Shown piece by piece: positions 1-41,256 of a DNA stretch of 41,256 nt. A model generated the notes under the pieces. That model saw only the letters and a list, made by a program, of their open reading frames with translations, ran no database searches and was not told the origin of the DNA. Source of the DNA: a virus; IMG/VR virus record IMGVR_UViG_3300032144_000029, positions 1 through 41,256 of that record; one strand, given 5' to 3'. Made by a program: the position numbers and the translations under genes. Each line of letters begins with the position of its first letter. Positions within the stretch are counted from its first letter, which is position 1.

Positions 1-10
1 CGCGGCCGCC
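1..10. terminator. Right arm of a hairpin split by the window ends
   Basis: The first ten bases, cgcggccgcc, are the exact reverse complement of ggcggccgcg at 41240-41249. Joined end to start they make a perfect 10-bp stem with a 7-base loop, just after the small ORF at 41121-41225. No T-run follows, so termination is inferred only from the hairpin and its position. Confidence 0.5.
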
Positions 11-101
11 TCTCACTAGCGCGGAGAGACCGCAGCGCCAGCGCCTGCTAGACTGCGGGTCCATTGGGGAGGGGCATCTAGACGTTCGGAGCTGCCCCAA
101 C

Positions 102-539
102 GTGAATGCGAAGCCGAGAATGCGCAATCTGATCGCAATTGTCCTGGTCGCAGTCGTGGCAGTGCTGGGGCTATTCGCAATGCCCAGCAAGGATGCTGGC
201 CACCTAGAAGGCAAGGCGACGTACGTCGACGGCTCTCTGGTCATCGAGAACGCCGACGACTTTGACTGGCGGGATGTCTCGATCTCGCTGAACGATTCAT
301 TCGAGCATCGTCGATGGATCATTCAGGCGCGGTCCACGTTCGAGGTCAGCGTCCTCGACTTCACGCAACCTGATGGGCGTCGATTCGATCCGACGACGCA
401 CGCTCTCAGGACGATTCAGGTTCGCGCAGAGACATCCTCTGGGCAGAGATTCTGCAGGTGGGAGTTCGAGGGGATGTCGCCGGAGCAGACGAAGGAAATC
501 CGCAAGGCATTCGAGGAAGTCAGGACCCTGCTCCGTTGA
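102..539 (+). CDS. Membrane-anchored or secreted protein of unknown function
   Basis: A 145-aa protein. Residues 1-7 are basic and residues 8-27 are a hydrophobic segment ending near AMPS, which fits a signal anchor or signal peptide with the rest outside the cytoplasm. The outer part (about 35-120) looks like a single beta-sandwich, with a run IENADDFDWRDVSISLN and an F-x-x-PDGRRFDP segment. I associate this pattern with small export-associated domains that have no assigned enzymatic role. GTG at 102 is taken as start; ATG at 120 is an alternative and would still keep the hydrophobic segment. It is the first gene after the inferred genome junction and lies 42 bp before the tail/baseplate genes. 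A surface-exclusion or lysogenic-conversion role is possible but not shown. Confidence 0.6.
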   Translation: MNAKPRMRNLIAIVLVAVVAVLGLFAMPSKDAGHLEGKATYVDGSLVIENADDFDWRDVSISLNDSFEHRRWIIQARSTFEVSVLDFTQPDGRRFDPTTHALRTIQVRAETSSGQRFCRWEFEGMSPEQTKEIRKAFEEVRTLLR

Positions 540-580
540 GTCCGCCGCACGTCGACATCGAATGACAGGAGTCGCTCGCA

Positions 581-943
581 ATGGCCGATGAGCAGCTGCG
601 CCGCAACGCCTTCACCGTCACCTGCACCGACCAGACCTTCCGCGACATCGTCGCGTCGCAGGGCGCCGACTTCCGCATCAAGCTCAAGATCCTGAACTGC
701 TGGAAGCAGGGCACGGCCGAAGCGAAGCAGGTGAAGTTCCGCTGGTCAATCACCGACCAGACGCCGTTCCTGTTCCAGGAGCTGATCGACGCGATGACGG
801 TCCGCCAGGACGTGAAGTTCGACGCCGGCCAGGACTACCTGATCGGACCGAAGGGCGCGGCGCTGCAGGTGCAGGCCGCCGACGGCTCGGCGGGATTCGC
901 CAACTCGATCTTCGGCACGGTCTTCTACCTGCACTCGAACTAA
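581..943 (+). CDS. Putative tail or baseplate-associated protein
   Basis: A 120-aa protein starting at ATG 581 with GGAG about 12 bases upstream. There is no signal peptide or transmembrane segment. The alternating polar/hydrophobic pattern (DFRIKLKILNCW, VKFRWSIT, DVKFDAGQDYLIG) suggests a mostly beta protein. I do not recognise the family. It ends 6 bp before the DNA-circularisation gene and belongs to the baseplate operon, so a virion or tail-assembly role is the likeliest reading. It occupies the slot between the tape measure and the gp43-like gene when the genome is read as a circle. Confidence 0.65.
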   Translation: MADEQLRRNAFTVTCTDQTFRDIVASQGADFRIKLKILNCWKQGTAEAKQVKFRWSITDQTPFLFQELIDAMTVRQDVKFDAGQDYLIGPKGAALQVQAADGSAGFANSIFGTVFYLHSN

Positions 944-949
944 CCCCCC

Positions 950-2158
950 GTGGCCGACTGGCAGGACATCTACCGGCCGGGCTCCTATCGCGGCATCGGC
1001 TGCCTGATCACCGACGTGACGGGCGCCTTCGGCCTGCGGACCGTCACGCACGAGGTCTACTCCGGCAAGCGCCACCCGGTCGAGTTCCAGGGCCCGCGGC
1101 CGCGCACGCTGCAGGTCTCGCTGATGGTGATCGGCTCGGACCACCACGAGCGCGCCGACGAGCTCCAGCGCGCGCTCGAGGAGGACCGTGGCGGCGAGCT
1201 CGTCCACCCGTGGCGGGGGCGCCTGGCGGTCGTCCTCGACGGCGAGCCGTCGCGCCGCGACAGCATCGACCACGGTGGCGCGACCTACTTCCAGGTGCCG
1301 TTCCGGGAGTGGCGAGAGCGGCCGGAGCCCGACGAGGTCGACCCGAAGGCGGGAGTGAAGAAGGCGGCCGACCAGGTGCGCGCCGCGACGCAGGCCGACC
1401 TCGAGGCCAACCTCGCGACCACCGGCTTCCCGGAGTACGTGCGCGACGCGACGGTCGGGGCGCTGAAGATCGTCCACAGCGTGCTCGCGCCGCTGCAGTT
1501 CATCCAGGCGCAGGCCGACCTGGTCGCGGCATTCAGCGCGCAGGTGCAGGGGATCATCGTCGCGGCGCAGAACCTCGCGCTCGCTCCGGCCAACCTCGGC
1601 TTCGAGGTGCTGGGCGCCATCGATGCGATCGGCAACGCCGGCATGGCCGCCCGCGACGCCTTCTGGGTGTACCACGAGCTCTTCGGCCTCGCGCACGACG
1701 AGCTCGGCGGCGACTCCTACGCGGCGCGCGCCGCCGACGCGAACGCCCGGCTGGTGGTCGGCAGCGCCCGCCTCGCCGCGCTCTACGGCGCCGCGCGCGC
1801 GGCCGCCGACGCGCGCTGGCGCGACCAGGACGAAATCGCGACCGCGCTGGCGGAGCTCGAGGAGGAGATCGAAGCGCTGCAGCTGACGGCGTCGGACGAC
1901 GTGCACGCCGCGCTGGCAGACATGCGGGTCGCGATCGTGAACGCTCTCCCGGCCGTGCTCGAGCGGTCGGGCCAGCTCCGCAGCGTGACGCTGTCGAGTT
2001 CGCTCCCGGCGCTGGTGCTGGCGTACCGCTTCCACGACGACGTGACGCGCGCCGACGAGATCGTCGAGCGCAACCGGCCGCGCCATCCCCTCTTCGTCGG
2101 TGGTGGGCGCCCGCTTCTGGTGGCGATCGACCCGGCGAGCGCGATTGGGGAGGGATAG
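950..2158 (+). CDS. DNA circularisation/tail protein (Mu gp43-like)
   Basis: A 402-aa protein from GTG 950. The N-terminal ~110 residues match the DNA_circ_N domain pattern found in Mu gp43-type tail proteins. They read YRPGSYRGIGCLITDVTGAFGLRTVTHEVYSGKRHPVEFQGPRPRTLQVSLMVIG in two halves, followed by ELVHPWRGRLAV. In Mu-like phages this protein lies between the tape measure and the baseplate hub and is thought to be a tail/baseplate component. The older name comes from a DNA-circularisation role proposed for a Shigella phage homologue. The C-terminal two thirds are Ala-rich and helical. It is followed after 3 bp by the hub protein, the usual Mu order. Confidence 0.88.
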   Translation: MADWQDIYRPGSYRGIGCLITDVTGAFGLRTVTHEVYSGKRHPVEFQGPRPRTLQVSLMVIGSDHHERADELQRALEEDRGGELVHPWRGRLAVVLDGEPSRRDSIDHGGATYFQVPFREWRERPEPDEVDPKAGVKKAADQVRAATQADLEANLATTGFPEYVRDATVGALKIVHSVLAPLQFIQAQADLVAAFSAQVQGIIVAAQNLALAPANLGFEVLGAIDAIGNAGMAARDAFWVYHELFGLAHDELGGDSYAARAADANARLVVGSARLAALYGAARAAADARWRDQDEIATALAELEEEIEALQLTASDDVHAALADMRVAIVNALPAVLERSGQLRSVTLSSSLPALVLAYRFHDDVTRADEIVERNRPRHPLFVGGGRPLLVAIDPASAIGEG

Positions 2159-2161
2159 GCT

Positions 2162-3274
2162 GTGCCGCCGCGCGAGCGCGTCCTAGTCGACGACGTCGAG
2201 TTCCGCGGGTGGAAGTCGCTCGACCTCACCCGCAGCGTCCTCGAGGCGTCGGGGCAGGTGACGCTCCAGGTCGTGCCGGAGCCAGCGACGATCCGGCGCA
2301 TCGGGCGCGGCGCGCGGATCCAGGTGAAGTTGGGTGACCAGCCGCTGCTGACCGGCTTCGTCGATGCCCGCGGGCGGCGTCTCGGCGGCGCCTGGACGGT
2401 GACGGCGCGCGACACCGTGGCCGACATGGTCGACGCGAGCCCGCCTCCTGGGAGCCCGCGGAGCTGGTCGAACGCGGCGCTCTCCCGAATCGCGCACGAC
2501 CTGGCCGAGCCCTTCGGCATCAAGGTGATCGCCGGCAAGGTGCACGCGCTTGAGCGGCACGCGGTGCAGGCCGACTTCGCGCAGATCACGCTGGTGCCGT
2601 TCCCGGTCTACGCGGTCGACGAGGGTGGCACGGCCTGGGACGCGCTCGAGCCGGCGCTACGGGAGATCGGCGTGCTCGCCTACGCTCCGGGAGACGGGTC
2701 CCTCCTGCTGACGCCGTCGGGCCGCTACCGGTCGCCGCGCGCGCTGGTGCAGGGGGAGAACGTCCGGACCGCCAGCTACGACGAGAACCTCGCCCAGCGC
2801 TTCTCGGCCTACTACGTGAAGGGCTTCGACCTCGGCGACGAGGGGCAGGCGGCGCTCGCGGTGGCCACCTCCGCCGGAGCCACCGACAAGGGCGTGCGGC
2901 GCAACCGGCCGCTGGTCGTCGTGGCCGAGCGCGTCGCGTCGGTCGAGACGGCGCGACTGCTCGCGCAGTGGGAGGCGACGGTGCGCGCCGCCGAGTCGGA
3001 GCAGGTCGTCGTCGAGGTCCCTGGCTGGGACCGCAACGGCACGCTCCCGCGCGGTGAGGCGGACGCCTGGCTGGTGAACGAGCTCGTCAGCGTCAGCCTG
3101 CCGGCGATCGACGTGAAGGGCGAGCTGCTCATCAGCGGCGCCACCTACTCGGCGGCGCGCGAGGGCGACGGCACGACGACGAAGCTGACCTGCGTGCGGG
3201 CGAACGCCTTCGAGCCGAACCCCGCGATCGTGGGCGCCGGCATCCTGGGCTTCGACGAGGAGGACGGCGAGTGA
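2162..3274 (+). CDS. Baseplate hub protein (Mu gp44 / gpP-like)
   Basis: A 370-aa protein from GTG 2162. The order VLVDDVEFRGWKSLDLTRS, then RIQVKLGDQPLLTGFVDA, then WTVTARDTVADMVDAS is the typical start of Mu gp44/P2 gpD-like hub proteins. Three copies of these form the ring at the bottom of the tail tube. The middle has SYDENLAQRFSAYYVKG and the end has VNELVSVSLPAIDVKGELLISGATYSA, as in the family. It overlaps the spike gene by 4 bp (GTGA), implying coupled translation. The position between gp43- and gp45-like genes supports the call. Confidence 0.88.
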   Translation: MPPRERVLVDDVEFRGWKSLDLTRSVLEASGQVTLQVVPEPATIRRIGRGARIQVKLGDQPLLTGFVDARGRRLGGAWTVTARDTVADMVDASPPPGSPRSWSNAALSRIAHDLAEPFGIKVIAGKVHALERHAVQADFAQITLVPFPVYAVDEGGTAWDALEPALREIGVLAYAPGDGSLLLTPSGRYRSPRALVQGENVRTASYDENLAQRFSAYYVKGFDLGDEGQAALAVATSAGATDKGVRRNRPLVVVAERVASVETARLLAQWEATVRAAESEQVVVEVPGWDRNGTLPRGEADAWLVNELVSVSLPAIDVKGELLISGATYSAAREGDGTTTKLTCVRANAFEPNPAIVGAGILGFDEEDGE

Positions 3275-3849
3275 GCTTCTCGGCCATGCTCGAGCGGGTG
3301 CGCGTGCGCCTCGCTCTGCTGCTCGCGCGCGGCGTCGTCCAGAAGACCGGCGCCGCGGCGCCAGGTGGCTGGCCGACGTTGCAGGCGGAGCTCCTGCCGG
3401 GAGAGATCGCGAAGCTGCAGCACTGGCAGCCGTACGGCTTCTCGAGCCGCGTGCCGCCGGGCGGTGGCGAGCTGCTCGCCGGCTTCATCGGCGGCGACCG
3501 CTCGCACGGCTTCGCGATCTGCGTCGGTGACCGACGCTTCCAAGTGGACCTCGCGGAGGGCGAGGCCGCGATCAGCGACGACCTGGGGCAGGTCGTCCAC
3601 CTGACGCGCGCCGGCATCGTGATCGACGCGGGCGCGCTGCCGGTCACGGTGAAGAGCACCACCTCCATCGAGATCGAGGCTCCGCTCGCCCACTTCACCG
3701 GCGACGTCTTGGTCGACGGAAACGTGACCGCCGTGGGCGAGGTCTCCGACTCGGGACCGGCGACGGCCCTGGACATGGCGGCGATGCGAGCGGTCTTCAA
3801 CACCCACCAGCACACCGGCGGCGGCAATCCCCCGCTAACGCCGATGTAG
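3271..3849 (+). CDS. Baseplate assembly/spike protein (Mu gp45, gpV-like)
   Basis: A 192-aa protein from GTG 3271, overlapping the hub gene. It follows the gpV/gp45 plan: an OB-like N-terminal half (about 20-110), then a beta-helical stretch (DLGQVVHLTRAGIVIDAG to GEVSDS), then a C-terminal apex. The apex carries the H-x-H motif (NTHQHTGGG, His179 and His181) that binds an iron ion in P2 gpV and related trimeric spikes. The protein forms the membrane-piercing tip under the baseplate. The reading is strong because both sequence pattern and gene order agree. Confidence 0.9.
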   Translation: MSFSAMLERVRVRLALLLARGVVQKTGAAAPGGWPTLQAELLPGEIAKLQHWQPYGFSSRVPPGGGELLAGFIGGDRSHGFAICVGDRRFQVDLAEGEAAISDDLGQVVHLTRAGIVIDAGALPVTVKSTTSIEIEAPLAHFTGDVLVDGNVTAVGEVSDSGPATALDMAAMRAVFNTHQHTGGGNPPLTPM

Positions 3850-3922
3850 GCGACAGTCGCGCTGACAGTTCGGGTGCATTCGAGCCAATGCGCGGCTACC
3901 ATTGCGGCCGCCGCTGGTGGGG

Positions 3923-4414
3923 ATGGCGACGACTGTGCCGGAACTGCTTCTGGACATTGATCCGAATGGAGCCGGGACCGACCTCGTCATTGAGGGCGGG
4001 GACCTGAAGCTCGACCACGGCCTCCGGACGCTGATCCTCTGCTCGCTCTTCAGCGACGCGCGCGCGCCCGAGGGCCTCCTGCCCGACTCAAGCGAGAACC
4101 AGAACCCCCGCGGCTACTGGGCCGACCGGCCGGGCGCGCGCTACGGCTCGCTGCTGTGGCTTCACGACCGCGAGGCGGTCACGCCGGAGCTCGCGAGCGA
4201 CGTCGGGCGACGCGCCCAGGACGCGCTGCAGTGGCTGGTCGACCGCGGTATCGCGCGCAGCGTCACGGTCGCGGCTTCGATCACCGCGCCGGACCGAATC
4301 GACCTCGAGGTGGCGATCGCGCGCGGCAGCGTCGCGCGCTTCCAGTCGCTGTGGGACGCGGAGCTCGCGCCGGTCGAGCTCAACGGCGCGCGCGTCCGGA
4401 TCCTGACGAGGTAG
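3923..4414 (+). CDS. Baseplate protein of the phage GP46 family
   Basis: A 163-aa protein. ATG 3923 is preferred over an in-frame TTG at 3902 because the family begins with a short hydrophobic N-terminus before a conserved DL-x-x-x-G-G-D-L pattern (DLVIEGGDLKLDHGLRTLI here). The segment LFSDARAP to NPRGYWADRPGARYGSLLWLHDR is the hallmark of Mu gp46. This wedge-associated protein is equivalent to gpW of P2 and gp25 of T4. It sits between the spike and baseplate J genes. A 73-bp non-coding gap precedes it, unusual for this compact operon; I see no clear promoter there. Confidence 0.9.
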   Translation: MATTVPELLLDIDPNGAGTDLVIEGGDLKLDHGLRTLILCSLFSDARAPEGLLPDSSENQNPRGYWADRPGARYGSLLWLHDREAVTPELASDVGRRAQDALQWLVDRGIARSVTVAASITAPDRIDLEVAIARGSVARFQSLWDAELAPVELNGARVRILTR

Positions 4415-4419
4415 CCGCA

Positions 4420-5490
4420 GTGGCGTTCCCGCGACCGACGGCTGAGACCCTGGAGAGGCGCGTCGCCGCCGAGATGGCGATGCGCCAGGGCCTCGGCGCG
4501 CTGCTCGAGGAGGGCACGTTCCGAGTCGTCTCGGACGTGATCGCAGGCCAGTCGCACGGCAACTACGGCGCCGTCGAGCTCATGTCGCGGCAGATCCTGC
4601 CGTCGACCGCCGACCCCGAGTGGCTCGAGCGCCACGCCGCCGAGTACCTGATGACGCGCAAGCCGGCAGCGCAGGCGGCGGGCTTCGTGACGGTGACCGG
4701 CAGCGTCGGCGCGACCGTAACCGCTGGCTACGTACTGCAGCGCGCCGACGGCGTGCGCTTCCTGGTCGACGCGACCACGGTCCTCTCGTCCTCGAGCCAG
4801 GACATCGCGGTCACGGCCGAGAGCGGCGGCGCGGCGACGAACTGCGACATCGGCATGCCGCTCACGTTCACCGCGGCGCTCCCGGCCGTGAACGTGCAGG
4901 CGGTCGTCGCCGACGATGGCGACGGGCGCGGCTTGAGCGGTGGGACCGACGCCGAGACCGACGCGCAGCTCGCGGCGCGCATCCGCCAGCGCCGGAGCAA
5001 CGCGCTGAACGGCGGCTCGGTCGCCGACTACGTCCGCTGGACGCTCGAGGTGCCCGGCGTCACGCGCGTGTGGGTGCGCGAGGAGTGGCTCGGGCTCGGG
5101 ACGGTCGGCGTCGGCTTCGTGCTCGACGGCGATCCGATCTCGATCATCCCGAGCCCCGGCAAGGTCGACGAGGTCGAGGCCTACCTGACGGACCCTTCCC
5201 GCAAGCCGGTGACGGCGAAGGTCTTCCCCTTCGCGCCGACGCCGAAGCTGCTCGACATCACCATCGCGCTCGCGCCCAACACCGCCGACGTGCGCGAGGC
5301 GGTCACCACCGCGCTGAAAGACCTGATCGCGCGCGAAGCGTCGCTCGGCAAGACCCACTACCTGTCGCAGATCGTTGGCGCCATCAGCAATGCCGTCGGC
5401 GAGGACCATCACGAGCTGACCGTGCCGTCGGCCGACGTCGTCTGCCAGCCGCACGAGATTCTGGTCCTCGGGACCATCACCTGGAGCTGA
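4420..5490 (+). CDS. Baseplate J-like wedge protein (Mu gp47)
   Basis: A 356-aa protein from GTG 4420, five bases after the previous stop. It has the whole baseplate_J layout: an N-terminal helical part with DPEWLERHAAEY, a beta domain (AAGFVTVTGSVGATVTAGYVLQRADG), then GRGLSGGTDAETDAQLAARIRQRRSNALNGGSVADYVRWTLEVPGVTRVWV. That last stretch is the most conserved segment of the family. The C-terminal part contains LLDITIALAPNT and SQIVGAISNAVGEDHHELTVPS. The protein builds the wedge linking hub and fibres in contractile tails. Start and length match Mu gp47. Confidence 0.92.
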   Translation: MAFPRPTAETLERRVAAEMAMRQGLGALLEEGTFRVVSDVIAGQSHGNYGAVELMSRQILPSTADPEWLERHAAEYLMTRKPAAQAAGFVTVTGSVGATVTAGYVLQRADGVRFLVDATTVLSSSSQDIAVTAESGGAATNCDIGMPLTFTAALPAVNVQAVVADDGDGRGLSGGTDAETDAQLAARIRQRRSNALNGGSVADYVRWTLEVPGVTRVWVREEWLGLGTVGVGFVLDGDPISIIPSPGKVDEVEAYLTDPSRKPVTAKVFPFAPTPKLLDITIALAPNTADVREAVTTALKDLIAREASLGKTHYLSQIVGAISNAVGEDHHELTVPSADVVCQPHEILVLGTITWS

Positions 5491-5494
5491 GTCG

Positions 5495-6658
5495 ATGCAC
5501 CGCCCAGACCACGTCACCGCCAAGGCCAACTTCGACGGGCTCGGCCACAACGGCTACCAGGGCCGCAACCCCACGCTTGGCATCCCGGCGACCATCGTCA
5601 CGGTCGACCAGGGGAACGAGTTCAGCGAGGGGCTCTCGCGCCTCTGCGAGGAGGCGGGCCTCACGCTGGTGAAGGGCGACTACAACCAGATCAAGGACGC
5701 CGTCCGCCTGCTCGGCGGCCAGACGCTCGGACTCGACGTCAAGAACCTCTTCATCAACGGCAGCTTCCGCTTCTGGCAGCGGTGGCAGTCGGTCACACTG
5801 AACGGCGCGATCGACATCACCGCGTCGCGGTGGAAGGTGCATACCGGCACCGGCGGCGTCGGGACGATCTCGAAGCAGACGTTCGCGCCGGGCGCCGCGC
5901 CGCACGTCTCGCTCGGCGAGAGCTACCTCCAGTGGGCGCAGACGACCGGCGGCACGGGCGTCCGGATGGAACAGCGCCTCGAGTCGATGGAGGAGCTCGA
6001 CGGCCAGAACCTCACGGAGGGATTCTGGCTGCGCGTGACGTCCGGCACGCTCTCGCTGACGCCGCGGCTCGCGCAGGACTTCGGCGCTGGCGGATCGGCG
6101 ACGGTGGTGGTGACCGGCACGCCGATCACGGTCACGACCACGTGGACGCGCTTCAAGAACGTTTTCGCCGTGCCGTCGATCTCCGGGAAGACGCTCGGAG
6201 CCGGGCGCTTCACGGCGCTCGGGTTCACGGCGCCGGACGGCGCGACGTTCACCCTGCAGGTGGCCGGCGCGCAGGCGAACCTCGGGTCGCTCGACTTGCC
6301 GTTCCAGCGCGTCTCAGACGCGATCGACTACCTGCGCCTTTCCCGCTTCGAGTGGAAGACCTACGCAGTCGACGTCGATCCCTCGACGGTCACGACGGTC
6401 GGATGCCTCTGCGGCGACGACACGGGCGTCCAGTGCGAATCGATGAACACGCCGTTCCCGGTGCCGATGCGCACGACGCCGGCGATCACCTACTTCGCGC
6501 CGCACACCGGTGCGGTGGGGAGCATCGAGCGTCCGATCGGCTCGGCGTCGGTTGTCAACTCGACGTCGTTCAACAGCGAGAAGCAGACCGGTGCGGCGGT
6601 CACGGCCGTCTCGTCGGGCATCTACCGGGCGCACGCCTTCTACGACGCGGAGCTCTGA
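5495..6658 (+). CDS. Tail fibre protein
   Basis: A 387-aa protein from ATG 5495. The N-terminal ~85 residues would attach to the baseplate. From about residue 87 it carries NLFINGSFRFWQRWQSV followed by ITASRWKVHTG, a pattern common in phage fibre and receptor-binding proteins just before a jelly-roll, carbohydrate-binding-like domain. A beta-rich stretch follows, with VTGTPITVTTTWTRFKNVFAVPSISG, LGFTAPDGATFTLQVAGAQANLG and RLSRFEWKTYAVDVDPS. The position right after baseplate J is the usual place for a fibre gene. The receptor cannot be read from sequence, but a polysaccharide is plausible. Confidence 0.8.
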   Translation: MHRPDHVTAKANFDGLGHNGYQGRNPTLGIPATIVTVDQGNEFSEGLSRLCEEAGLTLVKGDYNQIKDAVRLLGGQTLGLDVKNLFINGSFRFWQRWQSVTLNGAIDITASRWKVHTGTGGVGTISKQTFAPGAAPHVSLGESYLQWAQTTGGTGVRMEQRLESMEELDGQNLTEGFWLRVTSGTLSLTPRLAQDFGAGGSATVVVTGTPITVTTTWTRFKNVFAVPSISGKTLGAGRFTALGFTAPDGATFTLQVAGAQANLGSLDLPFQRVSDAIDYLRLSRFEWKTYAVDVDPSTVTTVGCLCGDDTGVQCESMNTPFPVPMRTTPAITYFAPHTGAVGSIERPIGSASVVNSTSFNSEKQTGAAVTAVSSGIYRAHAFYDAEL

Positions 6659-6661
6659 TCC

Positions 6662-7219
6662 ATGGGCGCGTATCGCTTCCTCGACAACCAGACCGCCGAC
6701 ACCAACGGGATCATCCTGACGGCGACCGGTGCGCAGATCCCCAACAACCCCGCGCTCGCCGCGTGGCGCGAGTATGAGGCGTGGAAGGCGGAGCCCAACA
6801 CTCCCGACGCGGCGAATGCGACGCCGCTCGCCACCTACAAGAAGTCGAAGAAGGCGGCCGTCGACCTCGCCTCGGAGGAGAAGTTCGCGCAGGATCTGCG
6901 GCTGCAGTCGCCGGTCTCGCCGCTCGCCGCGGCGGTGCTGCTGAAGGCGGTGCAGGAGGCGATCGAGATCGAGCGCGACGGCCAGACGTTCGCGGCCGCG
7001 CGTCATCCGCTGATCGACAAGCTCATCGGCACCATGGGCGCCAGCGGCGCGCAGGTCGCGACGAATCTCTCGGCGTGGTGGGACTCGGTGAAGGCGCGCG
7101 TCGGCGAGACGAATGCGGCGCGCCTCGGTGCCACCTCGGCAATCAACGCCGCGGCGAACATCGCGGCGGTCGACGCGGTCGGCGTGACCTGGCCGAGCGG
7201 AGGCGGGGCCGGCGAGTAG
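6662..7219 (+). CDS. Fibre-associated protein of unknown function
   Basis: A 185-aa protein from ATG 6662, three bases after the fibre stop. No signal peptide or transmembrane segment. The first 30 residues (GAYRFLDNQTADTNGIILTATGAQIPNN) look like a small beta unit. The rest is helical and Ala-rich (AAVDLASEEKFAQDLRLQ, LLKAVQEAIEIERDG). I do not recognise a family. Small proteins directly after a fibre gene are often fibre-assembly chaperones, and the central AWREYEAWKAEPN region is loosely reminiscent of that group, but this is positional inference only. Confidence 0.6.
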   Translation: MGAYRFLDNQTADTNGIILTATGAQIPNNPALAAWREYEAWKAEPNTPDAANATPLATYKKSKKAAVDLASEEKFAQDLRLQSPVSPLAAAVLLKAVQEAIEIERDGQTFAAARHPLIDKLIGTMGASGAQVATNLSAWWDSVKARVGETNAARLGATSAINAAANIAAVDAVGVTWPSGGGAGE

Positions 7220-7269
7220 CACACCGCGGTCGAACCCTGAGCACCTGAACGACTTGAAGGAGAGTCTCG

Positions 7270-8025
7270 ATGTCGACGCCGCAACAGCTCTTGCCCGGAA
7301 AGCGCGTGATCCCGTGCTTCCACAGCGCCCTTCCGAGCACATGGACCGTCGTCGGGGACGGGGCCGGGCTCTACGCCGCGGCCGGCGGCGAGACGATCGA
7401 GATCCACTCGACCGACAACACGAAGGATCTCCTGGCAGGCACCGGCGCGCGCGTCGTCAAGGTGCTGGTGCTGCTCGACGACGGCACGACCAAGGTGCTG
7501 AGCGGCAACTTGAACGGCACCGGCGCCGTCGCGCTGGTTCCAGACACGAACGTGATCGCCGTCCTCGACGCATGGGTCAGCAGCTACGGCTCCGACGAGA
7601 CCAACGCCGGCACGATCACCATTCGGAAGGAGACTGCCGGTGGTGACCGTCTGAAGATCCCGGTTGGCCGCAAGCGCGCAGCGCCCGGCCAGTTCAAGGT
7701 GCCGCCCGGCTTCCGCTTCATGCTCCAGGGCGCGCACCTCGGCTTCACCAACAACGCGGCGAGCGGTCCGCTCACTGCCGAGGCCGAGATCGAGGCGCAG
7801 GTCAACCCAGAGGACGGGTCGTTCATGCCCGCCTTCACGCGGGTCGGACCGCCGGCCGCCGCGACGTTCAACCGGCCGCTGCGCTTCGAGTGGCCGCTCG
7901 AGGAGGCGATCCCGGCTGGTGCTTGGATCCGCATGCGCGCCCAGATGGTGGCCGCGAACATCGCGGCCGGAGCGTTCTGGGGCCGCCTCGAACGGATCGC
8001 GACGCCCGAAGAGGGCGGCAACTAA
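7270..8025 (+). CDS. Virion structural protein candidate, unknown family
   Basis: A 251-aa protein from ATG 7270 with a good ribosome site (AAGGAG 7 bases before the start). It is beta-rich throughout (VVKVLVLLDDGTTKVLSGNLNG, VIAVLDAWVSSYGS, TITIRKETAGGD, FRFMLQGAHLGFTNN, AEIEAQVNPEDG). It contains no Cys outside the N-terminal region. The pattern fits a receptor-binding or baseplate-decoration protein and the location between fibre and gp48-like genes agrees, but no family is recognised. The 50-bp gap before it and the strong ribosome site suggest independent, high-level translation. Confidence 0.6.
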   Translation: MSTPQQLLPGKRVIPCFHSALPSTWTVVGDGAGLYAAAGGETIEIHSTDNTKDLLAGTGARVVKVLVLLDDGTTKVLSGNLNGTGAVALVPDTNVIAVLDAWVSSYGSDETNAGTITIRKETAGGDRLKIPVGRKRAAPGQFKVPPGFRFMLQGAHLGFTNNAASGPLTAEAEIEAQVNPEDGSFMPAFTRVGPPAAATFNRPLRFEWPLEEAIPAGAWIRMRAQMVAANIAAGAFWGRLERIATPEEGGN

Positions 8026-8041
8026 CGGGGGGACTCGAACG

Positions 8042-8350
8042 ATGGCGGTTCCTGCAGGCAGTGGAGCTGGCGGCCTCGCGCTGACCTCGCTGGCGCGTGA
8101 CGCGATGCGACAGTGGCCGGCGCTCACGCTGGTCCTGGCGCTCGTCGTCGGCTTCGAGTGGCTGAGTGAGCGCCGCCTGATGCGCTTCGAGGCCAGCGTC
8201 GACCTGCGCGACAAGGCCGTGAAGGAGCTGCTTCAGGAGACGTTCAGGCACCTGTCGCACAACACCGCGGCGCTGCGCAACCTCGCCGACCGGCTGCACG
8301 CCGACGGCTGGGACGACAGCGACAGTCCGGCCGTGAAGCGCGGCGGCTGA
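8042..8350 (+). CDS. One-TM membrane protein, holin candidate
   Basis: A 102-aa protein from ATG 8042. A single hydrophobic segment lies at about residues 25-41 (WPALTLVLALVVGFEWL), after a small N-terminus with one basic pair. It is followed by a charged helical stretch (RFEASVDLRDKAVKELLQETFRHLSHNTAALRNL) likely to form a coiled coil. Single-TM proteins with a coiled-coil tail near tail genes include BhlA-type holins and membrane anchors for tail functions. No endolysin follows, so the holin reading is weak. The gene lies between the structural protein at 7270 and the gp48-like gene. Confidence 0.6.
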   Translation: MAVPAGSGAGGLALTSLARDAMRQWPALTLVLALVVGFEWLSERRLMRFEASVDLRDKAVKELLQETFRHLSHNTAALRNLADRLHADGWDDSDSPAVKRGG

Positions 8351-8352
8351 AC

Positions 8353-8952
8353 GTGCCGACCGAGGAGCGCATCCTCCAGTTCCGCGACACGCTGCTAACC
8401 CTGCTGCCGGAGGGCAAGCTCTGGCGGCTCGTGAAGGGCGGCGTCTTCGATCGCCTGCTGCAGACGATCGCGAGCGAGGGCGCGACGATCGATGAGGTGA
8501 TCACCGCCGTCGCGACCGAGGCGCTTCCCAGCCAGGCGAACATGCTGCTTGAAGGATGGGAGTACGAGGTCGGCCTGCCCGACCCGAACTTCCCGTCCGA
8601 CGTGCCGCTCACGCTCGCGGAGCGTCGCGATCTGGTCGTCGCGAAGCTGCAGGCGGTCGGAGGCTGTTGCGCCGACTTCTTCGTCGCGCTGGCGGCGCGC
8701 CTCGGCGTCACGATCACGATCACGGAGTTCGAGGCGTTCGAGGTTGGCGAGTCGGCGGTCGAGGATCCGCTCGACGACGAGACGGCGCGCTTCCTCTGGC
8801 AGGTGAATGCACCCGACAGCGTCACGCGGTACTTCGAGGTGGGCGAGTCGGCCGTCGGCGATCCGCTGGAGAGCGGCGGCAACGAACTGCTCGAGGTGCT
8901 GCTCAACTCGGCCAAGCAGGCCCACACGAAGATCATCTTCAGCTACACGTAG
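8353..8952 (+). CDS. Baseplate-tail protein (Mu gp48 / YmfQ-like, DUF2313)
   Basis: A 199-aa protein from GTG 8353. The start LLTLLPEGKLWRLVKGGVFDRLLQTIASE and the segment LLEGWEYEVGLPDPNFPSDVPLTLAERRDLVVAKLQAVGG are characteristic of the YmfQ/gp48 family, which closes the baseplate in Mu-like tails. The family motif F-x-V-G-x-S-x-x-x-D-P-L occurs twice (near residues 134 and 157), then KQAHTKIIFSYT. The duplication is a small oddity. In Mu this gene follows gp47 directly; here the fibre and three other genes intervene. Confidence 0.85.
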   Translation: MPTEERILQFRDTLLTLLPEGKLWRLVKGGVFDRLLQTIASEGATIDEVITAVATEALPSQANMLLEGWEYEVGLPDPNFPSDVPLTLAERRDLVVAKLQAVGGCCADFFVALAARLGVTITITEFEAFEVGESAVEDPLDDETARFLWQVNAPDSVTRYFEVGESAVGDPLESGGNELLEVLLNSAKQAHTKIIFSYT

Positions 8953-8962
8953 GAGAACGGCG

Positions 8963-9547
8963 GTGGCAGCGAACAAGGCGACGGGAACGGTGATCATCAC
9001 GGGCGAGCCGGGCGTGGTCCTGGCGGCCGGCACGCGGCTCGTGCGCGAGAGCGACGAGCGGGCCTACGAGCTCGTGGCGGAGGCGACGATCGGCGCGGAC
9101 GGCGACGTCGTTGCGCAGGTGACCGCCGCGCGCGCGGGCGCGCCGAGCGAGGCCACCGCCGGCACCGAGCTCATCTTCGAGGGCGACGACGGCAAGGAGA
9201 TGGTCGCCGCGGTCGGCGCCGAGGGCATCACGCTGGCGAACCCCGCGGCCGCGCCCGCGACCTCCGCTTCCAAGGATGACGCGGTCGACGACGACGAGCC
9301 CGACGGGCCGGTCGACGACGCGGATGCGGCCGAGCCGAGCGAGCAGCTCGTCGTCCACTTCATGGTGAACGGCGCCGGCGTCCAGCGGGCGCCGGCGCGG
9401 GTGATCGGGCACCACGACGAGCTGCTCGACCTGCAGGCGACGCTCGACGGGCGCGACTACACGCTCGAGCGCGTGCCGCCGCGCCAGCTGGACCAGGGCG
9501 ACGCGCTGCCCTTCTACGAGCGGGTCGTCGCCACCGCGGCGGGCTGA
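8963..9547 (+). CDS. Putative virion protein with baseplate-J-like beta domain
   Basis: A 194-aa protein from GTG 8963. Residues 4-75 (KATGTVIITGEPGVVLAAGTRLVRESDERAYELVAEATIGADGDVVAQVTAARAG) repeat the pattern of the N-terminal beta domain of baseplate J proteins. A strongly acidic linker follows (about 105-130, DDAVDDDEPDGPVDDAD), then a small C-terminal domain with DLQATLDGRDYTLERVPPRQ. It could be a fibre or baseplate adaptor that borrowed the J fold. No assigned function is recognised. It precedes the gpZ-like gene by 2 bp. Confidence 0.55.
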   Translation: MAANKATGTVIITGEPGVVLAAGTRLVRESDERAYELVAEATIGADGDVVAQVTAARAGAPSEATAGTELIFEGDDGKEMVAAVGAEGITLANPAAAPATSASKDDAVDDDEPDGPVDDADAAEPSEQLVVHFMVNGAGVQRAPARVIGHHDELLDLQATLDGRDYTLERVPPRQLDQGDALPFYERVVATAAG

Positions 9548-9549
9548 CC

Positions 9550-10335
9550 ATGGCGACGCGCGGGTGGCAGGTCGCGGCGGGGAGCACCGTCCTCGACCCC
9601 GTCGTCCTGGCCCACAACGCGCCCGACCTCGAGCGCTGGAGCAAGGACGTGGTCGAGCGGCAGGTGCCGTTCGCCGCGGCCGCCGCGCTGACGCGCATGG
9701 CGCAGGCGGCGGTGAAGCGCTTGCAGGCCACGCTCGGCAACTACATGACGATCCGCAACCAGCGCGTGCCGCGCGGCATCACGCTCGTCCGGGCGAAGAA
9801 GAGCGACTGGCCGAACCCCAAGGCGTGGGTCGGCGACAAGGACGACTTCATGCGCCTGCAGGCGACGGGCGAGCCCAAGCGCGCGAAGGACGGCGGGATG
9901 ATCGCGGTGCCGACGCGCGCGATCCTCACGAAGCGCGGCAAGGCCGGGACGTTCCCGACGGCCGTGCGGCCCGTCATCCGCACGAACAAGGCCGACGTCG
10001 GCTACCGCAACCCCAACGTCATCCGCCTCAACCAGAACGTGCTGCTGCGCGACCTGCTCTGGCGGCGCAAGGGCAAGCTGAAGAACCAGAAGAAGGCGTC
10101 GACGATCCAGGCACTTTGGAGCCTGCGCCGCGAGCAGCCGATGCGGAAGCGCTGGCCGTTCCGGGAGGAGGTGCAGGCCGAGTGCCAGGCCAACTACGCG
10201 AGCGTCTTCTCGATCGAGCTGGAGGCCGCGGTGCGCTCGGCGAAGACGCGCGCGACGCGACTCACTTCAGGCGCCGGCAGGAAGGCCTACCTCGAAGAAC
10301 TCGAACGCGTGGTGAGGTCTCGTCGCGGCAGTTGA
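9550..10335 (+). CDS. Minor tail protein, weakly gpZ-like
   Basis: A 261-aa very basic protein from ATG 9550. The segment VERQVPFAAAAALTRMAQAAVKRLQATL (about residues 37-63) resembles the start of prophage minor tail protein Z (lambda gpZ family), where PFA-x-x-x-AL-x-x-x-A is typical. The rest is Lys/Arg-rich (RRKGKLKNQKKASTIQALW, REEQ-like helices) with a beta middle (GMIAVPTRAILTKRG). gpZ proteins act at the end of tail assembly. Sequence support is limited to the N-terminal helix, so the family is tentative. It is the last gene of the tail operon before the non-coding region at 10336-10526. Confidence 0.5.
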   Translation: MATRGWQVAAGSTVLDPVVLAHNAPDLERWSKDVVERQVPFAAAAALTRMAQAAVKRLQATLGNYMTIRNQRVPRGITLVRAKKSDWPNPKAWVGDKDDFMRLQATGEPKRAKDGGMIAVPTRAILTKRGKAGTFPTAVRPVIRTNKADVGYRNPNVIRLNQNVLLRDLLWRRKGKLKNQKKASTIQALWSLRREQPMRKRWPFREEVQAECQANYASVFSIELEAAVRSAKTRATRLTSGAGRKAYLEELERVVRSRRGS

Positions 10336-10491
10336 GGCCGCCTCGGCGCGTTCGTGTTTCGTTGAGGGCAAAGGGTATGCCACACACCCAAAAATGGGTC
10401 CTCCGACGACCCCCTTGGGCACGGGTGCCGCGGGCCGCCGGCTTCATCTAGTGACAGGGTGAAAATCGGGGTTACCACTCTCTTTCGCCCG
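10336..10491. other. Non-coding end of the tail operon
   Basis: No convincing gene is seen here. The stretch is less GC-rich than its surroundings. It contains one small perfect palindrome (ACCCA-AAAA-TGGGT, 10386-10399), which could be a weak terminator or a protein-binding site. The strong promoter at 10492 follows. Confidence 0.5.
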
Positions 10492-10519
10492 TTGACACTA
10501 GGGCCAGTGGCCCTATACT
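10492..10519 (+). promoter_or_regulatory. Strong sigma70-type promoter with embedded operator
   Basis: TTGACA at 10492-10497, a 16-base spacer and TATACT at 10514-10519: a perfect -35 and a 5/6 -10. The spacer holds a perfect 17-bp palindrome, tagggccagtggcccta (10499-10515), which runs into the -10. A protein bound there would directly block RNA polymerase, the classic arrangement for a phage early promoter under repressor control. The expected start of transcription (about 10526) coincides with an ATG at 10527. It faces the RadC operon. Confidence 0.75.
10499..10515. promoter_or_regulatory. 17-bp perfect palindromic operator
   Basis: Arms TAGGGCCA and TGGCCCTA separated by one G, between -35 and -10 of the promoter above. 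Odd-length palindromes of this size are typical for dimeric HTH repressors. Candidate binders in the genome are the XRE/ImmA protein (39722-40915) and the small HTH protein (11635-11919). Neither assignment can be made from sequence. Confidence 0.65.
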
Positions 10520-10526
10520 TCGGGGC

Positions 10527-10619
10527 ATGACGAGCGACGAGAGGCGCGTGCCTCCCCAAGCGAGTCAGGCGTGCGCCGGCCGACTGGCGCAGGAGATCGA
10601 ACGATGCGGTGCAAGGTGA
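10527..10619 (+). CDS. Possible leaderless leader peptide
   Basis: A 30-codon reading frame from ATG 10527 to TGA 10617-10619, starting MTSDERRVPP and ending within the first codons of the RadC-like gene in another frame. Its ATG lies 7 bases after the -10 box, so the transcript would begin at or next to the start codon. It could be a translated leader that couples ribosomes into the next gene. Coding status is uncertain; the peptide has no recognisable feature. Confidence 0.25.
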   Translation: MTSDERRVPPQASQACAGRLAQEIERCGAR

Positions 10620-11080
10620 CGCTCGCGAGTGGGATCGAGGGCACGCTGACGCTGCGGTGCCCGCAGGGCGCCGGCCCCGTGGCGGCGACGGCGACCCGGA
10701 AGAGCGCCGCGAAGCCGGAGCAGGTGGCGGAGATCGTCCGCGCGATCCTCGGCGAGCGGCTGACGCGGGTCGAGGTGGTCGTCGTGATCACGTTGGATGC
10801 GCGCTCGAAGGTGATCGCGGCGCACGAGGTTTCGGTCGGCTCGCTGATGTCGAGCGTCCTGCATCCGCGCGAGGTGTTCCGCGCCGCGGTGCTCGACAGC
10901 GCGGCGGCCCTGATCGTCGCGCACAACCACCCGAGCGGCGACCCGACCCCGAGCGTCGAGGACCACCAAGTCACGGCGCGCTTGGTCGAGGCCGGTTCGG
11001 TGATGGGGATCCGTCTGCTCGACCACGTGGTCGTGGCGGACTCGGACTTCCGCTCCTTCGCGCGCGAGGGCTGGATCTGA
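10604..11080 (+). CDS. RadC-like JAB/MPN-domain protein
   Basis: A 158-aa protein from ATG 10604. It contains the RadC/JAB signature VIVAHNHPSGDPTPSVEDHQVTARLVEAG (H-x-H...S...D metal site), followed by IRLLDHVVVADSDFRSFAREGWI. Chromosomal RadC proteins have an extra N-terminal HhH region; here a short unrelated N-terminus replaces it, as in RadC-like proteins of prophages and islands. The fold suggests a metal-dependent isopeptidase-type active site, but no substrate is established and the old DNA-repair label is doubtful. An upstream in-frame codon would add 11 residues, but ATG 10604 gives the usual start. It is the first real gene of the promoter/operator-controlled operon. Confidence 0.85.
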   Translation: MRCKVTLASGIEGTLTLRCPQGAGPVAATATRKSAAKPEQVAEIVRAILGERLTRVEVVVVITLDARSKVIAAHEVSVGSLMSSVLHPREVFRAAVLDSAAALIVAHNHPSGDPTPSVEDHQVTARLVEAGSVMGIRLLDHVVVADSDFRSFAREGWI

Positions 11081-11087
11081 GGCGGGT

Positions 11088-11130
11088 CGGCTCGCGCCGC
11101 CCTTCCAACCGGGAGGGCGGCGCCGAGCCG
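11088..11130. terminator. GC-rich hairpin after the RadC-like gene
   Basis: cggctcgcgccgccct (11088-11103) pairs with the stretch at 11114-11130 over 16 bp with one bulged base; the loop is 10 bases. There is no U-run, and the next gene's ribosome site (GGAGG) starts four bases later. It may act as an attenuator or RNA stabiliser separating radC from downstream genes. Confidence 0.55.
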
Positions 11131-11150
11131 AACGGAGGCAGAGGACGACC

Positions 11151-11645
11151 ATGCGCTACCTGCATCACGTGAGGCTCGTGACCGGTTACGGAGGGAGGTC
11201 GACTCGCGACGAGGTCGACGACCAGGCGATCGCGCGCTTCCGCAGTCTCATCGCGGCCGGCGGCGGGGCGCTCGAACCCGACGGCAACGAGCTGCGCGTC
11301 GAGGTCAGCGGCCGCTGCCTGACTGCCACCGTGCACCGCTCGGCCGAGCGCGGCGGCGAGCTGCTCGCGACGATCGGGGTCGCGGAGCACAGTCGTTGCG
11401 GAGCCGCGCTCTGGCGGCGGTTGCACCAAGATTGCGTCGTGAAGCTCGGGCGGGTCACGATGAGGCGCGACGAGGTTCCGCCGGAGCCGTGGTCCGCCGC
11501 GTGCCTCGAGGCTGGAGCCGAGGCGGACGCCGCCGCCATGCGCTGGCTCGGAGACATCGAGCGCTGCCTCTCGTGGGCATGGCTGGTCGAGGTCGAGCAG
11601 CGGACGGCGGCGCGGAGACAGGGAGGGCAGGGCGATGGTGCGTGA
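11151..11645 (+). CDS. Conserved phage/bacterial protein of unknown function
   Basis: A 164-aa protein from ATG 11151 with GGAGG 12 bases upstream. The N-terminal TGYGGRSTRDEV, a central beta region (ELRVEVSGRCLTATVHR, GGELLATIGVAE) and a C-terminal AAAMRWLGDIERCLSWAWLVEVE are recognisable from a family found in phages and high-GC bacteria whose role is not known to me. No catalytic motif is evident. It overlaps the following HTH gene by 11 bp and is probably co-transcribed with radC. Its place in an operator-controlled operon suggests early or regulatory work, but that is inference. Confidence 0.65.
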   Translation: MRYLHHVRLVTGYGGRSTRDEVDDQAIARFRSLIAAGGGALEPDGNELRVEVSGRCLTATVHRSAERGGELLATIGVAEHSRCGAALWRRLHQDCVVKLGRVTMRRDEVPPEPWSAACLEAGAEADAAAMRWLGDIERCLSWAWLVEVEQRTAARRQGGQGDGA

Positions 11646-11919
11646 CGCGACGAAGCTCGGAGAGTTCGTGCAGGACGACGCGGCGAGGGTGCCGTACTCG
11701 GCCTCGGAACCGGTCAAGCGGCTGCGCGCCCTGCTGAAGAAGCACAGGCTGCCGCAGGTGCGAGCGGCCGCGCTGCTCGGCGTCGACCAGCGCACCGTGC
11801 GCCGGTGGCTCGCGCCTCCGAAGTCGCCGGGCTGGCGCAGCTGCCCGGCGTGGGTGCCGGTCATCCTGGAGGTTCAGATTCGAGCGGCGTCCGGCAAGCG
11901 CCGCGCGCGCCGGCGGTAG
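11635..11919 (+). CDS. Small HTH DNA-binding protein
   Basis: A 94-aa protein from ATG 11635 with a strong GGGAGG site upstream. Residues 24-60 (EPVKRLRALLKKHRLPQVRAAALLGVDQRTVRRWLAPPK) form a clear helix-turn-helix: LPQVRAAALLGV leads into the turn and DQRTVRRWL is the recognition helix. The layout is Cro/XRE-like, with a short basic C-terminus. It may be a phage transcription factor (Cro-like) or a recombination directionality protein. It is the last gene of the radC operon and converges on the integrase. The 17-bp operator at 10499 is a possible autoregulatory site. Confidence 0.75.
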   Translation: MVRDATKLGEFVQDDAARVPYSASEPVKRLRALLKKHRLPQVRAAALLGVDQRTVRRWLAPPKSPGWRSCPAWVPVILEVQIRAASGKRRARRR

Positions 11920-11925
11920 CGCGAA

Positions 11926-12004
11926 GCGCCGCCCACCTCGTCGGTCTGCCCGGCCGGAGTCAAGGGGGTTTCCCGACTCCAACCACCTCCAAGGTGGGCG
12001 GCGC
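11926..12004. terminator. Nested inverted repeats between convergent genes
   Basis: Perfect 13-bp arms gcgccgcccacct (11926-11938) and aggtgggcggcgc (11992-12004) enclose 53 bases. Inside lies a second stem (ggagtc/gactcc). A competing stem pairs ccacct (11983-11988) with the same aggtgg. It sits between the HTH gene and the end of the integrase, so a bidirectional terminator is likely. An attachment site on this side of the integrase is a second possibility. Confidence 0.6.
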
Positions 12005-12011
12005 GATCACG

Positions 12012-13001
12012 CTAACCCGCAGCGCCGCCACGCACGATGCGCAGCCCGGTCGGAGCGACCGGCACGGCCGGCGCCGGCAGAGGTGGCGGCGGCGGCCCGC
12101 CCGCCGTCGGATGCGCGCGCAGGTAGACCTCGCGCAGGCGTTGCGGCGTGACGTGGGTGTAGCGCTCGGTCGTCGCGAGCGTCGCGTGCCCGAGGAGCTC
12201 CTGCACGACGCGCAGGTCGGCGCCGCCCTCGAGCAGGTGCGTCGCGAAGGAGTGCCGCAGCGTGTGAGGGCTCGCGCGCCCGCGCATCCCCGCCTGCAGG
12301 CAGGCGCGCCGGAGCATCTCCCTGGCCGACGAGCTCGACAGCGGCTCGCCGCGCGCCCCGATGAAGAGGAACGCCGACTGCCGGTTGATGAAGGCGAGGC
12401 GCTCCGCGCGCAGCTGCCGCCAGGCGCGGATCGCTTCGGCGGCGCGCTCGCTCAGGAAGACGACGCGCTCCTTGCCGCCCTTGCCGCGGATCAGCAGCGA
12501 GCCGTCGTTCACCCGGAAGGCGTCCTCGGTGACGCTCAGCGCCTCGGAGATCCGCATCCCGCTGGCGTAGAGCAACTCCATCGTCGCGCGGTCGCGCGCC
12601 CCGATGAAGCCGTCGGCGGGGATGCAGTTCAGCAGGTGCTCGACCTCGACGCGCGTCAGCACGCGCGGGAGCCGGCGCGGCCGGCGCGGCAGGTCGATGC
12701 AGTCGGCGACGTTTCGAGGGAGCCGCGCCGAACGAACGTAGAACGTCAGCAGCGAACGAATGACCGACAGTCGCCGGTGCAGTGAGGCTGGCGAATCGTG
12801 ACCACCCACGCCATTTGTGCGGAAGACGCTGTAGTGGCGCAGGTGCTCGACCGTGATTCCCTCGAGCTGGTCGACGCCCTGGCTCTTGGTCCACGCGAGG
12901 AAGCACTTGAGATCGTAGGCGTAGGCGACGTGCGTGCGCGGGGACTGTGACTTGGCCTTGACTGAATCGAGGAAGTGGGCAACGTCCTCTGCGAGTGGCA
13001 T
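12012..13001 (-). CDS. XerC/XerD-like tyrosine recombinase (phage integrase)
   Basis: A 329-aa protein on the minus strand, the only clear minus-strand gene; ATG at 13001 follows an AGGGG ribosome site. An N-terminal SAM-like core-binding domain (about 4-95) precedes the catalytic domain. All catalytic residues are present: Arg150 (ASGMRISEAL), Lys174 (RGKGGKER), His246 and Arg249 (PHTLRHSFATH), His272 (LGHATLATTERY) and Tyr281. Size and motif spelling match Xer recombinases rather than lambda Int, with no arm-binding domain. The last ~30 residues form a Pro-rich tail. The protein should integrate and excise the genome, perhaps at a Xer-like site such as the palindrome at 13191-13210 upstream of its start. 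Confidence 0.92.
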   Translation of the reverse strand: MPLAEDVAHFLDSVKAKSQSPRTHVAYAYDLKCFLAWTKSQGVDQLEGITVEHLRHYSVFRTNGVGGHDSPASLHRRLSVIRSLLTFYVRSARLPRNVADCIDLPRRPRRLPRVLTRVEVEHLLNCIPADGFIGARDRATMELLYASGMRISEALSVTEDAFRVNDGSLLIRGKGGKERVVFLSERAAEAIRAWRQLRAERLAFINRQSAFLFIGARGEPLSSSSAREMLRRACLQAGMRGRASPHTLRHSFATHLLEGGADLRVVQELLGHATLATTERYTHVTPQRLREVYLRAHPTAGGPPPPPLPAPAVPVAPTGLRIVRGGAAG

Positions 13002-13074
13002 TCGATCACCCCTGGCGACCTGCGACCGCGACGCAGGCGAAACCCCCTACCTAATTCTCGCTACAGAAAACTGA

Positions 13075-13102
13075 TTGACAAGCCGATAGAGAGAAATACC
13101 AT
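13075..13102 (+). promoter_or_regulatory. Candidate promoter for the excisionase-led operon
   Basis: TTGACA (13075-13080), 16 bases, then TACCAT (13097-13102; 4/6 match to the -10 consensus) in a locally AT-rich stretch. It points toward the HTH gene at 13306 and the long accessory operon. The complementary strand offers TTGTCA at the same place for an integrase promoter, but with a poor -10. Confidence 0.45.
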
Positions 13103-13186
13103 TCAGCGCGTCGGGTAGGGAAAGCCCGCGAAGCGCGCCTGCGGTGACCGTGCCACGCGACCCTGGAAGTGATCAGTCCCCAGGGA

Positions 13187-13214
13187 TCAGGCGATAAGGC
13201 ATGTTATCGCAGGT
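13187..13214. promoter_or_regulatory. dif-like Xer site, candidate attP core
   Basis: The centre gcgataaggcatgttatcgc (13191-13210) is a perfect 7-bp inverted repeat around a 6-base spacer. The layout ATAA-N6-TTAT with 11-bp arms is that of XerC/XerD core sites such as dif. A partial direct repeat follows (tgttatcgcag at 13202, tgttattcgcag at 13214). It lies 190 bp upstream of the Xer-type integrase start. A repressor operator is the main alternative. Confidence 0.5.
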
Positions 13215-13269
13215 GTTATTCGCAGCTCCCCGCCCGACCTCCTGAGCGCAGGAGAGTTGGCGGAGCGGG

Positions 13270-13288
13270 GTCGGGTGCGCCACCCGAC
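13270..13288. promoter_or_regulatory. 8-bp-arm palindrome before the excisionase-like gene
   Basis: gtcgggtg-cgc-cacccgac is a perfect inverted repeat ending 4 bases before the ribosome site (GAGGGGAG) of the TTG-started HTH gene. It could be an RNA hairpin limiting translation or a DNA operator. Confidence 0.4.
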
Positions 13289-13305
13289 TTCGAGGGGAGC
13301 GGGCC

Positions 13306-13560
13306 TTGTCGAGCAAGGTCTACACGTTGGCCGCGGCGGCGATGTTCGTCGGCGTCGGCGCCAATCGGATCAAGCGCGCGGTCGATGAGGGCGAGCTTCA
13401 GCGGGTCGATGTCGTAGGCGCCAGCCGGCTGCGCGGGCGCCTCCTCATCGAGGAGCGCGAGCTCACGAAGTTCCGCGCGCGGGTGACCGGTGCGATCGAC
13501 GCGGCGCAGCGCAAGCGCGACGCGGGCGAGCGGCCACTCGCAGCGGGAGCGCGGTCGTGA
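13306..13560 (+). CDS. Excisionase-like HTH protein
   Basis: An 84-aa protein started by TTG 13306, supported by GAGGGGAG 8 bases upstream. Residues 4-45 (VYTLAAAAMFVGVGANRIKRAVDEGELQRVDVVGASRLRGRLLIEERELTKFRAR) follow the MerR-type HTH_17/excisionase pattern, in which a helix-turn-helix is followed by a wing ending in a positively charged helix. Proteins of this size and position (divergent from a tyrosine integrase) commonly act as recombination directionality factors or regulators. It overlaps the next small gene by 4 bp and heads the long rightward operon. Confidence 0.65.
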   Translation: MSSKVYTLAAAAMFVGVGANRIKRAVDEGELQRVDVVGASRLRGRLLIEERELTKFRARVTGAIDAAQRKRDAGERPLAAGARS

Positions 13561-13721
13561 CCGCCAACCACGACCGTGCCAGGCGCCAGGCGGCGCCGCG
13601 CTGCGAGCGCTGCTCCTTCCTCAACGCGTGCGGCGGGCTGCTCGTGCTCTTCGCCGTCGTCGTGATCGTCGCGGTGGCGCTCTTCGCGCCGGACTTGGCG
13701 CCGCTGCGAGCCGCGCCGTGA
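13557..13721 (+). CDS. Small single-TM protein
   Basis: A 54-aa protein from GTG 13557, coupled by GTGA to the preceding stop. A basic N-terminus with three Cys (CERCSFLNAC) precedes a strongly hydrophobic segment, about residues 26-45 (GGLLVLFAVVVIVAVALFAP), then a short tail. The N-in/C-out orientation is expected. A holin-like or membrane-regulatory role could be argued from size and shape. It lies three genes before the SGNH-hydrolase-like gene, with which it may form a functional group. No family is recognised. Confidence 0.6.
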   Translation: MTANHDRARRQAAPRCERCSFLNACGGLLVLFAVVVIVAVALFAPDLAPLRAAP

Positions 13722-13879
13722 GCGCTGCCGATCGTCAGTTCCTGCGCGCGTCGCTGATGCGCGAGGCGCGCCTCAAGGTCGCGCGCGAGGCCACCGACTT
13801 CGGTGTGCATCGGCCGTCCGTTGGCGCCGCCTTCCGGTGGATGTGGGCCCGGCTGCGCCTGAGGCGCGGGCAGCCGTGA
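13718..13879 (+). CDS. Small basic protein, unknown
   Basis: A 53-aa protein from GTG 13718, overlapping the previous stop by 4 bp. It is rich in Arg (14 of 53) and predicted helical (DRQFLRASLMREARLKVAREATDF, FRWMWARLRLRRGQP). It has no Cys and no membrane segment. A nucleic-acid-binding or partner-binding role would fit its charge, but nothing specific is visible. Kept because it is tightly coupled on both sides. Confidence 0.5.
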   Translation: MSAADRQFLRASLMREARLKVAREATDFGVHRPSVGAAFRWMWARLRLRRGQP

Positions 13880-14031
13880 GCAGCCTCGATCGCGACCTGG
13901 TCGCCGAGCGCAACGACTGCCGGTCGATGGCGCGGGCCTTCATCGAAGCGGGATTCGCGGGAATGGCGTGGCCGTGGCTCCGGAGGGCTGCGGTGATCCA
14001 CGTCGACCTGAAGAAGAGGGGAATCGTCTGA
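13876..14031 (+). CDS. Small helical protein, unknown
   Basis: A 51-aa protein from GTG 13876, overlapping the preceding gene by 4 bp and the next by 1 bp (TGATG). Helical and amphipathic (LDRDLVAERNDCRSMARAFIEAGFAGMAWPWLRRAAVIHVDLKK). No known family. Coupled translation suggests it is made together with the SGNH-like protein. Confidence 0.5.
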   Translation: MSSLDRDLVAERNDCRSMARAFIEAGFAGMAWPWLRRAAVIHVDLKKRGIV

Positions 14032-14980
14032 TGCCGAACTGCAGCGCACCACCGATCGGAGTGGACACGATCGGCGACCAGGTCGGGCTCTACCAGGGCA
14101 GCGGCCACGACAGCGGCTACTACGGCGGCGGCCGCAACGTCCACACGCCCGAGCACCACAAAGCGATCGCCGAGGCGGCCGACGCCGTCATGCGGCTCGA
14201 CGCGCAGGGGCAGCCGGATCCCTGCGGCGAGATCGGCCTCGTCGGGCTGGGCTTCTCCTACTCGGTCGCCGTCTTCGACGCGATCAAGCTGGGGCTCGGC
14301 TTCCTCTCGCCGGCGCCGCGCGACGGGCTCGTGCCGGTCAACTGCGCCTATCCGGGCAAGGACGCCAGCAACTGGGCCGACCCGAACGACTGGGTCTGGA
14401 CGACGCACGTGCCCGCGATGCTCACCGTCGCCGGCGTGAGCCCGGCGCAGGTGCAGGTCGCCTACCTGCTGACGGGGCTGCGCGACTCGGGCGGCGTCGG
14501 CTACCCGCAGCACGTCGTGAATCTCACGGCGCTGCTGAAGGCGATCGCCGCCAACGCGCGCGCCGTCTTCCCGAACCTGAAGCTGCTCTACCTCGACTCG
14601 GTGCACGCGCACCACTACACGAACGCCGGCATCACGCCCGACGTCGAGCCGACGTTTCTCGAGCAGGGCTTCGCGGTGCGCCAGGTGATCCTCGACCAAC
14701 TCGCCGGCGACCAGCAGCTGGCTCCGAGCGTCGCGCCGGTCCTCGACTGGGGCGGGAGGCTCTGGTGCGACGGCGCGCGCGCCGACAGCCGCGGCCACGA
14801 CTGGCTCTGCCCGACCGACGTGCGGCCCGACGGCCATCACACGTCGGTGATCGGCTCGGACAAGTTGGCCGACCTCGTGCTCGACGTCTGGCGCGAGGCC
14901 GTCCACGCGCGCTGGCTCTACGGCGCGCCGGGCTCCGAGACGCCGGGTGGCGGCGTGCCGCCGACGCAGGAGGCCGGGTG

Positions 14981-14981
<1 letters not shown>
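14031..14981 (+). CDS. SGNH-hydrolase-like protein
   Basis: A 316-aa protein from ATG 14031, with no signal peptide. It resembles a bacterial family of SGNH (GDSL)-fold proteins. A block-I-like segment GLGFSYSVAVFDA (72-84) replaces the usual G-D-S. Other family landmarks follow: VAGVSPAQVQVAYLL, FPNLKLLYLDSVHAHHYTNAG, LEQGFAVRQVILDQLAGD, and DWGGRLWCDG. A block V DGHHTSVIGSDKLADLVLDVW (267-287) supplies the Asp/His pair. Ser76 or Ser78 could be the nucleophile. Such enzymes act as esterases or deacetylases on glycans and lipids. In a phage it might modify a surface polymer or aid lysis, but without an export signal this is open. Confidence 0.6.
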
Positions 14982-15774
<793 letters not shown>

Positions 15775-15778
<4 letters not shown>

Positions 15779-16038
15779 ACGGCGCCGAGATCATCCGCGA
15801 CCTCCCGCTCGAGGAGCGCGCGACGTGGGGCTCGTGCTCCACGTGCGGCGCGCGGCACGGCCAGCGCTGCCGCGCGGCGGAGGCGTCGACCGAGGTTGGA
15901 GTCCACATCGGCCGGCTGCGCACGGCGCCCGTGCGCGTGCGGATGGTCCCGATCTTCTCCGCGCTGCCGGCCGTGAAGTCGAACGCCGGCGACCTGTGGG
16001 TCGCTGTCGCCGAGATTCGTGGCGGCCCCTCCGGCTAG
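15775..16038 (+). CDS. Small zinc-finger-like protein
   Basis: An 87-aa protein from GTG 15775, coupled to the preceding gene. Residues 21-42 (CSTCGARHGQRCRAAEASTEVGVHIGRL) follow the phage-type pattern C-x2-C-x-A-x2-G-x2-C...G-x-x-x-x-H-x-x-R, a single zinc site made of three Cys and one His. Proteins of this kind are frequent in phage early operons. They may bind nucleic acids or host proteins; no specific role is known to me. The C-terminal half is beta-like. Confidence 0.6.
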
Positions 16039-16182
16039 CCCCTCGATCGAACACACAGACGGCCGGCTGCCGAGGGCCGGTTGACGGGTTTCCACTTCTT
16101 CGAGCGACGACGACCTCCTCCGACAGCGACCGGACAGACCTGGGGCGGCCTCCTCGGCGGCCGCCCGTTCGGGGAGAGCGAC
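16039..16182. other. Gap with two GC hairpins
   Basis: A 144-bp gap between genes. It contains ccggc/gccgg (about 16060-16078) and a perfect 8-bp stem gggcggcc...ggccgccc just before the ribosome site of the next gene. No promoter is convincing. The second hairpin could regulate access to the GGGGAGAG ribosome site. Confidence 0.4.
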
Positions 16183-16464
16183 GTGGCTGGCATCAGCATC
16201 GAGAACGCCGCGAAGGTGCTCGGGAAGTTGACCGGGATCCGTGGCGCCGATGACGGCGCCTTCAACTACCGAGCGGTGTCGGAGGAAGAGCAGCGCGACG
16301 CGATCCGAGTGGGATTCGCGGCGCTCGCGCTGATGCACGCGAATCAGAAAGCGATGGATTCCAGAGGCCCCTATCGGGGCCCCCTGTTCAAGCGCGTCGA
16401 CGAGCGCCGCGCCGATCTTCGAGCCGCCATCCGCGGCCTACCCATGCAGCTGGAGCGACCATGA
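16183..16464 (+). CDS. Small helical protein, unknown
   Basis: A 93-aa protein from GTG 16183, chosen because GGGGAGAG lies 5 bases upstream. The open frame extends further upstream to 16081, but without a ribosome site. It is mixed alpha, with ENAAKVLGKLTGIRGADDGAFNYRAVSEEEQRDAIRVGFAALALMHANQKA, and no recognised domain. It overlaps the following large gene by 4 bp, so the two may work together. Confidence 0.5.
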   Translation: MAGISIENAAKVLGKLTGIRGADDGAFNYRAVSEEEQRDAIRVGFAALALMHANQKAMDSRGPYRGPLFKRVDERRADLRAAIRGLPMQLERP

Positions 16465-17921
16465 AGCCGTCAGGACTCTGCGACCTCGAGCTCGTCCACT
16501 ACCAGGATCCGGACGGCGCGCTGCGCTTGAGCGCGGCGAGCGCGAGCACCGGCTTCGCCGCCGACTGCAACCTCTCGAACCAGCGCGACGACCTCGGCCT
16601 CGAGGCGCACTGCGGCGCGGTGCTCGTGCCGGCCGTCGACGAGCTGCTCCGTCCGCTGCCGGGACTCGGCTCGGTGATGACGCTCTACCCCGAGGTGCGG
16701 ATGATGCCGGGCCTCACGCCGGCCGACAGCTTCCCGCCCAACAAGTCGTCGCATCAGTCGGGCGGCCCGGACCGCTGCTTCACCGTCCGCGCCGGCGTCC
16801 ACATGCTGCGCGGCCTCGACGACGCCCAGATGCTGAAGGGCCTCGCCACGATCCGCGCCTACGTCACGGCGACGCTCGCCAATCGGCCGGTCTGCCATCG
16901 GCTCGACTCGGTCTGCCAGATCGACGGCGACATCAACCCCGGCACGCCCGAGGCGTGGAACACGGACAAGTTCACCGCGGCGGGGTGGAACGCCTACGAC
17001 GTCGCGCACGCGCACTTCGCGCCCGAGCACCTGATCGGCCAGGTGGGCGACCCGCTCGGCGTGCTGCTCTTCGCGCTGCGCTGGTCGCTCTTCACCAAGG
17101 CGCACCCGGCGCGCACCGACTTCTGGCACAACCAGGAGCGCGCGGTCGGCGTCGCGCTCGAGAACGACGTGATGGCGACCGAGCTCGGGCTCGGCGCCGG
17201 CGACGAGGAGGCGCTGCGGGTGATGTTCGCCGGCGTGAAGCCGAAGCGCTCGCTCAACGATCGCGTCGCCCGCATCGTCACCGACTTCCCGAAGTGGCTC
17301 GATGCGTGGTCGAAGGATCTCGACGACCGCAAGCTGCCGATCATCGCGCCGAAGGACTGGCAGGGGCACGGGCCGCAGCTCCAAGGCCACTACACCTTCC
17401 AGAACGCGCAGCTGCTCTTCGGCATGGCGCGCGCCCTCGCGTCGAATCTGCTGCGCCCCGAGCTCGCCGTCGCTCTCGCCAACGTGATCGTCGAGCACGC
17501 GGAGTATGTGATCCACCGCGCCTGGGTGCGCGGCACCGGGAAGCTCGCGTGGGCGTTCGGGTCGACGACGTTCAGCGACCTCGAGGCGCAGGACGCGATC
17601 GCGGCGGCGACCGCGATGGGCAAGCCCAAGGCCGGCAACGACCCGCTCGCAGTGCTCGGCGCGGAAGGCGGCGCGTGCTTCGTCGGGACGCTGCCGAAGC
17701 TGCAAGACGTCGAGATGACCTGCGCGGCGCTCTACCTCGCGCAGGAAGCGGTCGCGACCGTCGGGCAGTCGCTCACCACGAAGTGCCTCGACGCGAGCGC
17801 GCGCATGCGCGCCGTGCTGCCCGCGATCGACACCTCGGCCTACAACCAGTCGAGCAAGCCCTTCACCCGCTACCTGACGGTCGCCGACGCCGTGCTGCAG
17901 CGTCTCGCTGCGGTCGCGTGA
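16461..17921 (+). CDS. Large conserved-looking protein, function unknown
   Basis: A 486-aa soluble protein from ATG 16461 with no signal peptide and no membrane segment. N-terminal residues 1-110 are beta-rich. The rest is mostly helical with conserved-looking aromatic/His clusters (DINPGTPEAWNTDKFTAAGWNAYDVAHAHFAPEHL; HPARTDFWHNQERAVG; HGPQLQGHYTFQNAQLLFGMARALASNLL; AEYVIHRAWVRGTGKLAWAFGSTTF). These could form an active site in a helical (alpha/alpha-toroid-like) fold, but I recognise no family and claim no function. It is one of the largest genes of the accessory operon and lies downstream of the SGNH-like gene, so the two may act on the same substrate. Confidence 0.7.
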   Translation: MKPSGLCDLELVHYQDPDGALRLSAASASTGFAADCNLSNQRDDLGLEAHCGAVLVPAVDELLRPLPGLGSVMTLYPEVRMMPGLTPADSFPPNKSSHQSGGPDRCFTVRAGVHMLRGLDDAQMLKGLATIRAYVTATLANRPVCHRLDSVCQIDGDINPGTPEAWNTDKFTAAGWNAYDVAHAHFAPEHLIGQVGDPLGVLLFALRWSLFTKAHPARTDFWHNQERAVGVALENDVMATELGLGAGDEEALRVMFAGVKPKRSLNDRVARIVTDFPKWLDAWSKDLDDRKLPIIAPKDWQGHGPQLQGHYTFQNAQLLFGMARALASNLLRPELAVALANVIVEHAEYVIHRAWVRGTGKLAWAFGSTTFSDLEAQDAIAAATAMGKPKAGNDPLAVLGAEGGACFVGTLPKLQDVEMTCAALYLAQEAVATVGQSLTTKCLDASARMRAVLPAIDTSAYNQSSKPFTRYLTVADAVLQRLAAVA

Positions 17922-17928
17922 TCTCGAC

Positions 17929-18072
17929 GTGCTGCTGGCCCACCTGATCGCGCGCCACTACCTGCTCGCGGCGCTGCGCGAGCGCCCGCCCAACCCGCCG
18001 CGGCCGGACCTCGCTCCGGCCGCTGCCACCCGAATCGCCGCCCTGCGCGGCAGTGAGGAGCACCTCGAATGA
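17929..18072 (+). CDS. Small basic Pro-rich protein, tentative
   Basis: A 47-aa frame from GTG 17929 to a stop overlapping the next ATG by 4 bp. The sequence is MLLAHLIARHYLLAALRERPP in its first half, then Pro/Ala-rich. The 4-bp overlap at both the operon and frame level favours a real gene. No ribosome site is obvious. Confidence 0.35.
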   Translation: MLLAHLIARHYLLAALRERPPNPPRPDLAPAAATRIAALRGSEEHLE

Positions 18073-18833
18073 CGACCGAGACCGATGCAACGCCACCGCC
18101 GCCCGCGCCGCCGCGCGACGTGCTCGAGTGGGTCTGCTTCATCCGCGGCACGCTTCCCGAAGGGACGGACATCCGGTTCGGAGCCAGGGCGACCTGCTAC
18201 GGCGTGCGGTCGGTGACCGAGTCGGGGGCGACGGCGCGCGCGGGCGCCGCGGCGGCGGGGTTCTTCAAGAGCGGGCGCTTCGCCGTCGACGACGGCAGCG
18301 CGAAGAACATCGAGACCGCTGGCTTCGCACCGGTCCCTTCGCCGGAGGACCAGGACGCGCTGCCCGCTCACGACGTCGAGATCGTGCTCGGAAACCGGTC
18401 GCTCCAGGCGACGGCGGTGATCACCGCCTACCAGGTCCGCGCGCCCAACCTGCTGACCGCCATCGCGATCGCGTCCGCGCAGCTCGGCAAGCAGCTCGCG
18501 AAGCTCGACGACATCACGTTCATGCGGGCGAGTGCGTTGCAGGTCGGAGGGGCGTTGCAGCCGCAGCTCTTCGATGGCAGCGCGGCGCCGCGGCCGGCGG
18601 ACGTCGATGCGCACGGTGTGGTCGACGAGTCGCGCGCGCCGGCGCCTGCCGCGGCGGACGGCGGTGCCGGCTCGTCGCTCGCCGAGCGTGTGATGGACCA
18701 CGTCGCCAACAACCTCCCGGCGCTCGAGAAGAAGCTCAACCGCAAGATGGCGCACGGCGGCGTCTCGCGCGTCTCGCTCAGCGTCACCGGTCGCCCGAAG
18801 TCGGCGGCGGCGAAGAAGGGCGCGCGCCGATGA
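18069..18833 (+). CDS. Accessory protein of unknown function
   Basis: A 254-aa protein from ATG 18069 with a GAGGAG site. Pro-rich first 15 residues, then an alpha/beta region (DVLEWVCFIRGTLPEGTDIRFGARATCYGVRSV), an Ala-rich helix ending in FFKSGRFAVDD, a middle HDVEIVLGNRSLQATAVITAYQVRAPNLLTAIAIASAQLGKQLAKLDD, and a basic C-terminal tail (LEKKLNRKMAHGGVSRVSLSVTGRPKSAAAKKGARR) that may bind nucleic acid. I do not recognise a domain. It overlaps the nucleoside-deoxyribosyltransferase-like gene by 4 bp. Confidence 0.6.
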   Translation: MTTETDATPPPPAPPRDVLEWVCFIRGTLPEGTDIRFGARATCYGVRSVTESGATARAGAAAAGFFKSGRFAVDDGSAKNIETAGFAPVPSPEDQDALPAHDVEIVLGNRSLQATAVITAYQVRAPNLLTAIAIASAQLGKQLAKLDDITFMRASALQVGGALQPQLFDGSAAPRPADVDAHGVVDESRAPAPAAADGGAGSSLAERVMDHVANNLPALEKKLNRKMAHGGVSRVSLSVTGRPKSAAAKKGARR

Positions 18834-19279
18834 AGATCTACGTCGCGTCGAGCTGGCGCAACAAGCACCAGCCGCAAGTCGTCGCGCTCCTGCGCTACTT
18901 CGGCCACGAGGTCTACGACTTCCGGAACCCGCCAGGTCGCACCGGCTTCGCCTGGGAGTCGATCGACCCGGCGTGGCAGAACTGGACGGTCGAGCAGTAC
19001 CGCGCGGCGCTGAACCATCCGATCGCGCGCGCCGGCTTCGAGTCGGACATGAAGGCGCTGCGGGATTGCGAAGCCTGCGTCTTCGTGCTGCCGTGCGGGC
19101 GGTCGGCCAGCTTCGAGCTCGGATTCGCCGTCGGGCAGGGGAAGCGCGCGATCGTGCTCGCGCTCGAGAAGACTGAGCCGGAGCTGATGTTCGCCGACTG
19201 CGAGGTTCTCGTCTCGCTGGCCGAGCTCGAGAAGGCTTGCAAGGTCGTCCATTGCGCTCGCGTCGAGGCGGCGCTGTGA
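18830..19279 (+). CDS. Nucleoside 2-deoxyribosyltransferase-like protein
   Basis: A 149-aa protein from ATG 18830. The start KIYVASSWRNKHQPQVVALLRYFGHEVYDFRNP, then GFAWESIDPAWQNWT, AGFESDMKALRDCEACVFVLPCGRSASFELGFAVGQGKRAIVLAL, follow the Rossmann-like fold of this family. Glu96 in SFELG is in the position of the catalytic nucleophile, and the Asp73 region is conserved. These enzymes exchange bases between deoxyribonucleosides, or hydrolyse them. Phage versions of this exact style are widespread and may act in nucleotide salvage, base modification or NAD/host-signal metabolism. Length (about 150 aa) matches the compact family. Confidence 0.75.
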   Translation: MKIYVASSWRNKHQPQVVALLRYFGHEVYDFRNPPGRTGFAWESIDPAWQNWTVEQYRAALNHPIARAGFESDMKALRDCEACVFVLPCGRSASFELGFAVGQGKRAIVLALEKTEPELMFADCEVLVSLAELEKACKVVHCARVEAAL

Positions 19280-19785
19280 GCCGCTACCGCTTCGCCGAGG
19301 GAACGTCGGTCCCGGTGTCGCGGTCGCGCGAGGAGCTGCAGCGCGTCCTCGAGCGGGCCGGCGCGCTCGAGATTGCGTTCGCCACGGGCGCAGGCGGGCG
19401 CGCGCGCTGCGCGTTCCGCCTCAAGTCGAGCGGGCTCCTCATCGCGCTTGAGGTGCCTCCCGTCGACGCGCTGTCGTTCGAGCCGAGCAACCGCGACGCT
19501 CGGCGATGGGAAGTCAACCTGCGACGCTACGTCCACGCCGATGGCGGCCGGCTTCAGGGGCTCGTCGACGGCGAGCTCCGGCGCCGCTGGCGCGCGCTGC
19601 TGCTCGTCGTCAAGGCGAAGCTCGAAGCGATCGCGTCGGGCATCTCGACGTTCGAGGGCGAGTTCATGGCGGGCATCGTGCTTGGCAACGGTCGCACGCT
19701 CGAGGCTGAGCTGCGGCCGCGCCTGCGCGAGCTCGCGGAGTCGGGCTCGGTGCCATCGCTGCTGCCGAGCGGGGCGGCGCCATGA
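19276..19785 (+). CDS. Conserved phage protein of unknown function
   Basis: A 169-aa protein from GTG 19276. It carries the family pattern I know from many phages of high-GC bacteria: GTSVPVSRSREELQRVLERAGA at the start, RRRWRALLLVVKAKLEAIASGISTFEGEFMAGIVLGNGRTLEAELRPRL in the second half, and a C-terminal LLPSG. No catalytic motif and no assigned function. Coupled by 4-bp overlaps to both neighbours. Likely an early-expressed DNA- or host-interaction protein, on context only. Confidence 0.75.
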   Translation: MSRYRFAEGTSVPVSRSREELQRVLERAGALEIAFATGAGGRARCAFRLKSSGLLIALEVPPVDALSFEPSNRDARRWEVNLRRYVHADGGRLQGLVDGELRRRWRALLLVVKAKLEAIASGISTFEGEFMAGIVLGNGRTLEAELRPRLRELAESGSVPSLLPSGAAP

Positions 19786-20720
19786 GCGCGACCTCGATCG
19801 AGTGGACCGACCGGACCTGGAATCCCGTGCGCGGCTGCTCGCGCGTCAGCGAGGGCTGCCGGAACTGCTACGCCGAGCGCGTGGCGGCGAGGTTCAGCGG
19901 CGAGGGGCAGCCGTTCTACGGCATCGCGCATCGTGCGGTGAATGGTGTGGTTGGCGCTGGCTGGACGGGCCGCGTCGAGCTTGTCGAGTCGAAGCTCGAG
20001 GAGCCGCTGCACTGGCGCACGCCGCAGCGCGTCTTCGTCAACAGCATGAGCGACCTCTTCCACGAGGCGCTGCAGGACGTGGCAATCGACCGCGTCTTCG
20101 CCGTGATGGCGCTGGCGCCGGAGCACACGTTCCAGGTGCTGACGAAGCGGCCGAAGCGAATGCTCGACTGGATCATGTCGAGAGGCGCTAGCGGCGTGAA
20201 GCACTCGATCGGATTGGAGATGGCTCGGCACCTCCCGAAGGCGGTCGTAGCGACTGGCGTTGCGTACATCGAGTGGCCCCTCCCCAACGTCTGGCTCGGC
20301 GTCAGCGTCGAGGACCAGAAGACGGCCGATGAACGGATCCCGCTGCTGCTCGAGACGCCGGCCGCGCTGCACTTCGTCAGCTACGAACCGGCGCTCGGGC
20401 CGGTCGCGTTCCAGCCGTGGTTGCACGGGGCGGTGCTGCCGGGAGTCAACTGGATCATCGTCGGCGGCGAGTCGGGTCCAGGCGCGCGGCCGTTCTGCTT
20501 AGCGACTGCATACAACGTTGTCGCGCAATGTCGCGCCGCTCGGGTCCCGGTCTTCGTGAAGCAACTCGGCGCGTGGCCGGTCGACTGCGCTGAGGATCTT
20601 TCGCCGGACGAGGAGGAGTCGCGGCGACTGATTCTGCGGAGCCGCAAGGGCGGCGACATGGAGGAATGGCCGGAAGGTCTGCGCGTCCGCGAGTTCCCTG
20701 CGGTCAGCGTGCCGCAATGA
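19782..20720 (+). CDS. DUF5131 family protein (phage Gp37/Gp68)
   Basis: A 312-aa protein from ATG 19782. The start TSIEWTDRTWNPVRGCSRVSEGCRNCYAERVAARF (Cys19, Cys26, Cys29) is diagnostic for DUF5131. It is followed by RVFVNSMSDLFHEAL, TFQVLTKRPKRMLDWI, PNVWLGVSVEDQKTADERIPLLLETPAALHFVSYEPALGPV, INWIIVGGESGPGARP and VPVFVKQLG. The Cys cluster and TIM-barrel-like order point to a radical-SAM-like metal site; substrate unknown. Phage genomes often carry it near DNA-modification genes, as here with the methyltransferase 1.9 kb downstream. Confidence 0.88.
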   Translation: MSATSIEWTDRTWNPVRGCSRVSEGCRNCYAERVAARFSGEGQPFYGIAHRAVNGVVGAGWTGRVELVESKLEEPLHWRTPQRVFVNSMSDLFHEALQDVAIDRVFAVMALAPEHTFQVLTKRPKRMLDWIMSRGASGVKHSIGLEMARHLPKAVVATGVAYIEWPLPNVWLGVSVEDQKTADERIPLLLETPAALHFVSYEPALGPVAFQPWLHGAVLPGVNWIIVGGESGPGARPFCLATAYNVVAQCRAARVPVFVKQLGAWPVDCAEDLSPDEEESRRLILRSRKGGDMEEWPEGLRVREFPAVSVPQ

Positions 20721-21031
20721 AGGCCGCCAACTTCGCTCCCGCCTACTGCGCGCTCTATCCAAAGCTCGCTCAAGTAGCCCGCGACCACGGCTACGCGCTC
20801 GCGATCCATGGCACGCTCGCGCGCGACTTCGACCTGATCGCGGTGCCGTGGGGCGAGATGCCGACGAGCCCTCGACTGCTGGTCGATGCGATCACCAGCC
20901 AGTTCGCCATCCGATTGATCGGAGACTTCGAGAAGAAGGCGCACGGCCGCATCGCCTACACGCTCTCGATCGAGTTCGGGGCGTGCGCGATCGACCTCTC
21001 GTTCGTCAACGACATGCGGGTGGCGCCGTGA
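20717..21031 (+). CDS. Small phage protein, nucleotidyltransferase-like pattern
   Basis: A 104-aa protein from ATG 20717. The core YPKLAQVARDHGYALAIHGTLARDFDLIAVPWGEMPTSPRLLVDAITS resembles a minimal nucleotidyltransferase-fold pattern, with G-T/D-x-D-L spacing. The rest is a short ending with FGACAIDLSFVND. This small family occurs in many phages and its role is not established. Coupled by 4-bp overlaps to both neighbours. Confidence 0.65.
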   Translation: MKAANFAPAYCALYPKLAQVARDHGYALAIHGTLARDFDLIAVPWGEMPTSPRLLVDAITSQFAIRLIGDFEKKAHGRIAYTLSIEFGACAIDLSFVNDMRVAP

Positions 21032-21279
21032 GCTCCTCCGAATGCGCCTCCTGCCGCGGCTTCATGGAGTGGCCACGCCTCTGCCCCGTCTGCAGCGACG
21101 AGGTCTGCGAGCGGTGCTTCGGCGTCAACGGCGCGTGCGAGGACTGCGAGGAGAGCGGGATCGACGTCCAGATGCCGCCGCTGACGCGGCCGGATGGATC
21201 GCCGATCGAGAGCCAGGCCGATGCCGACGAAGATGCCCGCGAGCGCGCCGCCGACGCCGACGAAGTGGGCGGCCTCTGA
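21028..21279 (+). CDS. Cys-rich small protein
   Basis: An 83-aa protein from GTG 21028. The N-terminal half has C-x2-C (CASC), CPVC, CERC and CEDC, enough for two zinc sites in a B-box- or RING-like spacing. The second half is acidic (ADADEDARERAADADEVGG). A protein-protein adaptor or nucleic-acid mimic is conceivable, but no family is recognised. Overlaps neighbours by 4 and 1 bp. Confidence 0.55.
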   Translation: MSSSECASCRGFMEWPRLCPVCSDEVCERCFGVNGACEDCEESGIDVQMPPLTRPDGSPIESQADADEDARERAADADEVGGL

Positions 21280-21575
21280 TGCGCTGCCAGAAGAAGGCGG
21301 TCGAGGTCTACCTGACGGCCGGCGGTGGCCTCGGGACTCACACGAAGCAGTGCGCCGGTCGCCTCGATGACGGCGCCACGTGCGGGACCTGCAGGGGCGT
21401 GCGCGGCGAGCGGCGTCGCAACCGCGTCCCGCTGCCCGAGCGGTTCGTCGACCGGGTCGCGCTGCTCATGGAGGCGGCGCAGCAGCTGCTCGCCTCCATC
21501 GCGCCGGCCGAGGAGGGCGAGGAGGCCGAGGCGCTCCGCTTCGCGCTCAAGCAACTGCGGGAGCCGAAACCGTGA
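21279..21575 (+). CDS. Small protein with Cys pair and acidic C-terminus
   Basis: A 98-aa protein from ATG 21279. C-x-x-C (CGTC) with additional Cys upstream (CAGRL), then a basic stretch GERRRNRVPLPERF and an acidic helix VDRVALLMEAAQQLLASIAPAEEGEEAEALRFALKQL. It may hold a single metal. Not recognised. Part of the tightly coupled run between DUF5131 and the methyltransferase. Confidence 0.55.
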   Translation: MRCQKKAVEVYLTAGGGLGTHTKQCAGRLDDGATCGTCRGVRGERRRNRVPLPERFVDRVALLMEAAQQLLASIAPAEEGEEAEALRFALKQLREPKP

Positions 21576-21874
21576 GCTACGCCGACACCTTCGGGCGCGA
21601 CCGGGAAGGGCGCTACCTGTTCAGCGTGTTCTGCGACCGCTGCCTCGCCGCAGCCGGCGCCGCGGAAGACCTTCCCGACGGCGGAACCGACGCCGTCGTC
21701 GAGGTGCCGCTCGACTTCGCGCTGCTGTTGCACCAGACGTGGGTCGGCGAGGAGCAGCCCAAGCCGCGGCGCGCTGGCGACCTCGTCGGATGGTGCCAGC
21801 AGGCGCGCGTGATCGTGGCGCGCGAGCACGCTGTCGCCGGCGCGCAGCTCGAGCTGTTCGGGGCCGCGACGTGA
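21572..21874 (+). CDS. Small protein, unknown
   Basis: A 100-aa protein from GTG 21572, coupled by 4 bp on both sides. Starts SYADTFGRDREGRYLFSVFCDRCLAAAGA with one C-x-x-C, then VEVPLDFALLLHQTWVGEEQPKPRRAGDLVGWCQQARVIVAREH. Mixed alpha/beta; no known family. Confidence 0.5.
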   Translation: MSYADTFGRDREGRYLFSVFCDRCLAAAGAAEDLPDGGTDAVVEVPLDFALLLHQTWVGEEQPKPRRAGDLVGWCQQARVIVAREHAVAGAQLELFGAAT

Positions 21875-22635
21875 CGTCGGAGCAGATCATCGACCTCCTC
21901 GTCGCACGGCGCTACGAGCCGCCAGAGTGGTTCACGCTGCGCGAAGTGCCGCCGAACAAAGGCGCGGCGCGCCATCTCGACCTCGTCGCCTGGAACACCT
22001 TCTCGTCGCGCGGGCTGCGCGTCGACGGCATCGAAGTGAAGGTGTCGCGCTCGGACTGGCTGCGAGAGCTCAAGAACGCGGAGAAGGCGGAGCGGACCTT
22101 CGCGATGGTCGAGCGCTTCTTCGTCGCGGCTCCTGAGAGCGTGGTGAAGCTCGATGAGCTGCCTCCGGAGTGGGGCTTGATCGAGGTCCGCGGCGAGCGG
22201 CTGTTCAACGTGCGAGTGCCGGCGGTCCGTGAGCGGGGTCCGTACTCGAAGGGCGAGGTCGTCGGGATCATGCGGCGGGTTCAGGCGACGTGGTACGAGA
22301 CGGAGAAGGTCCGCGCGCTTCAGCATCAGCTTGAGACGGCCAACGATCGTGCGCGCGCGAGCTTCGATGAGGAGCGCGTTCGGCTGCAGCAGAAGCGCCA
22401 GGCGGCGGATGCCGAGCTCCTGAGGCTTCGCGAGCTGATCGGGGTCCACGAATGGTCAAAGGACCAGATCGAGAAATGTGGCGAGTTCCGGGCGCTGCTG
22501 GCGCGATTCGGTGACGGGAAGGACGCGCTAGCTCAGGCGCGCCGTGGGGCCGAGCGCGGCATTGCCGAGCTGCAGAGTCTCATCCATGCCGTCGAGCGGT
22601 TGCAGGGCCGGCTTGCCGACCAGGTGCCAGCATGA
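21871..22635 (+). CDS. MmcB-like nuclease-fold protein with coiled coil
   Basis: A 254-aa protein from GTG 21871. Residues 1-135 carry the phage MmcB-like pattern GAARHLDLVAWNTFSSRGLRVDGIEVKVSRSDWLRELKNAEKAERTFAMVERFFVAAPE, with a PD-(D/E)xK-type core (Asp37, Glu55-x-Lys57). This suggests a metal-dependent nuclease or DNA-binding fold. The rest (about 150-250) is a long coiled coil (KVRALQHQLETANDRARASFDEERVRLQQKRQ). It lies immediately upstream of the C5-methyltransferase with a 4-bp overlap, so a modification-associated role is worth considering; a restriction-like pairing is not shown. Confidence 0.75.
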   Translation: MTSEQIIDLLVARRYEPPEWFTLREVPPNKGAARHLDLVAWNTFSSRGLRVDGIEVKVSRSDWLRELKNAEKAERTFAMVERFFVAAPESVVKLDELPPEWGLIEVRGERLFNVRVPAVRERGPYSKGEVVGIMRRVQATWYETEKVRALQHQLETANDRARASFDEERVRLQQKRQAADAELLRLRELIGVHEWSKDQIEKCGEFRALLARFGDGKDALAQARRGAERGIAELQSLIHAVERLQGRLADQVPA

Positions 22636-24215
22636 GCGGCCTCCTGGTCGATCTTTTCGCTGGCGCGGGCGGCGCGTCCGTCGGCATCGAAGCCGCGCTC
22701 GGCCGCTCGGTCGACGTCGCCGTCAACCACGACGCGACCGCCGTCGCGGTCCACACGGCCAACCACCCCGACACGCTTCACCTGAAGACGGACGTCTGGG
22801 AGGTCGACCCGCTCGACGCGACCGGCGGGCGCCCGGTCGAGCTGCTCTGGGCCTCGCCCGACTGCCGGCACTTCTCGCGCGCGAAGGGCGGGGTGCCGCG
22901 CTCGCCGCGCGTCCGGTCGCTCGCGTGGGTCGTGGTGAAGTGGGCGCAGGCGGTGCGGCCGCGCGTGATCGCGCTTGAGAACGTGCAAGAGTTCACGACC
23001 TGGGGACCGCTCGGCAAGGACGGGACGCCGATCAAGGCGCGCGCGGGCGAGACGTTCAGCGGGTGGGTTAAGGCGCTGCGGAACCGGGGCTACGAGGTCG
23101 AGAGCCGGGTGCTCGACGCGAGCCACTTCGGCGCCCCGACCCGGCGGCGCCGGCTCTTCATCGTGGCGCGCCGCGACGGCCAGCCGATCGCCTGGCCGAA
23201 GCCGACGCACGGGCCCGGGCTCCTGCCGCTGCGCACCGCGGCCGAGTGCATCGACTGGTCGCTGCCGTGCCCCTCGATCTTCGACCGGAGGCGGCCGCTC
23301 GCGCCCGCGACGCTGCGGCGGGTGGCGGAGGGGATCCGGCGCTTCGTGCTCGGCGCCGCGGAGCCGTTCGTCGTCAACCTCTCGCACGGCGGGCGCGTCG
23401 AGCCGCTCGGCGATCCGCTGCGGACGATCACCGCAACGCCAGACGGCGGCGACCGGGCCATCGTCTCGCCGCTCGTCGCCCCGACGCTGGCGAAGTTCCG
23501 CTACGACTCGGCCGGCCAGCGCGTCGACGCGCCGATGCCGACGATCACGGCCGGAGGCGGTCGCGAGGATCGACCTGCAGGCGCAGGGCACGCGCTCGGG
23601 CTAGTCGCTCCGACGCTGATCCAGACCGGCCACGGCGAGCGCGACGGCCAGGCGCCGCGGGTCCCGGGCCTCGACAAGCCGCTCGGCGCCGTCGTGGCTG
23701 GCGGATCGAAGCGCGCGCTCGTCGCGGCCTACCTCGCGCACCACTACGGCGGCGAGGTCGGGCGCGAGGCGACGCGTCCGCTCGGAGTCGTGACCTCGCG
23801 CGACCATCACTCGCTCGTCGCCGCGAGCCTGACGAAGTGGTACGGAACCGCGTTCGGCCAGGCGGTCGACGAGCCGCTCCACACCGCGACCGTGAAGGCG
23901 CGCTTCGCTCTCGTCGAGACGTTCCTCGAGCGGCACGGGATGCCCGGGCCTCACGTCGTGCGCGTCGACGGCGAGAGCTACGCGATCGTCGACATCGGGC
24001 TCCGGATGCTCGAGCCGCACGAACTGCTGCGCGCGCAGTTCGGCGATCACGCCGCGCGCATGGACCTCGCCGCGGCGAAGACGAAGGCAGCGAAGATCCG
24101 GCTCGTCGGGAACAGCGTCTGCCCGGACGTGGCCGCGGCGATCGTGCGGGCCAACTTGCGCGGCGCGCCGTCGGTCTCGCGGCAGCCGCCGCTCTTCGCG
24201 GCAGGTGCGCCATGA
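22632..24215 (+). CDS. DNA cytosine-C5 methyltransferase
   Basis: A 527-aa protein from ATG 22632. Motif I DLFAGAGGAS (7-16), the catalytic loop ASPDCRHFSRAKGG with Cys78 (PDC in place of the usual PCQ), motif VI ENV (116-118) and the motif VIII-like stretch GAPTRRRRLFIVA are all present. A long C-terminal part (LQTG-rich, GGSKRALVAAYLAHHYGG and LRMLEPHELLRAQFGD to IRLVGNSVCPDVAAAIVRAN) carries the motif IX-X region. It methylates C5 of cytosine in a target that cannot be read from sequence. Phage C5 methyltransferases usually shield virus DNA from host restriction. Overlaps both neighbours by 4 bp. Confidence 0.93.
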   Translation: MSGLLVDLFAGAGGASVGIEAALGRSVDVAVNHDATAVAVHTANHPDTLHLKTDVWEVDPLDATGGRPVELLWASPDCRHFSRAKGGVPRSPRVRSLAWVVVKWAQAVRPRVIALENVQEFTTWGPLGKDGTPIKARAGETFSGWVKALRNRGYEVESRVLDASHFGAPTRRRRLFIVARRDGQPIAWPKPTHGPGLLPLRTAAECIDWSLPCPSIFDRRRPLAPATLRRVAEGIRRFVLGAAEPFVVNLSHGGRVEPLGDPLRTITATPDGGDRAIVSPLVAPTLAKFRYDSAGQRVDAPMPTITAGGGREDRPAGAGHALGLVAPTLIQTGHGERDGQAPRVPGLDKPLGAVVAGGSKRALVAAYLAHHYGGEVGREATRPLGVVTSRDHHSLVAASLTKWYGTAFGQAVDEPLHTATVKARFALVETFLERHGMPGPHVVRVDGESYAIVDIGLRMLEPHELLRAQFGDHAARMDLAAAKTKAAKIRLVGNSVCPDVAAAIVRANLRGAPSVSRQPPLFAAGAP

Positions 24216-24562
24216 ACGGCCGCTGCCGCCGCTGCGACAAGATCCGCTCGGTGCCGGCCCCCGACGGCGCGAGGATCGCCGACTTCCGCTGCGGCTGCGG
24301 TGGCACGCTGCGCCGCGTCGACGAGCTCGGGCGACCGATCGGGCGTCCGTCTCATCAGCGCGCGCTCGGCTGCTGCGACTACTGCGGGAGGCGCCGCTCG
24401 ACGGAGACGCTGCGCCGCCTCGAGGTGCGCACGCTCGTCGGGATGCCGCTGATCATCGCTGGCCGCCCGGTGCACGCCGCCGCTCTCGGCCGCGGGGCGA
24501 TGGTCTGCAGGTGGCACGGGTTCGTGGCCGATCCTGCCGCGCACGAGGAGTCGCGACCTTGA
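24212..24562 (+). CDS. Zinc-ribbon-like protein
   Basis: A 116-aa protein from ATG 24212. Two Cys pairs in the first half (CRRC, CGCGG) and a C-x-x-C at CDYC in the middle, with WHGF near the end, suggest a zinc ribbon or two small zinc sites. It overlaps the methyltransferase stop by 4 bp and the next TTG by 4 bp. No defined family. Confidence 0.55.
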   Translation: MNGRCRRCDKIRSVPAPDGARIADFRCGCGGTLRRVDELGRPIGRPSHQRALGCCDYCGRRRSTETLRRLEVRTLVGMPLIIAGRPVHAAALGRGAMVCRWHGFVADPAAHEESRP

Positions 24563-24780
24563 GCTCCTGCGCCAAGTGCATCCGCAGCGTTGCGTCTTGC
24601 CCCGACTGCGGGCGCTGCGTGCGCTGCTGCGCCTGCCCTGAAGAACAGAAAGACGAGCCTCCTGCCGGAGGCGATGGCTGCCGCGCTGAACTGCAACGGC
24701 CCGATCGAGACGTGCGTCTCGCGGGTCGCACCGGCACGCCTCCGGCAGGGGGAGCGTTCAAGGAGAGACGTCCATGCTGA
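24559..24780 (+). CDS. Very Cys-rich small protein
   Basis: A 73-aa frame begun by TTG 24559 (TTGA overlap with the previous stop). The first 26 residues carry nine Cys (CAKCIRSVASCPDCGRCVRCCAC), followed by a charged, Arg-rich tail. It probably binds two or more zinc ions or an iron-sulphur cluster. Start codon choice is set by the coupling pattern seen along the operon. The end overlaps the next ATG by 7 bp. Confidence 0.5.
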   Translation: MSSCAKCIRSVASCPDCGRCVRCCACPEEQKDEPPAGGDGCRAELQRPDRDVRLAGRTGTPPAGGAFKERRPC

Positions 24781-24995
24781 AGCCGTTTCGAGCCGAGGTC
24801 GTGCGCGCGCCCGGGAAGAAGGGCGAGTGGCTGTTACGGGTGACGAGCATCAACCGCCAGCGCGGCCTCTGGAGCGAGACCTACAAGCGCCGCGCCGCGG
24901 CGATCAAGGCGATGGCGCCGCTCGACCCGGAGCGCTGCGCGTTCTTCGTCGAGGACACGAGGAGCGGAGAACTGCGGCCCCACACGCGGGCGTGA
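24774..24995 (+). CDS. Small DUF1508-like protein
   Basis: A 73-aa protein from ATG 24774 with AAGGAGAG upstream. The layout FRAEVVRAPGKKGEWLLRVTSINRQRGLWSETYKRRAAAIKAM resembles YegP/DUF1508 units (W-x-x-R-L...S-E-x-Y...A-x-x-x-I), a small two-stranded/helix domain of unknown role. Only one unit is present and the match is by pattern, so the family is tentative. Confidence 0.5.
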   Translation: MLKPFRAEVVRAPGKKGEWLLRVTSINRQRGLWSETYKRRAAAIKAMAPLDPERCAFFVEDTRSGELRPHTRA

Positions 24996-25041
24996 TCGAA
25001 GGCGGAGAGGCGGGCGCCTGGCGGCGCGGCGGGAGGTGATC

Positions 25042-26307
25042 GTGGCTGGAAAGGTGTCGTGGTTCGCGGTGCACTCGGGGCCGTGGGCGGCGGTCGCGGC
25101 GAGCTTGTCGCTCGAGGACGAGGGGCTCTTCCTGCGGCTCGCGACGCTGATCCAGCTGCACGGCGTGCGCGGCGCCGCGACGATGCCACCGCGCCGCTGG
25201 GCTCTCCTGGCCAGGTGCCAGCTCGATCGCTTCCTCGAGGCCGTCGATCGGCTGCACGAACTCGGCGCGCTGCGCGTCGAGGCGGGAGTCCGACCAGAAG
25301 ATCCGACGACGATCGCCTGCCCGATGGTGGCCGACACGGACGGCTTCGTCGAGGAGAAGCGCAGGAAGGATCGCGAGCGACGCAACGGCGATCGCCAGGA
25401 GCCAGGACACGCCGATGTCGAACCGATTCCGACGGAATCCATCGGAATCCATCAGAATCCGTCGGAATCCAAGGAACGCCACGGAATCGGCCATAGCAGT
25501 GAAGTGAAGAGCAGTGAAGAGCATGCGGCTCCGCTTCGCTCCGCCTCTGCGGAGCTCCCTCCGGTCGCTCCGCTTGCGCCGAGCTCGGCGGCTGACGCCG
25601 CCGCCTCGCCGCCGCCGGCGGAGCGTTCAGGCGAGTGGCCCGAAGTCCCGGAGGAGCTGTGCCCGTTCGAGCGCTGGCACTCGCCGGAGGCGTCGGACGT
25701 GCCGCGGCTGCGCTCCGGCCAGCGCGCCTTCCTCGAGCGCTGGCCGGAGACCCGCGCGCAGCTGCTCTCGGCGTTCCCGTCGCTCGACCTCGGCGACCAG
25801 CTGCGGCAGGCCTACGCGTGGGAGACGCTGAACCCGAAGACCAGGAAGACGCCGGCGGGCCGCGCCGACTTCCTCTTCCGGTGGTGCGCCAGGAGCCAGG
25901 ACAAGGCGGCCGCGAGCAGCGCCGCGCGCGCGCCGCCACCCAACCTGCGCAACGACGCGTCCGCGCTCGCCGCGGCGAGAACCGCCTCGCTGCGCGAGCG
26001 CGTCCCGAAGGGCGACACGCCGATCGCTGCCGGCGCGCGCGCGAGGTCGAACCTCGGCCCGTTCGGACCGCCGGTTGGCCAGCACGGCGGCTACCTGCGC
26101 ATCGAGGGCGACCGCCTCGAGCTGTTCTCGTTCGAGGGCGAGGTGGGCCATGCGAGGTGCACCTGGATCGGCTCGGCGTCGGCCGTCAAGGCGACGCACG
26201 ACCGCGAGCAGGAGCGCTTGAGGAAGGCGAAGGACGACTGGGTGAAGCAGCGCAGCCGCGAGACGCTCGCGCCCGCGAGCCCTCCGACGAGCACGGCGCC
26301 CGCGTAG
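25042..26307 (+). CDS. Replication-initiator-like protein with internal iterons
   Basis: A 421-aa protein. GTG 25042 is chosen over GTG 25036 because GGGAGG lies 5 bases before it. The N-terminal ~90 residues (WFAVHSGPWAAVAASLSLEDEGLFLRLATLIQLHG, ALLARCQLDRFLEAVDRLHELGAL) form a winged-helix domain typical of phage replication initiators/replisome organisers. A variable low-complexity linker follows (residues 110-195, encoded over the iterons). A conserved C-terminal part then runs from WPEVPEELCPFERWH to TWIGSASAVKATHD. No helicase or primase motif is visible. In lambda-like phages the origin sits inside the initiator gene, the same layout as here. Confidence 0.65.
   Translation: MAGKVSWFAVHSGPWAAVAASLSLEDEGLFLRLATLIQLHGVRGAATMPPRRWALLARCQLDRFLEAVDRLHELGALRVEAGVRPEDPTTIACPMVADTDGFVEEKRRKDRERRNGDRQEPGHADVEPIPTESIGIHQNPSESKERHGIGHSSEVKSSEEHAAPLRSASAELPPVAPLAPSSAADAAASPPPAERSGEWPEVPEELCPFERWHSPEASDVPRLRSGQRAFLERWPETRAQLLSAFPSLDLGDQLRQAYAWETLNPKTRKTPAGRADFLFRWCARSQDKAAASSAARAPPPNLRNDASALAAARTASLRERVPKGDTPIAAGARARSNLGPFGPPVGQHGGYLRIEGDRLELFSFEGEVGHARCTWIGSASAVKATHDREQERLRKAKDDWVKQRSRETLAPASPPTSTAPA
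25425..25490. repeat. Tandem 10-bp iterons, candidate replication origin
   Basis: Phased 10-bp repeats around the core ggaatcc: gacggaatcc (25431), atcggaatcc (25441), atcagaatcc (25451), gtcggaatcc (25461), with diverged copies at 25421 (reverse-like gattcc) and 25481 (acggaatcgg). Exactly 10-bp spacing puts each site on the same face of DNA, as in initiator-binding iterons. Two agcagtgaag repeats follow from 25494. Confidence 0.65.
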
Positions 26308-26349
26308 GATTGCTGCCGCAGGGCAGGCGGCGCGCCGTGGCGGGCGTGC

Positions 26350-26724
26350 ATGGAGCGAGCGGGGAGAGTGGTCGTTGAGGCGGTGCGAGTTCGACTCGCG
26401 CCGACCGGGCGGCTCCTGACGGTGATCCCGGAGGCGTTCTCGGCCAGCGCCGAGCTCTGCGTCATCCGCGACCTGACGGTGTCGTCGCGCACCGTCCGCC
26501 AGCGCGCCGGGTGGGCCGTGCTTCACGTCCGCACCGGGCTCGCCGTCGCGATCGTCGTGCGCCGCGACGAGGCCTTCCTGCTCATGCGCCTGCTCGACCG
26601 GCAACCGGTCTGGGCCTACGAGGACGGCAACCCCGAGGCGGTGTCGCGCGCGCTCGAGCGCTGCTTCTCGATCCTCGCGAACTTCGACGTGCGCGCGCCG
26701 CGGCCGGCGCGGGCGGTGCCGTGA
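26350..26724 (+). CDS. Unknown protein upstream of the terminase
   Basis: A 124-aa protein from ATG 26350; a start at TTG 26374 with the GGGGAGAG site upstream is an alternative. Predicted alpha/beta (TGRLLTVIPEAFSASAELCVIRDLTVSSRTVRQRAGWAVLHVRTGLAVAIVVRRDEAFLLMRLL), with a hydrophobic but not membrane-length core. It resembles no family known to me. It overlaps the small terminase start by 4 bp, so it may belong to the late operon. Confidence 0.55.
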   Translation: MERAGRVVVEAVRVRLAPTGRLLTVIPEAFSASAELCVIRDLTVSSRTVRQRAGWAVLHVRTGLAVAIVVRRDEAFLLMRLLDRQPVWAYEDGNPEAVSRALERCFSILANFDVRAPRPARAVP

Positions 26725-27344
26725 CCGGGAAGCGCGTGCTCGTCGGGGTCCGCGCTTACGCCAGGCATCGGACGGAGCGCGGGGAGCCGACGTCTCACGT
26801 CGCCGTCGTGAAGGCGATTGCCGATGGCCGCCTGCGCGGCGCGGTGACCGGCAGCGGCCACGCGACGCGTATCGACCTGGTGAAGGCCGACGCCGCGTGG
26901 AAGGCCAACACCGACCCGGCGCAGCAGCGCGCGCGCGCTGCCGATGCCGCGCCGCGCGCGCGCCGCAAGAACGACGGGTCGAAGCTCTCGCTGATGGAGC
27001 TGCGCACCGAGAACCTCCGCTGGACGACTCGGCGCGAGAAGCTCGCCTACCTGCAGGAGAGCGGGAAGCTCGTGCCGCTCGACCAGGTGAAGAAGCAGGT
27101 CTTCGGGCAGTTCCACGCGCTCCAGACGAAGAGCTACCAGATGGTCGAGCGCGTCGCGCGGCGCCTCGCGCTTGCCGCCGACGAGCGCAAGGTGCGCGAC
27201 ATCCTCCTGCGCGAGCTGCGCGCGATCTACGAGGTCGAGGCCGACCGCGCCCTGCGCGAGGCGGAGCGCGCCGAGCTCGAAGACGAGCGTCCAGTCGCAC
27301 CGGCTCCTGCGCCGGCCACCGCCGAGGAGGACGGCGATGGATAG
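26721..27344 (+). CDS. Terminase small subunit
   Basis: A 207-aa protein from GTG 26721. The N-terminal segment RAYARHRTERGEPTSHVAVVKAIADGRLRGAVTGSGHATRIDLVKADAAW is the winged-helix DNA-recognition region found in small terminase subunits paired with GpA-type large subunits. A helical middle (LMELRTENLRWTTRREKLAYLQESGKLVPLDQVKKQVFGQFHALQTKSYQ) mediates oligomerisation in the family. It recognises the phage packaging site and delivers DNA to the large subunit. It overlaps the large subunit start by 8 bp. A cos site is expected nearby but is not identified. Confidence 0.85.
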   Translation: MTGKRVLVGVRAYARHRTERGEPTSHVAVVKAIADGRLRGAVTGSGHATRIDLVKADAAWKANTDPAQQRARAADAAPRARRKNDGSKLSLMELRTENLRWTTRREKLAYLQESGKLVPLDQVKKQVFGQFHALQTKSYQMVERVARRLALAADERKVRDILLRELRAIYEVEADRALREAERAELEDERPVAPAPAPATAEEDGDG

Positions 27345-29271
27345 GTCGACCGCGCGCAAGCTGATCGCGCAGGCGATCTCCGACGGTCTGCGCCCGCCGA
27401 AGCTCTGGAACATCGTCGAGTGGGCGGAGCGCCACATCGCGCTCGACTCGCGCTCGTCAGGCACGCTGGGCGACTGGCGCGTCTGCAACTCGCCCTACGT
27501 CGCCGAGATCCTCGAAGCGCTCTCGCCCGACTCGCCCGTCACCGACGTCGCCGTGATGAAGGGCAGCCAGCTCGGCATCACGCTGATGGCCCACATCTGG
27601 ATGGGCTTCCTGATCAGCGAGCACCCCTCGAACATCTTCAGCTGCATGCCGACGGTCGAGGACGCGAAGGACGCCAGCAAGCAGAAGTGGCGCCCGCTCG
27701 TCGACCTCTCCGAGCCGCTGCGCGAGCGCATCGCGCCGCCGCGCAGCCGCGACTCGGGCAACACCATCATGGTGCAGGAGTTCCCTGGTGGCAGCCTGAT
27801 CTGGGCCGGCGCCAACAGCCCGGCCCGCTTCCGATCGCGCTCCGGCCGCTACGTCTTGGCCGACGAGATCGACGCCTACCCGAAGACGATCGCGACCGGC
27901 GACCCGATCGCCTTGATCGAGCGCTTCACGTCGACCTACCGCAACCGCAAGCACCTCTGGATCTCGACGCCGACCGATGAGCTCACGAGCTCGATCGCGA
28001 AGAAGTTCCGGGCCGGCGACCAGAGCAGGCTCTACGTGCCGTGCCCTCGCTGCGGCGAGCAGCAGCTGCTGATCTTCCGCGACGTGAAGACGGGCCGGAA
28101 GGGGCTGCGCTGGGAGGGCGTGCTGCCCGACCTCGACGTCTGGTACGAGTGCGAGAAGTGCCACGGCCGGATCGACGAGTCCGAGAAGGACTGGATGCTC
28201 GAGCGCCACGTCTGGCGCCCGACCGTGCCTCGGCTGAGCGAGTCCTACCGCAGCTTCCACGTCTCGTCGCTCTACTCCCCTCCGGGCCAGCTCTCGTGGA
28301 GCCGCATCGCCGCGCGCTACGTGAACGAGGGCAACGGCCAGAACGCGCTCAAGCTGCGCGTCTTCATCAACGAGGTGCTCGGCGAGACGTGGGAGGACCG
28401 CGGCGAGTCGCCCGAGTGGGAGGATCTCTTCAGCCGGCGCGAGCTCTACGCGATCGGGACGGTGCCGAAGGGCGTCCACGTCCTCACCGCTGGCGCCGAC
28501 GTCCAGAAGGACCGCATCGAGGTCGAGGTCGTCGGATGGGGGCCGCGGCTCGAAAGCTGGTCGATCGACTACATCGTGATCCAGGGCGACACCTCTGCCG
28601 ACGCGACGTGGCGGAAGCTCGACGACCTGCTCGTGCGGCCGTACCGCCGCGCGGGCGGCGGCGAGCTGCGCATCCGGCTGCTCGCCGTCGACACCGGCTG
28701 GGACACGATGCGCGTCTACAACTGGGTGCGCGGCAAGCCGCCGGGCTCGGTGATCGCCGTCGATGGCCGCGCGACCCAGCCGACGCTCGTCACCGGCCAC
28801 CCGAAATACATGGACGTGCGGCGCGCCGGCGGCGTCATCCGTCGCGGCGTGCAGCTCTGGGGCGTCGGCACCAACCTCGCGAAGCGGGAGCTCTTCACCT
28901 TCCTGCGCGTGCGCCCGGTGAATCGGCCCGGCGAGCCGGTGCCAACCGGGCTCTGCCACTGGCCGCAGTACCCGCAGGACTACTTCGAGCAGCTGACCAA
29001 CGAGCGCCTCGTCACGAAGAAGAAGCACGGCTTCACCCAGTTCGTCTGGGAGAAGACTGGCCGCAATGAGGCGCTCGACTGTCGAGTGTATGCCCGGGCG
29101 GCGTCTGCTATTGTCGGGATCGACCGATGGAATGAACACGACTGGGCGCGCGCCATTGGCGGGGCGGCGCCGGCACAGTTGCGCGGCAATGCCAAGGGGA
29201 GCGCCCCAAGGACTGGCCGCTACGGCGGCCTCGGGGACATGAGCCGGTGGCATTCACGACGGCCGACCTGA
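27337..29271 (+). CDS. Terminase large subunit, GpA family
   Basis: A 644-aa protein from ATG 27337. ATPase: KGSQLGIT (75-82) is the GpA-type Walker A, RYVLADEIDAYP (171-182) the Walker B, and the coupling motif STPTDE lies near 210. A small zinc site follows (CPRC, CEKC around 235-272). The nuclease half begins with ADVQKDRIEVEVVGWG and includes VDTGWDT and a C-terminal YFEQLTNERLVTKKKHGFTQFVWEKTG. This motor cuts and pumps DNA into the prohead. GpA-family enzymes usually cut at cos sites. The C-terminus overlaps the next gene by 25 bp. Confidence 0.93.
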   Translation: MDRSTARKLIAQAISDGLRPPKLWNIVEWAERHIALDSRSSGTLGDWRVCNSPYVAEILEALSPDSPVTDVAVMKGSQLGITLMAHIWMGFLISEHPSNIFSCMPTVEDAKDASKQKWRPLVDLSEPLRERIAPPRSRDSGNTIMVQEFPGGSLIWAGANSPARFRSRSGRYVLADEIDAYPKTIATGDPIALIERFTSTYRNRKHLWISTPTDELTSSIAKKFRAGDQSRLYVPCPRCGEQQLLIFRDVKTGRKGLRWEGVLPDLDVWYECEKCHGRIDESEKDWMLERHVWRPTVPRLSESYRSFHVSSLYSPPGQLSWSRIAARYVNEGNGQNALKLRVFINEVLGETWEDRGESPEWEDLFSRRELYAIGTVPKGVHVLTAGADVQKDRIEVEVVGWGPRLESWSIDYIVIQGDTSADATWRKLDDLLVRPYRRAGGGELRIRLLAVDTGWDTMRVYNWVRGKPPGSVIAVDGRATQPTLVTGHPKYMDVRRAGGVIRRGVQLWGVGTNLAKRELFTFLRVRPVNRPGEPVPTGLCHWPQYPQDYFEQLTNERLVTKKKHGFTQFVWEKTGRNEALDCRVYARAASAIVGIDRWNEHDWARAIGGAAPAQLRGNAKGSAPRTGRYGGLGDMSRWHSRRPT

Positions 29272-29456
29272 TCCCACTCGAGCGCGCGCTGGCGACCGGC
29301 GCGCTGGAGGTCCGCGACGCGTCTGGCCGCATGACGAAGTTCGCGTCGCGCGAGGATCTCGAGCAGCGCATCGCGCTCATCAAGCGCGAGACCGGGCAGG
29401 CGGCGCGCGGCGGCCTCAACCTCACGCTCGTGCGCTTCGACCGGGGCTACCGGTGA
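29247..29456 (+). CDS. gpW-like head-tail joining protein
   Basis: A 69-aa protein from GTG 29247. The pattern LIPLERALATGALEVRDASGRMTKFASREDLEQRIALIKRETG matches the gpW fold: helix, short beta hairpin, helix. This protein joins the portal to the neck in lambda-like heads. Position between large terminase and portal is exactly as in lambda (A-W-B). It overlaps the portal gene by 4 bp. Confidence 0.85.
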   Translation: MAFTTADLIPLERALATGALEVRDASGRMTKFASREDLEQRIALIKRETGQAARGGLNLTLVRFDRGYR

Positions 29457-30976
29457 CGTTCGGCAGCTTCTTCCGCGGGCTCGGTGCCGCCGCGCGCGCC
29501 TGGATGAATGTCCAGCGCTGGACCGACATGCGCAAGCGCGCGCTCGTCGCGCTCGGTTACGACGGCGCCGACACCGGGCGCCACCTCGCCGCCTGGCGGC
29601 CTGGCGCGCGCTCCGCCGACGGCGAGCTCAAGCAGGGCCGGCGCCTCTTGCGCGACCGCGCGCGCGACCTCGAGCGCAACGACGGCTGGGCGAAGAACGC
29701 GATCCGAGCGCTCACCACGAACGTCGCCGGCACCGGCTTCTCGGCCGACTTCGACGACGACGACCCGCGTGAGGACGTCTGGCGCGAGTGGGCCGAGTCG
29801 AGTGCCTGCGATCACGAGGGCGACTACAACCTCAAGGCGCTGCTGCGCCAGATCGTCTTCAACCGCTACCTGAGCGGCGAGGTGCTGATCGTCCGCCGGC
29901 GCCAGCGGAAGGCGATCGTGCGCCGCGGCAAGCGGCTGCCGCCGCTCCGGCTGCAGCTCCTCGAGACGGACTTCATCGACCGCCTGAAGAACGAGGAGAA
30001 GACCGCCGCCGGCGGCCGCATCATCGACGGGATCGAGCTCGACGCCGACGGGCGCCGCGTCGCCTACTGGCTCTACGACGCGCACCCCGGCGATCCGTTC
30101 TCGAGGATGGCGACGACGAGCCGCCGGGTGCTCGCGAGCGAGGTGATCCACTACTTCGGCCGCGAGCGCGCCGGCCAGATGAGCGGCGCGCCGGCGCTCG
30201 CGCCCGCGATCACGCTGCTGCGCGACATCGGCGATTCGATCACCGCCCACCTCGGCAAGCAGAAGGTCGCGGTCGCCTTCGCGGCGTTCCGACGAGTGGC
30301 GAACGCCGAACCGATTCCGCCCGCCAGCCCCAACGCAACCGGCCAGATCGATGAATCGATGCTGCAGGAGATCCAGCCGGGCACGATCGCGACGCTGCCG
30401 CTCGGCGAGGACATCACCTTCAGCGATCCGCCGCAGGTGGGTGACTTCAAGGACTTCATCGACCAGGTGCTGCACGCGATCGCGGCCGCACTCGGCATCC
30501 CCTACGAACTGCTCACGGGCGTCTTCCCCGCCAACTTCAGCGCCTCGAAGCTCGCGTTCCTGAACTTCTACGGCTTCGTCGACCAGGAGCAGGAGACCAC
30601 GCTCGAGCCGCTCGTGCTCGACCGGATCTTCGAGTGGTTCGAGGAGGCCGCGCGCGACGCCGGCTTCGAGGGCTTCGGCGAGGAGCGGCCGGTCCCGGTC
30701 TGGATCGCTCCGGCGCGTCCGATGGTCGACGCCGTGCGCGAGTCGAAGGCCGCGGTCGACGACATCCGCGCCGGGCTCTCGACGTGGCAGCGCGAGTGCC
30801 GCCGCCGCGGGATCAACCCGCGCGAGCAGATCCGCCAGCTCAAGCAGCAGAACAAGCTCTTCGACGACGCGAAGCTCGTCCTCGACTGCGACGCGCGCAT
30901 GTTCGCGCGCATCGCGTCGGCGCCGCTGCCGCCGGCCGAAGAGACCGCCACCGCTTCGGCGGCGGCCAGCAAGTAG
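29453..30976 (+). CDS. Portal protein, lambda family
   Basis: A 507-aa protein from GTG 29453. The start RDLERNDGWAKNAIRALTTNVAGTGF, the clip/wing segment LRLQLLETDFIDRL, EVIHYFGRERAGQMSGAPALAPAITLLRDIGDSITAHLGKQKVAVAFAAF and the crown-end WQRECRRRGINPREQIRQLKQQN are typical of lambda gpB-type portals. Twelve copies form the ring for DNA entry and tail attachment. Order and overlap with gpW agree. Lambda-type portals often carry the C protease downstream; here the protease is fused to the capsid. Confidence 0.93.
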   Translation: MTFGSFFRGLGAAARAWMNVQRWTDMRKRALVALGYDGADTGRHLAAWRPGARSADGELKQGRRLLRDRARDLERNDGWAKNAIRALTTNVAGTGFSADFDDDDPREDVWREWAESSACDHEGDYNLKALLRQIVFNRYLSGEVLIVRRRQRKAIVRRGKRLPPLRLQLLETDFIDRLKNEEKTAAGGRIIDGIELDADGRRVAYWLYDAHPGDPFSRMATTSRRVLASEVIHYFGRERAGQMSGAPALAPAITLLRDIGDSITAHLGKQKVAVAFAAFRRVANAEPIPPASPNATGQIDESMLQEIQPGTIATLPLGEDITFSDPPQVGDFKDFIDQVLHAIAAALGIPYELLTGVFPANFSASKLAFLNFYGFVDQEQETTLEPLVLDRIFEWFEEAARDAGFEGFGEERPVPVWIAPARPMVDAVRESKAAVDDIRAGLSTWQRECRRRGINPREQIRQLKQQNKLFDDAKLVLDCDARMFARIASAPLPPAEETATASAAASK

Positions 30977-30985
30977 GAGCGATCG

Positions 30986-33136
30986 ATGCCTGCCGCCGCC
31001 GCCGCCACCGAGCCCGCCCGCCAGCTGAAGATGCCTCCGGTGCGCCTGGCCGCGCCCGAAGCGCCGAGCTCCTTCGACGCCAAGGCGCGCACGCTAAAGC
31101 TCGAGCTGCTGCGCGAGGGGTTCACCTTCGAGCACTGGGCGCCGGAGATCGGCTCCTTCATGTGCCGCTTCTCCTTCGACCCGGCGGCGATCGAGAGCGG
31201 CTACCTCGACGCGGGCCTCTCCGTCGTCCACGAGCACGGCTGGGGCTCTCGGATGGAGAACCCCCTCCTCGGGCGATGCGACAAGGACTGGAAGGTCGAA
31301 GGCACGGCGCCCTCGCGCGTGCTCGCCCTCACGGCGCGCCTGACGCAGCGCGAGGACGAGACGACGAAGGGGGTCGTGAAGGACATCGAGACGGGGATCC
31401 TCAAGTCGCTCTCCGCCGGCGTCCGCGTGATCGAGCTGATGGAGACGGCCGAGGCGCGGGATGGGCTGGTCGTCTACCTCGCCACGAAGTGGCAGCCGTT
31501 CGAGGCGACGTTCTGCGCGGTGCCCCGCGACCCGAATGCGGCGGCACTGTCTCGACAGTCGGATGACAATGGCGTGGCGACTGTGGTACAGTTGACCTCG
31601 CGCAATGGGTCCAATGGTGGTGGACAGTCCACGAGGGGCAACGCAATGCCGGATGTCAAGAAGGACGCCGCGGCGGGTGGAGAAGGTGCGGGCGGCGGGG
31701 CCCCCGCGGGCGACGGCAACGGCGGCACGCCGGCGGGAGGTGGCGTCGCGATGCTGACGCGCGCCGACCACGAGCGCGCGGTCGAGACCGCCAAGTCCGC
31801 GGCCGAGGCCACGGCTCGCGAGTCGGAGCGCAAGCGCGTCGCGGCGATCGTCGCGCTGTCGCGCCAGCACGCGCTGCCGGCGGCGACCGAGCAGCAGCTG
31901 CTCGACGACGGCTCGACGCTCGATCGCGCGCGCGAGGTCGCGCTCGCGCACGTCTCGGCGACGAAGGGCGCCGGACTGCCGACGACGGGTTCCTTCGCGG
32001 GCGGCGAGTCCGAGGTCGAGAAGGTCTCGAAGGCGATCGAGGCGGCCTACCTCGTCCGCGGCAAGCTCCTGCGCGGCGAGAAGGCGCAGGCCGACGCGGT
32101 CGCGCTGGCGAAGCCGTTGCTCGGCCGGCGCCAGGCCGACTGGGCGCGCCTACTGCTCGCGCGCGCCGGCAAGGGCATCGGCGCCATCGGCGACATCGAC
32201 GCCAAGAGCGACGAGGAGGTGGTCCGGCTGTCGCTCTCGCGCTCCGTGCACCTGAGCTTCGGCGGCATGGGCGTCTCCGACCTGCCGAACATCCTCGCCA
32301 ACGTCGCGACCAAGGCCGTGATGTTCGGCTACGACGCGGTCATGCCGACCTTCCGCGCGATCGCGCGGACGAAGCGGGTCAGCGACTTCAAGCAGATCAC
32401 CGCGGCCGCGATCGGGCTCGGCCCGTCGATGCAGGTGCGCCTCGCCGGCGAGCCGATCAAGTACGGGAAGATCACCGACCACGCCGAGACGCCGACCCCC
32501 GTCAACTACAGCACGGGCACGCAGTTCACGAAGGAGTCGATCGTCAACGACGATCTCGACGCGATCGACACCTTCAAGGGCTACGGCATCGAGGCGCAGC
32601 TCCTGCCCAACCGCATCTGCTGGGCCATCATCAAGGCGAACGCCGCGATGAAGGACGGGGTGGCGGTCTTCCACTCGACGCACGCGAACGAGGTCGCGGC
32701 GCCCTCGGCGTTCGCGAAGGCGGGCGTCGCGGCGCTGCGCAAGCTCGGCCGGCTGCAGACGGAGCCGGACGGCAAGCTGATGGGCCTCATGCTCGACACG
32801 ATCGTCGTGCCGGCGAACCTCGAGGTGGCCGGGCTCGAGCTCACGACGCAGATCTCGGCGCCCAACGGCGTCGCGGCGGTCAACGTCTTCGGCGGCACGA
32901 AGCTGCTGGTCGAGGGCGAGCTCGACTCGATGCCGACGAACGGGCCCTTCGCCTACTACGGCGCGTCGAGCCTCATCCCGACCTTCGGCGTCTGGTTCGT
33001 CAACTCCGAGGGCGAGCCGACGATCGAGACCGAGGTCGACTTCGACACGAAGGCGGTCAAGGCGACCTGCGAGCTCGCCTTCGCGGCCTGCGTGCTGACG
33101 CACCGCGCGATCTACCGCAACCTCGCGACCAGCTGA
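30986..33136 (+). CDS. Prohead protease / major capsid protein fusion
   Basis: A 716-aa protein from ATG 30986. Residues about 35-190 look like a prohead protease: VVHEHGWG (candidate catalytic His82/84) and GILKSLSAGVRVIE (candidate Ser141/143), with a fold pattern like HK97 gp4. A Gly/Ala-rich linker (about 205-265) and a scaffold-like coiled part follow. Then comes a capsid domain from FGGMGVSDLPNILANVATKAVMFGYDAVMPTFRAIARTKRVSDFKQITAA to the end, resembling Mu gpT-like heads. A Met at 221 (31646) could also start a shorter form. Such fusions are known; the protease would cut itself off during maturation. Confidence 0.87.
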   Translation: MPAAAAATEPARQLKMPPVRLAAPEAPSSFDAKARTLKLELLREGFTFEHWAPEIGSFMCRFSFDPAAIESGYLDAGLSVVHEHGWGSRMENPLLGRCDKDWKVEGTAPSRVLALTARLTQREDETTKGVVKDIETGILKSLSAGVRVIELMETAEARDGLVVYLATKWQPFEATFCAVPRDPNAAALSRQSDDNGVATVVQLTSRNGSNGGGQSTRGNAMPDVKKDAAAGGEGAGGGAPAGDGNGGTPAGGGVAMLTRADHERAVETAKSAAEATARESERKRVAAIVALSRQHALPAATEQQLLDDGSTLDRAREVALAHVSATKGAGLPTTGSFAGGESEVEKVSKAIEAAYLVRGKLLRGEKAQADAVALAKPLLGRRQADWARLLLARAGKGIGAIGDIDAKSDEEVVRLSLSRSVHLSFGGMGVSDLPNILANVATKAVMFGYDAVMPTFRAIARTKRVSDFKQITAAAIGLGPSMQVRLAGEPIKYGKITDHAETPTPVNYSTGTQFTKESIVNDDLDAIDTFKGYGIEAQLLPNRICWAIIKANAAMKDGVAVFHSTHANEVAAPSAFAKAGVAALRKLGRLQTEPDGKLMGLMLDTIVVPANLEVAGLELTTQISAPNGVAAVNVFGGTKLLVEGELDSMPTNGPFAYYGASSLIPTFGVWFVNSEGEPTIETEVDFDTKAVKATCELAFAACVLTHRAIYRNLATS

Positions 33137-33156
33137 CCGAACGGCCTGACGGCAGT

Positions 33157-33184
33157 GGGCGCCGGCCGGCGGCGGTCGGCGCCC
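33157..33184. terminator. Strong GC hairpin after the capsid gene
   Basis: An 11-bp stem (one G-U pair) with a 6-base loop, 20 bases after the capsid stop. No U-run. It may terminate part of transcription or protect the capsid mRNA 3' end, a way to make more capsid than downstream proteins. Confidence 0.6.
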
Positions 33185-33227
33185 GTGATCGAAGCAGTGA
33201 GCGAGTACCACTTCGGGAGGGCCATCC

Positions 33228-33560
33228 TTGGCCGGGAACATCCAGTGCGCCGCGGGGACCTTCAAGTTCAGCGGCCAGGCGAAGAACAAGGGCGATCTCG
33301 TCCGGGTCAACGACCTGGTCGGGATCGTCCAGGACACCGTCGGTTCGGGCGAGACGGGGCTCGCTCACTTCGGCGTGGACGCCGTCGTCAACAAGGACGG
33401 CTCCAACATCACGGGCGTCGGCGTCCAGCTCTACTACGAGGTGGCGAACGGCAACCGCGTCACGACCACGGCGGCGAGCAACATCAAGGCGGGCAAGTCG
33501 CTCGAGGCCGCGGGCGTCGGCGTCGGCACCGTCCTGATGTCGGTCTGGCCGCAGTTCTGA
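33228..33560 (+). CDS. Capsid decoration/stabilising protein (DUF2190-like)
   Basis: A 110-aa protein from TTG 33228 with GGGAGG 11 bases upstream. The pattern KNKGDLVRVNDLVGIVQDTVGSGETGLAHFGVDAVVNKDGSN and KAGKSLEAAGVGVGTVLMSVW matches the DUF2190 group of beta-rich head-decoration proteins, commonly encoded directly after the major capsid gene. It would cement the expanded shell. The TTG start is uncertain, but no better codon has a ribosome site. Confidence 0.75.
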   Translation: MAGNIQCAAGTFKFSGQAKNKGDLVRVNDLVGIVQDTVGSGETGLAHFGVDAVVNKDGSNITGVGVQLYYEVANGNRVTTTAASNIKAGKSLEAAGVGVGTVLMSVWPQF

Positions 33561-33570
33561 TTCACGCCCC

Positions 33571-33909
33571 ATGGGCTGGGCCGAGAACTCGGCGGCGTTG
33601 CGCGCCGCGAACCTCGCAGTCCATGGGGAGACGATCGTCTTCGAGCCGGCGGATGGCGGCGCGCCGGCCACCATCCCGAACGGTGGGATCTTCCGCTCGG
33701 CGCACGTGGCGATCGACCTCAACTCCGGTGCGACCGTGAGCAGCAACCAGCCCCTCTTGGACATCGACCCCGCGCTCCTCCCGAGCCTGCCGGTGGCGCA
33801 CAAGAGCTTCGTCACCGTCCGCGGCAAGCGCTACGTCGTGCAGGACGTGCAGCCCGACGGCGAGGGCATGCTGACGCTCCAGCTCTCGACCAAGCCGAGG
33901 GTCGACTGA
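33571..33909 (+). CDS. Head-tail joining protein
   Basis: A 112-aa protein from ATG 33571. The first 30 residues plus EPADGGAPATIPNGGIF and SSNQPLLDIDPALLPSLPVAHKSFVTVRGKRYVVQDVQPDGEGMLTLQLS follow the pattern of gpFII-like joiners, a small beta barrel with an N-terminal arm. Such proteins sit at the neck and receive the tail. Its place between decoration and tail-completion genes agrees. Confidence 0.7.
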   Translation: MGWAENSAALRAANLAVHGETIVFEPADGGAPATIPNGGIFRSAHVAIDLNSGATVSSNQPLLDIDPALLPSLPVAHKSFVTVRGKRYVVQDVQPDGEGMLTLQLSTKPRVD

Positions 33910-33910
33910 C

Positions 33911-34573
33911 GTGGCCGACGAGGCGCCGACGTTCCCTAGTGGGCCGCTGGGCGCGATCCTGCGCGCGATCCGGACGCGCCTCCTCGGCCAGACCGCCGCG
34001 GCCGCGCGCGTCTTCACCAACCGCACCGAGGCGCTCCAGCACTTGGCCGGCGGCGAGGACGATGACTCGGGCGGCGAACTGCCCTGCATCCTGGTGCGTC
34101 TCGGATCCGAGGACGGCACGCGCAAGAACCCGGCGGCGGCGCGCTACGAGAACACGGCGAACTTCGCCGTCGAGGTCATCGTCTCGCGCACGGGCTTCGA
34201 GGCCGGCGTCGCGGCGGTCGGCATGGACCTCTCGGAGAGCGAGAGCGACGCGCTCACCGACCTGGTCTGGCACGTGAAGGGGCTGATCCTCTCCGACCCG
34301 CGCCTCGAGAAGTCGTCGCTGGACGGCGCGCCGCTCGTCGCCGACACGCGCTACACGCGCACCGACTTCGCCTTCGACAGCAAGGGCGAGCAGCCGCTTG
34401 GAAGCGCGGTCGTGAACTTCCAGTGCGACTACTCGGAGACGTTCGCGCACTGGAAGACCACCCGGGCCGCGCCGTTCGAGAAGGCCCACACGGATTGGCA
34501 GGCGGCCGGCACGACGCCGCCGCCGGATGGCGAGCGCACGGCACGCGACGAAGTCGCCGTGCCTCAGGTGTGA
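33911..34573 (+). CDS. Tail completion/minor tail protein
   Basis: A 220-aa protein from GTG 33911, two bases after the previous stop. The segment LGAILRAIRTRLLGQTAAAARVFTNRTEALQHLAGGEDDDSGGELPCILVRLGSED and the later DLSESESDALTDLVWHVKGLILSDPRLE resemble tail terminator/completion proteins, which cap the tail at the head side (gpU/gp36-like). A C-terminal extension with ATTPPPDGERT is likely disordered. Function is inferred from position and weak pattern. Confidence 0.6.
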   Translation: MADEAPTFPSGPLGAILRAIRTRLLGQTAAAARVFTNRTEALQHLAGGEDDDSGGELPCILVRLGSEDGTRKNPAAARYENTANFAVEVIVSRTGFEAGVAAVGMDLSESESDALTDLVWHVKGLILSDPRLEKSSLDGAPLVADTRYTRTDFAFDSKGEQPLGSAVVNFQCDYSETFAHWKTTRAAPFEKAHTDWQAAGTTPPPDGERTARDEVAVPQV

Positions 34574-34591
34574 CGGGAGGAGGAGGACGCG

Positions 34592-34759
34592 ATGCAGCTG
34601 CAGAAGCTGGTGAAGCCGCTCGCCGGGAAGGTCGTGCGGGTGCCCGAGACGCGGCGCCCGCTCGAGCCCGAGGGGCGCGTCGTGACCTGGAGCGTCTTCT
34701 GGGAGCAGCAGCTCCAGGACGGCTCGATCGAGGTGAGCGACCCGCCGGAAGAGGACTGA
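34592..34759 (+). CDS. DUF2635 family protein (Mu gp38-like)
   Basis: A 55-aa protein from ATG 34592 with GGAGGAGGA upstream. LVKPLAGKVVRVPETRRPLEPEGRVVTWSVFWEQQLQDGSIEVSD fits DUF2635: K-P...G-x-x-V-x-x-P...L-P-x-x-G...W-x-x-x-L-x-D-G-x-v. In Mu this small protein is encoded just before the tail sheath, exactly as here. Role unknown. Confidence 0.8.
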   Translation: MQLQKLVKPLAGKVVRVPETRRPLEPEGRVVTWSVFWEQQLQDGSIEVSDPPEED

Positions 34760-34810
34760 TCGGCGTTGGTACTGCCGGGCACGACGCAAGAGGACGAGGA
34801 GGACGCCCCG

Positions 34811-36286
34811 ATGTCGGTCACGTTCAGCAAGATCCCGAGCAACTGGCGCGCGCCCGCGGTGCTCACCGAGGTCGACGACTCGAAGGCCGGCCGCGGCGCG
34901 GCGGCCAAGCCCTACAAGGTGCTGATCGCCGGGCAGAAGCTCGCGGCCGGCACCCTCGCGCAGAAGACGATCAAGCAGTCGATCCGCAGCGCGGACGAGG
35001 TGCGCGGCTACGCCGGCGAGGGCTCGATCGCCCACGGCATGGCGGTCGCCTACTACCAGCAGGGGCAGCGGATCGACGACGTCGACCTGATCCTCCTCGA
35101 CGACAACGGCGCGGGCGTCGCCGCCGCGATCACGCTCACCGTCGCGGTCACCACGGCGGTCGCCGGCACGGTCGTCCTGATCGTCGCCGGCCGGCGCATC
35201 GAGGTCGGCGTCGCCGCGGGCGCGGTGGCCAACACGATCGCGACCGACATCCGCGCCGCGGTGAACGCGACCGAGGGCCTCCCCGTCACCGCCTCGGGCG
35301 CGACCAACGCCGTCATCCTCACCTGCGACCACAAGGGCGTCGTCGGCAACGAGCTCTTCGTCCAGGTGAACTACTACCCCGCCGACAAGCTGCCGGGGGG
35401 TGTGACGATCTCCGGCGCCGGCGCCTTCACTGGCGGCACGTCGAACCCCACGATCGACGCGGCGTTCTGGCTCTCCGTCGGCGAGACGCAGTACGACGTG
35501 ATCGTCATGCCGTGGGCCGACGCCACCAACCTCTCGGCGATGAAGGACGAGCTCAACTCGCGCTTCGACCCGCCGCGCCAGATCGGCGGGCGCTGCATCA
35601 CCGGCAAGCGCGACACCTACGCCAACCTGGCGAGCCTCGGCAACGGCCAGAACTGCCGGCACCAGGCGATCATCGGCGGCAAGTCGCTCGTCCCGCCGTG
35701 GGAGCGCGCCGCGCGCGCCGCCGCGAAGATCTCCTGGTCGCTCGGCAACAACCCGGCCCAGCCGCTCTGGACGCTCGAGCTCGAGAAGGAGCTCTCCGAG
35801 TTGCCGGCCGATCGCTTCGACCTCGTCACCCGCAACCTCCTCTACTTCGACGGCATCTCGTGCGTGACCGTCGACGTCGACGGGACGGTGCGCCTCGACC
35901 GCGTCATCTCGACGCGCCAGCTCACCGACGCCGGCGCGCCCGACGCCTACTGGCTCGACCTGAACAAGGGCGCGATCATCGACTGCATCCGCTGGGACTG
36001 GTCGCGCATCGTCAAGACCAAGTTCCCGCGCCACCTGCTCGCGCCCGACGACACGCCGTTCGGGCCCGGCATGCCGATCGTCACCCCGAAGATCCTGCGC
36101 GCCGAGGCGCTGGCGGCGGCCGCGGTCTGGGCGGAGAAGGGGTGGATCGTCAACCTCGAGCAGTTCGAGCGCGACATGGTGATGGAGATCGACGGCTCCG
36201 ATCCGACGCGCGCCAACATGATCCTGCCGCCCGACATCGCGGATGGCTTCGCGGTGGCGGCCGTCCAGATCCAGCCGCGCGGCTGA
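34811..36286 (+). CDS. Tail sheath protein (Mu gpL-like)
   Basis: A 491-aa protein. ATG 34811 is taken because the family begins SVTFSKIPSNWRAPAVLTEVD; an in-frame start further upstream would add 15 unlikely residues. The pattern APYKVLIAGQKLAAGTLAQKTIKQSIRSADEVRGYAGEGSIAHGMAVAYYQQ, the insert with repeated VTAS/AVILTCDHKG, and the C-terminal core (PPDIADGFAVAAVQIQPRG) match Mu-like sheaths. It contracts to drive the tube into the cell. The RBS is the GAGGACGAGGAGGA run. Confidence 0.92.
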   Translation: MSVTFSKIPSNWRAPAVLTEVDDSKAGRGAAAKPYKVLIAGQKLAAGTLAQKTIKQSIRSADEVRGYAGEGSIAHGMAVAYYQQGQRIDDVDLILLDDNGAGVAAAITLTVAVTTAVAGTVVLIVAGRRIEVGVAAGAVANTIATDIRAAVNATEGLPVTASGATNAVILTCDHKGVVGNELFVQVNYYPADKLPGGVTISGAGAFTGGTSNPTIDAAFWLSVGETQYDVIVMPWADATNLSAMKDELNSRFDPPRQIGGRCITGKRDTYANLASLGNGQNCRHQAIIGGKSLVPPWERAARAAAKISWSLGNNPAQPLWTLELEKELSELPADRFDLVTRNLLYFDGISCVTVDVDGTVRLDRVISTRQLTDAGAPDAYWLDLNKGAIIDCIRWDWSRIVKTKFPRHLLAPDDTPFGPGMPIVTPKILRAEALAAAAVWAEKGWIVNLEQFERDMVMEIDGSDPTRANMILPPDIADGFAVAAVQIQPRG

Positions 36287-36321
36287 TCGACCGCTGAACG
36301 ACTCGAGGAGAGGGAACGGCC

Positions 36322-36681
36322 ATGGCTGAGATCTTCGGTTGGGCGTCGCTCACGGTCGACGGCGAACCGCTGCTGGTCGCCGGCGGCGGGACGTTCGTCG
36401 AGTCGGGGAAGACGCTCTCCAGCAAGGTGGGGCCCGACGGCCGCGTGCACGGGCGCCTCCAGACGGGGCGCGTCGGGCGGCTCACCGTCACCATCACCGC
36501 GGCCGACCCGAAGGCCCTGGCGGCCATCCGGGCGAAGACGGCGGCCACCGTCGTCGCGACCACGCCGAGCGGGCGCGCCGCGATGGTGCGCAACGCGGCG
36601 GCGGTCAGCGACTGGTCCTACAACTTCGAGAACGGCGACGTCCAGGCGGAGTGGGAGGGCGAGGCGACGTGGCTGAGCTGA
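36322..36681 (+). CDS. Tail tube protein (Mu gpM-like)
   Basis: A 119-aa protein from ATG 36322 with GAGGAGAGG upstream. The sequence GWASLTVDGEPLLVAGGGTFVESGKTLSSKVGPDGRVHGRLQTGRVGRLTVTITAADPKAL and VSDWSYNFENGDVQAEWEGEATWL is the Mu-type tube pattern. It stacks as hexamers inside the sheath. It overlaps the next gene by 13 bp. Confidence 0.92.
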   Translation: MAEIFGWASLTVDGEPLLVAGGGTFVESGKTLSSKVGPDGRVHGRLQTGRVGRLTVTITAADPKALAAIRAKTAATVVATTPSGRAAMVRNAAAVSDWSYNFENGDVQAEWEGEATWLS

Positions 36682-37112
36682 ACGAACAGGGTGGCCCAAC
36701 GGTCGGCGAGGCGAAGGGTGGCGCCGCCGCGGCGCCGCCGAAGGGGTCCGCGCCGCAGGGGTTCGAGGCGCTTCAGGCGCTTCAGGCCTCCGCGATCCTG
36801 GAGTTCGCCGAGATCGCCAGGCTCGCAGGCGAGCGCAAGCCCTGCGTCATCAAGCTGCGCGAGCCGCTCCAGGCCGGCACGCTGACCATCACCGAGCTCA
36901 CCGTGCGCCGTCCGACGGTGAGGGAGTTGCGGACCAGCAGCTTCAAGTGGGGTGGCGAGAAGAGCTACGCCGAGCTGCTGACGTTCGGCGCGCGGCTCTG
37001 CGGGCACGACGTGGCAGTACTGGACGGTCTCGACGTCGAAGACGCGAACCGGCTGGTGCTCGCAACGTCTTTTTTCTGCGGGCTTGGCCTCCCACCCGGG
37101 ACGAGTTCCTGA
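36669..37112 (+). CDS. Tail-assembly chaperone, 0-frame product (Mu gp41-like)
   Basis: A 147-aa protein from GTG 36669, ending 14 residues after the slip site. PCVIKLREPLQAGTLTITELTVRRPTVRELRTSSF is the family core. In Mu-like and lambda-like phages two chaperone forms, short and frameshifted, coat the tape measure during tail assembly. The low-complexity N-terminal 35 residues are Gly/Pro-rich. The site T TTT TTC at 37070-37076 gives the longer form. Confidence 0.85.
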   Translation: MAELNEQGGPTVGEAKGGAAAAPPKGSAPQGFEALQALQASAILEFAEIARLAGERKPCVIKLREPLQAGTLTITELTVRRPTVRELRTSSFKWGGEKSYAELLTFGARLCGHDVAVLDGLDVEDANRLVLATSFFCGLGLPPGTSS

Positions 37113-37261
37113 AGCTGCTCGGGCAGTGCGCCCGCATGAGCGGGTGGCCGCCCGACGTCATCGACGGATTCGACGCCGAGGATCTCCTCGATTGGCTGGC
37201 CGCGCTCCGCCTCTCGGCTGAGCGCCATGGCGGCGCGCCGCGGCGGGAGCCAAGCGCATGA
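37070..37261 (+). CDS. -1 frameshift extension of the tail chaperone
   Basis: After a -1 slip on T TTT TTC (0 frame ...TCT TTT TTC), translation continues as LRAWPPTRDEFLKLLGQCARMSGWPPDVIDGFDAEDLLDWLAALRL, ending at TGA 37261 and overlapping the tape-measure ATG at 37258. The combined protein would be 197 aa. The extension has no start or ribosome site of its own, as expected for a frameshift product. Confidence 0.82.
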   Translation, partial: FFLRAWPPTRDEFLKLLGQCARMSGWPPDVIDGFDAEDLLDWLAALRLSAERHGGAPRREPSA

Positions 37262-38940
37262 GCGACTCGCCCAAAGTCTTCCCGATGGCGGTCGCGCTCG
37301 GCTTCGTGAATGCGTTCACGCGGCCGTTCGGGGCGGCGACCGGCGACGCCGGCCGCCAACTCAAGTCGCTCGAGAAGGTGGCGAAGGGCGCCACGCTCGC
37401 GATCACGGCACCGTTCGCGGCGCTGGGCGCACTCGCCATCCGAGACTCGATGGCGTTCGACAAGTACGCCGCCTTCGCGCGCCGCTACGTCAGCACGAAC
37501 AAGGAGAAGCTGCAGCAGCAGAGGAAGCTCGTCGAGTCCGTCGCCGACGAGTACGGAATGACAGACGACGTCGTCAGCGAGACGTGGAAGAACCTGACGA
37601 AAGAACTCGGCGACTTCGACGAGGTCGCGAAGCACCTGAAGGAGACCGCAGCCCTCGGGCTCGTGACTGAGCAGAATCCGCAGGCCGTGGTGAATCAGGT
37701 CACGGAAATCGCGAATGCGTTCGCGATGGGCAACGACAAGCTCCACGAGGTGCGTCAGTCCATGGCGCGCCTCGATGTCGCGAGCCACGGCAAGATCGCA
37801 CTGCTCTCGAACTCACTCGTGGAACTCGCCCCTCGAGCGACGAAAGCGAAGCTGAATCTTGAGCAACTCGCCGCGGTCATGCTCGCCATCGACGAGGGTG
37901 AGCCTGGCGCTAGACCTGGAATCCGCCTCGAGGACCAGCTCCGAGGATTGAAGGCGCTGCTCGACGAAGCGCGGCAACTCGATAGGAAGCTCAAGGACCC
38001 AATCGGGAATCTGATCGACGTTGCTCGAAGGCACTCGCTCGATCGAGGCGACACCGGACTCGTCGCTCAGGCCCTCGTCGGAAGCGGCGCGCATTCACTC
38101 GAAGAGGTGATGGCGTTCGTCGATCGGCAGAAGAGCCTCGAAGAACAGTTGGAGGGATTCACCGATACCTCACTGCACAACTGGAATGCGCTAAAGACCG
38201 AACTTAGTCACCTCCGAAACGAGCTCTTCGAGAGTGGCCTGATCGACGGCTTCAACGCGTTCGTTGGCCACCTTCGCGACGCTGTGAAGTGGATGAGCGG
38301 CCTCTCGCCGGCGACGAAGACGGCAATCGGTTACACCGCAGCCTTCGCTGCGATGGTTGGCCCGCTCCTCAAGCTGGTTGCTGGCTTCATCAAGCTGCAA
38401 GCCGCGATGAAGTTCTTGAGGTCCCCGCTCCCTGTTCCGCAGCTGCCTGGTGGAACTCCAGGATTGCCTGTCCCACCTGTGGTGCCGACGCCAACCCGCG
38501 GTGTTGGAGCGCTCTGGAGCATGCTCGGAGGTGGCGGCGGAGTTGCGTCGCTAACCGGGCTCGGTCTCGTCGCGGCGCAGATGGCGACGGGAGACGCCGT
38601 CTACAACCAGGATGGCAGCTTCAGCCACTACGCGCCGGGAGGTCCGTTCGGTCGAGGCGGTGGTGGCGCGATTCCGGCCGGGGTCGCAAGCCTTCGCACG
38701 CGCGATATGGAGGCGGCGTTCGGCGAGTTCGGGCGCTTCAGGCCGGGCGGGCTCGCGGCGCCGAGCGGCGTCGATCGCGGCGAGCTAGCTGACTGGCTGC
38801 GTTCAATGCCGCCTCAGCGCGCGGAGGTCAGCATCCGGATTGAAGGACTGCCGCCCGGTGCGCAGGTCACGACCAGCGGAGACGCTGGCGTGAGCGTTGA
38901 CCGCGGCCCGGCGATGCCGCACGCGCGGGTGCGGCGGTAG
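37258..38940 (+). CDS. Tape measure protein
   Basis: A 560-aa protein from ATG 37258. Hydrophobic and coiled regions typify the class: AITAPFAALGALAI near 45-60, long helices (LVESVADEYGMTDDVV, QLDRKLKDPIGNLIDVARRHSL), and a mid TM-like stretch TKTAIGYTAAFAAMVGPLLKLVAGFIKL (about 352-380), followed by a Gly/Pro-rich end. At about 1.5 angstrom per residue of helix the tail would be roughly 80-85 nm, short for a myovirus. The second half uses a somewhat looser codon choice than its neighbours, which could indicate a different history. Confidence 0.9.
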   Translation: MSDSPKVFPMAVALGFVNAFTRPFGAATGDAGRQLKSLEKVAKGATLAITAPFAALGALAIRDSMAFDKYAAFARRYVSTNKEKLQQQRKLVESVADEYGMTDDVVSETWKNLTKELGDFDEVAKHLKETAALGLVTEQNPQAVVNQVTEIANAFAMGNDKLHEVRQSMARLDVASHGKIALLSNSLVELAPRATKAKLNLEQLAAVMLAIDEGEPGARPGIRLEDQLRGLKALLDEARQLDRKLKDPIGNLIDVARRHSLDRGDTGLVAQALVGSGAHSLEEVMAFVDRQKSLEEQLEGFTDTSLHNWNALKTELSHLRNELFESGLIDGFNAFVGHLRDAVKWMSGLSPATKTAIGYTAAFAAMVGPLLKLVAGFIKLQAAMKFLRSPLPVPQLPGGTPGLPVPPVVPTPTRGVGALWSMLGGGGGVASLTGLGLVAAQMATGDAVYNQDGSFSHYAPGGPFGRGGGGAIPAGVASLRTRDMEAAFGEFGRFRPGGLAAPSGVDRGELADWLRSMPPQRAEVSIRIEGLPPGAQVTTSGDAGVSVDRGPAMPHARVRR

Positions 38941-39135
38941 TCTGGAAGCCATCCGAGGTAGAATCCGAGCAGAGGCTAGTTTTTGAGTTTCGACGCACGG
39001 TTTCAGCGATCTCCCCAGGAGAGAGGTCGTATTCAGAGCTTCATGATGTGCTGAAAGCTAGCTGACACCGTTCGTAACCCATGGCGAGAACATCGCCGAT
39101 CCCGTACTCTCGCATCAGGCGAGCGGGAGAAGAAC
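38941..39135. other. Gap after the tape measure
   Basis: A 195-bp region, AT-richer than the genome average, with a small palindrome (TCTCC-CCA-GGAGA, about 39010-39024) and no confident promoter: no TTGACA/TATAAT pair with good spacing is seen. It must drive or permit expression of the 39136 and HTH/ImmA genes if these are separately expressed. Confidence 0.4.
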
Positions 39136-39732
39136 GTGTCCAACCACGCGTCCGAACCGACCATCTTCGGCGACCGTGACCTGACGAAGGAGCGCGTCAA
39201 GATCATCGCCGCCGCGCTCGTGGAAGCGCGCGACTCGGCGCAGCGCGACGCCGACCCGAAGCGTGGAGACGGCGGTTGGGAGATCGGCTGCGTCGCCTAC
39301 GGTCGCGGCCGGTACGCGATCAAGCATCTCGCGAAGTCGCATCGCTGGCTCGCGGTGCTCGACGACGGGATGGAGTTCTTGTTCAGCATCGGTCGCGTCC
39401 CCGTTCGCTTCTTCCATGGCGACGCCGATCGGCCGCCGGCCAAGCACCGGCATGCCGGTGCACGCGAGGCGCTGGCGCGCTCGCAGGCGCCGTTGTTCGG
39501 CGAGTTCCCCGACTCGACGTTCCGCATCGTCGTCGAGACCGATGCTCACGGGTTCACGTTGTCGGTGAAGGTCATCCAGACGACGCCTGTCGGTGACGCA
39601 CTTGGAGTCTGGACCGCATGGGAGCGCGCGACCGGTGGCGACGCGCCGCCGCCCTCGGGCCAGCCGGCCGATCCGAAGATCGATCTGCTCGATGACCGTG
39701 AGGAGGGAATGGGGGCTTCGAATGCCGGGTGA
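39136..39732 (+). CDS. Unknown partner of the HTH/ImmA protein
   Basis: A 198-aa protein from GTG 39136 (GGGAGAAGAAC upstream). Helix KERVKIIAAALVEARDSAQ, then a beta core WEIGCVAYGRGRYAIKHLAKSHRWLAVLDDGMEFLFSIGRVPVRFFHGDADRPPAKH, a helix and a beta strand RIVVETDAHGFTLSVKVIQTTP, with an acidic C-terminus. It overlaps the HTH/ImmA gene by 11 bp and must be co-expressed with it. I do not recognise the family. A toxin, substrate or antirepressor partner of the protease is conceivable, not shown. Confidence 0.6.
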   Translation: MSNHASEPTIFGDRDLTKERVKIIAAALVEARDSAQRDADPKRGDGGWEIGCVAYGRGRYAIKHLAKSHRWLAVLDDGMEFLFSIGRVPVRFFHGDADRPPAKHRHAGAREALARSQAPLFGEFPDSTFRIVVETDAHGFTLSVKVIQTTPVGDALGVWTAWERATGGDAPPPSGQPADPKIDLLDDREEGMGASNAG

Positions 39733-40915
39733 CGCGGCGAGCCGTCAGTTCTCAGCGGTGGCGATGCGCAACGCCAGGATCCTCAGCGGCAAGACGCAGC
39801 AGGAGGTGGCCGACAAGTTCGCCGGGTCGCGCCAGCTCATCGCGCAGCTCGAGATGGGGGCGATCGTCCCGACGGAGGATTCGGTTGATCGTCTGGCCGA
39901 AGCGCTCGCCGTGCCGAGCCAGTTCCTGAAGTCGCCGCCAGTCGTCCAGTACGGCGAGAGCGACGTCTTCTTCCGCGCCCCAAGCCAGTCGACCGATCGC
40001 GCCATTGCGCGCGCGCGCGTCGGCGTGGAGATGGCGGTTGAGCTCGGCCTCGAGCTCTCCAAATGGATGCGCTTTCCGCGAGTTGAGCTGCCGAGGTTCG
40101 ATCTCCCGAGCGGAGACAGCGGCAGCGATGTCGGCGTGGCGATCGGCGAGGCCGCCAGGCTGACGCGACTCGCGCTCGGGCTTGCACCCGACGAGCCGAT
40201 TCGTGACTTGACCTCCACGCTCGAGTGCGCGGGCATCTTCGTCGTCGACACCACCGCGGACACCGACGACGTGGACGCGTTCAGCGTCCGATCGCCGCTG
40301 CGCATGATCGTGCGGGCGACCGAGAATGGAAGCCCGTCGCGCCAGCGGCTGACGCTGGGCCACGAGCTCGCGCACATGGTCTTGCACCAGGAGGCTATCC
40401 CCGACGGCGAGGCGCACCGGCGACTTGAGCAGCAGGCGAACGACTTCGCCGGCCAGTTCCTGCTACCGCGCGCTCAACTCGCGCGCGAGTTTCCGCGTCG
40501 CGACGGTCAGTTCTGGCACGGCGTATTCCGCATCAAGGCGAAGTGGGGCATCTCGATCCAAGCGATCATCGTCCAAGCCGAGCACGAGGGCTTGATCACG
40601 CCGATCGAGAACACCCGCATGTGGCAGACGATCGCGCGGCGTGGCTGGCGGCGGCGCGAGCCGGAGGAGCCAGCACCGGAGACGCCGCGGTTGCTCCGAT
40701 TGGCCTTCCAGAAGCTCCATGAGGCGAAAGCGATTCCGCCGCACCGAGTGCTCGACCGCCTGTCATGGACGACGGAGATGCTCGAGCGCGTGGTCGGTCG
40801 CAGCATCGCGACGAGCATCCTCGACATCGGGTGCGGCCCAATCCTGCGGCTCCCGCTGAACAAGGATCCGCCGAGCAGCGGGCCGAGCTTCCGGTCACGA
40901 CCGGACGCGCATTGA
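39722..40915 (+). CDS. XRE-family HTH and ImmA/IrrE metallopeptidase
   Basis: A 397-aa protein from ATG 39722. Residues 14-60 are an XRE helix-turn-helix (RNARILSGKTQQEVADKFAGSRQLIAQLEMGAIVPTEDSVDRLAEAL). A middle region precedes the ImmA/IrrE peptidase: LTLGHELAHMVLHQ (HExxH at 214-218) and RRLEQQANDFAGQFLLPRAQL, which supplies the third zinc ligand. The C-terminal ~150 residues are extra. In ICEBs1 and many prophages the ImmA protein cleaves the ImmR-like repressor. A fused HTH suggests autoregulation or DNA-targeted proteolysis. It likely governs lysogeny or a stress/defence response. Confidence 0.88.
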   Translation: MPGDAASRQFSAVAMRNARILSGKTQQEVADKFAGSRQLIAQLEMGAIVPTEDSVDRLAEALAVPSQFLKSPPVVQYGESDVFFRAPSQSTDRAIARARVGVEMAVELGLELSKWMRFPRVELPRFDLPSGDSGSDVGVAIGEAARLTRLALGLAPDEPIRDLTSTLECAGIFVVDTTADTDDVDAFSVRSPLRMIVRATENGSPSRQRLTLGHELAHMVLHQEAIPDGEAHRRLEQQANDFAGQFLLPRAQLAREFPRRDGQFWHGVFRIKAKWGISIQAIIVQAEHEGLITPIENTRMWQTIARRGWRRREPEEPAPETPRLLRLAFQKLHEAKAIPPHRVLDRLSWTTEMLERVVGRSIATSILDIGCGPILRLPLNKDPPSSGPSFRSRPDAH

Positions 40916-41120
40916 GGGGAGGACGCAGACAGGGATCAACTATCGACCATCAACAACGCGGCCGCGGTCAGTTGAAGCTGACCGCGGCCTCCATCTCCCG
41001 CGGCACCATGCTGGAGCCCGCGAGAGACGCTGCAACCGGCGAGGCCGATCGCGCGCCAGAACCCTGCGCGAATATCGGTCGTCGACGACCAGCGGTCAAG
41101 CCCAGCGCGTGGAGAGCACC
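40916..41120. other. Gap after the HTH/ImmA gene
   Basis: A 205-bp region holding a strong hairpin at 40960-40989 and otherwise no supported gene or promoter. Confidence 0.4.
40960..40989. terminator. 12-bp perfect hairpin after HTH/ImmA
   Basis: ggccgcggtcag (40960-40971) and ctgaccgcggcc (40978-40989) form a perfect 12-bp stem with loop ttgaag, 45 bases after the HTH/ImmA stop. No U-run, so termination is likely but not certain. Confidence 0.65.
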
Positions 41121-41225
41121 ATGGCCCGCAAGGGACGCAAGGTGTTCTGCCGCTACTTCATCCATTGGAGGACGGGCAAGCCCGTCTATCGCAAGGATGG
41201 CGGCGTGTTCTGCTTCTGGGTCTGA
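41121..41225 (+). CDS. Small basic aromatic protein, tentative
   Basis: A 34-aa frame from ATG 41121 with GGAGAG upstream: MARKGRKVFCRYFIHWRTGK then PVYRKDGGVFCFWV. It is basic and aromatic with two Cys. Both size and the good ribosome site argue for a real gene; family and role unknown. It is followed by the hairpin that spans the window ends. Confidence 0.5.
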   Translation: MARKGRKVFCRYFIHWRTGKPVYRKDGGVFCFWV

Positions 41226-41239
41226 CCCGGTAGCGGGAC

Positions 41240-41256
41240 GGCGGCCGCGGGCGGTG
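41240..41256. terminator. Left arm and loop of the split hairpin
   Basis: ggcggccgcg (41240-41249) with loop ggcggtg up to the window end; the partner arm is at 1-10. The hairpin lies 15 bases after the small ORF, a natural terminator position if the genome is closed here. Confidence 0.5.

Follow-up and report, generated by a model that had tools for sequence, protein, structure and literature searches.

One-turn repeats within an initiator-like phage gene and the prediction of an intragenic replication origin

We propose, with a probability of roughly 83%, that an array of helically phased repeats in the initiator-like gene P0001 is where the initiator binds within a phage replication origin located inside the gene of that same initiator. 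A preliminary description of this DNA had placed iterons in the linker-coding part of the gene, in an arrangement resembling lambda O/ori. That proposal is supported by homology of the C-terminal domain, by the enrichment of one-turn repeats across its family and by a blind scan with the array core, which retrieved initiators; the iteron reading is further backed by DNA-level constraint in all three reading frames of a related N-domain family.

Results

An initiator-like gene with a repeat array in its linker

The window, by which we mean the whole 41,256-bp stretch of DNA analysed here, is a single virus record from a contractile-tailed phage. It encodes an integrase (12012-13001, minus strand), a GpA-type terminase (27172-29271), a portal, a capsid/protease, a tail sheath and a tape measure protein. 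The initiator-like gene lies shortly upstream of the packaging genes, and a C5 cytosine DNA methylase gene (22632-24215) is found just upstream of it. The lowest-GC stretch of the window (0.40, approximately 13046-13105) adjoins the integrase gene and is a candidate attachment or regulatory region.

P0001 (25036-26307, plus strand; 423 residues), delimited by its open reading frame and GC3 pattern, comprises an N-domain (approximately residues 1-110), a charged linker (approximately residues 111-225) and a conserved C-domain (approximately residues 240-292). The region coding for the latter (25759-25905, plus strand; QLLSAFPSLDLGDQLRQAYAWETLNPKTRKTPAGRADFLFRWCARSQDK) was assigned by an HMM, by the family alignment A1 and by pairwise matches to two other loci, L029 and L119. 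The array occupies approximately residues 129-152, between the N-domain and the conserved C-domain. Searches of Pfam, PHROG, NCBIfam and PDB returned no family match for P0001, and no close whole-protein relative was found in viral contigs, one-per-species genomes or annotated phages. No helicase-loader gene was recognised directly downstream, where the next gene (26350-26724) lacks a convincing match and is followed by the terminase gene.

The core array (25434-25473, plus strand) consists of four 10-bp units, predicted to be initiator-binding iterons, which start at 25434 (GGAATCCATC), 25444 (GGAATCCATC), 25454 (AGAATCCGTC) and 25464 (GGAATCCAAG). At least four tandem units with a GGAATCC core, spaced by exactly one helical turn, had been reported earlier; four units are indeed present, with the exact core in three of them (the unit at 25454 reads AGAATCC), and the spacing holds at 10 bp through 25464, shortens to 9 bp up to 25473 and returns to 10 bp up to 25483. 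The diverged and inverted flanking copies noted at the same time are likewise found. Two diverged units, GGAACGCCAC at 25473 and GGAATCGGCC at 25483 (the latter corresponding to GGAATCGG(CC)), form the right boundary of the array (25473-25490, plus strand), while an inverted half-unit, CCGATTCC, which reads GGAATCGG on the minus strand, forms the left boundary (25423-25430, minus strand). The array is consequently bounded by an exact 8-bp inverted repeat, in which CCGATTCC at 25423-25430 pairs with GGAATCGG at 25483-25490. Written in a 10-bp register from 25423, the region reads CCGATTCCGA / CGGAATCCAT / CGGAATCCAT / CAGAATCCGT / CGGAATCCAA / GGAACGCCAC / GGAATCGGCC / ATAGCAGTGA / AGTGAAGAGC / AGTGAAGAGC, so that the register of the array carries on into the two copies of AGTGAAGAGC at 25503-25522. 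TRF describes the array as period 10 with 3.9 copies and a score of 64. A 10-bp period is not divisible by three; the units therefore pass through all three reading frames and encode no peptide repeat.

The tract that follows, with its two AGTGAAGAGC copies (25491-25523, plus strand), is A+T-richer and purine-biased and represents a weak candidate for the unwinding element. Its GC content is 0.48, still near half, against a window average of approximately 0.71, and 73% of its bases are purines; it lies where relatives have their R/Y tracts and is weaker than theirs. The array region is among the 0.3% least stable 60-bp windows. The preliminary description had suggested GC skew as a check, and no turning point was seen at 25.4 kb, although skew has little power when the phage genome is small and almost every gene lies on the same strand.

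The array exceeds chance and is unlikely to reflect an RNA signal

The array has a period-10 run score of 21.5. Shuffling the gene 1000 times gave scores no higher than 14 when synonymous codons were exchanged, with protein and codon usage preserved, and 1000 plain codon shuffles gave scores no higher than 11.5; none of the shuffles of either kind equalled the array. The lag-10 autocorrelation of the segment 25415-25525 reaches 0.61 (z = 7), topping all 1113 sampled 111-bp segments of the window, and the lag-20 autocorrelation is likewise the highest among the sampled segments. Within the 41,256 bp, the array is the second strongest; the only stronger one is a long in-frame 9-bp array of CCGCCGCCG type at 15453-15659, which corresponds to a repetitive protein segment of the ORF at 14765-15778. 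These results confirm that the array is real and beyond chance.

An mRNA structure or another RNA-level signal is a very unlikely source of the pattern. The segment does fold somewhat better than its shuffled versions (z -1.84), but equal or better folding is seen in 13 of the 200 shuffles, and helix-phased direct repeats are not an RNA feature.

The C-domain family is enriched in one-turn linker repeats

Among terminase relatives, which are phages only about 35% identical, one useful C-domain match was obtained, that of L029, which shares the C-terminal region of P0001. A tblastn search of phages with the C-domain at E up to 10 gave chance-level matches. Further loci were collected with degenerate DNA patterns of the C-domain motif, a selection blind to repeats. 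The resulting alignment A1 of the C-domain (NPxxRKTxxGxxxFLxxW) combines P0001 with 20 phage proteins, and P0001 has all 11 invariant residues (W, N, P, R, K, T, G, F, W, R and Q). An HMM of the domain finds 84 family ORFs, 52 of them non-redundant, and matches P0001; in BLASTP, the C-domains of P0001 and L119 align with E=2e-8 for one comparison. Pfam holds no model for a C-domain of this type, and two family members weakly match a PHROG named replication initiation protein. These results place the C-domain of P0001 in a phage family of initiator-like proteins.

In 50 non-redundant family genes, including P0001's, the DNA preceding the C-domain was examined at periods 5-33 against synonymous shuffles, with 0.5 genes expected per period at p<=0.01. 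Periods 10 and 11 reached this threshold in 12 and 14 genes, and periods 20, 21 and 22 in 7, 6 and 10, respectively. The codon-compatible periods 6 and 12 did so in 10 and 11 genes, while periods 8, 9, 13, 16, 17 and 19 gave 0, 1, 2, 0, 1 and 0. These counts reveal an excess at one and two helical turns. Among 200 other ORFs of the same loci, six were significant at period 10 and one at period 11 (Fisher 9e-6 and 4e-10, respectively). As a positive control, the same test applied to lambda O returned periods 20 and 23 at the annotated iterons. The sequence of the unit varies by lineage (for example, TTCGCGAG, ATTCCGCGGAG, GTCCGGACAGT and GGGAAGCAGTC), and 36-bp tracts with at least 92% purine or pyrimidine are present in 12 of the 50 linkers and in none of 279 controls. 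Approximately half of the family is without a significant one-turn array, and the rule is therefore a strong tendency, not a universal one. The initiator linker of one locus (L070) holds two arrays, one of 11-bp GTCCGGACA units and one in-frame with a 21-bp period.

The array core retrieves phage initiators

Viral contigs were scanned for GAATCC-N4-GAATCC-N4-GAATCC, that is, for three cores 10 bp apart, which yielded 47 loci; some are near-duplicates, so that the counts refer to loci and not to independent events. Most matches lie approximately 80-200 residues into an ORF organised like an initiator gene and are closely followed by an R/Y-biased tract. Nine of ten dissimilar representatives match phage replication families of PHROG or Pfam, nearly all of them named "replication initiation protein". 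One locus, L119, combines 10-bp GAATCC units with the same C-domain as P0001. A control scan with the cores set 13 bp apart, a distance that shifts the frame in the same way, produced 7 loci, one of which is clearly an initiator of this kind.

Linker repeats are associated with the N-domain

Selection by the N-domain only, of the MARIRTIKPEF type, gave 80 loci (71 distinct) whose C-terminal regions fall into 19 BLAST clusters. The layout recurs both in relatives and beside unrelated C-domain families. In 70 of these genes, the first 120 nt after the N-domain contain 158 TCGCGA cores, compared to 18.7 from synonymous shuffles. The cores are distributed over the three reading frames as 57/47/54, and successive cores are 10 bp apart in 74 cases and 20 bp apart in 10. 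Together, these figures demonstrate constraint at the DNA level and link the repeat to the N-domain. Members of the set are related by descent and hence not independent, though their frames and C-domains differ.

These data bear on the possibility that the repeat is a neutral minisatellite, in which slippage expanded a 10-bp unit in a peptide-tolerant linker with no DNA function. Such linkers are tolerant, two of the units in P0001 are identical and adjacent, and simple 5-7 bp repeats also occur in some relatives. However, slippage gives no preference for one or two turns over 8, 9, 13, 16, 17 or 19 bp, would not keep one core in three frames beside 19 C-domain clusters, and leaves the 47 versus 7 loci at 10- and 13-bp spacing unexplained. 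We regard this explanation as quite unlikely.

Selection acting on a linker peptide repeat, with the DNA repeat as its by-product, has almost no probability left. Although the repeat sits in an open frame and the peptide SSRILANPRE recurs in one relative family, a 10-bp period rotates the frame so that successive units encode different residues, and the repeat is lost, in P0001 as in the TCGCGA genes, when codons are shuffled synonymously with the protein unchanged. Support is also found for the earlier view that the linker peptide is shaped by DNA function.

A natural swap illustrates the association between N-domain and repeat: the C-domains of L037 and L054 are 92% identical, their N-domains show no match at E<=1e-3, and TTCGCGA gives way to TGTCAC as the linker motif. 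In another locus, L081 (IMGVR_UViG_3300042453_003022), a segment resembling an HNH endonuclease, with paired CxxC motifs, lies in the initiator linker and cuts the TTCGCGA array in two, as though an endonuclease had inserted into an origin.

The MARIRTIKPEF-type N-domain was modelled as a winged helix (pLDDT 81). Its nearest PDB folds in Foldseek are mostly DNA-binding winged helices, none with an E-value <0.001, and include 4pt7, titled "Structure of initiator". AlphaFold modelling of P0001 without relatives gave an unusable model (pLDDT 45), and hhalign of its N-domain against the family N-domains gave a probability of at most 11%, which lends no support to homology; DNA binding by P0001 is therefore a prediction. 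A resemblance of this N-domain to DUF1376 (PF07120) is an unconfirmed impression; no DUF1376 was found in terminase relatives.

Named phages encode proteins with a MARIRTIKPEF-type N-domain, several of them annotated as a replication initiation protein. In five of these phages (Mx8, P12026, Louie, Vibrio 1.131.O and Gsput1), the gene that follows codes for a helicase, a lambda P-like protein or a DnaC-like loader. One- or two-turn arrays are present in Vibrio 1.131.O, Gsput1, Bernal13, PSonyx and Bordetella IFTN1. In Bernal13 (L260, TCGCGA-type) and PSonyx (L264), arrays are not confined to the linker, an 11-bp array lying inside the N-domain coding region, at approximately residues 54-70. For Mx8 p19, an annotated relative, the period test detected no one- or two-turn array. 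The linker of this Myxococcus phage protein (L255) contains an extra segment (WVYFVRAESGGPVKIGTA...), of GIY-YIG type by eye, followed by a TGGAGA tract.

Repeats bound by the encoded DNA-binding protein would look alike if they served as an autoregulatory operator or roadblock, at which the protein limits its own transcription while replication starts elsewhere. The near-palindromic ends of the array, with a DNA hairpin z of -3.1, fit such a site. A mid-gene position about 400 bp past the start codon would nevertheless be unusual for an operator, and in relatives the helix-phased arrays adjoin R/Y tracts and several have a helicase or loader gene next. We therefore consider an operator instead of an origin unlikely, while noting that the two roles can coexist.

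Discussion

Taken as an origin, the array suggests the following course of events. The N-terminal domain of P0001 would bind the GGAATCC-type units, which, being repeated every 10 bp, lie on one face of the helix. Several bound copies of P0001 may then assemble on the DNA into a nucleoprotein complex, whose strain on the neighbouring tract (25491-25523) would open it. Both steps follow the paradigm of lambda and of the iteron plasmids (PMC5043065, PMC7466680). The conserved C-domain would in turn recruit or load the host replicative helicase, a role we infer for it. The linker peptide between the domains presumably tolerates any sequence that the repeats encode, and DNA function would dictate that segment of the protein. 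Binding, unwinding, helicase recruitment and origin activity are all predictions of this model.

We lean somewhat towards a broader view, in which a large, mosaic class of tailed-phage initiators carries one-turn (10-11 bp) linker iterons, and recombination transfers the N-domain and its iteron together, as an interchangeable module that sets specificity, onto C-domains of different kinds that recruit the helicase. P0001 would belong to this class, with GGAATCC as its iteron and an N-domain of a type not described before. If so, very many phage origins and their binding sites could be read from the initiator gene alone. Origins are unmapped for most phages known from metagenomes only; should one-turn linker repeats mark the origin, both origins and recognition sequences would become predictable across many unrelated phages. 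The linker would also provide a case of a protein segment with a sequence set by DNA-level function, and the natural swap of an N-domain with its binding sites is a module exchange open to laboratory testing.

Intragenic phage origins have long been known, so the advance concerns generality, geometry and the swap rule rather than the principle. The open-access literature searched yielded lambda, SPP1 and P1 repL as precedents but no statement of a general one-turn rule, whose novelty is accordingly provisional.

In plasmids, the rep gene does not usually contain the origin, iterons are longer and DnaA boxes are often present, whereas no DnaA box within one mismatch was found near the array, at around 25 kb. 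The iteron plasmids (RK2, F, P1 oriR and pSC101) have helix-phased direct repeats that are bound by the initiator, with an A+T-rich element adjoining (PMC5043065). In Bacillus phage SPP1, gp38 binds the direct repeats of oriL within its own gene 38, next to an A+T-rich element (PMC6316719); family searches detected no sequence relation to gene 38, and SPP1 has a second origin, oriR, along with its own loader and helicase. In P1 repL, the lytic origin oriL is inside the initiator gene, and synonymous changes to its A+T-rich stretch cut replication (PMC9948254), which separates the DNA and protein roles. The element reported for repL is the A+T-rich tract, a phased iteron array not being reported as its key feature. 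The initiators of PHROG 1408, 2149 and 5810 share the succession of N-domain, linker and C-domain, with phased repeats and an R/Y tract in the linker; P0001 matches none of the three, its N-domain being of a separate or highly diverged type.

In lambda, ori lies in the middle of the O gene, with several O-bound iterons, an adjoining A+T-rich unwinding tract and a linker encoded by the repeats (PMC7466680, PMC5043065). The P0001 array shares this placement inside an initiator gene, between the N- and C-terminal domains. The lambda iterons measure 18-19 bp (18 in the annotation), form near-perfect inverted repeats to which O dimers bind, and start 20-24 bp apart, or about two turns, whereas the units described here are direct, with cores of approximately 7 bp every 10 bp, or one turn. 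No homology of P0001 to O was found in Pfam, PHROG or NCBIfam, and no P gene was recognised next door. The best reading is that the array and its initiator, though P0001 is no lambda O homologue, work like lambda O/ori with units spaced by one turn instead of two.
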